From assembly GCF_004135585.1 (NCBI RefSeq), contig NZ_CP035501.1, positions 4,783,501-4,847,500 on the forward strand: DNA of 64,000 nucleotides, given 5' to 3'. Below, in pieces: positions 1-64,000 of this stretch. The translations under genes and the position numbers were made by a program. Every line of letters begins with the position of its first letter. Positions within the stretch are counted from its first letter, which is position 1. Source of the DNA: Sphingosinicella sp. BN140058. Lineage in GTDB: Bacteria; Pseudomonadota; Alphaproteobacteria; Sphingomonadales; Sphingomonadaceae. The notes under the pieces were generated by a model. The model saw only the letters and a list, made by a program, of their open reading frames with translations, did not search any database and was not told where the DNA came from.

Positions 1-504
1 AAGCCGGTCGAAGTGACCGAGCCATATTACCGTGTGCCCTCGGCGGGCGGGGTCAACAGCACGATCAAGGATCTCGCAATCTGGATGCAGGCGCAGATGG
101 GCCTGGCGCCCAACGTGCTGACGCCCCGTGCGCTCGAAGCGGTGCAGTCGCCGCGTGTGTCGACGCCGGGCGAGCTCGGCCGCATGCGCAAGTTCCGCGA
201 ACGGTTGAAGACGGCGAGTTACGGCATGGGCTGGCGGATCTACGATTATGCCGGTCACAAGGTCGTCGGCCATCGCGGCGGCGTGCGCGGCTACCGTTCG
301 CTGGTGATGTTCGATCCGGCGCTCAAATCGGGCGTGGTCGCGCTCTGGAACAGCTCGACCAACCAGCCGGGCGGGCTCGAATTCGAGGTGATGGACATGC
401 TCTACCGGCTCGAACCGCGCGACTGGCTCGGCGTCGACGGGCGCGAGACGCCCGCACAGCCGGCGCCGGAAGCGGTCGGCAACGGCGCCCAGGGCGCCGA
501 CTGA
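1..504 (+). CDS. Serine hydrolase, beta-lactamase/penicillin-binding-like family (3' part)
   Basis: The frame is open from the first base and ends at TGA 502-504, so only the C-terminal 167 residues are visible; the catalytic SxxK and YxN motifs would lie upstream of the window. What is seen is a GMGW segment near visible residue 75 and HRGGVRGY near residue 91. The latter fits the third (KTG/HTG-like) motif of class C beta-lactamase-fold hydrolases and is followed by a beta strand (SLVMFDP). The family covers esterases, D-aminopeptidases and beta-lactamase-like proteins, so the substrate cannot be told. The last 25 residues are low-complexity Ala/Pro/Gly. The next gene is convergent. Confidence 0.75.
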   Translation, partial: KPVEVTEPYYRVPSAGGVNSTIKDLAIWMQAQMGLAPNVLTPRALEAVQSPRVSTPGELGRMRKFRERLKTASYGMGWRIYDYAGHKVVGHRGGVRGYRSLVMFDPALKSGVVALWNSSTNQPGGLEFEVMDMLYRLEPRDWLGVDGRETPAQPAPEAVGNGAQGAD

Positions 505-513
505 GGCAATCGC

Positions 514-1335
514 TCAGCGCTGCCGGCGCGGTAGTCTCGCCGCCGCCAAAGCGGCGCGGTGCCTGCGGGCGGTGCCGAGCAGACGGCTGAACGCGCCGAT
601 CCGCGCAGGATGGTGCGGTCGACTCTCCTCCGCGGGATCGTCGCCGACGGTGAGCACCGCCCACACCGGCAGGTGATCGGACGCCTTTCGCGATGTGGCG
701 CTGTCGTGGACGCCGCATTCGGCGATGCCGAGCCCTTTGGTCACCATGATCCGGTCGAGCTGCGCGACCGGTCGGCGGGCGTGGAAGCTGCGGCCCGTAT
801 CGGCGAAGCGGCAATGCTGGGCGAAGTCGCGCAGGCAGCCGCTCTGCCGGCTCCACTCGTTGAGATCGCCCATCAGCACCGTCGGCATCGTGCCCTCGCG
901 GGCATGGATATGCTCCAGCACCGTATGCGCCTGGCGCCGCCGCCACAGGCCCGAAAGATCGAGATGCATGCCGACGACGCGCAGCGTTTCGCCCGCCAGC
1001 CGGACTTCGGCGAGCACCGCACCACGCGGCTCCAGCGAGGGCAGATGCAGCATCGACTTGTCGACGATTTCCACATCCTTCTTCACCAGCAGGGCGTTGC
1101 CGTGCCAGCCCATGCTGCCGTCGCGGGCCTCGAACGGCACCGGCTTGTAGTCGCTATGCTCGTCGAGCAGGTGAAACGGGATCGCGCTTGCGCGGGCGCC
1201 GAAGCGGCGGTCCGCCTCCTGCAGCGCGATCACATCGGCATCCAGTTCGTTCAAGACGTCGATCGTGCGGTCCGGCCGCCGGCGGCGATCGGTGCCGATC
1301 GCTTTGCGCATGTTGTAGCTGGCGACGCGGATCAT
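514..1335 (-). CDS. Endonuclease/exonuclease/phosphatase family protein
   Basis: A 273-residue protein with the EEP-fold signature: SYNMR (N8), LQEADRRF (E40), GDLNEW (D157, N159) and the C-terminal SDHLP (D220, H221), the metal-binding and catalytic residues of DNase I/APE1/sphingomyelinase-like enzymes. The family cleaves phosphodiester bonds in DNA, lipids or small molecules, and the substrate is not evident here. No signal peptide is visible, so a cytoplasmic site is likely. The ATG at 1335 is preceded by GGACGG at good spacing. The last 45 residues are Arg/Ala-rich. It sits between an upstream HPF-like gene on the same strand and a convergent hydrolase. Confidence 0.8.
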   Translation of the reverse strand: MIRVASYNMRKAIGTDRRRRPDRTIDVLNELDADVIALQEADRRFGARASAIPFHLLDEHSDYKPVPFEARDGSMGWHGNALLVKKDVEIVDKSMLHLPSLEPRGAVLAEVRLAGETLRVVGMHLDLSGLWRRRQAHTVLEHIHAREGTMPTVLMGDLNEWSRQSGCLRDFAQHCRFADTGRSFHARRPVAQLDRIMVTKGLGIAECGVHDSATSRKASDHLPVWAVLTVGDDPAEESRPHHPARIGAFSRLLGTARRHRAALAAARLPRRQR

Positions 1336-1386
1336 CGGCCGTCCTGATGACGTCGGCGGCGCGGCTTCGCAACCCGGACGATGATC

Positions 1387-1716
1387 TCAGTGGCCCTTTC
1401 GATCGCCGAGCTTGCCGAGCTGGTGATCGATGGCACGCACCACCTTCTTGGCCGCGCCGATCACAGCCCGATCGAAATCGGCGCCTTCGTCGATCGCCGC
1501 GACCGGCGGGATGCCGTTGATCCGCGCCTCCATGGAACAGCGCAGATCGGCATTGCCGCCGCGCGGGCCGTTGACGTCGGAGACATGGACTTCGACGTCG
1601 GTGATCCGCCCTTCGAAGCGGGCGAGACGCTGGCGGATCTGCTCCTCGAGCCTCGTGTCGCGATCATTGTCGCTGGGGATCTGATTGTCGGCGTGGATCT
1701 GAATGAACAAGCGCAC
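1387..1716 (-). CDS. HPF/RaiA-like ribosome-associated protein
   Basis: A 109-residue protein resembling the short ribosome hibernation/subunit-interface family: an N-terminal strand (RLFIQIHADNQ), a helix with EEQIRQRLARFEG, a strand with ITDVEVHVSDVNG, and a second helix with RAVIGAAKKVVRAIDHQLGK. Family members bind the 30S decoding region and protect idle ribosomes. The match is by overall pattern rather than invariant residues, so a distant relative with another role is possible. The EEP-family gene follows 51 bases downstream on the same strand, and radA is divergent. Confidence 0.55.
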   Translation of the reverse strand: MRLFIQIHADNQIPSDNDRDTRLEEQIRQRLARFEGRITDVEVHVSDVNGPRGGNADLRCSMEARINGIPPVAAIDEGADFDRAVIGAAKKVVRAIDHQLGKLGDRKGH

Positions 1717-1811
1717 TCTCCATTGCTGGTAGGGTGTGAATGCGGAGGAGGGGGTGGGCGTTCCCTCGAAAGGGCTGGCTGGAGGCAGCCGGCGCGGCTA
1801 ACCGTTCGGAC

Positions 1812-3182
1812 ATGGCCAAACCCAAGAAGCGCTACGTCTGCCAGGTCTGCGGCTCCGTCCAGAGCCGCTGGCAGGGCCAATGCCCCGATTGCAACGAATG
1901 GAACACGCTCGTCGAGGATGCGGGCGGGGTCGTGACGCCCTTCTCGGCGCGGCACAATCTGCGCGGCGGCGGTCAGACCGTCCAGCTCGTCGGGCTCGAT
2001 TCCGACATCCCGCTGCCGGAGCGGACCAGCACCGGCATTCGCGAATTCGATCGCGCGCTCGGCGGCGGCATCGTGCCGGGTTCCGCCACCCTGATCGGCG
2101 GCGATCCGGGCATCGGCAAATCGACCCTTCTGCTGCAGGCGGCGGCGCGGATCGCGGGCCGCGGGCTCGATGTCGCCTACATTTCGGGCGAGGAGGCCAC
2201 CGACCAGGTGCGCCTGCGCGCCCGTCGCCTGGGCCTCGGCGGCGCCCCCGTGCGGCTCGCCTCGGCGACCTCGGTGCGCGACATCCTGACCACCCTGAGC
2301 GAGGGCAAGCCGCCGGCCTTGTTGGTCATCGATTCGATCCAGACCATGCATTCCGATCTGATCGAAGGGGCACCCGGCACGGTCAGCCAGGTCCGCGCCT
2401 CGGCCGGCGAGCTGATCCGCTTCGCCAAGGAGACCGGCACCGCCGTCGTCCTCGTCGGCCATGTCACCAAGGACGGATCGATCGCCGGGCCGCGGGTGCT
2501 CGAGCATATGGTCGATACCGTCCTGAGCTTCGAGGGCGAGCGAAGCCACCAATATCGTATCCTGCGCGCCGCCAAGAACCGCTTCGGCGGGACCGACGAG
2601 ATCGGCGTGTTCGCGATGGGCGAGGATGGCCTCGACGAAGTCGGCAACCCTTCCGCGCTGTTCCTCACGCACCGCGGCGAGTCCGTTTCCGGCGCGGTGG
2701 TGTTCCCAGCGCTGGAAGGCACGCGCCCGGTGCTGGTCGAGATCCAGGCGCTGACCGTGCGTCTCGCCAGCGGCGCGACCCCGCGGCGTGCGGTGGTCGG
2801 CTGGGATTCGGGGCGGCTGGCGATGATCCTTGCGGTGCTGGAGGCGCGCTGCGGGCTCAGCTTCTCGACCGCCGAAGTCTATCTCAACATCGCCGGCGGC
2901 TACCGGATCAGCGACCCCGCCGCCGACCTTGCGGTGGCCGCGGCCCTGGTGTCGGCTTTGTCCGAACGCCCGGTTGCGGCGGAGGCGGTGGCGTTCGGCG
3001 AAGTTGCCCTGTCGGGCGAACTGCGCCCGGTCTCCCACGGCGGCCTGCGGCTCAAGGAAGCGGCCAAGCTCGGCTTCGAGCGCGCCTGGGTGCCGTCGAC
3101 GCTGAAGGAGGAGAAAGGCGGGCTGGCGCTGACCGGCTTCCGAACTTTGGGCGAAATGGTCGACGCTCTGCTCGGGCGTTGA
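1812..3182 (+). CDS. radA: DNA repair protein RadA
   Basis: A 456-residue protein with the full RadA layout: an N-terminal C4 zinc finger (C10, C13, C24, C27), a Walker A GDPGIGKST at about 98-106, a Walker B-like LLVIDSIQT near 175, the RadA-specific KNRFG motif, and a C-terminal Lon-like domain (from about residue 290). RadA is a cytosolic branch-migration helicase that helps RecA process recombination intermediates. An in-frame GTG lies upstream, but ATG 1812 (MAKPKKRYVC) starts directly at the conserved zinc-finger region. It is divergent from the HPF-like gene, with the CvpA-family gene 75 bases downstream. Confidence 0.96.
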   Translation: MAKPKKRYVCQVCGSVQSRWQGQCPDCNEWNTLVEDAGGVVTPFSARHNLRGGGQTVQLVGLDSDIPLPERTSTGIREFDRALGGGIVPGSATLIGGDPGIGKSTLLLQAAARIAGRGLDVAYISGEEATDQVRLRARRLGLGGAPVRLASATSVRDILTTLSEGKPPALLVIDSIQTMHSDLIEGAPGTVSQVRASAGELIRFAKETGTAVVLVGHVTKDGSIAGPRVLEHMVDTVLSFEGERSHQYRILRAAKNRFGGTDEIGVFAMGEDGLDEVGNPSALFLTHRGESVSGAVVFPALEGTRPVLVEIQALTVRLASGATPRRAVVGWDSGRLAMILAVLEARCGLSFSTAEVYLNIAGGYRISDPAADLAVAAALVSALSERPVAAEAVAFGEVALSGELRPVSHGGLRLKEAAKLGFERAWVPSTLKEEKGGLALTGFRTLGEMVDALLGR

Positions 3183-3257
3183 GGCCTCCTCTCCCCTGAA
3201 GGTAAGAGGAGGAGGTAAGCCTTCCCCTTGCCGCATTCCTCGATTAGCAACCGCAGC

Positions 3258-3809
3258 ATGACCGCGCTCGACATCGTCATTCTTCTCCTTGTCGGTGGCG
3301 GCCTCGTCACGGGCTGGTTCAAGGGCTTCGTCGGCGAAGTGCTGACCCTGGCCGCGTGGGTCGTCGCCATCGTCTTCCTCAAATTGCTGCACGAGCCGGT
3401 GACCAACGCGCTCGAGGGCAGCGTCGGCACGCATTCGGGCGCCGCCGTGCTCGCCTTCGCACTGGTGTTCGGGATCACCTTCCTGATCGGCAAGCTCGTC
3501 GCCCGTCAGATCGGCGGCGGCGTCAAGAAGTCGGTGGTCGGACCGGTGGACCGGTTTCTCGGGGCGGGCTTCGGCGCCTTGAAGGGGCTGATCATCGGCA
3601 CCTTGCTCTATCTCGGCGCCAACCTCGTCTACGACACGATCTGGGGCCGCGAGTCCGTGCGGCCGGAATGGATGGCGAAGTCGCGTTCCTATCCCCTGCT
3701 GTCGGCGAGCGGGCGGGCGATCGTCGACTTCGTCGAGTGGCGGCGCGGCCGTCCGGTCGACCCGCGCTACAAGCAGGCGCCGGCCAACGAGAGCGCGGAA
3801 AGCCAATGA
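3258..3809 (+). CDS. CvpA family membrane protein
   Basis: A 183-residue protein with the CvpA pattern: four hydrophobic segments in the first 130 residues ([56 protein letters not shown]) and the family GWFKGFVGE turn near residue 20. CvpA proteins are inner-membrane proteins linked to colicin V export and envelope robustness; their mechanism is poorly known. The C-terminal tail is hydrophilic. ATG 3258 was chosen because it begins the first membrane segment. The stop overlaps the cysS start (ATGA), so the two are probably translated together. Confidence 0.85.
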
Positions 3810-5122
3810 TCGAGCTTCGTTTCCACGACACGATGGCGCGCGAGAAGCGCGTCTTCGTCCCCGCCAATCCCGAACGCGTGACGATGTATGTCTGCGGGCC
3901 GACCGTCTACAATCGGGCCCATATCGGCAACGCCCGCCCAGCGGTCGTGTTCGACGTTCTCGCCCGTCTGCTCCGCCACGTCTATGGCGAGGAGAAGCTG
4001 GTCTACGCCCGCAACGTCACCGACATCGAGGACAAGATCATCGATGCGGCGCGTAGCGAGGGTGTCGAGCCGGCCGTCATCACCGATCGCTTCGAGCGCT
4101 ATTATCTGGGCGACATGGGCGCGCTCGGCGTTCGCGCGCCGACGATCGCGCCGCACGCCACCGACCATATCGGCGAGATGATCGCGATGATCGGGCGCCT
4201 GATCGATGACGGCTTCGCCTACGAGGCCGACGGCCACGTCCTCTTCCACGTCCCCGCCGATCCCGATTACGGCGCGCTCGGACGCCGCGACCGCGAGGCG
4301 ATGATTGCCGGCGCGCGCGTCGAGATCGCGTCCTACAAGAAGGATCCGGCCGACTTCGTTTTGTGGAAGCCGTCCGACCCGCAGGTGATCGGATGGGAGA
4401 GCCCGTGGGGCAGGGGACGTCCCGGCTGGCATATCGAATGCTCGGCGATGATCGAACGCCATCTCGGCGAGACGATCGACATCCATGGCGGCGGGCTCGA
4501 CCTCATCTTCCCCCACCACGAGAACGAGATCGCCCAGAGCCGCTGCGCCCACCGGGGCGCGCCGCTCGCCCGTTACTGGCTGCACAACGGCTTCCTGTCG
4601 ATGGCGGGCTCCGAGAAGATGTCGAAGAGCCTCGGCAACGTCGTGCTGGTCGGCGATCTGCTCGGCGAAGGGCATAAGGGCGAAGCCTTGCGTCTTGCCT
4701 TGCTCTCCGCCCATTATCGCCAGCCGCTCGACTGGTCGGCGCAGCTGATCGCCCAGAGTAAGTCGACATTGGACCGCCTCTACCGCGCTGCGGGCGACGC
4801 TGCGCCGGGCGCAATCGACGAGGGCGTGCTGGCCGCGCTCGCCGACGATCTCAACACCCCCTTGGCGCTGTCGCGCCTGTCCGCGCTCGACGACCCGGCA
4901 ACGCTCAAGGCCTCGGCCAATCTCCTCGGCCTGCTCACCGACAGCGCCTCCGCCTGGTTCCAGGGCGAGGGCGATTCCCGCATCGACGCCCTGGTCGCGG
5001 CACGGACCGAAGCAAAGAAGGCGCGTGACTTCGCCGAGGCCGACCGCATCCGCGCCGCGCTGGCGGCGGAGGGCATTCTGCTGGAGGACGGCGCCGGCGG
5101 AACGACCTGGCGGCGGGCCTGA
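3806..5122 (+). CDS. cysS: Cysteinyl-tRNA synthetase
   Basis: A 438-residue class I aminoacyl-tRNA synthetase that charges tRNA-Cys. The HIGH signature appears as AHIGNARP, after the CysRS CGPTVYN segment whose Cys ligates zinc. Other signatures are GWHIECSAM, the HHENEIAQS zinc-site segment, and KMSKSLGN for the KMSKS loop. A DALR-like helical region with [20 protein letters not shown] closes the protein, as usual for CysRS. The start ATG overlaps the preceding stop. A hairpin followed by a T-rich tract lies 125 bases downstream. Confidence 0.97.
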
Positions 5123-5246
5123 CCAAAGGAACGAAGCCACGGTCCGTAAACCGGCGACCGTAATGACCGTAAATACGGCAGATTTTGATGTCGGTCCGAA
5201 CCCTCGCAGACACGTGCCGTGTCTGAAGCCCAGCCACGGCACGGCG

Positions 5247-5286
5247 GCGGCGGCAGACTTCGCCTGCCGCCGCACGGCCTTCTTTT
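5247..5286 (+). terminator. Probable rho-independent terminator downstream of cysS
   Basis: A perfect 10-bp GC stem (GCGGCGGCAG at 5247-5256 with CTGCCGCCGC at 5264-5273) with a 7-base loop is followed, after a few bases, by a T-rich tract at 5280-5286. A second 9-bp inverted repeat (5213-5221/5235-5243) precedes it. The gap between stem and T tract makes this less than classical. The rest of 5123-5407 shows CCGTAA repeated three times (5144, 5158, 5167) and no gene. Confidence 0.55.
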
Positions 5287-5407
5287 CACAGCTTCAAAGA
5301 ATGCGAGACGATTTCCACAGGGCTTCAACCGACTCCTAGCACAAACATGCGAATATCGCAACATAAGATTGCGCGTCGGCGGCAACATGCTTGGCGGCTG
5401 TGGAGCT

Positions 5408-6100
5408 CTAACCAGCTTGCGAAGATTGCGGGTGCTTCGTCCGACCGCTCTCACTCTGCGGGACGTCAGTGCTCCTGCGAAGCACGCAGACGCTCGCCGC
5501 CAGGATCCACCAGATGATCAGGCTGCCGGCGAGCGCCGAATTGCCCCAGCCATGGGCAGAGTAGAAGTGGGTGGGATCGGTGCCGAAGAAGAGCGACGGC
5601 AGGAAGCCGAGGTTCACGGCGCCGATCGCCAGCCCGAGCCAGCCGAGCCAGCTTGGGAAGGCTCGGCTTTGCAGGACGGCATGGCTGACGGACACGAGAT
5701 ACAAAGCGGTAAGAAGGCGCTTCACCGAACCGTGGGCCAGCATGTTGGCAGCCGCCAGAGGCCCGTCGATGGTCGGATCGACGGTGCCGGACGGATCGGC
5801 GAAGACCACACCCGCCTCGTTGCAGAGCGCGAACAGGCCGACCGCCACGAACAGCAACCCGGCATTGCGGCTGAGTGACAGCGCGAAGGTGGCCTCCGCC
5901 GTCACCGTGCTGAGCAGATGGTGGAACCCGGCCATGAAGACGATGATCGCGGCGAAGCTGAGCAGCGCGAGGAAGGTGCGGGCGAGCACGTTCCCGGAAG
6001 GCGGTGCCCCCGCATGGGCGAAGTAGAGCGCAATGGTGGCGACAGTGACGATCACCGCGAACAGGCCGGCGACTGCCGTCAGTCCTCGCACTTCCCGCAT
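5408..6100 (-). CDS. DUF4386-like integral membrane protein
   Basis: A 230-residue membrane protein with six or seven hydrophobic segments (for example LFAVIVTVATIALYFAH, FLALLSFAAIIVFMAGF, GLLFVAVGLFAL, LTALYLVSVSHAVL, LGLAIGAVNLGFLPSLF, LAGSLIIWWILAASV). The WLGWLGL-type turn and SVSHAVLQS motif resemble DUF4386 proteins of unknown function. A strong AGGAGG lies before ATG 6100. It is divergent from a TetR-family regulator, with a palindrome between them, so it is the likely regulatory target. Function unknown. Confidence 0.65.
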   Translation of the reverse strand: MREVRGLTAVAGLFAVIVTVATIALYFAHAGAPPSGNVLARTFLALLSFAAIIVFMAGFHHLLSTVTAEATFALSLSRNAGLLFVAVGLFALCNEAGVVFADPSGTVDPTIDGPLAAANMLAHGSVKRLLTALYLVSVSHAVLQSRAFPSWLGWLGLAIGAVNLGFLPSLFFGTDPTHFYSAHGWGNSALAGSLIIWWILAASVCVLRRSTDVPQSESGRTKHPQSSQAG

Positions 6101-6124
6101 CGATGGCCCTCCTGACTGCTAAAT

Positions 6125-6139
6125 GCGTATATCATACGC
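6125..6139. promoter_or_regulatory. Palindromic operator candidate between DUF4386-like gene and tetR
   Basis: GCGTAT-ATC-ATACGC is a perfect 6-bp inverted repeat with a 3-base centre, lying in the short divergent promoter region and AT-rich compared with its surroundings. Size and position fit a TetR-family operator controlling both genes; binding is inferred only. Confidence 0.5.
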
Positions 6140-6206
6140 CATTAAGGGTCAATCCTGATGTTGCCCGTCGCCGATCGCTCGTCCAGATCGTGTGGGGGAG
6201 AATGGG

Positions 6207-6932
6207 ATGAACGAGAACATGGCGGAGGAGGGTGTTTCGACCGTGTTCGATCTCCTCTGGGCGGCGGATCGCGGACGGAAGCGCGGCCCCAAGCCGAGGC
6301 TGACGCGCGAGGCTGTGGTCGCGGCGGCAATCGATGTCGCCGACCGGGAGGGCCTCGAGGCGGTGACCATGCAGCGGCTTGCCCGGGCTCTCAACTCGAA
6401 GCCGATGACGCTCTACCGGCATGTTCCAAGCAAGGAGGCGCTGACTGAGCTGATGTGGGATGCCGCCCTGGGTGCAGCCCCGCTGTTGCCGGACGACGAT
6501 TGGCGCCAGGCGTTGAAAGGCTGGGCTGCGGCAAGCTTCGAAAGCCTCGAACGCCATCCCTGGATGATCGAGCTGGTCGGGTCGATCCGGTCGGTGGGCC
6601 CGGGCTGGACCGCTTGGCTGGAGGCGGGCCTCGCCGGAATGCGGGCCCTGAAGCTCGGCACCGGCGAGAAGCTGGCGGTCCTGACCCTGATCGACGGCCA
6701 TCTGCGGTCTGCGGCGCGGCTTCGCTTTGGGATCAAGGCATCCCCTGAATGGGCTGCGGATTTCGGCCACATGGTTCAGCGCGTCTCGGCAGACGCTTCG
6801 TTTCCGATGCTCGCCGCCTTGGCGCGGAACGCCAACGGCCCCGACGAGGACATGTCGCTCGGCGACATGTTCACCTTTGGGTTGGACCGGATTCTCGACG
6901 GTGTGGGCGCCTTCGCAGAGCGGCGCGCCTGA
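6207..6932 (+). CDS. TetR family transcriptional regulator
   Basis: A 241-residue regulator. The N-terminal helix-turn-helix (about residues 30-75) contains REAVVAAAIDVADREG, MQRLARALN and MTLYRHVPSKEAL, typical of TetR proteins. The C-terminal half resembles the TetR_C_1-type ligand domain found in TetR-class repressors. ATG 6207 has GGGGGAG immediately upstream; an in-frame GTG at 6192 is less likely. It is divergent from the DUF4386-like membrane protein with a palindromic site between, suggesting local autoregulation. The ligand is unknown. Confidence 0.85.
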   Translation: MNENMAEEGVSTVFDLLWAADRGRKRGPKPRLTREAVVAAAIDVADREGLEAVTMQRLARALNSKPMTLYRHVPSKEALTELMWDAALGAAPLLPDDDWRQALKGWAAASFESLERHPWMIELVGSIRSVGPGWTAWLEAGLAGMRALKLGTGEKLAVLTLIDGHLRSAARLRFGIKASPEWAADFGHMVQRVSADASFPMLAALARNANGPDEDMSLGDMFTFGLDRILDGVGAFAERRA

Positions 6933-7000
6933 CGCGCTAGGTTGCGGCGCCGGTCACGTCGGAGCCCCGTCGTGACGTTCGTCTATCCAAAAGTTCCGAA

Positions 7001-7657
7001 CTACGCGCCTGCCGGCGCAGTGAAGCGCGCCCAGGCTTCGTCGCGCTGCTCGGCGGGCGCCTGGTCCTGTTCGGGGCAGTTGAGGCGCAGGTGCCGGTCG
7101 GCGAAGGGCGCGTCGACGAAGGCGCAATGGTGCGGCGTCGGCGATCCGGGATGGGCGTAGGGCCGGAAATGCCGGCAGGTCACGCACATACGCTGCACCG
7201 GAATGTCGCCATTTTCCTGGAGGGCCCGGATGATCTTGACCAGCGCGCGCAGGAACCCCGCCTGCTCCTGCGGATCCAGAGTCTCGACTGCATCGACGAG
7301 GAAATCTGGCCAGTCCGCGGTGCGGAGCGCGACGGCCTCTCCTTGAGCGGTCAGCTTGAGGGTGAGCGAGCGGCGATCGGCGCCGGCCGCCTTTTCGGCG
7401 AGTTGCTTGGCAACGAGCGCGGCCACGGCCTCGCTCGCGGTCGGGGCAGACACGCCGAGAAGATGCGCGAGGGCCGCAAGCTTCATGCCCTGCGGCGCCT
7501 CGCGAAGCAGGGCGAGTGCCTGTCCCTGCGTCGGCGTTACCCCCGCCGATCCCGCACCCTTCCAGGCGCGACTGCGCAGCACCAGCCCGATCTTGGCCAG
7601 GCCCGCGGTGACCCGGCGGGACAAAGGTTCGCTTATCGAGTCGAAAATGGCGGTCAA
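7001..7657 (-). CDS. MarR family regulator with C-terminal Cys4 motif
   Basis: A 218-residue protein. Residues 20-145 form a MarR winged-helix core: GVTPTQGQALALL, a recognition helix LGVSAPTASEAVAALVAKQ, then a wing with AGADRRSLTLKLT. Beyond it lies a cysteine cluster, C158-x2-C161, HHC178 and NC194PE, with histidines nearby, absent from classical MarR. This suggests metal or Fe-S binding or thiol redox sensing (inference). The TTG start at 7657 has AGGAG 7-8 bases upstream; an in-frame ATG at 7690 lacks a good site. It is divergent from the 7765-9347 operon, and two operator-like repeats lie between. Confidence 0.8.
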   Translation of the reverse strand: MTAIFDSISEPLSRRVTAGLAKIGLVLRSRAWKGAGSAGVTPTQGQALALLREAPQGMKLAALAHLLGVSAPTASEAVAALVAKQLAEKAAGADRRSLTLKLTAQGEAVALRTADWPDFLVDAVETLDPQEQAGFLRALVKIIRALQENGDIPVQRMCVTCRHFRPYAHPGSPTPHHCAFVDAPFADRHLRLNCPEQDQAPAEQRDEAWARFTAPAGA

Positions 7658-7658
7658 T

Positions 7659-7673
7659 GTTCGGACTCCTAAC
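7659..7673. promoter_or_regulatory. MarR operator candidate, site 1
   Basis: GTTCGGACTCCTAAC is a 15-base inverted repeat with one mismatched pair. It overlaps the ribosome binding site of the minus-strand MarR gene and matches site 2 at 12 of 15 positions. Position and dyad symmetry suggest autorepression; binding is inferred. Confidence 0.5.
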
Positions 7674-7704
7674 AATCTACTTGCATGCACATCAGGCGGT
7701 GAGT

Positions 7705-7719
7705 ATTAGCACTCCTAAC
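7705..7719. promoter_or_regulatory. MarR operator candidate, site 2
   Basis: ATTAGCACTCCTAAC contains TTAG-N5-CTAA dyad symmetry and shares 12 of 15 bases with site 1, centre to centre 46 bp away. It lies between the MarR gene and the divergent operon start at 7765, where a repressor could block either promoter. Confidence 0.5.
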
Positions 7720-7764
7720 GATCGTGTCGACGCATGATGCGGTTCGGCAAGCAGGGAGAAGACG

Positions 7765-8511
7765 ATGACTCGATTCTTGAACGCGCGACGCTCGGCGAGG
7801 GCCGGTGCGATCATGAGCCTCGCTCTGGCGGCGGGCGTCTCCGCCCACGACATCAAGGGCACGAAGGGCAATGCGGCGAAGCCCGACTTCGACATCGTGC
7901 ACACCAGCATCACGCGCGCCGGCGACGATCTCGTGTTCAGCATGGCGGTGAGCGGCAAGGCCGGGGCAAGTCGTCCGACCCCATCGGGCAAGCTCGCCGG
8001 TTCCAGCGTCTATTCCTACGTGTGGCCGACCAGCCTGAATTCGGGCGCGATCGGCTTTGAGGAGGATCAGGGCATCCTCGCCTTCGCCGTCACCTCTCAC
8101 CCCGATTTCGACGACACCCCCCTCTACGACGAGAATGGCGACGGGGACAAAGCCAATGACGGTAACCTCTGGCACAGCCACTGGGTGGTGCTGGTGCCGG
8201 ACGAGAGCTGCGGCAAGGGCGCGCTCAAGATCCGGGACATCGAGGAAGGGGCCAAACCGAGGCTGCCGAGCACCTGGCCGGGCCTTCCGATCCTGATCGA
8301 CAGCCCCGCCTACAAACCCGATCTTGCCGGCGCGAGAGTCGTCGTGCGGGTGCCTGCGGCGGCGCTTGGAGACACCAAGGACATTCGATTCGATGGAGTC
8401 ACCGCGGGGCTGCGCATCAACGCTTCGGTTCATGCGCCGCTGGCCTGCGTCGCAGATGTCTTCGACATTGCTAGCGGCGACCTCAGTCTGCCGGGGCGCG
8501 TGATGAAGTAG
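7765..8511 (+). CDS. Secreted protein of unknown function with Ca-loop-like motif
   Basis: A 248-residue protein with an N-terminal signal peptide (Arg-rich start, hydrophobic core ending in VSA near residue 27), so probably periplasmic. The mature part is predicted beta-rich. It has a DENGDGDKANDG segment near residues 122-133 resembling a calcium-binding loop, WHSHWVVLVP just after it, and two cysteines (about 149 and 229) that could form a disulfide. I do not recognise the family. GGGAGAAG precedes ATG 7765. It is first in an operon with a small helical protein and a redoxin, divergent from the Cys-rich MarR gene. Confidence 0.7.
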   Translation: MTRFLNARRSARAGAIMSLALAAGVSAHDIKGTKGNAAKPDFDIVHTSITRAGDDLVFSMAVSGKAGASRPTPSGKLAGSSVYSYVWPTSLNSGAIGFEEDQGILAFAVTSHPDFDDTPLYDENGDGDKANDGNLWHSHWVVLVPDESCGKGALKIRDIEEGAKPRLPSTWPGLPILIDSPAYKPDLAGARVVVRVPAAALGDTKDIRFDGVTAGLRINASVHAPLACVADVFDIASGDLSLPGRVMK

Positions 8512-8562
8512 GGCCGTCACTCCGGCGACCATCAATCCATTCCTGTCGAAGCGAGGCATATC

Positions 8563-8808
8563 ATGAGCGGCTCCGATCCTTTCACCCTGATCACTCCAAC
8601 TCCGGAAGCGGGTTTCGACCTCGCGGTCCGGCTCGCCCGGCTGGCGGTGAAGATGACACAGCCTTCTCCCGAAATCCGCACCCGGCTGCGCGCGGCCTAC
8701 GAACAGGACAGCGAGCAACTGATCGCGGCCAGTCAGGTCACGGCCACCCACTTCCAGACGATTGCCGCCGCCAATGAGTATTGGCGTGTCGCCGGAGAGA
8801 TCAGGTGA
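8563..8808 (+). CDS. Small helical protein of unknown function
   Basis: An 81-residue protein without signal peptide or membrane segment; it appears all-helical (AGFDLAVRLARLAVKM, IRTRLRAAYEQDSEQLIAA). No family is recognised. GAGG precedes ATG 8563, and the stop overlaps the GTG start of the redoxin gene (GTGA), so translation is probably coupled. The coupling suggests it works with the redoxin or the secreted protein upstream. Confidence 0.6.
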   Translation: MSGSDPFTLITPTPEAGFDLAVRLARLAVKMTQPSPEIRTRLRAAYEQDSEQLIAASQVTATHFQTIAAANEYWRVAGEIR

Positions 8809-9347
8809 CCGGCGCCGGCACGGCAGCACCGCCCTGGGACGTTGTCCAATGGTTCAACACCGAACGGCCGCTCGTGCTCGACGCGCTGCGCGGACGGGTG
8901 ATCGTGCTCGGTGCGTTCCAGATGCTCTGCCCAGGTTGTGTCGAGCACAGCATTCCGCAGCTGAAACGCGTCCATGACCTGTTCCCGTCAGGCGATGTGG
9001 CGGTGATCGGGCTCCACACCGTCTTCGAGCATCACGACGCGATGGGGCCGACATCCTTGCGCGCGTTCCTGCATGAATACCGCGTCGGCTTTCCGGTTGG
9101 GATCGACCGGCCCGGCGGCGGCGGCGATCCGACGCCGCTGACCATGCGCGCCTACGGCCTGCAGGGGACTCCGACGACGATTCTGATCGATCGGGATGGC
9201 CGCTTGAGGCGCCAGACCTTTGGCCATCTCTCCGACCTCCAACTCGGCGCAGAGATCATGGCGCTGATCGGTGAGGGCGCAGCAATGACCGAGCAAACCG
9301 GATCGGCGGCTAATGTCTGTTCAACGACGGGCTGCGAAATGGTGTGA
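8805..9347 (+). CDS. Thioredoxin-fold redoxin (TlpA/peroxiredoxin-like) with CPGC motif
   Basis: A 180-residue thioredoxin-fold protein: a strand RVIVLGAFQM, the active site CPGC (C42, C45), a helix with PQLKRVHDLF, a strand DVAVIGLHTVFEHH, and the cis-proline region GTPTTILIDRDGRLRR. CPGC in this context suggests a disulfide reductase or redoxin. No signal peptide is seen, so it probably works in the cytoplasm. GTG 8805 overlaps the previous stop and has GGAGAG upstream. Two further cysteines sit at the C-terminus (NVCSTTGCEMV). Its operon with a secreted protein and a divergent Cys-rich MarR suggests a thiol or metal stress response (inference). Confidence 0.8.
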   Translation: MTGAGTAAPPWDVVQWFNTERPLVLDALRGRVIVLGAFQMLCPGCVEHSIPQLKRVHDLFPSGDVAVIGLHTVFEHHDAMGPTSLRAFLHEYRVGFPVGIDRPGGGGDPTPLTMRAYGLQGTPTTILIDRDGRLRRQTFGHLSDLQLGAEIMALIGEGAAMTEQTGSAANVCSTTGCEMV

Positions 9348-9429
9348 ACCGCTCCGGCCGAACTCGGGCGGCAGCAAGGCGGAGGAGCCGACGATAAAGC
9401 GTCCCCGTCTGCTGCCGATCCAGCGCGGC

Positions 9430-9642
9430 TCAGGCCTTGTCTGCGGCGAGCGTGTGCGCCACCACCGCGTTGGCATGGCCATGGCCCATGCCGTGCTCGT
9501 TCTTCAGCATGGCGACGAGCTCCATATGTTTGGCAGGCATGTTCGCACGCACGAGCGCCTGCCACTCGGCGATCGGGCGGCCGTATTTCTTCTCGATCGA
9601 GGGGAAGTAAGAGGCAGGTCCTTTGACCGGTTCGTCCGGCAT
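9430..9642 (-). CDS. DUF4287 family small protein
   Basis: A 70-residue cytosolic protein with the DUF4287 pattern: PASYFPSIEKKYGRPIAEW in the first half, then MPAKHMELVAMLKNEHGMGHG and a short C-terminal helix. Function is unknown; the domain also occurs in tandem in some DUF5655-like proteins. ATG 9642 begins the conserved region. Its neighbours are a convergent redoxin gene and a PP2C-like gene on the same strand, which give no functional hint. Confidence 0.75.
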   Translation of the reverse strand: MPDEPVKGPASYFPSIEKKYGRPIAEWQALVRANMPAKHMELVAMLKNEHGMGHGHANAVVAHTLAADKA

Positions 9643-9734
9643 GGTTCGAAACTCCCGTGCGCAGCTTTCTGCCGGCATGATTGCGTCTATCGTCCCGAAC
9701 CGCAATGCGCTTGCGCGCTTGGGCCCGAAGTGTC

Positions 9735-10556
9735 TCAAGCCCCGATGCGCAGCCAGAGGGCGGTGGCGTCGTCGGAGGACTTGAACCGGGGATAGCGGGT
9801 GCAGGCGGTGTCGTCCTGCTCGATGGCTCTCAGCTCGACGCCGACCTGGGCGAGACCGCGGGCGCGGACCGCCGCGAACAGGCCAGCGGCGTCGAATGCG
9901 GCATAATCGTCGATCAGGGTCGCGTAGCCGTCGCTCATCAGCAGCAATTCGTCGCCGGGGGCGCAGGGCAGGTGGACGAATTCGGGCCGGATCAAAGCGG
10001 GGTCGACGCTGAGCACGCGCAGGCCAGGGCGGCCGCGGGTCGCGCGCAAATTCTCGAGGATGGGCTCGGAGCGCTTGACGCTGCCGAGACCGTGCTCGGC
10101 AAGGCTTGCGGCACGGGCGGCTTCGGCCGCACGGCCGTCCGCCGCCGGGCCAAGCCGGATCACCGTGCCGTCGCGCCACAGCAAGGCGGCGCAGTCCCCG
10201 AGCCAGCCGATCGCGAGGCCGCTTTCGCCGACGAGGATCGCAAGGGCGGAGGCGAGGGGCAATTCCCATCGGCCTTCCGGCTCCCGCCGGCGGTCGCGGC
10301 CCCAGGCGGCAAGAACGTGGGCGGCAACATCGCCGAACAGTGCCTTGATCGAGCGGGCGTGCGACGCCGCAAATGCCGCCTGCGCCTCTCCCGCAAGCCA
10401 GGCCGCGCCACCCTGCGTTCCAACCAGCCCGGCCGGGCCGAGATCGGTGGCGCCGTCGATCACCCAGGCGTGCTGGCGGGCGGCGCCGACACGGTCGTCA
10501 TTGGGCGTGCCGACATGGCCGGCGAGGCTGATCGACTGGAGCAGGTTCAGGTGCAT
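9735..10556 (-). CDS. PP2C-like serine/threonine protein phosphatase
   Basis: A 273-residue cytosolic protein with the PP2C metal-binding layout: NDDRVG, VIDGATDLG near residue 35 (metal aspartate), SALAILVGESGLAIGWLGDCAALL for the central GD motif, LLLMSDGYATLID, and SSDDATALWLRIG at the end. These match Mn/Mg-dependent phosphatases that remove phosphate from Ser/Thr, although the VIDGATD segment departs slightly from VaDGmGG. ATG 10556 (MHLNLLQS) is chosen; an in-frame start 30 bases upstream is possible. The PAS-LuxR gene lies upstream on the same strand. Confidence 0.7.
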   Translation of the reverse strand: MHLNLLQSISLAGHVGTPNDDRVGAARQHAWVIDGATDLGPAGLVGTQGGAAWLAGEAQAAFAASHARSIKALFGDVAAHVLAAWGRDRRREPEGRWELPLASALAILVGESGLAIGWLGDCAALLWRDGTVIRLGPAADGRAAEAARAASLAEHGLGSVKRSEPILENLRATRGRPGLRVLSVDPALIRPEFVHLPCAPGDELLLMSDGYATLIDDYAAFDAAGLFAAVRARGLAQVGVELRAIEQDDTACTRYPRFKSSDDATALWLRIGA

Positions 10557-10698
10557 GCGCACCGGCTTACACAGGCTTTGTGACACCGCGCATCATCAAT
10601 CGGATAGGTCCGGCAAGACGCAGCAACGGATTTGGGAAGGGTGAGCGCCGAACCGGCCCCTGAGAAGCGAACCGGGTCAAGATCGTCGATCCTGCCGC

Positions 10699-12165
10699 TC
10701 ACCCACGCGTTCCCATGCCGCGTTCGCGACCCCAAACGACGGCGCCGCTGCGCCGATTGACGCCGATCTTGGCGTAGAGCCTGGCGACGTGATTGCGCAC
10801 CGTGTTGCGCGCGATCCCGAGGCGCTCGGCGATCGCATCGTCGTCCAGATCGTCGCAGATCAGATCGAGGATCTCGCGCTCCCGGGGACTGAGCTCGATC
10901 GCGGCCGCGCGAGTCTCGGGGCGACGCAGGGTCGCCAGCTTGTCGAGGATGGCGTGGCTGAGCCAGCTCGCGTCCTTCATCACCTCGTCGATCGCGTCGG
11001 CGAGTTCGGCTTCGCTGCGCCGGCGCTCGGTAACGTCCTGGTAAAGCCAGAGCACGCAGGGTGCGCCCTCGACGCTGATCGTTTCCGCCGACACGGTGCA
11101 GTCGACGGGAACGCCGTTCCGCGACACCAGGCGCCCGTCCGCGTTGCGGATGCTTCCCTGTTCGCTCAGTGCTCGTTCGAGCGCCTCGCGGCGTGTGGAA
11201 CTTTCCCAAAGCTGCAAGTCATGGGCGGTGCGGCCGACGGCGTCGTCGCCGCCATAGTCGGTGAGGCGTCGGAATGCGGCATTGACCCTGGAGATGCGGT
11301 GATCGGCGTCGCGGGTCACCATCATCGCCACCGGGGCCATTTCGAACACGGCGGCCAAGTGCTGCTCGCTGGCGGCGAGCGCCGCCTCCGCCTGACGCCT
11401 CGGCTCGAGATCGGCGAAGGTGAGAAGAAGCGCATCCTCCTCGGTCACGTCGATCGGCTGTCCCGCGAACAGCACCAACCGCCGCGACCCGTCGGCGGTG
11501 AGCAGCTCCGATGTGGATTGCGGCACGACCTCACCGGCGTCGACCCGCTGCCTGAACCCCTCCGCGTCGGAGACGGATCCGAGCAGATCCAGCCCGAACA
11601 GGGTCTTGCCCTTGAGCTGCTCCGGAGTGAAGCCGGTAAGTGCGATGAAGCCGGGATTGGCCTCGATGATCCGCTGGTCGCTAAGCCGGACGACGATCGC
11701 GGGCGCAGGATTGGCGTTGAACATCGCCTTGAAGCGGACCTCGGCATCGAACTGCTCGGAAATGTCGGTGATGACGAGGGCAAGATAGTCCGGATCGCCG
11801 CCGTCCACATCCATGACGACGTCGCGCACCTGATGGACCCATCGCACCTGATCGTCACCCGCCGGGGACACCTGGACGATCAGATCGGGGAAACTATCGC
11901 CTGCCAGGAGGCGGAAGAGCGGATATTCGCGGTGCTTGAGCGGACGATGCTCGCGTGACCGCAATGCGAAACGCTGCGCATAATCTTCGGCGGTCGTCCC
12001 GAGAGCTTCGAGCGTTCGAACGCCGTGCATGCGCAGCGCCGCGTCATTGGCACTGAGGATGGTGCCTGCGAGATCGATCAGAATCACCCCGTCGAGCAGC
12101 TGGGCCATAAGCTGCTCGAGGTGGCGCAAAGTCGGCTGGTGGCGGACGGGAGACGAAGGCGGCAT
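10699..12165 (-). CDS. Triple-PAS LuxR-type transcriptional regulator
   Basis: A 488-residue soluble regulator with three PAS domains (about 12-135, 145-260, 268-385) and a C-terminal LuxR/FixJ HTH (about 422-480). The PAS segments show DLAGTILSANDAALRMHG, EANPGFIALTGFTPEQL and VNAAFRRLTDYGGDDAVG. The HTH contains LSPREREILDLICDDLDDDAIAERLG split by a turn, then NTVRNHVARLYAKIGVNRR. No receiver domain or kinase is present, so it probably senses a ligand, light or redox directly. It is divergent from the stress-type membrane protein gene at 12327. Confidence 0.85.
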   Translation of the reverse strand: MPPSSPVRHQPTLRHLEQLMAQLLDGVILIDLAGTILSANDAALRMHGVRTLEALGTTAEDYAQRFALRSREHRPLKHREYPLFRLLAGDSFPDLIVQVSPAGDDQVRWVHQVRDVVMDVDGGDPDYLALVITDISEQFDAEVRFKAMFNANPAPAIVVRLSDQRIIEANPGFIALTGFTPEQLKGKTLFGLDLLGSVSDAEGFRQRVDAGEVVPQSTSELLTADGSRRLVLFAGQPIDVTEEDALLLTFADLEPRRQAEAALAASEQHLAAVFEMAPVAMMVTRDADHRISRVNAAFRRLTDYGGDDAVGRTAHDLQLWESSTRREALERALSEQGSIRNADGRLVSRNGVPVDCTVSAETISVEGAPCVLWLYQDVTERRRSEAELADAIDEVMKDASWLSHAILDKLATLRRPETRAAAIELSPREREILDLICDDLDDDAIAERLGIARNTVRNHVARLYAKIGVNRRSGAVVWGRERGMGTRG

Positions 12166-12326
12166 CGAGGCTAAGCGCTCGACTTCAGCTGCTGTTCCGG
12201 CGGAGAATACCAGCGGCCCTGGTGCTGTGGCACTACATCCGTGGGCTGACGATCCTGCCTGCCATGAACATTCGATCGAGGGCGCCCGTTTCCACCGCCA
12301 TCACGCACCATGCGAAGGGAACATTC

Positions 12327-12596
12327 ATGGGCATCATTCTGCTTCTTGTCGTCGGTGGTCTGATCGGCTGGGTTGCGAGCCTGATCATGCGCACCGACGG
12401 GCAACAGGGGATCATCCTCAATGTCGTCGTCGGCATCGTCGGGGCTCTGCTCGCCGGCTTCATCGTCACCCCGCTGATCGGCGGCGCGCCGATCACCAGC
12501 GGCGAGCTCAGCATCCAGTCCGTCCTCGTGTCGCTGATCGGCGCGGTCGTGCTGCTCGCGATCGTCAACCTTTTTCGCCGCGGGTCGGTTCGTTGA
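12327..12596 (+). CDS. GlsB/YeaQ/YmgE family stress-response membrane protein
   Basis: An 89-residue protein with three hydrophobic segments and the transglycosylase-associated signature: IGWVASLIMRTDGQQGI, NVVVGIVGALLAGFI and VSLIGAVVLLAIVNLFRR. Family members are small inner-membrane proteins often induced by stress; their biochemical role is unclear. GAAGGGA precedes ATG 12327. The next gene, encoding another stress-type protein, starts 17 bases after the stop, so the two probably form an operon. The divergent PAS-LuxR gene could be the regulator (inference). Confidence 0.85.
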   Translation: MGIILLLVVGGLIGWVASLIMRTDGQQGIILNVVVGIVGALLAGFIVTPLIGGAPITSGELSIQSVLVSLIGAVVLLAIVNLFRRGSVR

Positions 12597-12613
12597 TTTC
12601 TGGAGACAAGATC

Positions 12614-13147
12614 ATGAGCAAGCATCTGGCCTCGGCCATCTTCGACAGCCACGCCGAAGCGGAACGCGCGATCGCGGAGCTGCGCAGCGCCGGCGTTCCC
12701 GATCGGGCGCTCTCGGTCGTTACCGGTGCCGACGGCCTGCCCGACGGTCCGGAGGGCAGCGATGATGCATCGCACGCGCACCACGGCAACGTACTGCGCG
12801 GGATCCTGGGCGGCGGTGCGCTCGGCGCCGGGCTGGGGGTGGCGGCGCTTGCGATCCCCGGCGTCGGCCCGCTGGTCGCCGCGGGGGCGATCGCCGCCTC
12901 CGCCGTACCAGGTGCGATGGCGATCGGTGCTGCCGCCGGCGCCGCTGCGGGAACCCTGAACGAGACCCTGATGAAGCATGGCATCGATCAGGAAGACGCC
13001 GATTATTACGGCGAACGCCTCGGCCGGGGCGGGATCCTCGTGTCCGTGGACTCCGCCGCCGCTGACCTTGCTCCCGAAACCGCGAGCGACATCCTGTACC
13101 GTAACGGCGGCCACAGCTCGCGGCGGTCGCGCGTGTCGACCCTGTAA
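12614..13147 (+). CDS. General-stress-protein-like protein with Gly/Ala-rich hydrophobic centre
   Basis: A 177-residue protein. The first 40 residues (ASAIFDSHAEAERAIAELRSAG, in two halves) form the ferredoxin-like strand-helix pattern of YflT-type general stress proteins. A His/Asp-rich linker follows, then a long Gly/Ala hydrophobic stretch (about 72-125) and a second alpha-beta half (LGRGGILVSVDS). GGAGACAAG precedes ATG 12614. It forms a likely operon with the GlsB-type gene. The stop codon lies in a 17-base tandem duplication and is followed by a strong terminator. Function is inferred only from family resemblance. Confidence 0.7.
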   Translation: MSKHLASAIFDSHAEAERAIAELRSAGVPDRALSVVTGADGLPDGPEGSDDASHAHHGNVLRGILGGGALGAGLGVAALAIPGVGPLVAAGAIAASAVPGAMAIGAAAGAAAGTLNETLMKHGIDQEDADYYGERLGRGGILVSVDSAAADLAPETASDILYRNGGHSSRRSRVSTL

Positions 13148-13168
13148 GCGTATCGACCTTGTAAGCGT
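13136..13168 (+). repeat. 17-base tandem duplication at the stop codon of the stress gene
   Basis: TCGACCCTGTAAGCGT (13136-13151) recurs as TCGACCTTGTAAGCGT (13153-13168), 15 of 16 identical. The real stop TAA (13145-13147) lies in the first copy; the second copy carries a downstream TAA. It is probably a replication-slippage product with no coding effect. Confidence 0.7.
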
Positions 13169-13171
13169 GCC

Positions 13172-13207
13172 GGCCGGGCGACATTCGTGTCGCTCGGCCA
13201 CTTTTTT
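13172..13207 (+). terminator. Rho-independent terminator
   Basis: A stem of about 12 bp (13172-13183 with 13188-13199, one G-U pair) is closed by a stable TTCG loop. CA and six T residues (13202-13207) follow. It directly follows the 12327-13147 operon and is a textbook intrinsic terminator. Confidence 0.85.
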
Positions 13208-13459
13208 CACGCGCACCCTTCGACAGCGGCGGACCTGTGTCCGCGACAAACAGGTCGCTTTGGCAAGATCAGCTTGCGAGGGCCTGCAGCCGCACCGCAG
13301 CCGCTTTGGACGCTTCCGGCTACCTTTGACCGAACTTTTCAGGGTCACGGGCGCAGCGACGTCAGACTGCTGCGGACCGCCAAGCACGCAGGAGCCTACG
13401 GAATGCTACGGATTTCCGGCGTTACCAACTCGTGACCAGAAGTATGCGATCAGAAGCGC
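13208..13459. other. Intergenic stretch without a recognisable gene
   Basis: Together with the terminator, 13148-13459 is free of supported genes. No clear sigma-70 promoter or RNA gene is seen. A loose resemblance to a general-stress (EcfG-type) promoter at 13400-13423 is too weak to call. Confidence 0.5.
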
Positions 13460-13651
13460 ATGGAACGCGCTTATCTCATCGGTTCGATCATTGCGGCCGG
13501 CAGCACCGGATCGATGGATCTGCTCGTCGACAATCCGCTGTGGCCGGCGCTGTTTTCGGCATTGCTCGCGATCCTGCTGATGCGGCGGGCGCTGCGCCAG
13601 GTGTCGCCGTTCATCGCCAGCCCAGCCGAGGCCGGTCGCAAGGGCCGCTAG
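13460..13651 (+). CDS. Small membrane protein, hypothetical
   Basis: A possible 63-residue protein with one hydrophobic segment (LWPALFSALLAILLMRRAL) after a Gly/Ser-rich start and a basic C-terminus. AGAAGC lies shortly upstream of ATG 13460, a weak ribosome binding site. The membrane segment followed by positive residues suggests a single-pass inner-membrane protein. No family is recognised; it could be spurious. Confidence 0.4.
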   Translation: MERAYLIGSIIAAGSTGSMDLLVDNPLWPALFSALLAILLMRRALRQVSPFIASPAEAGRKGR

Positions 13652-13770
13652 GCGGGTCTTCCTTCCGCCTGCGTGCGGGGGCAGCGGCTGCGGCCGCGCT
13701 TCGGGACAAAAGGCGTTCAGCGCTTCAACCGGCAGGCGTGCGCCGCAACGGCCTTCGCGACCGTGCGACG

Positions 13771-14259
13771 CTAATCCGTATGATGTCCCCGTTTAGGGCG
13801 CTCAGGCGGCGGGTGATCGGCGGCCTGCTGGAGCTCCCGGGTCAGGGCCGCAGCGTCGTCCGGCCGGCCGTGAAATGCCGCCGGCGTGTTCTGGAAGAGT
13901 TCGATCTTCCAGGCTCCATTGTGCCTGTGGGCAACGAGCGACTGGATGGCGTTGACCTCGGGCTTGATCTGCCGTGCGCCGGGCGGGATCATTCCGGCGA
14001 CGGCGCGCAACAGCAGCGCGTCGGAGCCGATCGCGCGAATTTCGCGGACGATCGTTACGAAACGGGCGGTCGGATGGTCCCTGAAGATCGGGGCGAGCGC
14101 CGCTTCGATCGCGTGCGGGCCGTCGAAGGCGCTGCCGTCGAAGCCGATCTGGCTTCCATGCGGCGCGTAGAGGGCGGCCATGGCCCCTGCGTCACGTTCA
14201 TTCCAGGCGCCGATCAGGGATTCATACAGAGCAAGGACCGGGCCACGCTCGTCTGTCAT
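13771..14259 (-). CDS. SnoaL/DUF4440-like (SgcJ-type) protein
   Basis: A 162-residue protein of the NTF2-like cone fold: VLALYESLIGAWNERDAGAM in the first helix, ALYAPHGSQIGFDGSAFDG, HAIEAALAPIFRDH, then strands ending in HNGAWKIELFQNTPAAFHGR. This matches SgcJ/EcaC and SnoaL-like proteins, which include enzymes and small ligand binders; no activity can be assigned. ATG 14259 (MTDERG) has GGAGG upstream, better than an in-frame start 39 bases earlier. The C-terminal tail is basic and low-complexity. The broken FGE-like gene lies farther upstream on the same strand. Confidence 0.7.
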   Translation of the reverse strand: MTDERGPVLALYESLIGAWNERDAGAMAALYAPHGSQIGFDGSAFDGPHAIEAALAPIFRDHPTARFVTIVREIRAIGSDALLLRAVAGMIPPGARQIKPEVNAIQSLVAHRHNGAWKIELFQNTPAAFHGRPDDAAALTRELQQAADHPPPERPKRGHHTD

Positions 14260-14365
14260 TTCCAGGCCTCCTCCTTTGTCCGGGTTGCTGCGCTGCACGG
14301 GCCGCGGGTTCGATGCGAGAACAGCGCGCTACGCCCGGGTGCGGATGCGGTGCGTGCGCCATTCG

Positions 14366-15406
14366 TCATCGCCCGAGGTCGCGCGCGATCCTGAACCCGG
14401 TGTCGTTCCGCCTCGCCTCGGCACCAAGCCCGATGGTTCGCCGGGCGGCGCGCAGGTCGATGGGATAGTCGTCCCAGGACCCGCCGCGAGTCCGGTGCTT
14501 TTCACAGTTCGGCCGTGACGATGGGGTGCCGTCCGAGGCGAGATGCTCGTAGGCGCCCTCCCGGTAGCAATCGTCGACCCATTCCCAGACATTGCCGAGC
14601 ATGTCGTGCAGCCCGAATGCATTGGCCTCGAACTGGCCGACCGGGGCAGTGAAGCCGAACCCGTCCGTGCAGTCCAGCAGCCTCGCACCCGGTTCGCCTT
14701 CCGCCTGTGCGACGGCGATCGCCTGCGACCAAGCGGGCAGGGTGGTGACGAGGCTGCGGTCTCCGCCATTGGCGTATCGGCACGTGGCATCCTGCACGTC
14801 GCTCTAGAAGAAGGCGCTCGTTGTTCCGGCGCGCGCCGCATATTCCCATTCGGCTTCGCGCAGGAGCCGGTACGGCTGGCGCGATTTCGACGCGATCCAC
14901 GCCGCATAATCCCGCGCATCATGCCAAGCCACGCAGACGACCGGATGGTCGTCGCTCTGGGCGAAGCCGGGATTGATCCAGGACGCGGTAGGCACCGGAT
15001 CCCAATTGCCATTGCGCCCGTCGCCATGGGTGTCGCAGCCGGGTCGCACCTTGCGCCGGGTCGCGGTGACGAATTCGCGGAACTGCCGCCTGGTCACTTC
15101 CGTCTCGCTGACGGCGAGCCCGCGGATCTGCAGCTCTCTTTGCGGGCCTTCATTGCGGTGCCGCCCGACTTCGGTCTCCGGCGATCCGATCGCGAGCCGT
15201 CCCGCGGGAAGGGCGACCATGGCGGGGCAATCACGGCAATCACGGAAGGTCTGGGGCGACGACGCGGCCGCGACGGCTGGAGCGCCGAGGCCGGCGACCA
15301 GCGCAAGGAGCGCCGCCGCGAGGCGGAGAGGCGTCAGAGCATGACCCCGCTTGTGGTAGCGGGAGGGGATCCACTTGGCGCGATCCGGTGCGCCCATGCC
15401 GTTCAT
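14366..15406 (-). pseudogene. Formylglycine-generating-enzyme (SUMF1)-like protein interrupted by an amber codon
   Basis: A single reading frame of 346 codons is broken only by TAG (plus-strand CTA at 14804-14806). The first 200 residues carry a signal peptide and the FGE-fold start: MVALPAGRLAIGS, VSETEVTRRQFREF, HPVVCVAWHDARDYAAWI, LLREAEWEYAARAGT. After the stop the same frame continues with [31 protein letters not shown] and [11 protein letters not shown], the FGE C-terminus. The stop stands where relatives usually have Trp (FFW), so TGG to TAG is the simplest explanation. Secreted members activate sulfatases or act as nonenzymatic surface proteins. AGGAG precedes ATG 15406. A sequencing error or readthrough cannot be excluded. 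Confidence 0.8.
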
Positions 15407-15740
15407 GACATCGCTCCTCGTCCCGGTTGCGTCGGCGTACCGTCCGAACGGCGCCCTTGGCAGCCTCCAATACTAGTGGATTTTGGTGCGCGGCGCGCGA
15501 GAAATCTCGTTGTTCACCGGCGTTCGCGCGGTTGCGTCGAGGTGCTGCCGAAGCGTTCGGCGACAGAGGAACCGCCCGAACAAGAAGGTCGTGGCCGCGG
15601 GTGGCACCGAGGTTCAGTCTCCTGGTGGCGTGCGGATATTCACTCAGAAGAGAATTAGTGTTGCGGAAGAGATCGCTTTCCTGCATCTTTCCGGAACGTG
15701 CCGAAGAGCGCGGCTGGAGAGAGAAGCAAGGGAGGGTGTC
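15407..15740. other. Divergent promoter region, no gene
   Basis: This 334-base stretch separates the FGE-like gene (minus) from the TonB receptor gene (plus). It should hold both promoters. I see no clear -35/-10 pair, riboswitch or RNA gene, only moderately AT-rich patches near 15650 and an AGGGAGGG ribosome binding site for the receptor at about 15729-15736. Confidence 0.5.
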
Positions 15741-17993
15741 ATGAACGATCGTGGCGTTTGGCTGGGCGTTTCAGCGCTTGCGATTGCCTGGGCCGGGGCT
15801 GCGTCGGCGCAGCCTGGCGGATCCGGCGCGGCGGAGCGTTCGGCGGATTTCGGCCAGGACGAGAGCGCAGCGGCGCCCGCGGCCGTCGAGGACGACGAGA
15901 TCATCGTCACCGCGCAGCGGCGTGCGGAGAATCTGATGACGACGGCGATCTCGGCGTCGGTGCTGTCGGGATCGCAGCTCGAGAATAAGGGCGTCGTCAA
16001 TGTCGACGCGCTGCAATTCGCGATGCCGAGCCTCGTGGTGAACAATTTCGGCCAGGGCAACGACTTCAACGTCCGCGGCATCGGCAAGGCGGAGCACAAT
16101 ACGCAGACCACCACCGGCGTGATCACCTATCGCGACGGCGTGCCGACCTTTCCCGGTTACGTTCAGGGCGAGCCTTATTACGACATCGCCAACATCCAGG
16201 TGCTGCGGGGGCCGCAGGGCACGATCGTCGGCCAGAATGCCACCGGCGGCGCGGTGTTCGTCAACACCAACGACCCGATCATCGGCGGCGGCGTCCATGG
16301 CTATGTCAACGTCAGCTACGGCAATTACAACGACGCCGGCGCCCAGGGCGCGGTCAACCTTCCGATCAGCGACACGCTGGCGGCGCGGGTCTCCGTCTAC
16401 GGGCAGCGCCGCGACAGTTTCTACGACATCACCGGTCCCGGCGGCGCAGCGTACCCCTACAACAAGGGCAAGCTCGGTATCGCAGCGGGTCGGCTGAGCC
16501 TGCTCTGGAAGCCGACCGACCGGCTGTCGATCCTGTCCAAGACCGATCTCGGCTATCTCGATTTCGGCGCCTATCCGGCGAGCCCGTTCAGCAACCAGTT
16601 CAAGTTCCTGCCGGTCGGCAGTGCGACGCCCAACCCGAATTATCGCGACCTGTTCGACATCACCGCCAATACGCCGCAGGCGGCGCGGGACAAGTTCATC
16701 CGCTCGGTGCTGAAGATAGAATATGAGACGGCAGGCCGGCTGAAGCTCCGCTCGGTGTCGAGCTACCAGAAGGCCAACACGATGTACCGGGCCGACCTCG
16801 ACGGCACCGCGACCGGCAACAACACCTTCTTCGACAGCGTCGACGAGCGCCAGATTACCCAGGAGTTCAACCTGATCTCACCGGACGATCAGCGCTTCAC
16901 CTGGCTTGCCGGTGCGTTCGGGTTGTGGAACAAATATTTTTTCCTCGAACCCTATCAGTTCATCATCGGCACGCCGCCCGGCAATCCGCTCACCGAATAT
17001 GCCCTGCAGGGCACCAACCCGACGCGCTCGCTGGCGGCCTTCGGACAGATCGGCTTCGCGATCACGCCGAGTCTCAAGCTCGACATCGGCGGCCGCTACA
17101 CGGCGAGCCGATCGACCAACCATGTCGACGTGCTGCAATTCGGGGTGCCGATCCGCGACGACCAGACCACCAAGTCGGATGATTTTTCCTACAAGGTCTC
17201 GCTCGGCTGGCGGGCGACGGCGGACCATTATCTCTACGGCTTCGTCGCCACCGGCTTCCGGCCCGGCGGCCTCAACGTCCCCGTCGGGCTCGGCCTTCCG
17301 GATCCCTTCAAGCCGGAGAAGGTGACCTCGTACGAAGCCGGGTGGAAGGCGAACTGGGCGGGCGGGCACGTCCGCACCACGATCAACGGCTTCTACAACG
17401 ACTATAAGAACTTCCAGGTCATCATCGGCTATCCGACCTTTCCGACCTTCGGCATCGAGCTCAACGTCGAGGACAAGACGAGGATCTACGGTTTCGAGGC
17501 CGAGGCCGAATTCCGGTTCGGCGGGTTGACGCTCGATGCGGGCGTCAACCTGCTGCACAGCGATCTCGGCAGCTTCTTCGCCACCGATCCGCGGGGACCG
17601 AGCGTGCTTCCCTGCAATCCGCAGACGGGCCCGGAGAGCATCACCTGCATCGATCTGGAAGGGCGCCGGCAGACTTATGCGCCGAACGTCACGTTCAACA
17701 TCGGCGCGGAATATGTGATCGCGCTCGGCAATGGCGATCGTCTTACCCCGCGGGCGAATTTCGGCCATATCGGAAATCAGTGGGCGACCCTGTTCGAGAA
17801 TCCGGCGCGGGGCGACCGGCTCGAGGCGCGCAACATATTGAACGCGCAGCTCGCCTGGCAGCACGGGACCTGGACGGTGACCGCCTACGGCACCAACCTC
17901 ACCAACCAGCATTACCCAGCCTCGCTGAACAGCGGCCTCTATTTCGCCGGCGCGCCGCGCCAATATGGCGTGAAACTGCTGAAGACCTTCTGA
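15741..17993 (+). CDS. TonB-dependent receptor
   Basis: A 750-residue outer-membrane receptor. It has a signal peptide (ends ASAQP near residue 24) and a TonB-box-like DEIIVTAQRR (about residue 54). A plug domain follows, with VRGIGKAEHN, DGVPTFPGYVQG and VLRGPQGTIVGQNATGGAV, then a 22-strand-type barrel ending in QYGVKLLKTF with the terminal aromatic. It imports a substrate in exchange for TonB/proton-motive energy. This subfamily is abundant in sphingomonads and often serves catabolic substrates rather than siderophores. AGGGAGGG precedes ATG 15741. A hairpin separates it from the acyl-CoA synthetase gene, which suggests a shared catabolic role. Confidence 0.92.
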   Translation: MNDRGVWLGVSALAIAWAGAASAQPGGSGAAERSADFGQDESAAAPAAVEDDEIIVTAQRRAENLMTTAISASVLSGSQLENKGVVNVDALQFAMPSLVVNNFGQGNDFNVRGIGKAEHNTQTTTGVITYRDGVPTFPGYVQGEPYYDIANIQVLRGPQGTIVGQNATGGAVFVNTNDPIIGGGVHGYVNVSYGNYNDAGAQGAVNLPISDTLAARVSVYGQRRDSFYDITGPGGAAYPYNKGKLGIAAGRLSLLWKPTDRLSILSKTDLGYLDFGAYPASPFSNQFKFLPVGSATPNPNYRDLFDITANTPQAARDKFIRSVLKIEYETAGRLKLRSVSSYQKANTMYRADLDGTATGNNTFFDSVDERQITQEFNLISPDDQRFTWLAGAFGLWNKYFFLEPYQFIIGTPPGNPLTEYALQGTNPTRSLAAFGQIGFAITPSLKLDIGGRYTASRSTNHVDVLQFGVPIRDDQTTKSDDFSYKVSLGWRATADHYLYGFVATGFRPGGLNVPVGLGLPDPFKPEKVTSYEAGWKANWAGGHVRTTINGFYNDYKNFQVIIGYPTFPTFGIELNVEDKTRIYGFEAEAEFRFGGLTLDAGVNLLHSDLGSFFATDPRGPSVLPCNPQTGPESITCIDLEGRRQTYAPNVTFNIGAEYVIALGNGDRLTPRANFGHIGNQWATLFENPARGDRLEARNILNAQLAWQHGTWTVTAYGTNLTNQHYPASLNSGLYFAGAPRQYGVKLLKTF

Positions 17994-18001
17994 TCCGTCC
18001 C

Positions 18002-18031
18002 CGGCCGCCGGTTCCGCGGTAACGGCGGCCG
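18002..18031 (+). terminator. Hairpin between receptor and acyl-CoA synthetase genes
   Basis: CGGCCGCCG (18002-18010) pairs with CGGCGGCCG (18023-18031), a 9-bp stem with a 12-base loop followed by TTCCTCC. It lacks a true T tract, so it may be a weak terminator or mRNA-processing hairpin that uncouples receptor expression from the enzyme gene. Confidence 0.4.
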
Positions 18032-18058
18032 CTTCCTCCCCCGAACGTCCGAGTATTC

Positions 18059-19642
18059 ATGCAGCCTTACGGTCTGACGGTAGACAAATTCCTCGACCAT
18101 GCCGCCAAGTGGTTCAACGGCCATGAGGTCGTCGAGGCCGACGGCGGGCGCGTCATCGAGCGGGCCACCTATGATGCCTTGTGCGCGCGCAGCAACAGGA
18201 TGTCGGGGGCGCTCGCGTCGCTGGGGCTGATGCAAGGCGACCGGATCGGGACGCTCGGCTGGAACAGCCTGCATCATTTCGAACTCTATTATGCGGCAAT
18301 GGGGGCGGGCTTCGTCTGCCATACGCTCAATCCGCGGCTGACCGCGGCGCAACTCGCGGCGATGGTCGACGAGGCCGAGGACAAGGTGCTTGCCGTGGCC
18401 GAGGATCTGATGCCGCTGCTGCGCGCGATACTGCCCCACTGCCCGTCGGTAGACCATGTGGTGGTCATGGACGCGGCGCCGTCGCCGGCCTCGCTGGCGC
18501 CGCAGCCGCCTTTGCTCTGGCGCTACGAGACGCTGCTCGAGACCCGCGGACGCCCATTTCGCTGGGGCGGGTTCGACGAGAACGAACCCGCCGGTCTCTG
18601 CTACACGTCGGGGACGACCGGTCGCCCCAAGGGCGTCGTCTACACCCATCGCTCCAATTATCTGCACACCTTGCGGGCCCTACAGGCCGATGCTGTGGCG
18701 CTGACCGCGCGCGACGTTCTGCTGCTGGCGGTGCCGATGTTCCATGCCAATGGCTGGGGCATGCCCTTCGCCGCACCGGCCGCGGGCACCAGGCTGGTGC
18801 TGCCCGGGCGGGCGATCGACGGCGCCAGCCTCGCCAGGCTGATCCGGGACGAGGGGGTAACGGTCGGGGTCGGCGTGCAGACGATCTGGCTCGGTCTTGC
18901 CGACCATCTCGAGCAAAGCGGCGAGAGCCTGCCGAGCCTGGAGCGGGTGCTGATCGGCGGCTCGAACTGCCCCGACGCCCTGTTGCGGCGGCTGGAGGCG
19001 CGGCTCGGCGCCGCGGTGCAGACGAGCTGGGGAATGACCGAATTGTCGCCGATTGGAACGATCGCGCCCCCGGCGGGCGGGGCGGGTGCGGGGCGACCGC
19101 CGCTGGGGCTGGACCTCAAGCTCACCGACGCCGCCGGCACCAGGCTGGAGCCGCAGCGCGGCGTGCTCGGCCATCTCAAGGTCAAGGGACATAGCGTCGC
19201 CGACGGCTATTTTCGCGGCGATGCCGACCTGCTCGACGCCGAGGGCTATTTCGACACCGGCGATCTCGCGGTGATCGATAAGGAGGGCAATCTCACCATC
19301 GGCGGCCGCGCCAAGGATCTGATCAAGTCCGGTGGCGAATGGATCAATCCGGCCGAGATCGAATCGATCGTCGGTGCGCATCCGGCGGTGCGCCACGTCG
19401 CCGTGATCGGACGGCCCGACGTCAAATGGGGCGAGCGGCCGGTGCTGATCGTCGAGACCGGGCCGAAGCAGGATCCGGGCCTCTTGCTCAACCTGCTCCG
19501 CGGCAAAGTCGCCGACTGGTGGATCCCGGCCGAGGTCGCCGAAGTCGCCGCGATGCCGCTCGCCGCATCGGGCAAGATCGACAAGAACCGGCTGCGCGCC
19601 GACTTTGCCGAGGGACGGATCGCGGCGACGGCGGTGCGCTGA
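18059..19642 (+). CDS. AMP-dependent acyl-CoA synthetase (fatty acid--CoA ligase type)
   Basis: A 527-residue ANL-superfamily enzyme that activates a carboxylic acid with ATP to an acyl-AMP and then to an acyl-CoA. Motifs in order are the P-loop CYTSGTTGRPKGVVYTH (about 181-197), MFHANGWG (A4), TSWGMTELSP (A5), GYFDTGDLAVID (A7), GRAKDLIKSGGEWINPAEIE (A8) and the catalytic lysine region SGKIDKNRLR (A10). The sequence resembles medium/long-chain fatty acid or aromatic acyl-CoA ligases. It lies in a block with a TonB receptor, esterase, MFS transporter and SDR, consistent with using an acid released by the esterase. Confidence 0.92.
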   Translation: MQPYGLTVDKFLDHAAKWFNGHEVVEADGGRVIERATYDALCARSNRMSGALASLGLMQGDRIGTLGWNSLHHFELYYAAMGAGFVCHTLNPRLTAAQLAAMVDEAEDKVLAVAEDLMPLLRAILPHCPSVDHVVVMDAAPSPASLAPQPPLLWRYETLLETRGRPFRWGGFDENEPAGLCYTSGTTGRPKGVVYTHRSNYLHTLRALQADAVALTARDVLLLAVPMFHANGWGMPFAAPAAGTRLVLPGRAIDGASLARLIRDEGVTVGVGVQTIWLGLADHLEQSGESLPSLERVLIGGSNCPDALLRRLEARLGAAVQTSWGMTELSPIGTIAPPAGGAGAGRPPLGLDLKLTDAAGTRLEPQRGVLGHLKVKGHSVADGYFRGDADLLDAEGYFDTGDLAVIDKEGNLTIGGRAKDLIKSGGEWINPAEIESIVGAHPAVRHVAVIGRPDVKWGERPVLIVETGPKQDPGLLLNLLRGKVADWWIPAEVAEVAAMPLAASGKIDKNRLRADFAEGRIAATAVR

Positions 19643-19646
19643 CCGA

Positions 19647-21272
19647 TCAGTCGCAGGCTGCCGGCTTCGGCGGAAGCTTCGGCGCGGCCAGACCGACATT
19701 CCAGTTCCATCCGTATTTCCCCTCGGCGCGGCGGCGGCACATCACCTCTTCGTTGAGGTCGTACATTCCGGGCATCAGACCAATGGCGGGCTCGGGCGCG
19801 GCGGCGAAGCGCATGTAGGCGCCCTCCTTGCCGTAAGCCGGCCAGGCCGGCGCACCCGGCGCCTGCGGCACGCCGGTGCGGGCGAAGCTCGTCCAATAGC
19901 CGATCATCGCATCGGACAGCGGGCGATCGGCGTCGGGCACTTTCGGCCAGCGCGGCGGGGTGCCGTCGAGCGTGCCGAACACATAAGGAAGCTCGCTGGC
20001 ATGAAAGGCATGGAGGCCGGGTTCGTCCATCGCCGGATAGCCGTGATCCCAAAGATAGAGGAAAGCCTGCTGGCCGAGCGCGCTTTGCTTGCGGGCGAGC
20101 CGCTCGGCGGTCCAGCCGTAGAGGGCGTCGCGGGTCGTCGCGAGGATGCTCTCCTTGTAGTTGGCGGCCGGGTAGAGGCGCAGGAATGCGTCGCCGAGGT
20201 CGCCGTAGCGCGCGCGAATTTCCTTCTCGTAGACGGCAGCCGTGGCGGGCGGGGGCGGCGCCAGGATCGTGAGCGAGCGTATCTCGCCCTGGTTGAAGCC
20301 GGCGAGCAAAGGCACCGGTGCCTGGCGTCCGGCATCGAAGGTGTCGACCATCTGTTCCGGCAGCACCATGTCGTCGACCACACCCCAGGGCATGAACCCG
20401 GCGGCGGCGGCCCGATTGGCGAGATTCTGGGCGTCGATCGCGCGCAGGCCGGCGAGATCGGGCGCCTGGAGGGCGCTCGCCAGCATGGTTCCGGCGGCCT
20501 CGCCCGACGGCGCGCCGTGCACGCTCTTCTTCAGTTCGGGCATCGAGATCATGTAGGCGCTCTGGGCGATCGCCTTGGCGAACAGGCCGCGCGCCAGCGG
20601 CGACTGGAGCAGGTACATGACGCTGAGCGCGCCCGCAGATTCCCCGGCGATGGTGACGTTGCCGGCATCGCCGCCGAACGCCGCGATGTTGTGGCGCACC
20701 CAGGTCAACGCCGCGATCTGATCGAGCAGGCCGTAATTGCCGGAGACGCGCTGCTTCGTCTCGGCGCTGAGCGCCGGATGGGCGAGCCAGCCGAGCACGC
20801 CGAGGCGATAGTTGATCGAGACCACGATCACCCCCTGCTCGGCGAGCCGACGGCCGTCGTACATCGGCTCGCGGCTGGAACCGGAGACGAGCGCGCCGCC
20901 GTGGATCCAGAAGAAGACCGGCGCCTTGCGCGCATCGGCGGGCGCCCAGATGTTGAGCGTCAGGCAATCCTCGCTGGTCGGCAGCGGCACGTCGGGGGAA
21001 TAGACCGACGGCACGCGATTCTCGGGCTGGATGCAGGCGGCGCCGAATTGGGTGGCGGCGCGGACGCCCTGCCAGCGCGGCATCGGCGCCGGCGGCTGCC
21101 AGCGCCGCGGCCCCACCGGCGGCAGCGCATAGGGGATGCCCTTGAACGCGCGAATGTCGCCCTCGATCGTGCCTTGCACCGCGCCCGAAGGCGCATCCAC
21201 CTGCGGCGCTGCCTGGGCGGCGACCGGGGCGGCCAAAGCGAGGCAGAGGAGGCTGGCGAGCGTACGAGTCAT
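19647..21272 (-). CDS. Type-B carboxylesterase, secreted
   Basis: A 541-residue alpha/beta hydrolase with a signal peptide (cleavage near residue 21). Type-B signatures are EDCLTLNIW (101-109), the oxyanion FFWIHGGALVSGS, and the nucleophile elbow GESAGA (S212). The acidic and His residues lie farther along, with HAFHASELPYVFG containing the probable catalytic His. It hydrolyses esters in the periplasm or at the surface. The start overlaps the stop of the MFS gene by four bases, so transporter and esterase are translated together. It is convergent with the acyl-CoA synthetase gene, only 4 bases apart. Confidence 0.92.
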   Translation of the reverse strand: MTRTLASLLCLALAAPVAAQAAPQVDAPSGAVQGTIEGDIRAFKGIPYALPPVGPRRWQPPAPMPRWQGVRAATQFGAACIQPENRVPSVYSPDVPLPTSEDCLTLNIWAPADARKAPVFFWIHGGALVSGSSREPMYDGRRLAEQGVIVVSINYRLGVLGWLAHPALSAETKQRVSGNYGLLDQIAALTWVRHNIAAFGGDAGNVTIAGESAGALSVMYLLQSPLARGLFAKAIAQSAYMISMPELKKSVHGAPSGEAAGTMLASALQAPDLAGLRAIDAQNLANRAAAAGFMPWGVVDDMVLPEQMVDTFDAGRQAPVPLLAGFNQGEIRSLTILAPPPPATAAVYEKEIRARYGDLGDAFLRLYPAANYKESILATTRDALYGWTAERLARKQSALGQQAFLYLWDHGYPAMDEPGLHAFHASELPYVFGTLDGTPPRWPKVPDADRPLSDAMIGYWTSFARTGVPQAPGAPAWPAYGKEGAYMRFAAAPEPAIGLMPGMYDLNEEVMCRRRAEGKYGWNWNVGLAAPKLPPKPAACD

Positions 21273-22546
21273 GCTTGTGCCTTTCCGGAGAGACGGTCAC
21301 GGATGCGAAGATTGCGGGCCAGCCACAGGAAGAGCAGGATGGCGACGCCGTAGAAGGGGGTCAGCGTGTAGAGCGCGGCCTGTAGCGGGTGCGGCGTGCC
21401 GCGCGCCGCGAACCAGTCGCTGGCCGCGCCGACCCAGGTCGGCCCGAGGCCGAGGCCGATGAAGTTCATCACCAGCAGCAGCAGCGCGCCGGCAAGGACG
21501 CGCTGGTTGGGCGCGACCTCCTCCTGCACCAGAGCCACCGCCGACGACAGGTAGAAATAGTTGAAGAACATGGTCACGGTCAGCAGCACCAAAGCCAGCG
21601 GCCAGTCCGGCGCCCAGACGAAGCCGAGGTAGAAAGGCAGGGCGATCGCCAGCGACACGGCAGGGGCGGTCGCATAAGCGGTGCGCGTCACCCGGGTCAT
21701 GCGATCGATCACCCGCCCCGATACGATCATGCCGGCGCCCATGCCGATCGCGACGACGAGCGCGTACCAGATCGCAATCTGCTCCAACGTCATGCCTTTC
21801 TCGCGGATGAGGAAGAGCACCGCGAAATTACCGAGGCCGTAGGTGACGAACTGGGTGGCGCCGCTGCCCAGAGCGGCGAGCATCAGCAGCCTGTGGGTGA
21901 AGAACATCCTCATCGTGCCGACGAACGGCGCCTTCTCCGCCGCGGCGTCGGCAGGCGCGGCGTCGGTCGCGCCGCGCCGTGGTTCGCGGACGATCAGGCG
22001 AACGCCGATCGCGGCGACGATGCCGACGATGCCAATCGCGACGAAAGCGTCGCGCCAGTCGAACGCCGCGGCGACCGAGGCGCCGAAGGCGATGCCGAGT
22101 GCGGCGCCGATCGGCGGCCCGAGATTGAAGACGCCGAAGGCGGTGCCGCGCCGGCCCGGCGGAAAGGTGTCCGTGATGATCGCGTAGGAGGGCGGCACAC
22201 CGCCCGCCTCGCCGAAGCCGACCACCATGCGTGCCGCGACCAGCTGAGGATAGGAGGCGGCGAGGCCGCAGGCGATCGTCGCGCCGCTCCAGATCGCACA
22301 GGCGAGCGACAGCACGCCCACCCTATTGGTACGATCGGCGAGCCAGCCGACTGGGATCGCGATGAAGCAATAGAAGAAGGCGAAATAGAGCCCGCCGATC
22401 AGCCCGAGCTGGCCGTCGCTGACCTGGAGCTCGTCCTGGATCGGCTTGGCGAGAATTCCGATCAGCTGCCGATCGAGGAAATTGAGCACGTAGACGAAGG
22501 TCAGGGTGACGAGCACGATCCAGCGTCGGCGGTCGGGCGCCTCCAT
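21269..22546 (-). CDS. MFS transporter, spinster-like
   Basis: A 425-residue inner-membrane transporter with 12 predicted transmembrane helices. The N-terminal NFLDRQLIGILAKPIQDELQ (split) and the loop GWLADRTNRVGVL (MFS motif A between TM2 and TM3), plus ARMVVGFGEAGGVPPSYA in TM4-5, match the spinster-like MFS group common in sphingomonads. The substrate is probably an organic anion or ester hydrolysis product (inference from context). ATG 22546 follows AGAGGAAG. It is translationally coupled to the esterase gene and divergent from a TetR-type gene. Confidence 0.9.
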   Translation of the reverse strand: MEAPDRRRWIVLVTLTFVYVLNFLDRQLIGILAKPIQDELQVSDGQLGLIGGLYFAFFYCFIAIPVGWLADRTNRVGVLSLACAIWSGATIACGLAASYPQLVAARMVVGFGEAGGVPPSYAIITDTFPPGRRGTAFGVFNLGPPIGAALGIAFGASVAAAFDWRDAFVAIGIVGIVAAIGVRLIVREPRRGATDAAPADAAAEKAPFVGTMRMFFTHRLLMLAALGSGATQFVTYGLGNFAVLFLIREKGMTLEQIAIWYALVVAIGMGAGMIVSGRVIDRMTRVTRTAYATAPAVSLAIALPFYLGFVWAPDWPLALVLLTVTMFFNYFYLSSAVALVQEEVAPNQRVLAGALLLLVMNFIGLGLGPTWVGAASDWFAARGTPHPLQAALYTLTPFYGVAILLFLWLARNLRIRDRLSGKAQA

Positions 22547-22627
22547 CTCCACGCTTCCTCTCTCCCGCGGCGGCCGCGTCTTGTCGTTGCCTGCATCATG
22601 TGGCGGGGGGCGGCGCGTGTCAACGTA

Positions 22628-22637
22628 CACTATCAAG
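22628..22637. promoter_or_regulatory. Shared operator-like motif, copy 1
   Basis: CACTATCAAG lies between the divergent MFS-esterase operon and the tetR gene. The same ten bases occur, inverted, before the SDR gene (23412-23421). The flanks add GTGTGAAC downstream here and GTGAAC at the second site. It is a candidate site for the adjacent TetR protein. Confidence 0.45.
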
Positions 22638-22694
22638 CGTGTGAACATCTGCGGCGGGTTGACGTCTCCGGCGGCAAACGGGAAAGACGTGGAC

Positions 22695-23369
22695 GTGACG
22701 CACAGTGCCACCCCAATCCGCCGGTCGCGAAAGGCCGAACAACGCGCCGAGACGATGGAGCAGATCCTCGATGCGGCGGAAGATCTGTTTTCGAAGCACG
22801 GCCTTTACGGCGTGACGTTGAAGGACGTCGCCAAGAAGGTGGGCGTCCACCACACTTTGCTCAATTATTATTTCGACGACAAGAAAGCCTTGTTCGACGC
22901 CGTGTTCGCACGCCGCGCGATCGTCACCAGCGAGCGCCGGATGCAGGCGCTCGACGCCTATGAGAAAGAGGCGGGCGCCAGACCCACCGTCGAAGGGGCA
23001 CTAAGGGCCTTTCTCGACACCGATCTCGACACCTATATCGAGGGCGGCGAGGGTTGGAAGAATTACGCCCAGCTCACCGCCCAGGTCGCGAACACGCCGC
23101 ACTGGGGCGCGGACCTGATGGACGCGCATTTCGATCCGGTCGTGCTGCGGCTGATCGGGCTGCTCAAACGCACCCTGCCCGATTGCGCCGAGGAAGACAT
23201 CTTCTGGGGCTATCATTTCGTCACCGGCGCGCTGATGCTGACGCTCGCCAGGACCGGACGGATCGACAAATTATCGGGCGGCCTCGCCCATTCCGACGAC
23301 TTCGTCGCAGTCAAGGACCGCATGGCCTCGTTCATGGCCGCCGGCTTTCTCGCCATCTGCAAGAAGTAG
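22695..23369 (+). CDS. TetR family transcriptional regulator
   Basis: A 224-residue regulator. The N-terminal HTH (about 12-60) contains AETMEQILDAAEDLFSKHG, VTLKDVAKKVGVHHTLLNYYF and DDKKALFDAVFARR. The C-terminal half is a helical ligand pocket of the type found in TetR proteins controlling lipid or ester catabolism. The GTG at 22695 has GGAAAG 8 bases upstream; a GTG at 22689 is also possible. It lies between the MFS-esterase operon and the SDR gene. CACTATCAAG motifs on both sides suggest it represses both flanking units and itself. Confidence 0.85.
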   Translation: MTHSATPIRRSRKAEQRAETMEQILDAAEDLFSKHGLYGVTLKDVAKKVGVHHTLLNYYFDDKKALFDAVFARRAIVTSERRMQALDAYEKEAGARPTVEGALRAFLDTDLDTYIEGGEGWKNYAQLTAQVANTPHWGADLMDAHFDPVVLRLIGLLKRTLPDCAEEDIFWGYHFVTGALMLTLARTGRIDKLSGGLAHSDDFVAVKDRMASFMAAGFLAICKK

Positions 23370-23411
23370 GGCGTGCTCCAACCACGTCGGCGCGCGCGTG
23401 ATATTAGCTCT

Positions 23412-23421
23412 CTTGATAGTG
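23412..23421. promoter_or_regulatory. Shared operator-like motif, copy 2
   Basis: CTTGATAGTG is the reverse complement of CACTATCAAG at 22628-22637. It lies 46 bases before the SDR start in an AT-rich patch, so it could overlap that promoter. Confidence 0.45.
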
Positions 23422-23467
23422 AACATATCGGCGGCTAACTGTGCGAGATCACGCATGGGAGGTGAAG

Positions 23468-24364
23468 ATGGGACTGGCGGAACGGGTTGCGATCGTGACG
23501 GGGGCAGGCTGCGGTCTCGGGCGTGCCCATGCGCTCTACCTGGCGCGGCAGGGCGCGCGGGTCGTCGTCAACGATCTTTCGCAGGAGGCTGCCGACGCCG
23601 TCGTTGCCGAGATCGTCGCGGCAGGCGGCGATGCGCTGGGGTTCGCCGCTTCGGTGACCGACGAGGCTGGAGTGGCCCAGATGGTCGAAGCGGCCCTCAC
23701 CCGATGGAACCGGATAGACATCCTGATCAACAATGCCGGCATCCTGCGCGACAAGAGCTTCGCCAAGATGAGCATCGACGAATTCCGCCTGGTGGTCGAC
23801 GTGCATCTGATCGGCGCTGCCGTCTGCAGCAAGGCAGTTTGGGAGACGATGCGCACCCAGCGGCACGGACGGATCGTAATGACGACCTCCTCGTCCGGTC
23901 TTTACGGCAATTTCGGCCAGGCAAATTACGGCGCGGCCAAGATGGCGCTGGTCGGACTGATGCAGACGCTGGCGATCGAGGGTGAGAAATACGGCATCCG
24001 GGTGAACTGCCTGGCGCCGACCGCCGCCACCCGGATGACCCAGGATGTGCTGCCCAACGAGGATCTGCGGCTGCTCGCGCCCGAACTGGTCAGCCCGGGC
24101 CTGATGGCGCTGGTTGGCGACGAGGCGCCCAGCCGGGCCATTCTTTGCGCCGGCGCCGGCCACTTCGCCGCCGCGCATGTGACGCTGACCCAGGGCGTGC
24201 AGATTGGCGGCGGCGTAGACGCGGGCGAGCAGCTGGCGACGGAGTGGAGCAGCGTGGTCGACCGCGCCGGCGAGATCGTCCCGGCTTATGGCTTCACCCA
24301 GGCGGAGCGGGAAGTCGCAAGCGCCGCTTCTGCTGTAGCGAGGACAGCGGCGGGGCGCGGTTGA
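23468..24364 (+). CDS. Short-chain dehydrogenase/reductase, hydroxyacyl-CoA dehydrogenase-like
   Basis: A 298-residue classical SDR: the cofactor loop TGAGCGLG (11-18), D36 after strand beta-2 (VVVNDLS, indicating NAD preference), NNAG (88-91), catalytic Ser in TSSSG (about 141-143), Y154 and K158 (YGAAK). The FAKMSIDEF and GQANYGAAK segments resemble the (3R)-hydroxyacyl-CoA dehydrogenase part of multifunctional beta-oxidation proteins, so oxidation of a 3-hydroxyacyl-CoA is plausible. GGGAGGTGAAG precedes ATG 23468. It probably belongs to the same regulon as the esterase, transporter and acyl-CoA synthetase. Confidence 0.88.
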   Translation: MGLAERVAIVTGAGCGLGRAHALYLARQGARVVVNDLSQEAADAVVAEIVAAGGDALGFAASVTDEAGVAQMVEAALTRWNRIDILINNAGILRDKSFAKMSIDEFRLVVDVHLIGAAVCSKAVWETMRTQRHGRIVMTTSSSGLYGNFGQANYGAAKMALVGLMQTLAIEGEKYGIRVNCLAPTAATRMTQDVLPNEDLRLLAPELVSPGLMALVGDEAPSRAILCAGAGHFAAAHVTLTQGVQIGGGVDAGEQLATEWSSVVDRAGEIVPAYGFTQAEREVASAASAVARTAAGRG

Positions 24365-24514
24365 GCAGGCGCTCGACCCGGCTCTGAAACAATCGAAACC
24401 ATTATGGATGTTGCGCGGCACAACGCCGCAACGACTCGCGCCTAGAGCCCCCGCCCAAGGCCATTCCGGCCGCAGGAAAGGGGCGGGGACGAAGACCCGC
24501 TTGCAGATCACAAG

Positions 24515-25276
24515 ATGAGCCAGGTCGTCGTTCAAAGCAGTTTCGCCGCAATCGCCGCCATGTTGCTGAGTTTCACTCCCATCTACGCCGCCTACACGGA
24601 GGAACCCGGCGACACGGCTTCCCTGAGCCCATCAGCACCGGTGTCGGCATCACCCCAGACGGCCGGTCCCGTCGTGGCGAACATGCCGCAGCCGGGCGTC
24701 GCCGCCGCCGCGCCGTCGCCGGTCGTCCCGATCGCAGCGGCCCCGATTGCTGCCGTTCCACCCGTCGCGCCCGATCCGTTCGAGGAAGAAGCGTCGCTGC
24801 GTCCCGGCAAGTTCCTGTGGGCACCGGAGCGCGCCTCTGCTGGGCCGGTCGAGATCGTGGTCAGCATCCCGCTGCAGCGCGCCTTCGTCTATCGCGGCGG
24901 CAGCCTGATCGGCGTGTCGACCGTTTCGACCGGCAAGCCGGGTCACAGGACCCCGGTCGGCACGTTCGACATCCTTGAGAAACGGCGCGAGCATTATTCG
25001 AACAAGTACAACAACGCGCCGATGCCGTTCATGCAGCGGCTGACCTGGGACGGGGTCGCCCTCCATGCCGGCCAGATCCCGGGACATCCCGCCTCGCACG
25101 GCTGCATCCGCCTGCCCAAGGAATTTGCACGTTTGCTGTTCGGCGTGACCAAGGTCGGTGCCTCGGTTCACGTCATCGAGCTTTCGCCGGCCGCGGGGGA
25201 AGCGCTGGCGATGGTCCGCGGCGACGGCCAATATAACGGCATGGGCGGGCCGCTGGAGGACGTCGCCGGCAATTGA
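24515..25276 (+). CDS. L,D-transpeptidase (YkuD domain)
   Basis: A 253-residue exported protein: a signal/anchor (hydrophobic 9-26), an Ala/Pro-rich linker (30-95) and a YkuD catalytic domain (about 112-235). The active-site motif is HAGQIPGHPASHGCIRLP, with H184, H195 and C197. Such enzymes make 3-3 peptidoglycan crosslinks or anchor proteins to the wall in the periplasm. The upstream region 24365-24514 contains no gene but a GTTGCG...CGCAAC inverted repeat near 24410-24432. It is convergent with the next esterase gene, 7 bases away. Confidence 0.92.
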   Translation: MSQVVVQSSFAAIAAMLLSFTPIYAAYTEEPGDTASLSPSAPVSASPQTAGPVVANMPQPGVAAAAPSPVVPIAAAPIAAVPPVAPDPFEEEASLRPGKFLWAPERASAGPVEIVVSIPLQRAFVYRGGSLIGVSTVSTGKPGHRTPVGTFDILEKRREHYSNKYNNAPMPFMQRLTWDGVALHAGQIPGHPASHGCIRLPKEFARLLFGVTKVGASVHVIELSPAAGEALAMVRGDGQYNGMGGPLEDVAGN

Positions 25277-25283
25277 GGGCGGC

Positions 25284-26690
25284 TCAGCGAACGGCGGCGT
25301 CGATCTGCGCTGCGAGCGGATCCTTCGCTGCGCTTGCGCGGCCGTCGGCGCCGAAATCGAGCAGCCGGTCGTCGGCCCGATCATAAGCCGGCCATTGCGG
25401 GAGGCCGGCGCCGTTGGGATTACCCGTTTTGGCGAAGTTCACCAGATAGGCGCTGATCGTCTTGCCGACCCGATTGTCGCGCGCGCTGGTCCTGTCGCCA
25501 TATTTGATCGCCTGCGTGTCGAAGAAGAAGGGGATGTCGCTGGCATGATCGGCACCCGTCTTGCCGAGCGACTCCGCCGCGTAGGAGAAACGGTAATGGT
25601 AGGTTGGCACCTGATGGGCCGCGATCGTGCCCGCCAGGCTGCGGGCCCCGGCGATCATGTAGCCGATGGGGCCGCCGATATCGTTGCTGGTGGCGCCGAT
25701 CATGATCGGGATGCGGGCGAATGCGCCGCTGCGATAGGCCACGCCGACATCGACCGCGAGCGTGCCGTCGACATAAGGGCTCGCGAAGGGGCGGGGCGGC
25801 GCCTTGGGCGCGAAGAAGGTTTCGAGATTGAGGCCGTCGACGATGTCGGCCGCAGGCAGCGCCCGCAGCTTCGCGAGCGCCTGCGGATCGTCGGCGGAGA
25901 TACCCTTCGCTGCGGCGAAGGCGACGCTCGCCGCCTGCGCCGCGGCCGCACCGCCCTCGGCCCGCGCACTGCCGTCGCCTCCCGACATCACCACCGCGCG
26001 GTGGATCAGGCCTTTCGCCTGCGGCGAGGTGACCATCGTGTTGACCGACATGCCGCCGGCGCTTTCGCCGATGAGGGTGACGTTGCCGGGATCGCCGCCG
26101 AACGCAGCGACGTTGCGCTTCACCCATTCAAGGCCGGCAAGCTGGTCCTGAAAGCCGAAATTGCCGTTGCTTTCGCCCTCGGCGCCGAGCTGCGGATGGA
26201 CGAAGGTGCCGAACCGGCCGAGCCGGTAATTGAAGCTGACGAAGACCACGCCCTGGCGGGCGAGGTTGGCGCCGGAATAGGTCGGCGGCGAGGAGCCGCC
26301 GTTGACGAAGCCGCCGCCGTAGATCCAGACGATCACCGGCAGCTTCCCGCCGGCCCTGGCGTTCGCCGGCGCCCAGACGTTGGCGACCAGGCAATCCTCG
26401 GCCGGTTCGGTTCCGAGCGGCGCGGCATCGCTGGGGAAGGGGAGCTGCATGCAATCATGGCCATAAGCGGTGGAGTCGCGCACGCCCGTCCATTTCGCCG
26501 GGGGCTGCGGTGCCCGCCAGCGCAGGTCCCCAATCGGCGGCGCCGCGAAAGGAATGCCTTTCCACGACGCCACGCCGCCCTCCACCGCGCCGCGAATTCG
26601 GCCGCTGTCGATCGCCACCTCGCGCGGCGCGGCGGGCGCCGCGGCGGCAAGGGTTGCAAGGACGGCGGCGATGACGAGCTTGCGGTGCAT
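25284..26690 (-). CDS. Type-B carboxylesterase, second copy
   Basis: A 468-residue secreted alpha/beta hydrolase with a signal peptide (cleavage near residue 21). It shows EDCLVANVW (98-106), the oxyanion loop VWIYGGGFVNGG, nucleophile GESAGG (S210), and DIPFFFDT near the catalytic His region. It is about 70 residues shorter than the esterase at 19647-21272. In the expected His position the segment reads GADHASDIPF, so H is retained. GGGAGATCGC precedes ATG 26690. The two different type-B esterases around one TetR/SDR/MFS block suggest breakdown of an ester-rich substrate. Confidence 0.9.
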   Translation of the reverse strand: MHRKLVIAAVLATLAAAAPAAPREVAIDSGRIRGAVEGGVASWKGIPFAAPPIGDLRWRAPQPPAKWTGVRDSTAYGHDCMQLPFPSDAAPLGTEPAEDCLVANVWAPANARAGGKLPVIVWIYGGGFVNGGSSPPTYSGANLARQGVVFVSFNYRLGRFGTFVHPQLGAEGESNGNFGFQDQLAGLEWVKRNVAAFGGDPGNVTLIGESAGGMSVNTMVTSPQAKGLIHRAVVMSGGDGSARAEGGAAAAQAASVAFAAAKGISADDPQALAKLRALPAADIVDGLNLETFFAPKAPPRPFASPYVDGTLAVDVGVAYRSGAFARIPIMIGATSNDIGGPIGYMIAGARSLAGTIAAHQVPTYHYRFSYAAESLGKTGADHASDIPFFFDTQAIKYGDRTSARDNRVGKTISAYLVNFAKTGNPNGAGLPQWPAYDRADDRLLDFGADGRASAAKDPLAAQIDAAVR

Positions 26691-26809
26691 GCGATCTCCC
26701 TGGTCTGTGCGGGGAGCATAACGGCATTTCGGCGTTTGTCGCGGGGGAGCGCGATCCTTACACCTTTGGGCGGGTGGCGCCGCAACCGGGGGCATTCTAT
26801 AGCCGGCGG

Positions 26810-27262
26810 GTGACCACGCCTCTCTACAATCGCGACATCCTGCGGCTTGCCGCCTCCATTCCGCACCAGCGTCGGCTCGAGCGGCCGCAGGCGAGCGCGC
26901 GCCGGCGCTCGCCTGTGTGCGGCAGCGAAGTGGTGGTCGACGTGGAACTCGGGCCGGACGGCCGGATCGGGGCTCTGGGGCAGGAGGTAAAGGCCTGCGC
27001 GCTCGGTCAGGCCTCGGCGGCGCTGATGGGCGCGCATGCTGTCGGCGCAACGCCGGCCGAGCTCGCTGCTGCGCGCGACGCGCTGGCCGCCTTTCTCGCC
27101 GGCAATCGCGGCGATCCCGGCGCCTGGCCCGGCCTCGACAGTCTCGCCGTGGCGCGGCCGTTCGCCGCCCGCCATGCCTCGATCCTGCTCGCCTTCGAGG
27201 CCGCCGCCGCTGCTGCAGAAGAGGCCGCGGCGGCAGCGCCGGCAGCGGCGGGAGCGGCCTGA
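26810..27262 (+). CDS. IscU/NifU-N-like protein lacking the third cysteine
   Basis: A 150-residue cytosolic protein with the IscU fold pattern: PLYNRDILRLAASIPH, CGSEVVVDV (C37) and KACALGQASAALM (C63). The usual third ligand, in HCSxLAxxA, is here RHASILLAFEA, so H119 is kept but Cys is replaced by A120. It may be a divergent Fe-S scaffold or a paralogue with another role. The last 25 residues are Ala/Glu-rich. GTG 26810 (MTTPLYN) is the likely start; an earlier GTG at 26774 is possible. Its stop overlaps the antiporter start (TGATG), implying coupled translation. Confidence 0.7.
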   Translation: MTTPLYNRDILRLAASIPHQRRLERPQASARRRSPVCGSEVVVDVELGPDGRIGALGQEVKACALGQASAALMGAHAVGATPAELAAARDALAAFLAGNRGDPGAWPGLDSLAVARPFAARHASILLAFEAAAAAAEEAAAAAPAAAGAA

Positions 27263-29079
27263 TGGAAGCGCACCAGGCCGCCACCGCCGCCGAGCTCGTG
27301 CTTCGGGACGGCGTCATCATTCTCGGCGCTGCGCTGGTCTTCGTGATGGTGTTCCGCCGTTTCGGCCTCGGCGCGGTGCTCGGCTATCTACTCGCAGGGG
27401 CTCTGATCGGCCCCGACGGCCTCGCCCTGATCAGCGCGCCCGAGGAGATGCTCCACATCGCCGATTTCGGCATCGTCCTGCTCCTCTTCCTGGTCGGGCT
27501 CGAGCTCAATCCGGCACGGCTGTGGCGATTGAAGCAGGATATCTTCGGGCTCGGCCTGCTCCAGGTCACCGTCTGCGGCCTGGCGATCAGCGGCCTCATC
27601 TACGTGGCGGCCGGGTTCAGCGTCGCCGCTTCGCTCGCGATTGGGCTGCCGCTGGCGCTCTCCTCGACCGCGCAGGTGCTGCCGAGCCTTCGCTCGGACG
27701 GCACGATCAACACGCCGGACGGCGAGCGCGCCTTCTCGGTACTGCTGTTTCAGGATTTGTCGATCGTGCCGCTGATCACGATCATCGCCGCGCTCTCCCG
27801 GGCCCCGGTCGATCCCAACGCTCCGACCGGCCTGCAGCTGACCGGCTACACGATCGGCGCCATCGTCGGACTGGTCGCTGCCGGGCGCTTCCTGATCAAT
27901 CCGCTGTTCCGCCTCGTCGGCCGGGTGGCGGAGCGCGAATTGTTCATCGTCGCCGGCCTGTTCATCGTCCTCGCCAGCGCGGCGGTGATGGAGAGCCTGC
28001 ACCTGTCGACCGCCCTCGGCGCCTTCATCGCCGGCGTGATGCTCGCCGACTCGCCCTACCGGCACGAACTCGAAGCCGACATCGATCCGTTCCGATCGAT
28101 CCTGCTCGGCATGTTCTTCGTCGCGGTCGGCATGCTGCTCGATCTCGACGCGATCGCCGCCAGGCCGCTGTTCGTGATCGGCATGGCGCTGGCCTTGATC
28201 ACCTTGAAGGCGGTGCTGCTGTTCGGCCTCGCCCGTCTGTTCGGGGTCGAGCGCAGAAAGGCGCTGAAGCTCGGCCTGCTGCTCAGCCAGGGCGGCGAAT
28301 TCGCGTTCGTGCTGTTCGCCGCGGCGCAGAGCGCGGCGCTGATCGCGCCCGAAGCCGCGACGTTGTTCGCGGCCGTCGTCACCGTGTCGATGGCCTCCAC
28401 CCCGTTCCTGATGATGGTCAACGACTGGCTCGACCGACGCAGCCGCGCCGGCGATGGCGACGGGCTCGACGGCCCCGAGGGCTCGCCCGATTCCTGTGCG
28501 ATCGTGGTCGGCTATGGCCGCTTCGGCCAGACCGTCGCCCAGATGCTGATGGCCAAGGGGATCAGCGTTACCCTGATCGATTCGAAGCCGTCGCAGATCG
28601 AGGTCAGCGGCTCGTTCGGGCTCAAAGTCTATTATGGCGACGGCACCAGGCTGGACCTGCTCCGTCTCGCCGGCGCCAATGAGGTGCGGGCGATCCTGTT
28701 CTGCCTCGACGGCAAATGGCTGAATGCGCATCGGCTGGAGCCGATCCTCGAAGCCTTTCCACAAGCCGCGATCTTCGTGCGCGCGTTCGATCGCCTCCAT
28801 CTGATGGAAATGGGTGCCGCCGACATCAAGTTCGCCGTGCGCGAAGTGTTCGAATCGGCGGTGCTGATGGGCCGCGAGGCGCTGACCGCCTTCGGGTTCG
28901 AGCCCGATGAAGTGAGCCGCGTCGAACAGGAATATCGCGACCGCGACCGCGAGCGGTTGGAGAGCCAGAGCCGATCCGGCAACCTCCACGCGCTGCGCGA
29001 ACGCATGTTCACGCCGGACAATCGCCTCGCCGACGCCGAGAAGGGAGTCGACTCGGCGGCACAGGTCGTCGACGGGTGA
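27262..29079 (+). CDS. CPA2 family cation:proton antiporter with TrkA-N domain (KefB/C-like)
   Basis: A 605-residue inner-membrane protein: about 12 transmembrane helices in residues 1-390 with the CPA2 motifs YLLAGALIGPDGLAL, FLVGLELNPARLW and FIAGVMLADSPYRHELEADI. A cytosolic Rossmann TrkA-N domain follows from about residue 412 (CAIVVGYGRFGQTVA, then LIDSKPSQIE). It resembles KefB/KefC glutathione-gated K+ efflux systems. The C-terminus is highly charged. It is translationally coupled to the IscU-like gene, and a GtrA gene follows 19 bases downstream. Confidence 0.93.
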   Translation: MEAHQAATAAELVLRDGVIILGAALVFVMVFRRFGLGAVLGYLLAGALIGPDGLALISAPEEMLHIADFGIVLLLFLVGLELNPARLWRLKQDIFGLGLLQVTVCGLAISGLIYVAAGFSVAASLAIGLPLALSSTAQVLPSLRSDGTINTPDGERAFSVLLFQDLSIVPLITIIAALSRAPVDPNAPTGLQLTGYTIGAIVGLVAAGRFLINPLFRLVGRVAERELFIVAGLFIVLASAAVMESLHLSTALGAFIAGVMLADSPYRHELEADIDPFRSILLGMFFVAVGMLLDLDAIAARPLFVIGMALALITLKAVLLFGLARLFGVERRKALKLGLLLSQGGEFAFVLFAAAQSAALIAPEAATLFAAVVTVSMASTPFLMMVNDWLDRRSRAGDGDGLDGPEGSPDSCAIVVGYGRFGQTVAQMLMAKGISVTLIDSKPSQIEVSGSFGLKVYYGDGTRLDLLRLAGANEVRAILFCLDGKWLNAHRLEPILEAFPQAAIFVRAFDRLHLMEMGAADIKFAVREVFESAVLMGREALTAFGFEPDEVSRVEQEYRDRDRERLESQSRSGNLHALRERMFTPDNRLADAEKGVDSAAQVVDG

Positions 29080-29098
29080 GCGCTTCGACCGAGCGGGT

Positions 29099-29503
29099 GT
29101 GAAGAGCTCCACGACCCCTCTTGCCGCGCAACTGATCCGCTACGGCATTGTCGGCGGCCTGAGTTCTATACTCTATTCCGGCGTCTATCTCTGGCTTGCT
29201 GGTTTGCTGCCACCGTCATGGGCGACCGCCGCCGTGCCGCCCGCCTTCCTCGCCGCCGCCGCATTCGGCTTCGTGTTGCACGGGCGGTGGAGTTTCGCAG
29301 GCAATCGCAGCGGCACCTCCGGGAGCGCGGTTCGCTTCCTGCTCGTTCAGGCCGGTGGGATGCTCCTCAATGCCGCATTTACCTGGACGATCACCGGTCC
29401 CATGCACGGGCCCGTCTGGCTGCCGCTGCTCCCCTGCGTGCTCGTGACGCCGCTGCTTACGTTCGGCATTCATCGACGCTGGGTGTTCGGGCACTCGCAG
29501 TAG
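29099..29503 (+). CDS. GtrA family membrane protein
   Basis: A 134-residue protein with four transmembrane segments in the GtrA pattern: LIRYGIVGGLSSILYSGVYL, VPPAFLAAAAFGFVLHGRWSF, GSAVRFLLVQAGGMLLNAAF (each within 20 residues) and a C-terminal segment ending in HRRWVFG. GtrA proteins flip or carry lipid-linked sugars for O-antigen or wall glycosylation; here there is no adjacent glycosyltransferase. The GTG start at 29099 begins the family region. It is 17 bases from the convergent aroB gene. Confidence 0.85.
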   Translation: MKSSTTPLAAQLIRYGIVGGLSSILYSGVYLWLAGLLPPSWATAAVPPAFLAAAAFGFVLHGRWSFAGNRSGTSGSAVRFLLVQAGGMLLNAAFTWTITGPMHGPVWLPLLPCVLVTPLLTFGIHRRWVFGHSQ

Positions 29504-29520
29504 GACAATTCCCAGGCAGC

Positions 29521-30600
29521 CTAGCCGCGCCAGCGCCTCAGAAAATCCTCCACTTCGGCGAGCTCGACACTCTTGTCGACGAACGCCTGGCCGATGCCGC
29601 GGGCGAGGATGAAGGGGACCCGGCCGCCGCTCTTCTTCTTGTCGTGAGTCATATGGGCGACGAGGCCGGCGGGCGTGCCGAGATCGCTGCGGACGGGCAG
29701 GCCGATCGCGGCGAGATGGGCTTCGACCCGGTCGGCATCGGCCGCGGGGCAGAGGCCGCGCTCGGCCGAGAAGCGGAAGGCGATCGCCATGCCGAGCGCC
29801 ACCGCCTCGCCGTGCAGCAGGCGGTCGGAAAAGCCGGCTTCCGCCTCGAAGGCATGGCCGAACGTGTGGCCGAGATTGAGCAAGGCGCGTCGGCCGCTCA
29901 ATTCGCGCTCGTCCTCGCCGACGATCGCCGCCTTGGCGCGGACCGACGTCTCGATCGCATGCAGCCGCGCATCGACGTCGCCGGCGAGCAGGGCGTGTGC
30001 ATTCTTCTCGCACCAGTCGAAGAATATGGCATCGCCGATCAGGCCGTATTTGACCACCTCGGCATAGCCGGCGCGGAGCTGACGGGGATCGAGGGTCTCG
30101 AGCGTGGCCGGATCGATCAGCACTGCGGCCGGCTGGTGAAAGGCGCCGACCATGTTCTTGCCGGCCGGCGTGTTGATCGCGGTCTTGCCGCCGACCGAGG
30201 AATCGACCTGGGCGAGAAGGGTCGTCGGCACCTGAACGAAATTGCAGCCGCGCTTCAGAATCGACGCCGCGAAACCGGTGAGATCGCCGACCATGCCGCC
30301 GCCGAGCGCAAGCACGTGATCGGAGCGCTCGACCCCGAGTTCGAGCAGACGATCGACCAAAGTCGACAGCATCTCCCAGCTCTTGCTGCCCTCTCCGGCC
30401 GGAATGGTGACGAGATCGATTTCGAAGCCGCTTTGCTGGAGGCGGGGCCCCTGGCGTGCCCACACCCGATCGTCCGCGACGACGACGAGACGGCCGCCCC
30501 GCGCATAAGGCCCGAGCATTTCGGCGGCGCGATCGAGCAGCCCGTTCTCGATGACGATCGGATAGCTGCGTTCCCCAAGCCCGACTTCGACCTGCCTCAA
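29521..30600 (-). CDS. aroB: 3-dehydroquinate synthase
   Basis: A 359-residue cytosolic enzyme converting DAHP to 3-dehydroquinate, step 2 of the shikimate pathway. NAD-binding GGGMVGDLTGFAAS, the loop PTTLLAQVDSSVGGKTAIN, and metal ligands in YAEVVKYG, LNLGHTFGHAFEA and LLHGEAVALGM all match AroB. It starts with TTG 30600, overlapping the aroK stop as TTGA; no ATG lies near and the upstream frame continues with sequence unlike AroB. It forms an operon with aroK and is convergent with the GtrA gene. Confidence 0.95.
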   Translation of the reverse strand: MRQVEVGLGERSYPIVIENGLLDRAAEMLGPYARGGRLVVVADDRVWARQGPRLQQSGFEIDLVTIPAGEGSKSWEMLSTLVDRLLELGVERSDHVLALGGGMVGDLTGFAASILKRGCNFVQVPTTLLAQVDSSVGGKTAINTPAGKNMVGAFHQPAAVLIDPATLETLDPRQLRAGYAEVVKYGLIGDAIFFDWCEKNAHALLAGDVDARLHAIETSVRAKAAIVGEDERELSGRRALLNLGHTFGHAFEAEAGFSDRLLHGEAVALGMAIAFRFSAERGLCPAADADRVEAHLAAIGLPVRSDLGTPAGLVAHMTHDKKKSGGRVPFILARGIGQAFVDKSVELAEVEDFLRRWRG

Positions 30601-31139
30601 TTCCCGCCCTCTCGCTCGTTCAACGCCTCGATGATCCGCTCCACCGTCCGCTCGTGCGGCATCGCCTGGCTGCGGACGCGAAGATGGGCCTGCGCATAGA
30701 CGGGGTTGCGGATCGCGGCGAGCTTTTCCAGCACTTCGCCCGGATCCTTGCCGGAGAGGAGGGGGCGCGTGTCGCGGCGGCCGACCCGATCCACCAGGGT
30801 GGCGACATCGGCATCGAGCCAGATGGCGATGCACCTCTCCAGAATAAGGCCGCGGGTGCGATCGTCCATGAACGCGCCGCCGCCGGTTGCGATCACCTTG
30901 GGCGGGCCGGCGACCAGACGGGCAAGCACCCGGCGCTCGCCGTCGCGGAAGCTCGCTTCGCCGAATCGCTCGAAGATTTCCGAGATGGTGCGATCGGCGG
31001 CGCGCTCGATCTCCTCGTCCGAATCGACGAAGCCGAGGCCGAGGCGTTTCGCCAACCTCTTGCCGACAGTCGATTTCCCCGCGCCCATCAAACCGACGAG
31101 CACGATGCAGCGGTCGGGACGGGGAAGCGTATCCGGCAT
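30597..31139 (-). CDS. aroK: Shikimate kinase
   Basis: A 180-residue P-loop kinase phosphorylating shikimate at O3. It shows Walker A GLMGAGKSTVGKRLA (about 16-30), the shikimate-binding DSDEEIER, FRDGERRVLARL, GGGAFMDDRTR, the LID region DTRPLLSGKDP and the adenine loop. Its length matches AroK. ATG 31139 (MPDTLPRPD) is used; the frame is open upstream. The stop overlaps the aroB TTG. The divergent partner is a 57-residue membrane protein gene. Confidence 0.95.
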   Translation of the reverse strand: MPDTLPRPDRCIVLVGLMGAGKSTVGKRLAKRLGLGFVDSDEEIERAADRTISEIFERFGEASFRDGERRVLARLVAGPPKVIATGGGAFMDDRTRGLILERCIAIWLDADVATLVDRVGRRDTRPLLSGKDPGEVLEKLAAIRNPVYAQAHLRVRSQAMPHERTVERIIEALNEREGGN

Positions 31140-31188
31140 GGCGTCGGGGGCTATACATGCCCCCGCCTCGTGGGGCAAAAGGCCGCCC

Positions 31189-31362
31189 ATGCGCAGATCC
31201 TCCTTTGCCCCGACGCGCCGTCGCAAGTCGCCGCTTCCCATGATCCTCATCGCTCTGCTGGTCCTTCTGGTGGGCTTTCTCGTCTGGCTCAGCACCGTCG
31301 ATACCGAAGTGCCGACGCAGCGCATCGAGCAGGACGTCACGAATGAAGCGCTGGCGCAGTAA
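31189..31362 (+). CDS. Small single-pass membrane protein, unknown
   Basis: A 57-residue protein with a basic N-terminus (RRSSFAPTRRRKSPLP), one transmembrane segment (MILIALLVLLVGFLVWL) and an acidic C-terminal tail. The orientation rule puts the N-terminus in the cytoplasm. Its 3' end overlaps the start of the 600-residue secreted protein gene by 20 bases, so the pair is probably co-translated. An internal ATG at the membrane segment is an alternative start. No named family is recognised. Confidence 0.6.
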   Translation: MRRSSFAPTRRRKSPLPMILIALLVLLVGFLVWLSTVDTEVPTQRIEQDVTNEALAQ

Positions 31363-33145
31363 AGTTCTGCTGGCCGCCGGCGCGGCGGGGCTCGCCTTCG
31401 CGATCCCGGCGCTCGGCCAGCGCGGCAGCCCGGAATCGCTGCTGCCCCCGGGCTTCGGCGATCCCGGCACGCAGCCGGCGACACCGCCGGACGAGGCGCC
31501 CGGCACAGAGGAATCGGGCGCGCCGGCCGGAACCCCGCCGCCCGTGGCGCGCGAATCCACGGTTGCGACCACCGATGCTCCGGTGGTCGAGAATGCCGCC
31601 GCGCAGGATCTCCAGGATCTCGCCGCGCAGGAGATCGTGCCGCCGATCGAGATCCCCGAGGAATCGCGGCGGCCGACCAGCGTCGTCGGCCCGCTTCGCG
31701 CCGAAAATTGGGGGCTCGGCTTCGAGGCGTTCGGCACGGCGCACGGCCGATTGCTGACCGGTCTGATGGGCCGGCTCAACGCGCCCCTGCCGTCGCGCTG
31801 GACGTCGATCCTGCTGCGACGGGCATTGCTCTCCGAAGTGCCGACGCCGCGTCAGATCAACGACGTCGACTGGATCGCCGAGCGTGCCTGGCTGCTGCTG
31901 CGGATGGGCGAGGCGGACAGCGCGCGGATGCTGGTCCAGGCGGTCGACGTCGACCGCTACACGCCGCGCATGTTCACGGTCGCCGTACAGACCGCGCTCG
32001 CCACCGCCGATCCGGCCGCGCTCTGCCCGCTGATCGGCCCCGGCCGCAACGTCACGGAAGAGCGCTTCTGGCCGCTCGCCGACGCGATGTGCGCCGCGCT
32101 CGGCGGCGAGGCGTCACGGGCGAGCCAGCTGATCGATCAGCAGCGGCGGCGGCTCGGCGGCAACAATATCGATCTGCTGCTGGCGGAGAAGGTGGTCGGC
32201 GCCGGTACCGACACGCGGCGGGCCGTCACCATTCAGTGGGACGGGGTCGACGGCATCAACAGCTGGCGCTTCGGCCTGGCCAGCGCCACCGGCCTCAAGA
32301 TTCCTGACAATTTGATGCAGGGCGCGGGCGCGCACGTCAGCGCCTGGGAAGCGCGGGCGCCGATGGTCCCGCTCGATCAGCGTCTCAAGGCCGCGCAGAC
32401 CGCCGCCACCATCGGCGTCTTCTCGAACGCGGCTCTAGTCGACATCTACAGCCTGATCGGCGACGGCCTCGATCCCTCCGAGATCGAGGGAAGCGTGTCT
32501 GGCCGGCTGCGGCAGGCCTATGTCGCCGGCACCTATGATGCGCGCATCGATGCGATCCGCGGCCTGTGGGACAATGAGGCGATCGGCGGCGATCGTTACG
32601 GCCGGCTGATCCTGACCGCCGCCGCCGCCGCCCAGATCCCGGCGCTGCCGTCGCAAAGCGATCGGGCCGCCGATCTGATCGCGTCGGCAATGAGCGCCGG
32701 CTTCGATCGGCGGGCTTCGGCCTGGGCGAGCATCGTCGACGGGATGGGCAGCGACGGCAATCGCGCCTGGTCGATCCTGGCGGTCGGCGCGCCGGGGCCG
32801 GTGGTCGATACCAGCCGCAGCCGGGTCGAGGATTATATCGACGATCAGGGCAGCGTCCGCGGACAGATGCTGGTCGCCGCGCTTGCCGGCCTCGGCCGGC
32901 TCGAGGATCCCGCAGCGCTCGGGGTCGATCCGGCCCCGCGCAACCGCTGGGCGCAGATGATCACCGCGGCGGCACGCAACCGGCAGCCGGGCACCGTCGC
33001 TCTGCTCGCCGCGATCGGCATGCAGACCGGCGGCTGGCAGGGCGTGCCGCCGCGGCATCTCTACCAGATCGTGCACGCGCTTCGTGCGGTCGGCCTGGAT
33101 TACGAAGCGCGGATGATCGCGGCCGAGGCGATGACCCGCCTGTGA
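31343..33145 (+). CDS. Exported helical-repeat-like protein, conserved unknown
   Basis: A 600-residue protein with a signal peptide (KVLLAAGAAGLAFAIPALG), a Pro/Glu-rich linker (about 28-105) and a large helical body with repeating hydrophobic helices (WIAERAWLLLRMGEADSARM, FTVAVQTALATADPAALC, IPALPSQSDRAADLI). It looks like a solenoid of TPR or Sel1 type but without a clean consensus. No catalytic motif is seen. It overlaps the small membrane protein upstream and the xerD start downstream (GTGA), a tight three-gene unit divergent from aroK-aroB. An envelope role is inferred. Confidence 0.65.
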   Translation: MKRWRSKVLLAAGAAGLAFAIPALGQRGSPESLLPPGFGDPGTQPATPPDEAPGTEESGAPAGTPPPVARESTVATTDAPVVENAAAQDLQDLAAQEIVPPIEIPEESRRPTSVVGPLRAENWGLGFEAFGTAHGRLLTGLMGRLNAPLPSRWTSILLRRALLSEVPTPRQINDVDWIAERAWLLLRMGEADSARMLVQAVDVDRYTPRMFTVAVQTALATADPAALCPLIGPGRNVTEERFWPLADAMCAALGGEASRASQLIDQQRRRLGGNNIDLLLAEKVVGAGTDTRRAVTIQWDGVDGINSWRFGLASATGLKIPDNLMQGAGAHVSAWEARAPMVPLDQRLKAAQTAATIGVFSNAALVDIYSLIGDGLDPSEIEGSVSGRLRQAYVAGTYDARIDAIRGLWDNEAIGGDRYGRLILTAAAAAQIPALPSQSDRAADLIASAMSAGFDRRASAWASIVDGMGSDGNRAWSILAVGAPGPVVDTSRSRVEDYIDDQGSVRGQMLVAALAGLGRLEDPAALGVDPAPRNRWAQMITAAARNRQPGTVALLAAIGMQTGGWQGVPPRHLYQIVHALRAVGLDYEARMIAAEAMTRL

Positions 33146-34101
33146 GCCAGGTCGGCGAGGATCGGCAGCTGATCGCTGCCTTCCTCGAGATGATGGCGGC
33201 GGAGGCGGGCGCCGCGCGCAACACCCTGCTCGCCTATGAGCGGGATCTGCGCGGGGCCTCGCAGCTGCTTCACGGCCGGCTGTCGGCTGCCGATGCGGCG
33301 GCTTTGAACACCCTCGCCGAGGCCTGGCTCGATCTTCAGCGCGCCACGGTGGCGCGCAAGTCGGCGGCGCTGCGGCGCTTCTTCGCCTTCCTGCAGGACG
33401 AAGGCTTCCGCGCCGACGATCCCTCCGCCGCATTGCCGCGCCCCGGCGGCGCGCGGCCGCTGCCCAAGGTGCTGGATCATGGCGCGATAGACGCCCTGTT
33501 CGCGGAGCTCGAGCGGCGCAAGCGGGAGCATGGCGGAACACTCGATCTGCGTCTCTGCGCCCTCGTCGAATTGCTCTACGGCTCGGGGCTTCGTGCGACC
33601 GAATTGGTGTCGTTGCCGCGCCATGCCTTGCAGCCTGGTCGGCCCTATCTCATCCTGCGCGGCAAGGGCACCAAGGAACGGCTGGTGCCGATTTCGGACC
33701 GCGCCCATGAAGCCGTCGCCGAATGGGCGGCGCACGTGCCGCGCGACAGCCTGTGGCTGTTTCCGTCGGGCAAGTCGCATCTGAGCCGCGTCCGCCTGTA
33801 TCAGCTGATCAAGGCGCTCGGCGCCGCCGCCGGCGTGCCGCCGGAGCGGATCAGCCCGCACGTGCTTCGCCACGCCTTCGCCACCCACCTGCTGGAGGGC
33901 GGGGCCGACCTTCGCGCCTTGCAGCTGCTGCTCGGCCATGCCGATATCGCCACCACCCAGATCTACACCCATGTCGACAGCCGGCGGCTCGTCGAACTGG
34001 TCAACAGCCGCCACCCGCTCACCGATGCCATGGCCGGGGCCGGCAAGGCGGCAGGTCGCCGGCAAGAAGAGGATGAAGCCGGCGTTGTGCCCGCAGGCTA
34101 G
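33142..34101 (+). CDS. xerD: Tyrosine recombinase XerD
   Basis: A 319-residue recombinase that with XerC resolves chromosome dimers at dif. An N-terminal SAM-like core-binding domain (about 8-95) is followed by the catalytic domain with R151 (YGSGLRATEL), K176 (KGTKER), H240 and R243 (SPHVLRHAFATHL), H266 (LLGHADIATTQ) and nucleophile Y275 (IYTH). All six catalytic residues are present. GTG 33142 overlaps the previous stop. The tail after HPLTDAM is low-complexity. The hairpin at 34118-34160 follows. Confidence 0.93.
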   Translation: MSQVGEDRQLIAAFLEMMAAEAGAARNTLLAYERDLRGASQLLHGRLSAADAAALNTLAEAWLDLQRATVARKSAALRRFFAFLQDEGFRADDPSAALPRPGGARPLPKVLDHGAIDALFAELERRKREHGGTLDLRLCALVELLYGSGLRATELVSLPRHALQPGRPYLILRGKGTKERLVPISDRAHEAVAEWAAHVPRDSLWLFPSGKSHLSRVRLYQLIKALGAAAGVPPERISPHVLRHAFATHLLEGGADLRALQLLLGHADIATTQIYTHVDSRRLVELVNSRHPLTDAMAGAGKAAGRRQEEDEAGVVPAG

Positions 34102-34408
34102 TCCGAGATTGCTCTCAAGACACGATCCAATTCCGGTGAATGTCAGGAATAATCGTGTCTCCGCAAAGACTTGCCCTTGCCTCCAAAGAGACGTGCAGTA
34201 TCGCTGCTAGGCAAATGCGCGCAAGCATCCGCAACTGACATCGACTTTTGGTCTTGAAGCGCAACTGTCACTTTAGCGCAACAATGCGCAGCAAAAGTGC
34301 CGCACATTGCACCCGGCCGGTCGCGTTGCTCTTCCGTACCTTCCCCCTGCGCGTGTTACATCCAGAGCTTCGCCGATCCGCCGGCGGTAAAGCCCTTGGG
34401 GAGAGTAT
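34102..34408. other. Intergenic region between xerD and TonB receptor
   Basis: This 307-base stretch carries no supported gene. It contains a perfect 9-bp inverted repeat (34118-34126/34152-34160) and is clearly more AT-rich than the coding DNA around it (for example GACTTTTGGTCTTGAAGC near 34237), as expected for a promoter region of the receptor gene. GGGGAGAG lies just before ATG 34409. Confidence 0.55.
34118..34160. repeat. Perfect 9-bp inverted repeat downstream of xerD
   Basis: AGACACGAT (34118-34126) pairs with ATCGTGTCT (34152-34160) across a 25-base loop. There is no T tract, so it may be an operator or a weak terminator for the xerD unit. Confidence 0.45.
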
Positions 34409-37249
34409 ATGCCTAAGCATCTGCGTTACGGTTGCGCCTCGCTCGCACTCATCGCCGGAACCCTTGCCGTGCCTTCGACCGTGTTCGCACAGTCGACGCT
34501 TCCGCCCGAAAATCCCGAAAGCGGGGCGGGGCCCAGCGCGGAGCAATCGGGCGACGCCATCGTGGTGACCGGTTCGCGCATTCGCCGCGATCCCCTGTCG
34601 CAGGATTCGCCGATCGTTTTCGTCGACGGCGAGGACATCGCCAAGACCGGGCTCAACTCCGTCAACGACGTGCTGCAGCGCCTCCCAAGCTCCGGCGGCG
34701 GCCTCAACGGCAAGTTCAACAATAGCGGCAATCTCGGCAACCCGCCCGACGGCGGCGGCGTCGGCGCCGGTGCGGCCGAGATCGACCTTCGCTATCTCGG
34801 CTCGCGGCGCGTGCTGGTGCTGGTCGACGGCATCCGCTTCGTCAACGGCGCCTCGGCCAGCGGTGTCCCCGGCTCGACCGACCTCAATGCAATCCCTGAA
34901 AGCGCGATCGAGCGGATCGAAGTGCTCCAGGACGGCGCCTCCGCAATCTATGGCTCCGACGCCATCGCGGGGGTGGTCAACATCATCACCAAGAAGCGTC
35001 AGGACGGCTTCCTCGCCTCGGCCCAGATCGGCACCACCGACCATGGCGACGGCACCACCCAGAATTATCAGCTGAGCTGGGGCAACAAGGGCGATGGCCC
35101 GCTGCAACTCGTCGTCGGCGGCAATTACGTCAAGTCGGGCGGCATCTCCGCCGGTGCCCGCGACATCTCGCGCTTCCCGGCGCCCTATTCGAACAGCTGC
35201 GCCGACGGCGGCTGCTCCGGCTTCCTGCCGAACGGACGCTACGCCGTGTTCGGTCAGGATCTGACGCTCAACGCCCCCGTCCTCGGGCGCCCCGCAACAC
35301 CGGGCGATTTCCGGCCGTTCGTGAGCCCGGACGACCGCTTCAACTTCGGTCCGTTCAACTATCTGCAGATCCCGATCGAGCGCTACGGCGCCTTCGCCAA
35401 TCTGAAATATGAAGTGACGCCGGACATCAACTTCTCGCTGCGCGGGATCTGGAACGAACGCAAGTCGAGCAACCGAGCGGCGCCGCTGCCGTTCGGCGTC
35501 GGAGTCGCGGCGGGAATCACGCCGGTGCTCGACGCCACCACCGTCGATGCGACCAATCCCTACAATCCGTTCGGAGTGACACTCGACGCCACCAACACCG
35601 ACTTCATCTATCGCCGCTTCGTCGAAGGCGGGCCGCGCCGCTTCAACCAGAAGGTCGAGACGATCTACGGCGTGGCGACGCTCGACGGCAAGTTCCAGAT
35701 CGGCGAGCGCGACTGGTATTGGGACCTGAACGGAACCTACGGCCGCAACAAGGCCAAGCAGCAGATGTTCGGCAACATCGATTCGAGCAAGCTTCGCCAG
35801 GCCCTCGGTCCGCTCGCCGCCTGCACCGCGCCGTGCGTGCCGTTCAACCTGTTCGGCGGGGCCGGATCGATCACCCAGCCGATGCTCGATTTCGTCACCT
35901 TCGTGCAGAATGACAGCAGCGAGCAGGAGACCTGGGACTTCACCGGCAACATTTCGGGCAGCCTGTTCGATCTCCCCGGCGGCCCGCTCGGCCTTGCTGC
36001 GGGCGTTGAATATCGCGATCTCAGCGGGCGCTTCGATCCGGATCCGATCGTCGCGGCCGGCTTCAGTTCCGACATTCCCGCCCGTCCCACCCGTGGCAGC
36101 TATTCGGTCTGGGAGGGCTATGCCGAGCTCAACGCGCCGCTGCTGTCGGACCGCACCTTCTTCCAGCTGCTCGAGCTGAACGGCGCCGTCCGGTTTTCCG
36201 ATTATTCGACATCCGGATCGACGACGACGTTCAAGGGCGGCGTCAACTGGAAGCCGATCAAGGACCTGCGCCTGCGCGCCTCCTATGCCGAGGGCTTCCG
36301 CGCACCGTCGATCGGCGAGCTATTCGGCACCCAGTCGCGCTTCGATCAGCAGCTCGACGATCCCTGCTCCTCGCACCCCGACAATACCGCGGCGCGCCAC
36401 TTCGCCAACGACGCGACCGTGCGCACCAACTGCATCGCGGCCGGCGTTCCCGCCAACGGATCCTATCAGCAGGCCAACCCGCAAATCTCGGTGCTGGTCG
36501 GCGGCAACGAGGATCTGAAGCCGGAAACCTCGAAGAGCTGGGTGTTCGGCGGCGTGTTCAGCCCGTCCTTCCTGCCGCGCTTCTCGCTCGAGGCGAATTA
36601 CTACGACATCAAGATCCGGGGGGCGGTCCAGACCGTCGATGCGGAAGTCACCGTCACCAACTGCATCGTCGACAACGATCCCGCCGCCTGCGCGCTCGTT
36701 ACCCGCGCCGGTGCGGGTCAGCTGACCCAGGTGCTCGGGCTGCTGCAGAACATCGCCGCGGTCGAAACCGACGGCATCGACGTCAATCTCGCCTATCGCA
36801 CCGGCGAGACCGGGGCAGGGCGCTTCGGCATCACCTGGAACAACACCTTCCTGCTCAACTACGACGTGATCGTGCCGATCACCGACGGCGTTCAGGTGAT
36901 CAGCCGCGAGGGCACCGAGCAGGGCAGCCCGTCACAGGGTTTCCCGAAATGGAAGTCGGTCGGCATCCTCGACTGGGATCTCGCCAATTACGGCGTCTCG
37001 CTGACCGGTCGCTACGTGTCGAAGCTGAAGGAGGCGGGCGGCAACGTCATGAAGGCGCGCTTCTACACCGATTTCCAGCTCCGGATCAGCGCCGGCGAGG
37101 ATGATCGGTTCGGCTTCGCGCTCGGCGTCAACAATGTGTTCGACACCAAGGCGCCGGGCTGCGTGACCTGCGACATCAACAATTTCGATCCGACCGTCTA
37201 CGATCTCCCGGGACGCTACCTCTACGCCCGGGCGACCGTGAAGATGTAA
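34409..37249 (+). CDS. TonB-dependent receptor, large
   Basis: A 946-residue outer-membrane receptor. A signal peptide ends near VFAQS (residue 28) and the TonB box is [13 protein letters not shown] (about 49-61). The plug domain contains [41 protein letters not shown] and [12 protein letters not shown]. The barrel closes with [12 protein letters not shown]. It resembles the iron-complex-like receptors very numerous in sphingomonads, where many take up sugars or peptides. It sits between xerD and accA, so it may be an insertion into a housekeeping stretch. Substrate not predictable. Confidence 0.92.
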
Positions 37250-37261
37250 GACTGGAAGCGG

Positions 37262-37292
37262 AGGGCGGGGACGGCGGCGCCGTTCCTGCCCT
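37262..37292 (+). terminator. Hairpin after the TonB receptor gene
   Basis: AGGGCGGGGACGGCG (37262-37276) can pair almost fully, with G-U pairs, with CGCCGTTCCTGCCCT (37278-37292). It lies 12 bases after the stop. There is no T tract, so it may stabilise the mRNA end rather than terminate. Confidence 0.45.
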
Positions 37293-37378
37293 ATGCACGG
37301 GCGCCGATCTCCCGCACTTCGTCGCACCGGACGCACGCGTTGACGCGGCGCCCGGCGCGCCCTAACTCCCGGCCGCTT

Positions 37379-38320
37379 ATGGCAAGCTATCTCGACTTCG
37401 AAAAATCGATCGCCGAACTGGAATCCCGCATCGACGAGCTGCGGGAGACGGCTCAGGACAGCGAGATCAATATCGACCAGGATATCGATCGCCTCCGCGC
37501 CAAATCGGACCGGATGCTGCGCGAGACCTATGCCAAGCTGACACCCTGGCAGAAGACCCAGGTCGCGCGGCACCCGGAGCGGCCGCACTTCAAGAATTAC
37601 GTCGCGGCCCTGATCGACGATTTCATGCCGCTCGCCGGAGACCGCAATTTCGGCGAGGACGAAGCCATCATCGGCGGGCTCGGCCGTCTCGGCGGCCGCA
37701 AGGTGGTGGTGATCGGCCACGAGAAAGGCGACGATACCGCCAGTCGGCTCAAGCACAATTTCGGCATGGCCAAGCCCGAGGGCTATCGCAAGGCGATCCG
37801 GTTGATGGAACTCGCTGACCGTTTCGGCCTGCCCGTGATCACCTTGGTCGATACCGCCGGTGCCTTTCCCGGCGTCCAGGCCGAGGAACGCGGCCAGGCC
37901 GAGGCGATCGCCCGTTCGACCGAGCGCTGCCTGTCGCTCAAGGTGCCGCTCATCGCAGCGATCGTCGGCGAAGGCGGGTCGGGCGGCGCGATCGCCATCG
38001 CTGCCGCGAACCGCGTGCTGATGCTGGAGCACAGCGTTTATGCCGTGATCTCGCCCGAAGGCTGTGCATCGATCCTGTGGCGCACCGCCGAGAAGGCGCC
38101 GGATGCCGCCGAAGCGATGCGGGTCACCGCCGCCGATCTCAAGCAACTGGGCGTGATCGACCGGATCGTCGCCGAGCCGCTCGGCGGTGCCCACCGCGCC
38201 CCAGCCGAGGCGATCGCGGCGCTCGGCAGCGCGCTCGGCGAGGAACTCGACGCTCTCAGCGCGCTCAGTCCGGAGCAGTTGCTCGCCGACCGCCGCGCCA
38301 AATATCTCGCAATCGGCTGA
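37379..38320 (+). CDS. accA: Acetyl-CoA carboxylase carboxyltransferase subunit alpha
   Basis: A 313-residue subunit that, with AccD, transfers CO2 from carboxybiotin to acetyl-CoA, giving malonyl-CoA for fatty acid synthesis. It shows the N-terminal helical arm [33 protein letters not shown], the biotin/CoA-site turns [20 protein letters not shown] and [15 protein letters not shown], and the [11 protein letters not shown] segment typical of AccA. Its length is normal. ATG 37379 starts the conserved arm. The M48 protease gene follows 91 bases later. Confidence 0.96.
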
Positions 38321-38411
38321 GCCCGGACTCCTTCCGGCGGCGAAAGGAACCTTCTCCTGCTCTGCCCCGTTCGTTTGCGACGAATTGTCGGTATGCGTGA
38401 GGAGGGAGAGG

Positions 38412-39872
38412 ATGAAGGTGAAGGCGCTGATGACGCTGTCGGTGACGGCTGTCTCGGTGACGGCTCTGGTCGCGAGCGGCGCCGAGTCGCAGGGCCGCAC
38501 CCGGAGCATCTCGCAGAGTTCCGCGGCGCAGGCGGCGCAGCAGCATCCACAGATCGTCGCCGAATTCGGCGGTGAGGACACCAGTGCGCGATCCGCTTAC
38601 GTCCGCTCGGTCGGCTCCCGGGTGACCGCACAGAGCAACATCACGGGCGGCGGCAACGCCTTCCGCATCACCACGCTCAATTCGCCCGTGATGAACGCGT
38701 TCGCCGTACCCGGCGGCTATTTGTACGTCACCCGCCAGCTGATCGGGCTGATGAACGACGAGGCGGAGCTTGCCTCCGTGCTCGGCCACGAGGCCGGCCA
38801 CGTCGCCGCGCGCCACAGCAAGCAGCGCCAGCGCGCCAGCATCCTCAGCCAGATCCTTTCGGTGGGCGCTGCGGTGCTGACCGGATCGAGCGAGCTCGGC
38901 CAGCTCGCCGGACAGGTGAGCCAGGGGCTGGTGCTGAGCTATTCGCGCAGCCAGGAGCTCGAAGCGGACGATCTCGGCGTCCGCTATATCGCCGCCGCCG
39001 GCTACGATCCGCTCGCCTCCGCCCAGTTCCTGGGCTCGCTGGGGGCAGCGACCTCGCTCGAGGCGCGCGCCTCCGGCCGCAACGATGAACGCTCGACGCC
39101 GAGCTGGGCGCGAACCCATCCGTTGAGCTCGGAACGGGTGACTCGCGCGACACAGAAGGCCCGCGCCACCGGACGCACAACGGGCCTGCGCAACCGCGAC
39201 CAGTTCCTCGCCCAGATCGACGGCATCATGGTCGACGACGATCCGCGGCAGGGCGTGATCGATGGCCGCACCTTCCGCCATCCCGATCTTCGGCTCCGCT
39301 TCACCGTGCCGGACGGATACGGCATGCAGAACGGCACCAATGCGCTCAGCATCGTCGGCCAGGGCGGCCAGGCCCAGTTCACCGGCAGCGCGTTCAACGG
39401 CAGCATGGCCAATTACGTCGCCGCCGCCTTCCAGTCGGTCGTCGGCCAGCAGGGAAGGGTCAATTTCAGCCAACCCCGCACCACCACGATCGGAGGCATT
39501 CCGGCCGCCTATTCCACGGCCCGCGTCTCTACACAGTCGGGCGAGGTCGACCTCACCATCGTCGCCTATCAATGGAGCGCGAACAGCGCCTATCATTTTG
39601 CCCTGATCACGCCTGCGGGGGCCGGGATCGGGCCATTCGAAGCGATGGTCCAGTCGGTGGGCCGGTTGAGTGCGGCGGAAGCGGCGGCGATCCGGCCGAG
39701 AGTGATCGACGTGGTCACGGTAGCGTCGGGCGACACCGTCCAGAGCCTGGCCAATCGCATGGCCTATGACGATCTCAAGCTCGAGCGTTTTCGGGTGTTG
39801 AACGGGCTCGCCGCTAACAGCAGCCTCTCGCCGGGGCAGAAGGTCAAACTGGTGGTCTACGGCACGCGCTGA
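38412..39872 (+). CDS. M48 family metalloprotease with C-terminal LysM-like domain
   Basis: A 486-residue exported protein: a signal peptide (to about residue 27), a BepA-like M48 peptidase domain (about 45-215) with zinc motif HEAGH (H126, E127, H130) and third ligand in QELEADDLG (E182), and a C-terminal module. The last 60 residues (VTVASGDTVQSLANRM...SLSPGQKVKLV) look like a LysM domain. Members of this group clear misfolded outer-membrane proteins in the periplasm, and LysM would hold it on peptidoglycan. GGAGGGAGAGG precedes ATG 38412. It ends at a strong terminator. Confidence 0.88.
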   Translation: MKVKALMTLSVTAVSVTALVASGAESQGRTRSISQSSAAQAAQQHPQIVAEFGGEDTSARSAYVRSVGSRVTAQSNITGGGNAFRITTLNSPVMNAFAVPGGYLYVTRQLIGLMNDEAELASVLGHEAGHVAARHSKQRQRASILSQILSVGAAVLTGSSELGQLAGQVSQGLVLSYSRSQELEADDLGVRYIAAAGYDPLASAQFLGSLGAATSLEARASGRNDERSTPSWARTHPLSSERVTRATQKARATGRTTGLRNRDQFLAQIDGIMVDDDPRQGVIDGRTFRHPDLRLRFTVPDGYGMQNGTNALSIVGQGGQAQFTGSAFNGSMANYVAAAFQSVVGQQGRVNFSQPRTTTIGGIPAAYSTARVSTQSGEVDLTIVAYQWSANSAYHFALITPAGAGIGPFEAMVQSVGRLSAAEAAAIRPRVIDVVTVASGDTVQSLANRMAYDDLKLERFRVLNGLAANSSLSPGQKVKLVVYGTR

Positions 39873-39918
39873 CCGCGCAACGCTGGGCGATCCTCGCTAC
39901 CGAGGCTTCAACGAGAAA

Positions 39919-39954
39919 GGGCGGCGAAACCGAAGTTTCGCCGCCCCCTCTTTT
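39919..39954. terminator. Strong, probably bidirectional terminator
   Basis: GGGCGGCGAAAC (39919-39930) pairs perfectly with GTTTCGCCGCCC (39935-39946) around a CGAA loop, followed by CCTCTTTT. Read on the minus strand it is followed by CTTTCTC. It separates the M48 gene from the convergent Flp pilin gene. Confidence 0.9.
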
Positions 39955-39986
39955 GCCCCGCGGCGGCCGCGCCGCCGCCGACACCA

Positions 39987-40154
39987 TTAGGTGTTCTTGA
40001 GGCCGTTGTTCACGTTGTTGAACGTGCTGGTCACGCTGCCACCGACGCTCTTCATCGCGGTGATGGCGGCAACGGCGATGAGGGCGGCGATGAGGCCGTA
40101 CTCGATGGCGGTCGCGCCCTTGTTGTTCTTGATCAGCTTACGAATAAACATCAT
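39987..40154 (-). CDS. Flp family type IVb pilin (copy A)
   Basis: A 55-residue pilin: a short basic leader MMFIRKLIKNNKGA, then TAIEYGLIAALIAVAAITAM, where cleavage before the hydrophobic helix and the Glu-Tyr pair are hallmarks of Flp/Tad pilins. The tail is Asn/Ser-rich. The mature peptide would polymerise into Tad pili for adhesion. AGGAG precedes ATG 40154; ATG 40151 is also in frame. A second pilin gene lies just upstream; no tad assembly genes are in the window. Confidence 0.85.
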   Translation of the reverse strand: MMFIRKLIKNNKGATAIEYGLIAALIAVAAITAMKSVGGSVTSTFNNVNNGLKNT

Positions 40155-40286
40155 GTCCGGTCTCCTGTTCCAAAGCGCTCGGAAGTCCACACTTCCATGC
40201 CCCCGACCCGTAATCACGTGGGCATGCTGCGTTTTTAGGGAGTGAAGGTTTCGAAAACGTTAGCGCGAACCCCGGTCCTGCACGGA

Positions 40287-40460
40287 CTACATGTTCTGGG
40301 TGGCGTTGTTGGACACCGTGTTCCACATCCTGATCGTGCTGCCGCCGACCGAGCCCATCGCCACCATGCCGGCGACGACGATCAGGGCGCAGATCATGCC
40401 ATATTCGATGGCTGTTGCCGCCTTCTCGTCCCGGACCAGCTTTGCTACCCAGCGCTTCAC
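40287..40460 (-). CDS. Flp family type IVb pilin (copy B), GTG start
   Basis: A 57-residue pilin read from the sequence: MKRWVAKLVRDEKAA, then TAIEYGMICALIVVAGMVAM and SVGGSTIRMWNTV. The GATAIEYG-type site of copy A is AATAIEYG here. It starts at GTG 40460 with AAAGGA upstream; the nearby ATG is out of frame and stops at once. Both copies share the Flp core and the SVGGS-N-T tail, but differ in charge, so this looks like an old duplication. The two are tandem on the minus strand, 132 bases apart. Confidence 0.8.
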   Translation of the reverse strand: MKRWVAKLVRDEKAATAIEYGMICALIVVAGMVAMGSVGGSTIRMWNTVSNNATQNM

Positions 40461-40538
40461 GTCGGCATCCTTTTGCGCGCATGCATTCGCGTATCGGGAT
40501 AGAACAGCGACGTTAACACTTTCCTAGGAAGGCGACGC

Positions 40539-40964
40539 TTGCCGGAAAAAATCCCGACGATGACGGTAGTTGCCGCCGCCCTTGTGCGCGCCGACGGCCG
40601 CATCCTGCTCCAGCAACGCGCACCGGGCCGGGCGATGGCCGGCCTGTGGGAGTTTCCCGGCGGCAAGGTCGAGCCCGGCGAGCGGCCGGAGGCCGCGCTT
40701 GTGCGGGAACTCGGCGAAGAGCTCGGCATCCGGGTCGATGCGGCGGATCTGGCGCCTGCGACCTTCGCCAGCGCCGACAATGATCGCCGGCACATGCTGC
40801 TCCTGCTCTATGTCTGTCGCCGCTGGCGGGGCACCCCCGAAGCGCTCGATGCGACGGCGATCGACTGGGTATCGCCGGACGACATGCGCGCGCTGGCGAT
40901 GCCGCCGGCGGACATTCCCCTGATCCCGATCCTGAAGGCGTTGCTGCCGCTCAGCGCGGCTTGA
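40539..40964 (+). CDS. mutT: MutT-like Nudix (8-oxo-dGTP) pyrophosphohydrolase
   Basis: A 141-residue Nudix hydrolase. The box GGKVEPGERPEAALVRELGEELGI is near-perfect (GX5EX7REUXEEXGU), followed by a short-arm MutT pattern with HMLLLLYVCRRWRG and PADIPLIPILKALL. MutT removes oxidised dGTP from the nucleotide pool. TTG 40539 has AGGAAGG at 7-base spacing; ATG 40560 is an alternative with a poorer site. Its 3' end overlaps by 14 bases the convergent methyltransferase gene. Confidence 0.88.
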   Translation: MPEKIPTMTVVAAALVRADGRILLQQRAPGRAMAGLWEFPGGKVEPGERPEAALVRELGEELGIRVDAADLAPATFASADNDRRHMLLLLYVCRRWRGTPEALDATAIDWVSPDDMRALAMPPADIPLIPILKALLPLSAA

Positions 40965-41805
40965 GCGCCGCGGCCAGCGAGGTCGTGGCGCTGCCCCGCC
41001 GCGCCGGCTTGGGCTGGCTCGGCGCCGGTGCCCAGCCGAGCAGGTGGAGTATCTCGAAACGTTCGGTCGTCTTGCCGTCGCCCTCCGCGTGCGCCGCGAA
41101 ATCAGCGATCGCGGCAGCCAGGCCATAGCGGCTGATCGGCCGGCCCGCCCGCGCGGCAAGGACATTGGTCGCGGCCATTGCACGCAGATCGGCAATCAGC
41201 CGCATCAGGCCTGAGAAACGTACGTTTACGCCGTGACTGTCGACCACCGGAAGGGCGAAGCCGGCCCGGCTCAGCAGGTCGCCCGCCGCGCGCACGTCGA
41301 TCTGGGGATGAACGCGCGCCGCAATCCCACCATCAGCCTCATCGGCGGCCATCATCGCGGCACGCAGCCTGGGAAGCGTGCCGGCGCCCGCGAAGGCGGC
41401 GAGGAACAGCCCGTCCGGCACGAGCGCCCGCCGGATCAGCAGAAGCGCGCCCGGAAGATCGTTGACCGTGTCGAGCAGACCGATCGACACGACGAGATCG
41501 AAGGCGCCGTCGGCAAAAGGCAGACGATCCTCGTCGCACTGCACGCCTTCGACGGCCCGCGCAAAGGCGAAAGAGGGATCCGCGAAAGTCACCGCGAGTC
41601 CGCGGGCACTCAGCCCGTCACCGAACGCCGGGTCGGCCGCGCCGAGCACCAGCGCATGTCCGAAGCTGCGGGTGACGCTGTCCAGCCGATCGAGCAGATC
41701 CTCGCCGATCAGCCGATGAAGATAGTCCGCGCCGGCAAAGCGGCCGGCGGCACGATCGCGGCGAAGTCTGCGTAGCCGGCGATCGAACGGCGTGTCCTGA
41801 CTCAT
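40951..41805 (-). CDS. SAM-dependent methyltransferase-like protein
   Basis: A 284-residue class I methyltransferase-fold protein similar to BioC/NDUFAF5-type proteins. Strand 1 (HALVLGAADPAFGDGL) replaces the usual GxGxG with GAADP. Next come the DP acidic loop, CDEDRLPFADGAFDLVVSIGLLDTVND (split) for motif II, and ALVPDGLFLAAFAG. The replaced SAM loop may mean weak or altered cofactor binding, as in NDUFAF5-like hydroxylases; substrate unknown. The N-terminus FDRRLRRLRRDRAA is typical of that group. It is convergent and overlapping with mutT. Confidence 0.75.
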   Translation of the reverse strand: MSQDTPFDRRLRRLRRDRAAGRFAGADYLHRLIGEDLLDRLDSVTRSFGHALVLGAADPAFGDGLSARGLAVTFADPSFAFARAVEGVQCDEDRLPFADGAFDLVVSIGLLDTVNDLPGALLLIRRALVPDGLFLAAFAGAGTLPRLRAAMMAADEADGGIAARVHPQIDVRAAGDLLSRAGFALPVVDSHGVNVRFSGLMRLIADLRAMAATNVLAARAGRPISRYGLAAAIADFAAHAEGDGKTTERFEILHLLGWAPAPSQPKPARRGSATTSLAAALKPR

Positions 41806-41985
41806 CGCGCAGCCTTAGAGGGGGTTGGCAGCGAAAGCCATGCTCCGCCAACCGGCTAAGCACGCGAAGAGGCCGGCCCTCCCGCGAGAAGACCGGCCTC
41901 ACCCCCGCTACGCAACTGGGGAGATCGACCGCCGTCGATGCCTGCTTATCCTGCGATTCGGTTGAGTTCCGGCTGAATGGAGTGG

Positions 41986-42375
41986 TCAGCCACGGTTCAG
42001 CCGCTGCTCGGGCTTCACCTCTGCCGCGCCGTGGGTGCCGAGCAGGCGCCCGACGCCGGAGCCGACTGCAAGCGCGAAGGCGGGAAGAGACGCCGTGGCC
42101 GGCGGCGCGGGGTGCCTTGCCGCATTCGAGCGCGTGCCGTCGCGGTCCGGGATGGTCGTGGCGACGCTCGCATCTGCGTCAACCGCATCGCGAAGTCGCT
42201 CGACGCGGACACCGGAGCGCCACACTACCGCATGGCCGTCCGGAATGTCCTGCCAGGCGGCACCGAGACGGATCATTGCGGTGCCGCAGCGCCGGCACTG
42301 GCTGAAATGATATCCGCCGCTGTAGGCGTGGATTTCGCCCGCTTCATGGCCGCCGAGCGCGCATAGCAACTTCAT
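41986..42375 (-). CDS. Zinc-ribbon-like small protein, unknown
   Basis: A 129-residue protein. The N-terminal 35 residues (KLLCALGGHEAGEIHAYSGG, then CRRCGTAMIRLG) look like a DUF1660-type or zinc-ribbon module with C4/H9 and C27, C30 as metal ligands. A helical middle and a Pro/Ala-rich stretch follow. GAGGACG precedes ATG 42375. No function can be given. A GAGGCCGG...CCGGCCTC inverted repeat (41869-41876/41893-41900) follows the gene in an otherwise empty region. Confidence 0.6.
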   Translation of the reverse strand: MKLLCALGGHEAGEIHAYSGGYHFSQCRRCGTAMIRLGAAWQDIPDGHAVVWRSGVRVERLRDAVDADASVATTIPDRDGTRSNAARHPAPPATASLPAFALAVGSGVGRLLGTHGAAEVKPEQRLNRG

Positions 42376-42717
42376 CGTTCGTCCTCGCCGGTGGTCGGAG
42401 CGGAAGAGCGCTGCCGGCGTGGCCAGGCCGAAGGAGGGCGGCCAGACGCGTGAGCAGGGAAGGGGGAAGGCGGCACGGGCGCGCCGATGCGAGATCGACC
42501 TTGGCCCGCCAAGAAGCGATGCCGATACGCCGCACCGCTCACCGCTTCCCTTACGCAACTCGCACCGAACAAACACTCGTTGGTACCGGGATGCGGATAG
42601 CGCGGACCGCCTGTGGCCACACGCTAGGAGATGTACGTGCGTATTTGTACGTGATCCGCGATGCAGGGCATGCGGTCCCTGCAGCCGCGCGGAACTCTGC
42701 CGCGGAGCGAGTTCCGC
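42376..42717. other. Intergenic stretch without a supported gene
   Basis: This 342-base region holds the promoter of the zinc-ribbon gene. It also has a GTACGT direct repeat near 42635 and 42649, the perfect palindrome TGTGGCCACA near 42611, and a 9-bp hairpin (42689-42697/42709-42717) directly after the lipoprotein stop. No gene or RNA is recognisable. Confidence 0.5.
42689..42717 (-). terminator. Hairpin at the 3' end of the lipoprotein gene
   Basis: GCGGAACTC (42689-42697) and GAGTTCCGC (42709-42717) form a perfect 9-bp stem abutting the lipoprotein stop codon on the minus strand. There is no T tract, so termination is uncertain. Confidence 0.45.
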
Positions 42718-43116
42718 TCAGTCGGCCTGGGCGCGGTAGGGTACCCATTCGCGCAGCGGACAGGCGGCGCCCGGGATGCTGGTGCCGGGGTCGAGGCCGC
42801 GTACCAGGTCGCCGCGGCAATATTCGCTGCCATGCGCCTCGATGATCAGCGTGTTCAGCGGCCGCAGCCCCGGACAGTCCGCCTCCAGCCGGTTGACCCA
42901 GATGGTGCGGCCTTCCCGGCGAACGATGGTGCGGCGATCGACGATCGCCAGACCCTGGCTCTGCCGCGTCGGGATGCAGCTCTGCGGCGGGCCGGCGGTG
43001 CGATCGGCGATCTCGCCCGCAAACGCCTCCTGATCGCGCGTGGTCGCGGGATCCCCCTGTCCGGCGCAGCCGACGAGGGCGAGCCCGAGAGGGAGCCATG
43101 GCAGCAGCAGCTTCAT
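42718..43116 (-). CDS. Lipoprotein of unknown function
   Basis: A 132-residue protein with a lipoprotein signal: KLLLPWLPLGLALVGC with lipobox LVGC, so the mature N-terminal Cys would be lipidated. The mature part has four further cysteines (for example PPQSCIPTR, LEADCPGL, SEYCRG, GAACPLRE) that could pair into two disulfides, and a central strand-rich core with RTIVRREGRTIWVNRLE. ATG 43116 has GGAGG five bases upstream; an earlier ATG at 43128 overlaps the TonB receptor stop. Coupling suggests it partners the receptor. Confidence 0.75.
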   Translation of the reverse strand: MKLLLPWLPLGLALVGCAGQGDPATTRDQEAFAGEIADRTAGPPQSCIPTRQSQGLAIVDRRTIVRREGRTIWVNRLEADCPGLRPLNTLIIEAHGSEYCRGDLVRGLDPGTSIPGAACPLREWVPYRAQAD

Positions 43117-43127
43117 CTTCGCCTCCA

Positions 43128-45860
43128 TCAGAAGAACAATTTGCGCAGACTCAAACGCACCGAACGGCCAAGCGGATCAAGATAATCCGGCTGATAGCTG
43201 AGCGGGGTCGTGCCGCTTGCGTCGGTGACGCGCGGACGGCTGTTGAAGACGTTGTCGACCGACAGCGACACCCGCGCGCCACGGAAGAACGGCACCTTGC
43301 GAACCAGCGATCTTTGCTGGCTGAGATCGGCGAACAGGCGAAGGTTGATCGTCGCGAGATCGGAGAAAGCGAGGTCGCTGCGGGTGCCGCCGCCGGAGAC
43401 GGGGCCGCCGAGCACATTGGTGCCGCTCTGCCAGCTGCCATTGATGCGCGCGCCGAAGCCGTTGCGGAAGACGCCGGCATCGAGATCGATCTGGTGCCGC
43501 GCCGTGCCGCCGCGATTGCCGGCCGCCGAGCCATTGAGGAAATCCAGTTCCGGAACACCGGGCCGGATCAGCACCGAATCCTCGAAACGCCACGTGTGGA
43601 ACAGCCCTAGCTGGATGCGGCCGCCGCCTGGGCCTCCGCCGAAGCCGCCGCGACCGCCCCGGAACCCGCCACGGCCACCCGGTCCGCGGCCGCCGCCTGG
43701 GCCCTGACCCGCATTTTGCGGCGGCCCGCCCTCGGAGCGCCCTTGCGGTGGCGGCGTGCCGCCGGTCGCCGGCGTGCCCGGCGCCGGTGCCGCCCCCGGC
43801 GCCGCGGGCGGTCCGCCGTCGCGGCTGCCGCGACGGCCCTGCCGCGGCTGCGGCTGCGGCCCGAACGGCAGCGACAGGTTCAATCCCCAGCGCAGCTCGC
43901 GGCGCTTGGACCTGGCGAAATTGAGCGGCCTCGCGTCGATGCGGAGCAGCCGGCCGTCGGCGTCGCGCACGAACCGGTCCGGGAACGCGGCCTCGATCTC
44001 GGCCGTCGCCGTCGGGAAGGATGCGATCGGATTGTCGATCCTGGTGTCCGTGTAATTGGCCGACACGGTCAGATCCTTCTGGCCGGTGAACGGCCGCACC
44101 GTCGCGCCCAGTTTGTAAACCCGTCGATTGTCGGCGACGAGCTGCGGGTTGCCGCCTTCGAGCCGGCTGATGTCGACCGTCTCACCGCGCACGAAATCGA
44201 ACACGCGGACGTTGGGCGTGAGCAGCACCGGATCGCCCAGTTGGCTGATGCTCGGCGGGCCTTCCTCGTCGGTCATCGACGCGATCAGGCTGATCATGTC
44301 GATCGGCGACCAGTTGAGCCCGGCACCGAGCGTGCGCAGGGTGCCGAAATCGGAGAAATGCTCGACCTCGGCATTGGCGTTGAGGGAGAGGTTTCCGATT
44401 GCCTCCAGGAAGCCCTCGCGCCGGCTGGCGATCGGGATGTCGATATTGGCCTGGCCGTGGGTACGGTCGCGGGAGAGATCGCGGGTGGTGACGATTCCGG
44501 CGCGGAGCGACTCGCTCTCGAGATCGCGGGTGTCGAAGCCGACGCGCAGGCTGGCATTGATCTCCCCGCCCGGCAGCAGGAACAACGGGCCGCTCGCCAC
44601 CGCCTCGGCGGAGCCGATGTTGGTGAGCGAGCGCGTGCGGTCGCTCGGCCGCGCCAGGAACAGGGTGTCGCTGAGATCGCCGCGCGGATCGACGTTCGGA
44701 TCGTTTGCGAGGATCCGTTCCTGGATCAGAGTCGGCAGGATGCCCTGGTTGGTGACGTTGTCGCTGCTGTTGCGATCGTAGTTGCCGGTGAACGACCAGC
44801 GCCAGCGGTCGACGTCGCCGTTGAGCGCGAGCCCGGTGTGGAATGCGCGACTATCGTTCAGCCGGCGCAGCGGGCCCGCGGTCGGCAGGTAGCGGAAAAC
44901 GGTGTCAGCGCCGGGCTGCGCAAACGGGCTGCCCGCCGGAACGTCGAGCGTGATCGAGGGAAGGCCGAACCGGCTTTCGCTGCTGTTGATGTCGAGGCTG
45001 GTGTTGAGCGTCGCCGACACGTTGCCGAAGATCGTCCGGTTGAGCGTCGCGGCCATTTCCCAGCTTTCCGTCTCACCGAGCAGGGTGCGGTAGGGCGCCA
45101 GGCTCGGCACGGCGGGATCGCCCGTGCCGGCCGTCGCCTGGACGATGTCGCGCTCGCTCTCGAACAAGGGCGATTGCTTCGAATATTCGGCATCGACGGT
45201 CCAGCGGCCATTGTCGTTCAGCTGCAGGACGTTGATGTCGGCTTCATGGCTCGGCCGCCCGCCTTCGGTCGCGACTCCCGCCTCGAGCTCGGCCGTGACC
45301 GCGCGGAAACGCCGACGCAGCACGAAATTGACGACGCGCTGGTCTGCCCGATAGCCGTAACGCAGCGCGACTTCCTCCGGGAACACCTCGACCCTGGTGA
45401 TCGCTTCCGGGGGGATGTTGCGGATCTCGCGGAAGCCGGAGATGCGCCGGCCGTTCAGCAGCACGACCGGGCTGCCGCCGTCCCGTCCGCGTCCGCTGGA
45501 CGTCTGCGGCGCAAGCGCCTCCAGCAACTCGCCGATGTTGCTCGCGCCATAAGCCCTGATGTCGCGGCGATCGAGGGTCACCTCTGCCGGAATGTCGGTG
45601 TCCACGGTGCCGCGGGCCCGAGTCCCGGTGACCACGATCTCCTCTTCTTCCTCCGCATCCGGCTCCTGCGGCGCCGGCTCTGCCGGCGGCGCGCTTGCCT
45701 GGGGGGCGGCCGCCGCGCCGACATCGGTGCCGCTCTCCGGCGCAGCGGTCACGCCCACGGTCGGCGATTCCGCGCTCGACGGCTGTTCCGGCGGGGCGTC
45801 CTGGCCGGACACGGTCTGAGAGGCGGCAGCAATCGCAAGCAGAAACAGATCAGAATTCAC
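43128..45860 (-). CDS. TonB-dependent receptor with a Gly/Arg/Pro-rich insert
   Basis: A 910-residue outer-membrane receptor. After the signal region comes an acidic Ala/Pro linker with EEEEEIVVTGTRARG as TonB box (about 72-86), and a plug domain with SNIGELLEALAP, VVLLNGRRISGFREI and PEAITRVEVFPEEVALRYGY. The barrel then ends with RSVRLSLRKLFF. Residues about 670-750 are a low-complexity insert made of Gly, Arg, Pro and Phe (repeats such as GGFRGGRGGFGGGP). Such a loop would be at the cell surface. The substrate is unknown. A lipoprotein gene follows, overlapping. Confidence 0.88.
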   Translation of the reverse strand: MNSDLFLLAIAAASQTVSGQDAPPEQPSSAESPTVGVTAAPESGTDVGAAAAPQASAPPAEPAPQEPDAEEEEEIVVTGTRARGTVDTDIPAEVTLDRRDIRAYGASNIGELLEALAPQTSSGRGRDGGSPVVLLNGRRISGFREIRNIPPEAITRVEVFPEEVALRYGYRADQRVVNFVLRRRFRAVTAELEAGVATEGGRPSHEADINVLQLNDNGRWTVDAEYSKQSPLFESERDIVQATAGTGDPAVPSLAPYRTLLGETESWEMAATLNRTIFGNVSATLNTSLDINSSESRFGLPSITLDVPAGSPFAQPGADTVFRYLPTAGPLRRLNDSRAFHTGLALNGDVDRWRWSFTGNYDRNSSDNVTNQGILPTLIQERILANDPNVDPRGDLSDTLFLARPSDRTRSLTNIGSAEAVASGPLFLLPGGEINASLRVGFDTRDLESESLRAGIVTTRDLSRDRTHGQANIDIPIASRREGFLEAIGNLSLNANAEVEHFSDFGTLRTLGAGLNWSPIDMISLIASMTDEEGPPSISQLGDPVLLTPNVRVFDFVRGETVDISRLEGGNPQLVADNRRVYKLGATVRPFTGQKDLTVSANYTDTRIDNPIASFPTATAEIEAAFPDRFVRDADGRLLRIDARPLNFARSKRRELRWGLNLSLPFGPQPQPRQGRRGSRDGGPPAAPGAAPAPGTPATGGTPPPQGRSEGGPPQNAGQGPGGGRGPGGRGGFRGGRGGFGGGPGGGRIQLGLFHTWRFEDSVLIRPGVPELDFLNGSAAGNRGGTARHQIDLDAGVFRNGFGARINGSWQSGTNVLGGPVSGGGTRSDLAFSDLATINLRLFADLSQQRSLVRKVPFFRGARVSLSVDNVFNSRPRVTDASGTTPLSYQPDYLDPLGRSVRLSLRKLFF

Positions 45861-45977
45861 GCGGGACTACCTTTTCGGGTTCTTCTCGTTCGGAGGGGTC
45901 GGGGGTGGTCAAATTCGGCTGAACCGAGGCTGTATCGGGGGCTTGCGGCAAATGCGCTTCAGAGAGACAAGGGTTCC

Positions 45978-46742
45978 ATGACAATTTCGGGAGCCGTCCG
46001 CACCGGCGCTGCGATTGCCGCTCGAGGGCTGCTCGATTTCGCGCTGCCGCCGCGGTGCCCGGCGTGCGGCGTGATCGTTCCCGATCCCAATCGCTTCTGC
46101 CTGGAGTGCTGGAGCGGGCTTCACTTTCTCGGGGATCCGTGCTGCCGACGCTGCGGCCTTCCTTTCGCCTTCGCGGTCGCAAGCGACGCCGAATGCGCCG
46201 GCTGTCTCGGCGAGCCGCCGCGTTTCGACCGCCTCCGCGCGGCCGTGGCCTATGGCGAGATTGCACGCAAGGTGGCGCTGAAACTCAAATATAGCGGCCG
46301 CCCAGGCATCGCCGGTACCCTTGCTGCGTTGATGGTCCGCCACGTCCGGCCGTCCGTGGAAAGATCGGAGACGCTGCTCGTGCCGGTGCCGCTGCACCGC
46401 TGGCGGATCTGGAGCCGCGGCTACAACCAGTCGGCGCTGATCGCCGCCTCGCTGGCGAAGCGGACCGGCATCGCCGCCGCCAACGACCTCCTCCGCCGCA
46501 CCCGCCACACGCCGCCGCTGCGCGGCCTCGGCCGCCGCGAGCGCGCCGAAGCGGTGCGCGGCGTGTTCGCACTTGCGCCCGGAGCCGAGGCTGCGCTCGC
46601 CGGGCGCCGCATCATCCTGGTCGACGACGTCTTCACCACCGGCGCCACCGCCGGGGCGTGCGCACAGGCCTTGAAGCGAGCCGGAGCGGCGGAGGTCGAG
46701 GTGCTGTGCTGGGCGCGGGTCGTCAGAGAGAACGAAGTCTAA
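45978..46742 (+). CDS. comF: ComF family phosphoribosyltransferase-like protein
   Basis: A 254-residue protein: an N-terminal zinc ribbon (CPAC, CLEC, CCRRC, CAGC), a short helix, and a type I PRTase domain with the PRPP loop IILVDDVFTTGAT near the C-terminus. LLVPVPLHRWRIWSRGYNQS is the ComF signature. ComF supports DNA uptake in Bacillus and helps natural transformation in proteobacteria; the PRTase activity is not established. It is divergent from the TonB receptor and upstream of a large RTX gene. Confidence 0.88.
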   Translation: MTISGAVRTGAAIAARGLLDFALPPRCPACGVIVPDPNRFCLECWSGLHFLGDPCCRRCGLPFAFAVASDAECAGCLGEPPRFDRLRAAVAYGEIARKVALKLKYSGRPGIAGTLAALMVRHVRPSVERSETLLVPVPLHRWRIWSRGYNQSALIAASLAKRTGIAAANDLLRRTRHTPPLRGLGRRERAEAVRGVFALAPGAEAALAGRRIILVDDVFTTGATAGACAQALKRAGAAEVEVLCWARVVRENEV

Positions 46743-46848
46743 TTCTGGCACGTCTGGCGCCGAGAGCAGCGCCGGAGCGGCATTTACCGTGTCCGCCGCG
46801 TGGACGTTCCTGCTACTTGGCCCCTCTATCCGGGGGAGTAACCGGTTC

Positions 46849-49800
46849 GTGACGACCATCTACCTGTCGAGCCTCGGCTCGGGCGGCGCCGTTCTGCGCA
46901 ATGATAAACTCGACTACGCGTTTGCTGCTGCTGGCGACGTGAATGGAGACGGCTTCGGCGATGTTCTTGTCGCCGGCAAAGGCAATACCGGAGCAAACGA
47001 ACTTGCCGGCGCTTACCTCCTTTTCGGCAGGGAGGGGGGGGTGGCAGGTATCGACCTTGCCAATCTGGCTGCCACAGACGGATTTTTCATGCAATCGCCT
47101 TCTTTCTCTGTGGAGGTCGCTTCTGCCGGAGACTTCGACGGAGACGGGTACGATGACATGCTTATCGGTGATGCATGGCTGAACGGCAGTGCGGGGGACA
47201 CCTACCTCATCCGCGGTGCGCCATCCAACTCTGGAACGTTGAGCCTTCCGGCTCCGCATGGTGCCGGCATCGTCATGGACAGCAGTGTCAAGGCAGGGGT
47301 GCCCTATATATTCAACGTGAGCCTTTCCTCGGCCGGCGACATCAACAACGATGGCTACGACGACGTTCTGGTAAGCAGCATCCTCAACCGTGCTTGGGTC
47401 GTCTACGGCAAAGAAGGTGCGCTAAAGGATGTTGATCTCGACGCGCTTCAGCCCACAGACGGTTTCATGATTGCGGGTGAATCCCGATACAATGATCCAA
47501 ATATGGCTGCAAGTCCCGAGCTCCTTTCAGTCGGGGACGTAAATGGTGACGCTATCGACGACTTCGCGTTCAACAATTATGTCATCTTTGGAAAGCAGTT
47601 GCCGTTCAGTAATCTTAGTGTCGAAGCACTTGCCGCATCGCAAGGCTTTCACTTCGTCGATGGCTACAGGATAGCCGCTGCGGGTGACGTCAACGGCGAC
47701 GGCATCAAGGATATGATCGCCACGAACAGTGAGCATGAGGCTTATGTCGTGTTTGGCAGACGCGGCGGCGGTTCTATCGATCCTTCAAACCTTGGTTCCG
47801 GTGGGTTTGCTCTTCACTCGCCGCTTGATCGTGACATCACCGAAGCAGCAGGTGCGGGGGATGTGAACGGCGATGGCTTCGACGACCTGATTGTCGGTGC
47901 GAGGGAAAACTGGCTCTCCGGGAAAGACACTGGGGGGGCCTATGTCATATTTGGCAAGGCCGCTGCGAACTCCGTAGATCTCGCCAGCCTGCCCGATAGT
48001 GCCGGCTTCTTCATCCAAGGTGCGAGCGCCGAGAAGTGGGCCGGAGACAGGGTCGCCAAAGCTGGTGATCTCAACGGAGATGGCTTTGCCGACATCCTTA
48101 TCGGGGCGGCGGCCAGGGATAGTTCAAAATCGATTGTCTACGCGGTTTACGGCTTGATGCCGACCGCAGCTGTGACCCGGACGGGGTCCGCAGGCGGGCA
48201 GACGATAAGTGGCGGCGCTTTCGGAGACACGCTCTACGGGCTCGGCGGCGACGATCGCCTGCTCGGCGGGGCGGGAGACGACATCCTTGACGGGGGCGAA
48301 GGTACCGACACGCTTGTAGGAGGGGCGGGCAACGACATTTTTGTCGCCGATCAGGCCGACTCCATATTGGAAGCTGCCGGCGCGGGAACGGATGAGGTTC
48401 GTACTGCTGCAGGAATCTTCACCCTGAGTGAAAATGTCGAAAAGCTGACGGGTGTCGGCACCGGCGCACAGGTGCTTACCGGAAACGCAGGTGACAACGT
48501 CATCGATGGCGGCGCCGGAGCGGATCGAGTGGTCGGACTCGGCGGTAACGACACCTACTACGTAGACAATTCGGGGGACGTGATCGTCGAGGCCGCCAAC
48601 GCGGGGACCGATGAGGTTCGCACTGCGCTTGCCGTTTATACCTTGGCAGCCAATGTTGAAGTTCTCACTGGAACGTCGGCCACCGGCCAAACGCTAAACG
48701 GCAGCGAAGTGGGCAATCTGATCGACGGCGGTGCCGGCAATGACATCATGAATGGTCTTGGCGGTGCCGACACGTTGCGCGGCAATGCGGGCAACGATGT
48801 CTACATCGTCGGCGCCGGCGATGTCGTGGTCGAGGCGGCGGGCAACGGCACCGATCGGGTGCGTACCGCGCTTGCTTCCTATTCGCTCGCCGCCAATGTC
48901 GAGGAACTGGTCGGCACGGCGGCAACCGGGCAGGGGCTGTCCGGCAACGCTCTGGCCAACACGATCACCGGCGGCAGCGGCAACGATATTCTCGACGGCG
49001 CGGGCGGCGCCGACATCCTGCAGGGCGGGCTCGGCGACGATATCTATTTCTTCGACGGCAGCGATGCTTTGTTGGAAGCTGCGAATGCGGGCACCGACGA
49101 GGTGCGCGTGTCGTTCGCCGCTTATACGCTGGCGGCCGCGAACATCGAGAACCTCACCGGCACGTCGGCGGCTGGCCAGGCGCTGACTGGAGATGCGGGC
49201 GCCAACGTCATCACCGGCGGCACCGGCAACGACACGCTGGATGGCGGTGCGGGCGCCGACACTTTGCGCGGCGGCCTTGGCAACGACATTTATCTGGTCG
49301 ATGCCGAGGACATCGTGGTCGAGGCGGCGAATGCCGGCACCGACCAGGTCCGCGTCTCGCTCGCGGCGTACACGCTCAGGGCCGCGAACGTCGAGATCCT
49401 GACCGGGACGTCGGCGACCGGGCAGACGCTCAACGGCAACGAGCTCGGCAATTTGATCGACGGCGGTGCCGGCAACGACATCCTGAACGGCCTCGGCGGC
49501 AGCGACACCTTGCGCGGCAATGGCGGCAACGACGTCTACATCGTCGGCGCCGGCGATGTCGTCGTCGAGGCTGCGGGCAACGGCACGGACCGGGTCCGCA
49601 CCGCGCTTGCGTCCTATTCGCTCACCGCCGATGTCGAGGAACTGGTCGGCACCGCCACCACCGGCCAGATCCTGCTTGGCAATTACATCGCCAACACGAT
49701 CACGGGCGGCAGCGGCAACGACTTTCTGGACGGCGGCAATGGCAGCGACATCCTCCAGGGCGGGCTCGGCGACGACGTCTATTTCTTCGACGGCAGCGAC

Positions 49801-50982
49801 GGCCTGGTCGAGGCGGCCAATGCCGGCACCGACGAGGTCCGGGTGGCGGTGGCGAGCTTCACCCTGGGTGCCAATTTCGAGAACGTGACCGGCACCGGCA
49901 GCGCTGGCCAGGTCCTGACCGGCAACACGGCGAACAATCTGATCGACGGCGGCCTCGGTGCCGACCGGATGGTCGGGCTCGGCGGCAACGACATCTATCT
50001 GATCGACAATTTGGGCGACGTTGTCGTCGAAGCGGCCGGGGAGGGTGTGGACGAAGTCCGCACCGCGCTCGGCAGCCGCACCGACTTCAGCCAGCTCTAC
50101 GTGCTCGCCGCCAATGTCGAGACTTTCACCGGCACCTCGACGACGGGGCAGGGCGTGCGCCTCAATGCTGGTGACAATGTCGTGCGGGTGCTGATGGGCA
50201 ACGACCTGCTCGTGCTCGACGACGGCGGCAACGACCAGGTCAATGCCGGCGGCGGCGCGGACTTCCTCTACATGGGGGCGGCGTTCGGCAATGGCGATGC
50301 GCTGAACGGCGGCGCCGGCAACGACACGGTGTCGCTGACCGGCACTTACGCGCTCACCCTCCAGGCCGACGATCTCGTCTCGATCGAGAAGCTGATCCTC
50401 GACAGCTCCGGCAATGCGGCGGCGCCCTACACCTATGCCATCGTCATGAACAACGCCAACGTCGCCGCCGGCCAGCAGCTGGTGGTCGCGGCCGAGGCGC
50501 TGCTCGCCGGCGAGGTGCTGAGCTTCAACGGTGCCGGCGAAACCGACGGCAGCTACAGCGTCCAGGGCGGCCGCGGCGGCGATACGATCGTCACTGGCGC
50601 CGGTGCCGACCGGATCTGGGGCAATGGCGGTGCCGATCTCCTCACCGGCGGCGCCGGCAAGGACCTGTTCGACTATCGCGCGGCGAGCGACTCCACCGCC
50701 GCTGCGCGCGACCGGATCGGCGACTTCGCCGCCGGCGACCAGATCCTGCTTCAGGCGATCGATGCCGACGGCGCTGCCGGCAATGGCGACAGCGCTTTCC
50801 GCTTCATCGGCGCGGCGGCGTTCAGCCACAGCGCCGGCGAGCTTCGCGCCAGCGCCGCGACAGGCATTCCGAACGGCTGGCTGGTCGAAGGCGACGTCAA
50901 TGGCGACGGCATCGGCGATCTTTCGATCCTGGTCGTCGCAACGCCAGGCTATCAGCTCAGCGCCGCCGACTTCGTCTTGTAA
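46849..50982 (+). CDS. Large secreted protein: seven FG-GAP repeats plus RTX repeats
   Basis: A 1377-residue protein without a classical signal peptide. Residues about 20-415 hold seven FG-GAP/integrin-alpha-like repeats, each with a Ca loop (for example AGDVNGDGFGDVLV, AGDFDGDGYDDMLI, VGDVNGDAIDDFAF, AGDLNGDGFADILI); seven fits a full beta-propeller. From about 450 to the end are hemolysin-type GGxGxDxxx repeats (GGSGNDILDG, GGAGADTLRG, GGAGKDLFDY) and a C-terminal module. This points to type I secretion, Ca-dependent folding and a surface or adhesive role. GTG 46849 follows GGGGGAG; an earlier GTG at 46789 is less likely. No ABC exporter is in the window. Confidence 0.85.
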   Translation: MTTIYLSSLGSGGAVLRNDKLDYAFAAAGDVNGDGFGDVLVAGKGNTGANELAGAYLLFGREGGVAGIDLANLAATDGFFMQSPSFSVEVASAGDFDGDGYDDMLIGDAWLNGSAGDTYLIRGAPSNSGTLSLPAPHGAGIVMDSSVKAGVPYIFNVSLSSAGDINNDGYDDVLVSSILNRAWVVYGKEGALKDVDLDALQPTDGFMIAGESRYNDPNMAASPELLSVGDVNGDAIDDFAFNNYVIFGKQLPFSNLSVEALAASQGFHFVDGYRIAAAGDVNGDGIKDMIATNSEHEAYVVFGRRGGGSIDPSNLGSGGFALHSPLDRDITEAAGAGDVNGDGFDDLIVGARENWLSGKDTGGAYVIFGKAAANSVDLASLPDSAGFFIQGASAEKWAGDRVAKAGDLNGDGFADILIGAAARDSSKSIVYAVYGLMPTAAVTRTGSAGGQTISGGAFGDTLYGLGGDDRLLGGAGDDILDGGEGTDTLVGGAGNDIFVADQADSILEAAGAGTDEVRTAAGIFTLSENVEKLTGVGTGAQVLTGNAGDNVIDGGAGADRVVGLGGNDTYYVDNSGDVIVEAANAGTDEVRTALAVYTLAANVEVLTGTSATGQTLNGSEVGNLIDGGAGNDIMNGLGGADTLRGNAGNDVYIVGAGDVVVEAAGNGTDRVRTALASYSLAANVEELVGTAATGQGLSGNALANTITGGSGNDILDGAGGADILQGGLGDDIYFFDGSDALLEAANAGTDEVRVSFAAYTLAAANIENLTGTSAAGQALTGDAGANVITGGTGNDTLDGGAGADTLRGGLGNDIYLVDAEDIVVEAANAGTDQVRVSLAAYTLRAANVEILTGTSATGQTLNGNELGNLIDGGAGNDILNGLGGSDTLRGNGGNDVYIVGAGDVVVEAAGNGTDRVRTALASYSLTADVEELVGTATTGQILLGNYIANTITGGSGNDFLDGGNGSDILQGGLGDDVYFFDGSDGLVEAANAGTDEVRVAVASFTLGANFENVTGTGSAGQVLTGNTANNLIDGGLGADRMVGLGGNDIYLIDNLGDVVVEAAGEGVDEVRTALGSRTDFSQLYVLAANVETFTGTSTTGQGVRLNAGDNVVRVLMGNDLLVLDDGGNDQVNAGGGADFLYMGAAFGNGDALNGGAGNDTVSLTGTYALTLQADDLVSIEKLILDSSGNAAAPYTYAIVMNNANVAAGQQLVVAAEALLAGEVLSFNGAGETDGSYSVQGGRGGDTIVTGAGADRIWGNGGADLLTGGAGKDLFDYRAASDSTAAARDRIGDFAAGDQILLQAIDADGAAGNGDSAFRFIGAAAFSHSAGELRASAATGIPNGWLVEGDVNGDGIGDLSILVVATPGYQLSAADFVL
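48674..49930 (+). repeat. Internal DNA-level duplication of RTX segment
   Basis: The segment starting at about 48674 recurs from about 49409, an offset of 735 bases (245 codons). Both copies encode ...GTSATGQTLNGxExGNLIDGG (gapped) and then YIVGAGDVVVEAAGNGTDRV with few changes, so a unit of roughly 245 residues was duplicated in tandem. Repeats of this length favour recombination and length variation. Confidence 0.75.
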
Positions 50983-51108
50983 ACATGGGCGCCCGCTCCG
51001 GCGGGCGCGCGCCTCCCAATGGACATTTTCCCGCCCGCGCGTGTTCATGTTGACAGGCGCGGGCGTGTCGCCGCACTGCGCCCGCATATCCAGCAGCGAG
51101 ACATCTTC

Positions 51109-51369
51109 ATGGCACGCGTCGAGATCTACACCAAGTTCACCTGCCCCTATTGCTTCCGCGCCAAGCGCCTGCTCGACGAGAAGGGCGTGACCTACGAAGA
51201 ATATGAAGTGACCCAGATCCCGGGCAAGCGGGACGAGATGCTCGAGCGTTCCAATGGACGCCACACCGTGCCGCAGATCTTCATCGATGGCCGTCACATC
51301 GGCGGCTCCGACGACCTCCACGAACTCGATCGGCAGGGCGAGCTCGATCCCCTGCTGCAGGCGGGCTGA
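51109..51369 (+). CDS. grxC: Glutaredoxin 3
   Basis: An 86-residue glutaredoxin: strand VEIYTKF, active site CPYC (C12, C15), helix AKRLLDEKG, the cis-Pro motif TVPQIFIDG and the GGSDDLHELDRQG C-terminus that binds glutathione. It reduces protein disulfides and protein-glutathione adducts in the cytosol with GSH. The CDS begins at ATG 51109. Between the RTX stop and this gene, 50983-51108 has no gene. It is followed by the nitrilase and DUF1178 genes. Confidence 0.95.
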   Translation: MARVEIYTKFTCPYCFRAKRLLDEKGVTYEEYEVTQIPGKRDEMLERSNGRHTVPQIFIDGRHIGGSDDLHELDRQGELDPLLQAG

Positions 51370-51427
51370 AGCGGTATCGCAATCGGCCGGCATTGACAGC
51401 GGGTCTGTCGCGCCGCACCTCGGCGCC

Positions 51428-52258
51428 ATGACCAAGATCGCCCTCTACCAGGCCCGAACCGGGATCGATCCGGCGAGGAATGCCGACGCGCTCGTCGCGG
51501 CCGTCGAACAGGCTGCGGCGGGCGGCGCCGCCATCCTGTTCACGCCGGAAATGAGCGGGATGCTCGATCGCGACCGCGCCCGGGCGGCGCCCAACTACCG
51601 TTCGCAGGCCGAGGATGGCGTGCTCGCGGCGGTCCGCGATGCGGCCGCCCGGACCGGCATCTGGGTTCACCTCGGCTCGCTTGCGGTCAGGCGAGAGGAT
51701 GGACGGCTGAACAATCGGGCGTTCGTGATCGACGATGCCGGAGCGATCCGCGCCTCTTACGACAAGCTCCACCTGTTCGACGTTGATCTCGCGACCGGCG
51801 AGAGCTGGCGCGAGTCGGCAAGCTACGCGCCGGGCGAGCGAGCACTGGTAGTCGACACACCGGCAGGGCCGCTCGGCCTCGCCATCTGCTACGATCTGCG
51901 CTTCCCGGACCTGTTCCGCAGCCTCACCGACGCCGGCGCGGAAATCCTCGGCATACCCGCGGCCTTCACGGTGCCGACGGGGGCGGCCCACTGGCACGTG
52001 CTGATGCGGGCGCGCGCGATCGAGGCCGGCGTGTTCGTCGTCGCTGCCGCACAAGGCGGCCGCCACGAGGACGGGCGCGAGACCTTCGGCCACAGCCTCG
52101 TCGTCGACCCGTGGGGCGAGATCCTGCTCGACATGGGCGAAGGTGAGGGCGTCGGCTTTGCCGAGATCGACCTCGGCCATGTCGCCGAGGTACGCAGCCG
52201 CCTGCCGGCAATCCGTCATCGCCGCCCGATCCCGCCGGTCGAGCGGATCAGGGGATGA
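51428..52258 (+). CDS. Carbon-nitrogen hydrolase (nitrilase superfamily, Nit1-like)
   Basis: A 276-residue cytosolic hydrolase with the catalytic triad E41 (FTPEMSG), K113 (YDKLHLFD) and C154 (AICYDLRFP). Further family motifs are GESWRES, IPAAFTVPTGAAHWHVLMRARAIE (split) and GHSLVVDPWGE. The pattern is that of Nit1/NitFhit-type deaminated-glutathione amidases, a repair activity that would suit a neighbour of grxC (inference). Its stop overlaps the DUF1178 start (ATGA). Confidence 0.9.
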   Translation: MTKIALYQARTGIDPARNADALVAAVEQAAAGGAAILFTPEMSGMLDRDRARAAPNYRSQAEDGVLAAVRDAAARTGIWVHLGSLAVRREDGRLNNRAFVIDDAGAIRASYDKLHLFDVDLATGESWRESASYAPGERALVVDTPAGPLGLAICYDLRFPDLFRSLTDAGAEILGIPAAFTVPTGAAHWHVLMRARAIEAGVFVVAAAQGGRHEDGRETFGHSLVVDPWGEILLDMGEGEGVGFAEIDLGHVAEVRSRLPAIRHRRPIPPVERIRG

Positions 52259-52740
52259 TCGTCTTCGACCTGAAATGCGCGCCGCAGGGACACGTCTTCG
52301 AAGGCTGGTTCGGTTCCTCCGGCGATTACGAGCAGCAGCGCGCGCGTGGCCTGGTCTCGTGCCCGCTATGCGGATCGGGCGAGATCGGCAAGGCGCCGAT
52401 GGCGCCCGCCGTGTCCGCCAAGTCGAACGCGCGCCAACCGGCGCCGACGTCCGCTCCGCCTGCAGCGCGCGCCGACGCTCCCGGCCTTGCGATGGCCGAT
52501 CCGCAGGCGGTGAAGGCGATGCTCGCGGCGGCCGCCGCGATCCAGAAGAGCCTGCTGGAGAAAAGCGAGAGCGTCGGTGACCGCTTCGCCGACGAGGCAC
52601 GCGCGATCCACCTCGGCGATGCCGACGCCCGGCCGATCCACGGCCGGGCGACGCCCGAGCAGGCGGCGGCATTGGTCGACGAGGGCATTCCGATCGCGCC
52701 CCTGCCATTTCCGGTGATCACGCCCGGCGAGGAGAATTGA
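52255..52740 (+). CDS. DUF1178 family protein
   Basis: A 161-residue protein with the DUF1178 start: MIVFDLKCAPQGHVFEGWFG, then SSGDYEQQRARGLVSCPLCGS, where C-x2-C with an earlier Cys suggests a zinc ribbon. A Pro/Ala linker (about 60-80) and a C-terminal part with FADEARAIHLGDADARPIHG follow. Function is unknown in the family. It overlaps the nitrilase-family gene by four bases, and the tRNA-Arg gene follows 39 bases downstream. Confidence 0.85.
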   Translation: MIVFDLKCAPQGHVFEGWFGSSGDYEQQRARGLVSCPLCGSGEIGKAPMAPAVSAKSNARQPAPTSAPPAARADAPGLAMADPQAVKAMLAAAAAIQKSLLEKSESVGDRFADEARAIHLGDADARPIHGRATPEQAAALVDEGIPIAPLPFPVITPGEEN

Positions 52741-52779
52741 CCCTGGCCGCGACTGGGCCTAACTCGGCGAACGGTGGAC

Positions 52780-52856
52780 GGCCCCGTAGCTCAGCAGGAT
52801 AGAGCATCAGATTCCTAATCTGAGGGCCACAGGTTCGAATCCTGTCGGGGTCACCA
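52780..52856 (+). tRNA. tRNA-Arg (CCT anticodon)
   Basis: A 77-base cloverleaf with encoded CCA: acceptor GGCCCCG pairs with CGGGGTC (52846-52852), the D arm starts TAGCTCAGCAGGATAGAGCA, the anticodon stem TCAGA/TCTGA encloses the loop TTCCTAA with CCT in the middle, and the T loop is GGTTCGAATCC. It reads AGG codons. The discriminator is A. Confidence 0.95.
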
Positions 52857-52900
52857 CCATCGCCGGGAAGAGATCGCGGAGGGCGGCGTCCATCAGCCGG

Positions 52901-53128
52901 TCACGGCGTGATCGGAAGATCCTCATTCTCGTCCTCGTCGAATGGCCAGGTGCCGGTGGCGAGAAGGACTCCGAACACGATCACGCCGCCGAACAGGACC
53001 GGTGCGAACGGAGATCCGGACGCTGCGAACGGATTGCCGGAGCCGTCTTCCACCGAAGAGGATTGGGCAATTGCCGGGCTGACCGCCAGCGAGGCTGCGG
53101 CGGCCCCAACCAGGGCTTTCTTGAACAT
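52901..53128 (-). CDS. Small exported protein with one membrane segment
   Basis: A 75-residue protein: a signal peptide (FKKALVGAAAASLAVSPAIA, cleavage before QSSS), a Gly/Ser/Pro-rich middle, a hydrophobic segment APVLFGGVIVFGVLLATGTW, and an acidic tail DEDENEDLPITP. Short Sphingomonadaceae proteins of this layout are common and unassigned. ATG 53128 starts the signal; an in-frame codon 33 bases upstream is possible. It follows the tRNA gene in antisense orientation; no partner is evident. Confidence 0.55.
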   Translation of the reverse strand: MFKKALVGAAAASLAVSPAIAQSSSVEDGSGNPFAASGSPFAPVLFGGVIVFGVLLATGTWPFDEDENEDLPITP

Positions 53129-53343
53129 CGAACAGGTCCCTTTCTTTCCCACGTCCGGCAACGGCCGCGTGGGCGTGCGTCAACCTGAGCGCGTACGGGC
53201 GGGTTCCGGCCCACGCCGCCAAGCGTGCGACGGCACGGATAAGGCGATTCGGATGCACGGATTGGCGCCAGCGCATGGGCGGGCGCGACGCCACTGGAGG
53301 GGCGAGGCCCGGGCCGCTATAGGCGCGGCGAAGGAGACCGGCT

Positions 53344-53961
53344 TTGGCGAGTGGCGACAATCTGAACGACGGCGATCTCGTCCGCGCGGCGCCAAGGATC
53401 GAGGTGCCGGCGGACGTTCAGGAGGCGGTGCGCACCCTGATCCGCTGGGCGGGGGACGACCCTGCCCGGGAAGGTCTGTTGGACACGCCGCTGCGGGTCG
53501 CGCGGGCGTGGAAGGAATATGCCAAGGGCTATGAGGAGGATCCGGCGCATCACCTCAGCCGTACCTTCGACGAGGTGGGCGGCTATGACGAGATCGTGCT
53601 GCTCAAGGACATCCCGTTCCAGTCGCATTGCGAGCACCATATGGCGCCGATCATCGGCAAGGCCTCGATTGCCTATCTGCCGCACGAGCGCGTGGTCGGC
53701 ATCTCGAAGCTCGCACGCGTGCTGCACGGCTTCGCCCGCCGGCTGCAGGTCCAGGAGCGGCTGACCGCCCAGGTCGCCGATTGCGTCTGGGATCATCTGA
53801 AGCCTCAGGGGGTGGCGGTGGTGATTGAGGCGAGCCACGCCTGCATGACCGCACGCGGCGTCAACACACCCGGCGTGATGATGACGACCAGCCGGATGAT
53901 GGGCGTGTTCCGCCAGGACGAACGCAGCCGCCGCGAAGTGCTGGCCTTGATGGGGTATTGA
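53344..53961 (+). CDS. folE: GTP cyclohydrolase I
   Basis: A 205-residue enzyme converting GTP to dihydroneopterin triphosphate, the first step of folate synthesis. The zinc ligands are C96 and H99 (QSHCEHHMAP) and C167 (ASHACMTARG). HERVVGISKLARVLHGFARRLQ (split) and the TSRMMGVFR end match FolE of type IA. It starts at TTG 53344, preceded by AGGAG; the N-terminus NLNDGDLVRAAPR is less conserved. The 120-bp tandem repeat array begins 16 bases after the stop. Confidence 0.95.
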   Translation: MASGDNLNDGDLVRAAPRIEVPADVQEAVRTLIRWAGDDPAREGLLDTPLRVARAWKEYAKGYEEDPAHHLSRTFDEVGGYDEIVLLKDIPFQSHCEHHMAPIIGKASIAYLPHERVVGISKLARVLHGFARRLQVQERLTAQVADCVWDHLKPQGVAVVIEASHACMTARGVNTPGVMMTTSRMMGVFRQDERSRREVLALMGY

Positions 53962-53977
53962 CGGATCCGGGGGATCC

Positions 53978-54424
53978 GTCATCCCAGCGTAAGCTGGGAT
54001 CTCGTCGGGTGAAAGGCGCCCCGCCCGTAGCGACTTGAGATCCCAGCTTGCGCTGGGATGACGGGAGGGGGGCGTAATCCGGCTGGGTTCATTGAACGTC
54101 ATCCCAGCGAATGCCGGGATCTCGTCGGGTGACAGGCGCCGCGTCAGTAGCGATTTGAGATCCCAGCTTGCGCTGGGATGACGGGAGGGGGGCGTAATCC
54201 GGCTGGGTTCATTGAACGTCATCCCAGCGAAGACTGGGATCTTGGCGGGTGAGAGGCGCGGGGCATTGGACGCCGACGGATCCCGGCTTCCGCTGGGATG
54301 GCGGGAGGGGAGCGAAAACCGGTTCGGTTGATTAAACGTCATCCCAGCGGAAGCTGGGATCTCAAGTCGCTTCGGGCACCGTGGTCTTCACCCGACGAGA
54401 TCCCAGCCTAGGCTGGGATAACGA
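53978..54424. repeat. 120-bp tandem array of paired palindromes (three full units plus a last partial unit)
   Basis: GTCATCCCAGCG recurs at 53978, 54098, 54218 and 54338, exactly 120 bases apart. Each occurrence opens a palindrome (CCCAGC...GCTGGG type), followed by a spacer of about 40 bases, a second palindrome of opposite phase (GATCCCAGC...GCTGGGAT, for example 54039-54062), and a spacer of about 35 bases. In the last unit (54361-54400) the inner spacer is the reverse complement of that in unit 1. No spacer diversity of CRISPR type is seen. The palindromes resemble REP-type elements of alphaproteobacteria and could also end folE or yihA transcripts. Confidence 0.85.
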
Positions 54425-54482
54425 GGAGTGGCGGCGTGAACGAGGGAGCCATTCGAAGGGCGAGCGGAGCATGAGCGTGGCT

Positions 54483-55166
54483 CTAGCCGACGCTCTCCAG
54501 CACCGCGCGGCGGAGGCGGTCGATGCCCATGCCACCTTCGCTCGAGGTGGCGATGACGTCGGGGAAGGCGGCGACGTGCTTGCGTGCTTCTGCCGACGTC
54601 GCGGCTTCCACCTCGGCCAGTTCGGTGGCCTTGACCTTGTCGGCCTTGGTGAGAACCAGCTGGTAGCTGACCGCCGCCTCGTCCAGCATCTTCATGATGT
54701 CACGATCGACGTCCTTGATGCCGTGGCGGCTATCGACCAGCACGTAGGTGCGCTTCAGCACGGCGCGGCCGCGCAAATAGTCGTTCACCAGGAAACGCCA
54801 TTTCCGGACGATGTCCTTGGGCGCCTTAGCGAAGCCGTAGCCGGGCATGTCGACGAGACGAAATCGCAGCGGCTCGCCGACGTCGAAGAAATTGAGCTCC
54901 TGCGTCCGCCCCGGTGTATTTGAGGTGCGGGCAAGGCCGGTGCGATTGGTCAGCCGGTTGATCAGCGACGACTTGCCGACGTTGGAGCGGCCGGCGAATG
55001 CGACTTCCGACACCCCCGGATCGGGCAGGAACTTGAGCGCCGGCGCCGACTTCAAGAAGGCGATCGGCCCCGAGAAGAGCTTGCGGGCGATCTCGTCCCA
55101 ATCCGGCTCCGCCGCTGCCGAGCCGGATTCGTCCGCTCCGGCCTGATCTGGTGCGTGGTCGTTCAC
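54483..55166 (-). CDS. yihA: Ribosome biogenesis GTPase YihA/YsxC
   Basis: A 227-residue GTPase required for late 50S assembly. It has an Ala/Glu-rich N-terminal extension (about 1-25), then G1 GRSNVGKSSL (59-68), the G2 region TSNTPGRTQ, G3 DMPGYG (106-111) and G4 TKAD (173-176). The IATSSEGGMGIDRLR segment near the end matches YihA. GTG 55166 overlaps the yidC stop by four bases, so it ends the rpmH-rnpA-yidD-yidC unit. Its stop is about 60 bases from the tandem repeat array. Confidence 0.93.
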   Translation of the reverse strand: MNDHAPDQAGADESGSAAAEPDWDEIARKLFSGPIAFLKSAPALKFLPDPGVSEVAFAGRSNVGKSSLINRLTNRTGLARTSNTPGRTQELNFFDVGEPLRFRLVDMPGYGFAKAPKDIVRKWRFLVNDYLRGRAVLKRTYVLVDSRHGIKDVDRDIMKMLDEAAVSYQLVLTKADKVKATELAEVEAATSAEARKHVAAFPDVIATSSEGGMGIDRLRRAVLESVG

Positions 55167-56875
55167 TTGGCCTCGGCGACGGGCGCTGCCGCCTTCATGC
55201 CAGGGTGACGGCTGTACAGCCATTTCTGCTGCAGGATGGTGAGGATGTTGTTGACCGTCCAGTAGAGCTGGAGGCCCGCCGCGAACGGCGCCATGATGAA
55301 CATCATCACCCAGGGCATCAGGCCGAACACCTGCTGCTGGACCGGGTCGGCCTGCGGCGGATTGAGCTTGAACTGCAGCCACATCGTGATCCCGAGCAGG
55401 ATCGGCAGCACGCCGAGCGCCAGGAAATGCGGCGGGGTGAAATCGAGGAAGCCGAACAGGTTGACCGGGGTCAGCGGATCGGGCGCCGACAGATCCTTGA
55501 TCCACAAAACGAACGGCTTGTGGCGCATTTCGACCGCCACCGTCAGCGTCTTGTAGAGCGCATAGAAGATCGGGATCTGGATCAGGATCGGCAGGCAGCC
55601 CGCCATCGGGTTCACCTTCTCCTCCTGGTAGAGCTTCAGCATCTCCTGCTGCAGCCGCGGCTTGTCCTCCTTGTGGCGTTCCTGGAGCGCCTTCATCTTC
55701 GGCTGCAGGACGCGCATCGACGCCATCGACTTGAACTGTTTCTGGGCGATCGGGAACATCAGCGCGCGAACGATCATGGTCAGTCCGATGATCGCGAAAC
55801 CGAAATTGCCGATCGTCGCGTAGAGCCAGCGGAGCAGCTTGAAGATCGGCCGCATGAACCATTCGAACCAGCCCCAGTCGATCGCCTTCTCGAACCGGGC
55901 GACGCCGAGATCGTCCTGATAATGTTCGAGCAGCTCGATTTCCTTCGCGCCGGCGAAGAAGCGGGTCTGCACGCCGACCGCACGGCCGGCATTGACGATC
56001 GTCGGCTGGCCCTGAACATCGGCCTGGAAGCTGCCGCTCTGGCCACGGGTAAAGGCCGTCTCGACCGGCGCGCGCTGATCGGGGACGAGGGCGGTGAGCC
56101 AATATTTGTCGCCGAAGCCGAGCCAGCCGCCGGTGGTGGCGAAAGGCTGGCGCGCCCCCGGTGTCAGATCCGTATAGTCCCAGTCGTAATTCGCCTTGCC
56201 GTCGAACACGCCGACCGGGCCAACATGGTTGGTCCAGGCGGTCGGATCCTTTGAGGCCGAGGCACGGCTGACGAGCGAATAGGGGCGGACCGCCACCGCG
56301 CCGGCGGCGCGATTGGCGACGCGCTGGTCGACCGTGAACATGTAGCCGTCGTCGACCGAGATCGTCATTTCGAACGTCTGGCCCTGGCCGTTGTCCCAGC
56401 TGAGCCGCACCGGCGATCCCGGCGCAAGCCGCGTGCCGCTCGCGGTCCAGACGGTGTTGGCATCGGGCGCCTTCACACCCTCGCCGCCCCACCCGAACCG
56501 GGCGAAATAGCTTTCGGGTGCACCCGCGGGCGAGAGCAGCCGCACCGGCGGGCTGTTCTTCTCGATCGTTTCCGTATGCTGGGTCAGCACCAGATCGTCG
56601 ATCTGCGCACCCTTGAGGTTGATCGAGCCCTTGAGGCGCGGTGTCTCGATCGCGATCCGCGGCGTTTCGGCGAGCACGGTCTGGCGGCTGCGAACGGCGG
56701 CGGGCGTATCCGCGGTCGGGTCCGTTCCCGGCCTGGCAACCGGCACCTGCTTGCCGTTGACCGTCTTGGTCGACGGCGGATTCGACGGGAACCAGCGGTC
56801 CGCGACGAAGGTCCAGCCGACCAGGATCAACGCCGAAAGCAGCACGAACAGGACAATGTTGCGCTTATCGTCCAC
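55163..56875 (-). CDS. yidC: Membrane protein insertase YidC
   Basis: A 570-residue insertase. TM1 is NIVLFVLLSALILVGWTFVA, followed by the large periplasmic domain (about 75-345). The conserved five-TM core has WGWFEWFMRPIFKLL, the PKMKALQERHKEDKPRLQQE cytosolic hairpin, MAGCLPILIQIPIFYALYKT, and the TM4-5 LMPWVMMFIMAPFAAGLQL with WTVNNILTILQQ. The conserved Arg of the groove is in IVRALMF. It inserts proteins with or without SecYEG. It is preceded by yidD and overlaps yihA. Confidence 0.96.
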   Translation of the reverse strand: MDDKRNIVLFVLLSALILVGWTFVADRWFPSNPPSTKTVNGKQVPVARPGTDPTADTPAAVRSRQTVLAETPRIAIETPRLKGSINLKGAQIDDLVLTQHTETIEKNSPPVRLLSPAGAPESYFARFGWGGEGVKAPDANTVWTASGTRLAPGSPVRLSWDNGQGQTFEMTISVDDGYMFTVDQRVANRAAGAVAVRPYSLVSRASASKDPTAWTNHVGPVGVFDGKANYDWDYTDLTPGARQPFATTGGWLGFGDKYWLTALVPDQRAPVETAFTRGQSGSFQADVQGQPTIVNAGRAVGVQTRFFAGAKEIELLEHYQDDLGVARFEKAIDWGWFEWFMRPIFKLLRWLYATIGNFGFAIIGLTMIVRALMFPIAQKQFKSMASMRVLQPKMKALQERHKEDKPRLQQEMLKLYQEEKVNPMAGCLPILIQIPIFYALYKTLTVAVEMRHKPFVLWIKDLSAPDPLTPVNLFGFLDFTPPHFLALGVLPILLGITMWLQFKLNPPQADPVQQQVFGLMPWVMMFIMAPFAAGLQLYWTVNNILTILQQKWLYSRHPGMKAAAPVAEAK

Positions 56876-56911
56876 CGAATGTTTTCCTCATGGTGCCGCT
56901 CCAGGACTGGG

Positions 56912-57124
56912 TCATGGAACCGGATCGTGGCCAGAGCCCCCCCAGGGGTGGCATCTCGAAAGGCGTCGTGCGGCAAGCCAGCTGCCGCGCAGCGCCCCAT
57001 AGCGCCGAAGCGCGGTGATTGCATAGGCCGAGCAGCTGGGTTGAAAGCGGCAGCTGGGCGGCAGCACGCGCGACGGACCGATCTGCCAGCCTCGTGCGAT
57101 CAGGATCAGCAATTTCGCAATCAT
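56912..57124 (-). CDS. yidD: Membrane protein insertion efficiency factor YidD
   Basis: A 70-residue protein with the YidD/DUF37 motif: RGWQIGPSRVLPPSCRFQPS, CSAYAITALRRYGALRG and LSRCHPWGGSGHDPVP. The paired Cys and the HPW..GGxDP end are signature residues. It aids YidC-dependent insertion at the inner membrane. ATG 57124 begins the hydrophobic start (AKLLILIARGW). It lies between rnpA and yidC as in most bacteria. Confidence 0.93.
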   Translation of the reverse strand: MIAKLLILIARGWQIGPSRVLPPSCRFQPSCSAYAITALRRYGALRGSWLAARRLSRCHPWGGSGHDPVP

Positions 57125-57158
57125 GCCGCGCGAGCCCGCGAGCGGCGGCGTGCGCCCG

Positions 57159-57521
57159 TCATCGTCTGAGTTTCGCGAGCGCGCGGGTGAGTTCCACGCG
57201 CAGCAGGGCATAATCGCGCTCGACCCCGCCGGCGCGTCCGATCAGCACGTGATCGGCGCCGGCAAAGCCGTCTCCCACGAGGATCTCGCGCGCAAGCGCC
57301 CGGAAACGCCGCTTCATCCGATTGCGGACGACGGCGCCGCCGATCTTCTTGGTTACGGTGATGCCGAGGCGCATCGAGGGATCGCCATCGCCACGCGGGC
57401 GAACCAGCAGCACGAAACCGGGCATCGGCGCCCGCCGCGCGGAATTCGCGGCGAGGAAATCGGCCCGCCGGCTCAGCGTCGAAAGCGCGGACCTGCGGAC
57501 GGCATCGCCGGTGCCGGACAT
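57159..57521 (-). CDS. rnpA: Ribonuclease P protein component
   Basis: A 120-residue basic protein that supports the RNase P RNA in 5' maturation of tRNAs. The family core is here: LSRRADFLAANSARRAP, FVLLVRPRG, the RNR signature RLGITVTKKIGGAVVRNRMKRR (split) and ADHVLIGRAG near the end. ATG 57521 gives the expected length; the frame is open upstream towards rpmH, so a longer form is possible. It follows rpmH by 26 bases. Confidence 0.95.
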   Translation of the reverse strand: MSGTGDAVRRSALSTLSRRADFLAANSARRAPMPGFVLLVRPRGDGDPSMRLGITVTKKIGGAVVRNRMKRRFRALAREILVGDGFAGADHVLIGRAGGVERDYALLRVELTRALAKLRR

Positions 57522-57547
57522 CGTGCCAGCGCCGGCGATCGAAGCGT

Positions 57548-57682
57548 TCAGGCCGACAGCGACTTGCGGCCGCGGGCGCGGCGCGCCGCCAGAACCTTGC
57601 GGCCGCCGACAGTCGCCTTGCGGGCGCGGAAACCGTGACGGCGCTTGCGCACGAGATTGCTCGGTTGGAAGGTGCGCTTCAT
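57548..57682 (-). CDS. rpmH: 50S ribosomal protein L34
   Basis: A 44-residue very basic protein read directly: [39 protein letters not shown] and KSLSA. This is the invariant L34 pattern, and the gene leads the rpmH-rnpA-yidD-yidC cluster. AAGGGAAAG precedes ATG 57682. An AT-rich stretch (CAATTTAAGATC) upstream probably contains the promoter. Confidence 0.97.
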
Positions 57683-57771
57683 CGATCTTTCCCTTAGATC
57701 TTAAATTGAAAGGGCCACCCAAAGCGGGCGGCCTCTGTTGGCCGGGCGGATAGGCAAGAAGGCAGCCAAAG

Positions 57772-58212
57772 TCAATCATTCCTGCGCGTCCGATCGCGGG
57801 CGGCGGGCGCTTGCGCAGAGTCGGCGACGCCGCGCTGGATCATGATCGATGCGAACTCGACCTGCACGTGCCCCTCCACAGGTCCGTCGCCCGCCGTTTC
57901 GGCGGCGACCGCTGCGGCGGCCAGTTCCTTGTCCCGCGCCTGACGGCGCAGCGCGCTCTGCCGGCGGAGGCCCCAATCGGCCCAGGCGCCTTTCTTCGGA
58001 TGCGCGCGCTTGAAGGTGACGTACTTCCGCTTCACCCACTCGCTATATTTGAGCGCGAGCGCCAGGCCGGCGCCGAACACGAAGATCCCGCCGGGGCCCG
58101 GCAGGATACCTGCGGCCGGCGAGACGATCATCAGCATGAAGCCGAGCACGACCAGGCTGGTCCGGACGGCCGGGATCTGGGTGCAGGCGTGCCAGCGTTC
58201 ACGGATGCTCAT
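57772..58212 (-). CDS. PGPGW-type putative transmembrane protein
   Basis: A 146-residue protein. After SIRERWHACTQIPAVRTS comes a hydrophobic hairpin: LVVLGFMLMIVSPAAGILPG, PGGIFVFGAGLALALKYSEW, carrying the PGPG motif of the PF09656 family. The rest is a charged cytosolic tail with KRKYVTFKRAHPKKG and an Ala-rich helix. Function unknown. ATG 58212 (MSIRERW) is chosen; ATG 58221 is also in frame. It precedes rpmH on the same strand and is divergent from the aquaporin gene. Confidence 0.75.
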   Translation of the reverse strand: MSIRERWHACTQIPAVRTSLVVLGFMLMIVSPAAGILPGPGGIFVFGAGLALALKYSEWVKRKYVTFKRAHPKKGAWADWGLRRQSALRRQARDKELAAAAVAAETAGDGPVEGHVQVEFASIMIQRGVADSAQAPAARDRTRRND

Positions 58213-58403
58213 CTCGAGCATCTGGGGCGAGTGTGTGAGGAGTGCAAGACACCGGACGCGCCCTCGTCCAAAAAACCGATGCGAGGCGGCGTGTGGCATG
58301 CGCCTCCTGGCGCCGCTCCCGGCTGTGCGCAGCCGGGGCTGTGACATTGCCCGCCGCTGCCTTATGTCCTTGGCGGCCGACGGCGCTTGCATGGGGGACG
58401 GGA

Positions 58404-59066
58404 ATGGAAGTCAGAGGGCGCCGCATCGCGGCCGAAGCCGTGGGATCGTTCCTGCTGTTCGCCACGGTGATCGGATCCGGGATCATGGCGGAAAATCTCG
58501 CGAACGGGAACGAAGCGGTGGCGCTGCTCGGCAACACCATCGCAACGGGCGCCATGCTGTTCGTGCTGATCACCATGCTCGGCCCGGTCTCCGGCGCCCA
58601 CATGAATCCGGCCGTCACCCTGGTGGCCGCGTCCCGCGGCGAGCTGCCCTGGCGCGATGCCGGCTTCTACATCGCCGCGCAGCTTGCATTTGGAATCGCC
58701 GGCGCATGGGCCGCCCACCTGATGTTCGATCTGCCCGCGCTTCAGCTGTCCGTGAAGGCACGGACCGGCCTTGGCCAGTGGCTGGGCGAAGCGATCGCGA
58801 CGGCGGGGCTGGTGCTGACGATCGTCGGCACCGTGCGCCATCGCAAGAGCGCGGTGGCGGCCAGTGTCGCCCTCTACATCACCGCAGCCTATTGGTTCAC
58901 CTCGTCCACCAGCTTCGCCAATCCGGCGATCACGATCGCGCGCAGCCTCTCCGACAGCTTCGCCGGGATCTCGCCGGCGGATGTGCCGGGATTCATAACA
59001 GCCCAGCTGATCGGAGCCGCCGCCGGCGCCGTCACCGCCCGCGCGTTATTTCCTCCGGCGGGCTAG
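58404..59066 (+). CDS. Aquaporin/MIP family channel
   Basis: A 220-residue, six-helix channel with both NPA boxes: HMNPAVT (68-70) and FANPAITIARS (173-175) followed by the selectivity-filter Arg (R180). GSFLLFATVIGSG and TGAMLFVLITMLGPVSGAH are typical of the family. It passes water and perhaps small neutral solutes through the inner membrane; bacterial aquaporins of this subgroup cannot be assigned to glycerol or water by motif alone. ATG 58404 starts the first helix. It is convergent with the GH12 gene, 29 bases apart. Confidence 0.92.
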   Translation: MEVRGRRIAAEAVGSFLLFATVIGSGIMAENLANGNEAVALLGNTIATGAMLFVLITMLGPVSGAHMNPAVTLVAASRGELPWRDAGFYIAAQLAFGIAGAWAAHLMFDLPALQLSVKARTGLGQWLGEAIATAGLVLTIVGTVRHRKSAVAASVALYITAAYWFTSSTSFANPAITIARSLSDSFAGISPADVPGFITAQLIGAAAGAVTARALFPPAG

Positions 59067-59095
59067 CAGGCTGCCGCCGGCGCGCTGCGCCAGGA

Positions 59096-62068
59096 TCAGA
59101 ACTGAAAGTCGACGGCACTCATCTGGTAGCCGCCGGGAGTGAGAACGGCGATCGAGAGGTCGGCGATGCGGTCGCCATTGGTGTCGCCCTCGACCAGCCA
59201 GGTGTTGGTTCCGTCCTGAAGGAGGCGCAGCTCGCCGGCTCGGCCGCTGAAGGCGGCGGCGCCGACGAACAGGAAGCTGCCATTGCCCGCAACGCCGGTG
59301 CCGTCGGCATCGATCGCGCCGAACGAGAGCATGTCGCCACGCTCGAAGTCGCGGATGAGGTCACGCTGCGCATTCGTCGATTCGGCCGCCGATGCATATT
59401 CGAACACGTCCTTGCCCGCGCCGCCGGTGAGCGTATCGGCGCCCTCATTTCCCCAGAGGCGATCCGCCCCGGCGCCGCCGCGCAGCGTGTCGGCGCCGCG
59501 GCCGCTGCGAACGTTGAAGCCACCTTCGGCTTCGGCGGCACCGTTGAACTTCAGCACGTCGTTGGCGAGCAGGGAATCGCCGAGGACCAGCATCTGCTGA
59601 CCGGCCGACACCGAAACGTCGTTCATCGTCAGATCGTAGGTGACGGGCGCCGTCGGCGTGCCGAAGCCGTAGAGGGTGAGGTTCTCGATCGAGACCAGAT
59701 CGTCCGCGTCGAAGGCGATCGTGTAGACCCCGACCAGGCTGACGGTGTCGGTGCCGGCGCCGCCGTCGACCGAATCGCCATTGGTTAAGGCGCCGCCGAA
59801 ATAGACGGTGTCGTTGCCGCCACCGGCGACGATGCGGTCGTTGCCGCCGTCATGGGCGTTGACGAGATCGCCGCCGCCGCCAAGCACCGCGATATTGTCG
59901 AGTGCGTTCAGCCGGACGCCCTGCGCCGCGGACGACGTGCCGACGAGATTTTCGACGTTCGCCGGTAGCACGTAGAGGAGGTTCGAGGCGGCCCGGTTGC
60001 CGAGTGCGGTTCGAACTTCGTCGATGCCGCCGCCGGCCGCTTCGACGACGACGTCGCCCATCACATCGACCAGATAGATGTCGTTGCCGCCGAGACCGAT
60101 CATCCGATCGGCGCCGGCCCCGCCGTCGATCACATTGCCGGCGTCGTTGCCGGTGAGGGTCTGGGCGACGTCGCCCGAGCCGGTCAGAATCTCGAACTCC
60201 GCGGGCAGAGTGTAGGCGGCACTTGCGGTTCTCACCTCGTCGACCCCGGCATTGGCCGCCTCCTCGAGCGTCGCGCCGTCTCGGTGGAGATAGAGGTCGT
60301 TGCCAAGCCCGCCGCGCAGCGTGTCGACGCCGCCGGCACCGTCCAGGACATCGTTGCCGGCGCCACCGGTGATCAGATTGTCGCCGTCATTACCGGTCAG
60401 CTGCTGGCCGGTGGCGGAGAGGCCGGTGAGGATCTCGACATGCGCGGAGAGCTGGTAGGCGCCGGCGGCGGTGCGCACCTCGTCGACGCCTTCGCCGGTC
60501 GCTTCGACGACGAAATCCTCGGCATCGACATGGTAGATGTCGTTGCCTGGGCCCGCCTGCAGAGTGTCGGCCACCGCGTTGCCGGTCCCGTCGAGGATGT
60601 TGTCGCCCCAGCCAAGCGGGATCTCTGGCGCGGGATCGACGACGTCGGTCACCTGTGATCCGGATCCGGTGACATGCGTGCTGACCGCGCCCTCGGACGT
60701 CCAGGTGATGGCATCGAGCTCGAAATCGTTGATCGTCAGCGATCCGTTGCCGGAAATGACTTCGGCGCCGAGGTTGATGCAGGCGAGATATTCCTCGGCG
60801 CTGAGGATGCCGAGGGTCTGGAGGTAAGCAATGACTTTGGTGATGTCGATCGTACCGCTCAGCATGTCCTGATCGGCGACGAGAGCGGTGTAGTGGCCAT
60901 CGCGATAGATGGTCGCAGTGAAGGCACCGTCCTGGTAGGTGCCCACCGCGGTGCCGAACGGCTTGACGTCGCCCTGGTGGACCCAGATCATCACTTCGTT
61001 GGTGATGGTCGGCTCGCTGCCGTCCGGCTCGGTCGTGAACCAGATGTCGTAGGAGACGTTGTAACCGCCGACATTGCCCTTCAAGCTGACGTCCAGGGTC
61101 GCGGTCAATGAGGCGAGACTGCCGACCTTGACCGGGAAAAGATGGCTGGTGTCGGTCGGATTGACCTGCTCCCCATGCGGTCCGATGCCGAACATGATGT
61201 TCGGATAGGCGCGGATTGGCGCCGCCACTTCGGTGACATAGGGGAACGACCAGTTGAAGGTGGTGCCGCCGGTCATGTCGTTCTTGTTGTAAATGGCGTC
61301 GATGCTGAAATCGGTGCCGTATTTGAGCGTGCCGGGATTCCAGGCATTGGTCATGACGTACCAGCCATGGGCATTGTAGCCGCGGCTGGCGCCGTACATC
61401 TGGGCATAGCCCGCCGGCACGCTCGCCTTCGGAAGGGCGAGCCCGAAATCGGTCGGATCGAGATCGCCCAGGTCGACGTCGCGCAGGACCAGGCGCTCGC
61501 CATTGGATAGCGTGATCGCAAGATCGGCCCCGACCTGCTCGGACCGCGAGACGATCTGGCCGAAATCGTTCATGCCGTAGCCGCTCAGCCGGACGATGTC
61601 GTAGCCGGGCGTGAAACCGTAAATGGCGTCGGAGCCGTTGCCGGCGGCGATGACGAAGATGTCCGCGCCGGTGCCGCCGACCAGGACGTCGTCGCCGCCG
61701 AGCCCGTTCAGCGTTGCGGCCGTGCTGCCCGCGACGATGATGTTGTCGAGGGCGTTGCCGGTCGCGGCGGTGAGTCCCTTCCCGCTGAGGATGAGGTTCT
61801 CGACATTGGCAGCGAGCGAGGCACTGCCCCAATAATAAGCATAGACGGTGTCGATGCCCTGGGCCGCCGCTTCCAGCGCCGCCGCGCTGTTGGTCCAGAG
61901 ATGATAGGTGTCGTCGCCCAAGCCGCCGACCAGAGTGTCTCCGGTCATGCCCTGGAAAGCATCGGCCATTGCCGTTCCGGCGCGGATCACGTTGGTGCCG
62001 ACGGCGGCCACCCAATTGAGGGGGCGAGCAGACAAGCGCAGCTCGACGCCTTTTGCAGTGACGTACAT
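59096..62068 (-). CDS. RTX-repeat secreted protein with GH12-like endoglucanase domain
   Basis: A 990-residue protein. Residues about 25-200 hold a first RTX block (GGLGDDTYHL, GGDDVLVGGTGADIF). A GH12-like domain follows (about 225-455) with WSFPYVTEVAAPIRAYPNI, YDIWFTTEPDG and the nucleophile motif NEVMIWVHQG (E358), and a probable acid/base E436 in LGAEVISGNGS. A second RTX block (about 490-900) has GGAGNDVLDG, GGLGNDLYLH and GGAGADRMIG. The C-terminal part is shared with the RTX protein at 46849. It should be exported by type I secretion and cleave beta-1,4-glucans or xyloglucan (inference). ATG 62068 has GGGGGA about 13 bases upstream. Confidence 0.8.
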   Translation of the reverse strand: MYVTAKGVELRLSARPLNWVAAVGTNVIRAGTAMADAFQGMTGDTLVGGLGDDTYHLWTNSAAALEAAAQGIDTVYAYYWGSASLAANVENLILSGKGLTAATGNALDNIIVAGSTAATLNGLGGDDVLVGGTGADIFVIAAGNGSDAIYGFTPGYDIVRLSGYGMNDFGQIVSRSEQVGADLAITLSNGERLVLRDVDLGDLDPTDFGLALPKASVPAGYAQMYGASRGYNAHGWYVMTNAWNPGTLKYGTDFSIDAIYNKNDMTGGTTFNWSFPYVTEVAAPIRAYPNIMFGIGPHGEQVNPTDTSHLFPVKVGSLASLTATLDVSLKGNVGGYNVSYDIWFTTEPDGSEPTITNEVMIWVHQGDVKPFGTAVGTYQDGAFTATIYRDGHYTALVADQDMLSGTIDITKVIAYLQTLGILSAEEYLACINLGAEVISGNGSLTINDFELDAITWTSEGAVSTHVTGSGSQVTDVVDPAPEIPLGWGDNILDGTGNAVADTLQAGPGNDIYHVDAEDFVVEATGEGVDEVRTAAGAYQLSAHVEILTGLSATGQQLTGNDGDNLITGGAGNDVLDGAGGVDTLRGGLGNDLYLHRDGATLEEAANAGVDEVRTASAAYTLPAEFEILTGSGDVAQTLTGNDAGNVIDGGAGADRMIGLGGNDIYLVDVMGDVVVEAAGGGIDEVRTALGNRAASNLLYVLPANVENLVGTSSAAQGVRLNALDNIAVLGGGGDLVNAHDGGNDRIVAGGGNDTVYFGGALTNGDSVDGGAGTDTVSLVGVYTIAFDADDLVSIENLTLYGFGTPTAPVTYDLTMNDVSVSAGQQMLVLGDSLLANDVLKFNGAAEAEGGFNVRSGRGADTLRGGAGADRLWGNEGADTLTGGAGKDVFEYASAAESTNAQRDLIRDFERGDMLSFGAIDADGTGVAGNGSFLFVGAAAFSGRAGELRLLQDGTNTWLVEGDTNGDRIADLSIAVLTPGGYQMSAVDFQF

Positions 62069-62426
62069 GGTAAAGAAATCCCCCGAGAGTTCGAGGAACC
62101 CGCTACCGTAACGCTTTTGCCGCAGCGTTGTTTGCAGACCCGGTACTTCCCGCAGACCTGATTTGCGTAGAAATACGTAAGGCAAAGTACCGTTCTATGA
62201 CGGCTTTCACCACGAACCGGCGAGGCCATGCTTAATAATTTGCTAAGCGGAACGTGTCGATTGTCTGGCCGCCGGGCAGAGGCTTCATCTTATTCGCGCA
62301 GGTCTGTGTCATGGTGCCGGTTGGCGTGGCGGCAAGTTGGCGGCCCGGCGCGCAAGAAAGCGCGTGACAGACCCTGTGCGAGCCTGCGACACTCGCCGGA
62401 CCTGGGGGGCGAGGGGGCGTCTAACG
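62069..62426. other. Divergent intergenic region between GH12-RTX gene and comM
   Basis: This 358-base stretch has no supported gene. It is locally AT-rich around 62228-62250 (CTTAATAATTTGCTAAG), with GCTTA...TAAGC symmetry, and around 62165-62180 (GTAGAAATACGTAAGG), as expected for divergent promoters. GAGGGGG lies 9 bases before the comM ATG. Confidence 0.5.
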
Positions 62427-62657
62427 ATGGTGGCACATGTCGCGACGGTCGCGTTTCTCGGGCTGGAGGCGCGTGCCGTCGAAGTCCAGGTGCAGATTTC
62501 GAGCGGGCTGCCCAAATTCCTGATCGTCGGCCTACCGGACAAGGCGGTGGCGGAGAGCCGCGAGCGGGTGCATGCCGCCCTTGCCGCGATCGGGCTCTCG
62601 CTGCCGCCGCGCAGGATCACGGTCAATCTGTCGCCGGCCGATTTGCCCAAGGAAGGC
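62427..62657 (+). pseudogene. comM: comM/yifB 5' fragment, truncated by foreign DNA
   Basis: Codons 1-77 encode the N-terminal Lon-like domain of the YifB/ComM Mg-chelatase-like ATPase: ATVAFLGLEARAVEVQVQIS, FLIVGLPDKAVAESRERVHA and RRITVNLSPADLPKEG. Family members then read SHFDLPIALA, and a P-loop ATPase of more than 400 residues follows. Here the match ends after KEG at 62657 and an unrelated tail reaches a TGA at 62703-62705. ComM is a hexameric helicase for branch migration in natural transformation. GAGGGGG precedes ATG 62427. Confidence 0.8.
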
Positions 62658-64000
62658 GTGCTTTCGACTGATCGCCAGCTACTACGACGCGACGAAACGC
62701 TCTGAATGCTAGCGCTTGTGGGGCGCATAATTCTGGAGTAGCCTACTCTTGAACGGAGAGGTTGAGCGTGGCGACGGTGCTGGAACGTGTATCAGACCGG
62801 CCGCATGTGCTCCTGTCCCAAGGTCCTATCGCTGCCAAGGAGTCGCCCGGCATCCCATTTGAGTCAGTTCGCCTGGCCGGGGAGTTGGTGAACCTGCGGC
62901 CGGTTCGCGCGCGGTATGGAGATCAGTTCTCCGGGAAGTTGCTGGACGAATTCGCGCTGACTTGGAGGGAGGGGCCCGCCACCACAAACGGTAAGAGAGC
63001 ATACGCCCTCCGACGGTGGCTCACAGACTTGAATGAACGTGCCGAGGCTGCTCCATCGGAAGCTGCTATAAGGACAGTACGAGACAAGCTACGTGCCTGT
63101 GCTTTCTCAAGTATCAGCCCTCAGGAGTTCTCCGATGCAGTCGGCGACTTTGTGGACCGAGCTTGCGACACGGGGGACAGATCAATCTGCAGCACAGGCG
63201 AGGTCGCAACGCGGCGCCCCCTGCTTGAGTCGCTTTCTTCCTCGCTGCAGCAGCTTGCGCCAGGGGTGGGGTGGCCCAATGTCGGACCCTTGAAGTTCAA
63301 GCTCGGCCGCATTGAGCGCGGTACGACGCCCTCTTTAGGTGAGTTGTCCCTGCCAGCCGGTCGAACAGACCGGCATAGCGAGAGTGGCGAGGGGGTGTTC
63401 GCTCGGACGGTCGCACGAAACAGAGATCGACTCGATCGTCTCCGCAGCATTTGCGAAGACGAGCTATTGGCATCCTACGAAAGGTTCCGGCGCGGACAGC
63501 GCCTGCTTTCGCGATCGCATGGTCCAACAGCGGCAGAGCTGATGCAGGCGGAGCGCGATATGGCCGACGCCACGGTCCTTGAGGGGCGGCGCTCACCGCT
63601 ACCGGGCCTCGCCGGGCACTGCTTCCCACTGGAAGATAGAGAGTTCTCCCTCGCGTCGCTTTTGCAGCACGTTGTCGTGAACCATGCGGGCAGGATCGGG
63701 GCCAGCAAGAGCTGGGCGACACAAGGAGTGCGTAATCTGGTCACGTGGCTTGGTGGGCCGCAATTTGTCACTGAATTGATAGAAGCCAGTGATCGCGCGT
63801 TGGTCGCAGCATACGGCCTGGTTTCGATCGATTCGGCTTTCAACGTGCAGGCGTGTGACGACCTTGCCGCAGACCCGTTTGTGGGTGTTCCCGATCGCGG
63901 GAGAATCGAGCTCCGGGTACTGCAATCCACCAAGAATAGACCCGTCCCTAGAGCGGTGAGAAGCATCTTTGGCGACGGCTTCGTCTATCTGAGCGCGAAA
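62658..64000 (+). mobile_element. Left part of an insertion into comM (island or transposon)
   Basis: Immediately after the comM fragment the DNA changes: no comM similarity, visibly lower GC (34 of 60 bases in the line from 63781 against 44 of 60 in comM from 62521) and less biased codon use. It contains a long gene starting at 62768. comM is a known insertion site for AbaR-type islands in Acinetobacter. The right end and the comM remainder lie outside the window, so the element type and length are unknown. Confidence 0.6.
62768..64000 (+). CDS. Large mobile-element protein, possibly tyrosine-recombinase-like (5' part)
   Basis: The frame is open for 411 codons from GTG 62768 to the window end. 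GGAGAGG lies six bases before the GTG. The region FALTWREGPATTNGKRAYAL and the helical stretch after it look like an integrase N-terminal core-binding domain. Residues about 355-390 (LVAAYGLVSIDSAFNVQACD, then LQSTKNRPVPR) resemble the start of a tyrosine-recombinase catalytic domain, but without the first catalytic Arg. The later R-H-R-Y residues would lie beyond the window. A recombination role is an inference; the family is not firmly recognised. Confidence 0.6.
   Translation, partial: MATVLERVSDRPHVLLSQGPIAAKESPGIPFESVRLAGELVNLRPVRARYGDQFSGKLLDEFALTWREGPATTNGKRAYALRRWLTDLNERAEAAPSEAAIRTVRDKLRACAFSSISPQEFSDAVGDFVDRACDTGDRSICSTGEVATRRPLLESLSSSLQQLAPGVGWPNVGPLKFKLGRIERGTTPSLGELSLPAGRTDRHSESGEGVFARTVARNRDRLDRLRSICEDELLASYERFRRGQRLLSRSHGPTAAELMQAERDMADATVLEGRRSPLPGLAGHCFPLEDREFSLASLLQHVVVNHAGRIGASKSWATQGVRNLVTWLGGPQFVTELIEASDRALVAAYGLVSIDSAFNVQACDDLAADPFVGVPDRGRIELRVLQSTKNRPVPRAVRSIFGDGFVYLSAK

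Follow-up and report, generated by a model that had tools for sequence, protein, structure and literature searches.

Two unrelated element types are known to strike the DNA-uptake gene comM, and both insert at its Walker B region (parts of PMC10293859 cited here). Tn6022/AbaR elements move by Tn7-type transposition, which is accompanied by target duplication, whereas Tsy elements are composed of YRec, HTH and TnsF. A circular intermediate was demonstrated for Tsy; the zinc fingers of TnsF are located within its first 199 residues, and inverted repeats remained undetected by the Tsy authors in the sections concerned (PMC10293859). The same source suggested that comM breakage may limit the transformation of other mobile elements.

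Several other elements also carry more than one recombinase. GInts are islands reported up to at least 76 kb in size; their genes are in the order ginA-ginB-ginC-ginD from the left end, they are flanked by imperfect direct repeats of 10–17 nt and have one short AT-rich 3′ end, and both excision and integration need all four genes (excerpts of PMC5385486). Gin homologues were reported in Alphaproteobacteria by that paper; in one survey, ginC-ginD pairs were absent from this class (excerpts of PMC10214605). Strand-biased circularizing elements (SEs) have the order intA-tfp-intB-srap and imperfect 19-bp inverted end motifs, C and C′, and their circles form from the top strand only and leave no empty site (PMC9345347, PMC10214605); according to the passages of PMC10214605 used here, the SE authors did not find SE proteins in Alphaproteobacteria. 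Tn554 contains two recombinases and TnpC, and RITs contain three simple recombinases, with no helper listed in the passages concerned (PMC10214605, PMC8138268).

Here we describe one island that splits comM of Sphingosinicella sp. BN140058 (genome G000). The analysed window is the whole stretch of 64,000 nucleotides, C1:4783501-4847500 on contig C1 of this genome; it contains the left end of the island. Three recombinase-type genes and a small helper form an operon at its left end, its ends carry matching inverted repeats, and relatives of the operon share the comM codon in two other genomes. We therefore read the insert, with a probability of about 0.86, as a GInt-type genomic island that integrates at a specific site, and not as an assembly chimera or a Tn7-type transposon. 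Our searches of a partial literature collection turned up no paper recognised as describing islands with several recombinases at codon 77 of comM.

The comM break and the island ends

The comM frame opens at window position 62427, and its match to ComM ends at 62657, the last base of codon 77. This 5′ comM part (62427..62657, forward strand, 77 codons) is cut inside the N-terminal ChlI domain, after ...DLPKEG. A family search of the genome returned the ChlI domain (PF13541) of comM as two separate matches on a single contig of 5.72 Mb; the first covers profile positions 1-58 at C1:4845984-4846157, and the second covers positions 49-119 at C1:4964927-4965136. The comM 3′ part restarts 118.8 kb downstream, reading TCG CAT TAC GAT. 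The inserted island is 118,793 bp in size; it starts at 62658, fills the window to 64000 and runs on to its right limit at G000:C1:4964950. The sequence-only reading of the window had proposed that foreign DNA of lower GC interrupts comM, and had advised looking for the 3′ part of the gene to the right and for inverted terminal repeats or att sites; the interruption, the 3′ part and inverted repeats at both ends were all found. The GC content is 0.628 for the whole insert and 0.569 for the recombinase operon, compared to 0.669 for the flanks (left 62.4 kb; right 10 kb). An intact comM resuming after a frameshift near 62657, which that reading had named as a refutation, was judged unlikely.

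Close relatives, which the same reading had suggested for comparison, carry the unbroken gene. In the same-genus genome G039, comM is intact and represents the empty site; the alignment of the left flank ends at L034:5583 and that of the right flank restarts at 5585. Both flanks are ∼86% identical to the G039 comM region. On the left side, the last 312 bp (86% identity) was all that aligned out of 6.7 kb tried, indicating that the wider left neighbourhood differs from that of G039; on the right side, six aligned pieces span 4.4 kb. The comM ChlI domain is unbroken in 23 of the 25 other genomes of the genus, and the remaining two (82% and 86% complete) gave no comM ChlI match. The search of 38 further family genomes gave a comM match of nearly full length in 35, one of them with an internal TAG; comM is in two adjacent pieces in one genome, and two gave no match. 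The stretch from the comM 3′ part to a further ChlI-family match that we take to be lon (C1:4964927-5116142) is ∼151 kb, versus ∼78 kb in G039, which points to another large difference near comM.

Two other genomes contain comparable islands. In G770, which belongs to the same family and to another genus, comM is cut after the same codon 77 by a 44,092-bp insert; relatives of ORF1–ORF4, the four genes of the left-end operon, are present at 52–55% identity. The 3′ part of this comM lies at the opposite end of the insert. In Arenibaculum pallidiluteum (Rhodospirillales), comM is cut at the same codon, the ORF1–ORF4 relatives are 28–37% identical, and the comM 3′ part lies on a different contig. 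The comM codon-77 islands thus probably involve two orders. Over 40 kb compared, the G770 region matched our island at the DNA level only in the comM 5′ region, so it is the machinery that recurs and not the cargo. An assembly chimera or a frameshifted comM would account for the abrupt stop of similarity and for nothing further. With both comM parts on one contig between matching inverted repeats, and with the same junction codon and related operons in two other genomes, its probability is practically negligible.

The island is bounded by one perfect 12-bp inverted repeat. The left copy, CTTTCGACTGAT, is located at 62661-62672 (forward strand), and its exact reverse complement, ATCAGTCGAAAG, at C1:4964938-4964949. 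Within a 132-kb region, exact CTTTCGACTGAT occurs once per strand, at the island ends only (C1:4846161, C1:4964938). In G770, the repeat is imperfect. Some 80 bp in from the left end, one short inverted repeat, AGTAG-C-CTACT (62737..62747, forward strand), was read by eye; the G770 island has the identical 11 bases at about the same distance from its own left end, again read by eye, and this repeat was not seen in the Arenibaculum left end. The G770 island also contains tandem 9-bp units (GGCCTGNAT) about 200–300 bp inside its left end, preceding ORF1. The sequence-only reading had also advised looking for a target-site duplication; no 5-bp duplication was found at the island ends.

The attL site is GAAGGCGTGCTTT, the attR site is GAAAGATCGCATT, and the uninterrupted comM of one family member (L013) reads GAAGGCTCGCATT. 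Aligned without gaps, all three share the pattern GAARG-NNN-GCWTT, the middle of which varies; attL and attR agree at 8 of 13 positions as counted by eye. Both G770 sites fit the pattern, and the fit of the Arenibaculum left site is incomplete. Judged from their sequences, such sites are what strand exchange between non-identical cores by a tyrosine recombinase could leave.

The right ends of the three comM islands are predicted to fold strongly. For 150-bp stretches at or just inside these ends (C1:4964784-4964933, L069:1722-1871 and L068:1690-1839), the folding z-scores are −6.7, −4.3 and −3.3, compared to −1.6, −2.4 and −0.4 for 150-bp control stretches further inside and −2.1 for our own left end. 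The hairpin may serve as a terminator or as a site for a protein. The GC content of the last ∼300 bp is 0.62 in our island, 0.55 in G770 and 0.62 in Arenibaculum.

At the right junctions (C1:4964950, L069 and L068), the comM 3′ part is fused in frame to one element-borne stretch with an ATG; the open in-frame stretch upstream is 109, 14 and 76 codons in length in the three islands. A shortened ComM could be made from this ATG, or the arrangement may be due to chance, given that there are three cases and that an ATG is no rarity in such frames. The break most likely inactivates ComM itself, as residues 1–77 are split from the ATPase part. A ComEC gene is present in the genome; that natural transformation may be lost through the comM break, as raised by the sequence-only reading, is plausible.

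The left-end operon and its relatives

The left end of the island is one four-gene operon, in which each gene overlaps the end of the preceding one. ORF1 starts with GTG at 62768 (forward strand), continues through 64000, the end of the window, and ends at C1:4848469; it encodes 733 residues. ORF2 (C1:4848463-4850778) and ORF4 (C1:4851245-4852480) encode 771 and 411 residues, respectively, and all three proteins are of tyrosine-recombinase type. ORF3 (C1:4850775-4851248) encodes 157 residues; it is coiled-coil-like by eye and is called a small helper by its size and place alone. The crude gene caller applied to the insert gave 120 frames; it recovered the three recombinase genes and missed ORF3.

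Arg535, His559 and Tyr569 of ORF1 are kept in 19/19 sequences; the first motif Arg is missing, being replaced mostly by Asn among these 19 sequences and by Asn in our own copy. ORF2 has the residues R, HxxR, H and Y in 27/27 aligned rows of the tree set. The motifs of ORF4 are G-L-R, H-x-x-R, H and Y. Its profile matches one solved XerC-like recombinase at 2.8e-6, the next match being one unrelated ribosome-factor chain at 3.5e-4; its NCBIfam matches are all below the cutoff. ORF1 and ORF2 gave no recombinase match against Pfam, NCBIfam and PDB profiles (nothing below E 0.3 for PDB), and their class is therefore assigned from motifs and profile matches. The structure prediction of ORF1 was poor (pLDDT 40.7) and unusable for structure search.

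The operon was compared with one operon of the Novosphingobium plasmid pCAR3, which encodes one recombinase, one integrase, one large hypothetical protein and one small hypothetical protein, followed by arsenic genes. We take the pCAR3 operon as GInt-type, judging from its composition, and it stands in for GInts in the gene comparison. Since the description of the GinC catalytic residues fits gene 2 better than gene 3, the pCAR3 genes are named by position, 1–4. The hhalign probabilities are 99.5 for ORF4 and gene 1, 99.4 for ORF1 and gene 2, and 99.8 for ORF2 and gene 3. With earlier, smaller alignments, the ORF2–gene 3 match already reached 98.9, and the ORF1–gene 2 match was weak (probability 20), rising once distant relatives entered the alignment; the crossed pairs gave 0.3 and 0.4. 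ORF3 showed no similarity to gene 4, the pCAR3 helper (probability 0.1). In pCAR3 numbering, the gene order of our island is 2-3-helper-1.

The contig search of genomes with the ORF2 protein alone found no relative; with the first ORF2 alignment it gave 19 loci, and viral contigs gave one distant locus. In the protein database, with 8000 candidates scored in each search, at least six matches were obtained for ORF2, at least five for ORF1 and at least eight for ORF4, the last two counts including our own copy. Counting our own genome, which contributed one copy in each of these searches, relatives were found in 2 of 385 genomes of the class (ORF2 query), 2 of 396 of the order (ORF1 alignment), 5 of 397 of the family and 7 of 398 of the phylum (ORF2 alignment for both). 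The relatives described here are those outside loci L058-L060 and L088-L093 of the genome searches.

ORF1, ORF2 and ORF4 relatives follow the order of our island, on one strand, in 18 of the 23 other loci tabulated; this count may be biased by the collection of loci via ORF2, and the 18 loci are partly non-independent, as L044/L045 and L038/L041 carry a nearly identical element. Within the 18 loci, L046, L053 and L061 gave no ORF3 match, and ORF4 lies 2–5 kb further on in L047, L061 and L083. The exceptions are L037, with ORF4 inverted; L054, with the order 3-4-1-2; L085 and L065, with ORF4 first as in pCAR3; and L084, with no ORF1 or ORF3 match. L039, L040, L043 and L055 were kept out of the table, the first three showing the order 1-2-4. 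In the Rhodovastum plasmid (L083:4921-16352), four annotated genes (primase-like, hypothetical, AAA ATPase and hypothetical) lie between ORF1–ORF3 and the recombinase gene of ORF4 type.

Arenibaculum branches in the ORF2 tree with one relative from Mesorhizobium whose target is a different gene (support 89/91), apart from the other two comM islands. The loss or gain of comM targeting may therefore have happened more than once.

Tyrosine recombinases, the comM 5′ part just upstream of their operon and the cargo behind it would all be expected of one Tsy-type transposon, for which a circular intermediate has been demonstrated (PMC10293859, in part). This identification is nevertheless very unlikely. 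Our site is codon 77 and not the Walker B target; the operon has three recombinase-type genes in place of YRec plus TnsF; ORF1, ORF2 and ORF4 have no close Cys pair up to residue 200, compared by description with the N-terminal zinc fingers of TnsF; and the ends carry perfect 12-bp inverted repeats, of which none were detected for Tsy in the passages of PMC10293859 used here.

Target genes, apparent movement and cargo

Different from the three comM islands, other relatives adjoin or break other genes (read for loci other than L046, L047, L051, L054, L055, L064, L084 and L086). The Roseicella relative (L037) breaks one isopropylmalate/tartrate-dehydrogenase-like frame, named by eye from its motifs, after TSATKSNGI. 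The Mesorhizobium (L038; ...ADAAIQGLGRTHRTNQ) and Sphingopyxis (L041) relatives adjoin one frame that is SNF2 or strawberry-notch helicase-like by eye, and the Rhodovastum relative (L083) adjoins one gene annotated as SNF2-related. In L048, L049, L050, L052 and L053, the match of the thymidylate synthase frame upstream of ORF1 stops at Pfam position 178/266 in all five cases, and one complete thymidylate synthase gene is located between the cut thyA and ORF1, again in 5/5, as though standing in for the truncated gene. By eye, the thyA arrangement looks alike in L044, L045 and L061.

Signs of recent movement were found in the helicase-associated pair. L038:7826-14107, from Mesorhizobium (now Neoaquamicrobium) sediminum, and L041:7826-14107, from Sphingopyxis sp. 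LC363, belong to different orders and are 99.98% identical over 6,282 bp from the left end. Outside the island, the flanks are ∼74% identical after exclusion of the repeated left end; one 390-bp flank alignment at 82.6% takes in ∼131 bp of that repeated end of L041. This difference between island and flank indicates recent inter-order movement and one clean left boundary. The M. sediminum genome contains further copies (L039, L040 and L043), which are ∼90% alike, flanks included. In L041 (about 7691-7956), the island left end opens with a tandem duplication of its initial ∼131 bp, either the trace of one second insertion or an assembly artefact.

The cargo was surveyed by Pfam scanning of 38 of ∼117 proteins. 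Efflux functions include one RND pump with its membrane-fusion protein, response regulator and kinase, and further MFS, HlyD and OEP genes. There are also alpha/beta hydrolases, NAD(P)-binding, GST and CMD proteins, cytochrome b, one 1167-residue PAS kinase and one GGDEF-EAL protein; the regulators comprise receiver-GerE, Rrf2 and GntR proteins. SRAP peptidase, ATP-dependent DNA ligase domain, subtilase, phosphoesterases, part of one chemotaxis receptor and one Xre/MbcA/ParS antitoxin domain were also present, together with transposases of three kinds, which we name IS3-, IS110- and IS256-type. The accessory genes that the sequence-only reading had considered possible are present; of the defence genes it had offered as the other possibility, PADLOC gave one match among 10 cargo proteins, one phosphoesterase fitting the candidate model PDC-S10. 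In the G770 island, among eight proteins scanned, the cargo includes one type IIG restriction-modification gene, one GmrSD-like gene and one weak ZorA/ZorB-like pair, the restriction genes and possible motor-type defence pair being located at L063:4284-10063 and L076:5978-10375.

Compared with plasmid DNA, three cargo blocks matched scattered genes, mostly 60–80% identical. DNA matching block L009 is present in 25 of the 26 genus genomes, our own included; outside our own genome it consists of scattered genes only, the nearest parallel being at G046:C4. The island could also be one nested composite, in which one smaller comM island received later insertions and most of the 118.8 kb is foreign to the original cargo. 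The three kinds of transposase, the GC content climbing to 0.66 mid-island and the size of the island, beyond that of the reported GInts (up to at least 76 kb; excerpts of PMC5385486), are in line with such a history; the single exact pair of the end repeat in the region and the lack of any recognised second integrase or relaxase in the 38 of ∼117 cargo frames scanned speak against it, and we consider it rather unlikely.

The sequence-only reading had likened the insert to AbaR-type islands. One AbaR/Tn6022-like Tn7-type transposon would share the target gene, and efflux-pump genes are indeed among the cargo; the equivalence is not supported, however, and this origin is extremely unlikely. No tnsA/B/C-type gene was recognised by Pfam among the 38 of ∼117 cargo proteins scanned, the 5-bp duplication is lacking at the ends, and the recombinase operon lies at the island boundary in three genomes. 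In addition, Tn6022 strikes Walker B (PMC10293859, in part), whereas our insertion is at codon 77; in the same-genus ComM, a Walker B-like motif falls at residue 296.

Returning to the GInt-type reading, we tentatively propose that permuted multi-recombinase islands might be one third, separate machinery acting at one second conserved comM site. Such islands might home on codons of highly conserved housekeeping genes (comM, thyA, SNF2-type helicase and dehydrogenase), bring one replacement copy if the target is indispensable (thyA), and leave the target broken where blocking transformation may help the island (comM). Multi-recombinase islands at another comM codon in three genomes would render the idea that comM breakage limits transformation testable, as a case of repeated and convergent targeting. 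One family that keeps its recombinase operon and switches its target also offers a natural series for studying how one tyrosine-recombinase complex chooses short sites, and the thyA members with their second synthase gene suggest how one element can afford an essential target.

Proposed integration and comparison with known systems

In the proposed mechanism, the ORF1–ORF4 proteins would act jointly on one circular form, the joined ends of which would carry the inverted repeats. The site recognised by the four proteins would be the conserved comM segment that encodes DLPKEGSHYDLP, and strand exchange in the core of GAARG-NNN-GCWTT would generate hybrid attL and attR without duplication. Efflux pumps, two-component systems, oxidoreductases, IS elements and further cargo would travel on the stretch from the operon to the right end, and the island would be able to exit by the reverse reaction.

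The known systems, as described in the parts of the papers cited above, resemble our island to different degrees. Like Tn6022/AbaR, it splits comM; different from it, Tn6022/AbaR uses Tn7-type machinery, generates one duplication and targets Walker B. Tn554 and RITs share with it the presence of several tyrosine recombinases acting together. Tsy is also one tyrosine-recombinase element in comM with cargo; it differs in its Walker B target, its YRec/HTH/TnsF gene set and its lack of detected inverted repeats. SEs are similar in having four core genes, among them one large recombinase and one recombinase-fold protein without catalytic residues, and in their inverted end motifs and target specificity. 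However, the end repeat of our island is 12 bp and perfect, whereas the SE motifs, compared by description, are 19 bp and imperfect.

GInts have the one-end operon with three tyrosine-recombinase-type genes and one small helper, the cargo behind it, the hybrid att sites and the high target specificity of our island. Compared to the reported GInts, our island is larger, at 118.8 kb, and its right end is GC-rich with one strong hairpin instead of AT-rich; comM is not named as a target in the main-text passages of PMC5385486. The gene order, judged via the pCAR3 operon, also differs from ginA-ginB-ginC-ginD. What is unusual in this island is its 2-3-helper-1 order relative to the pCAR3 operon and the hit in comM at KEG|SHYDLP, as opposed to Walker B for Tn6022 and Tsy.
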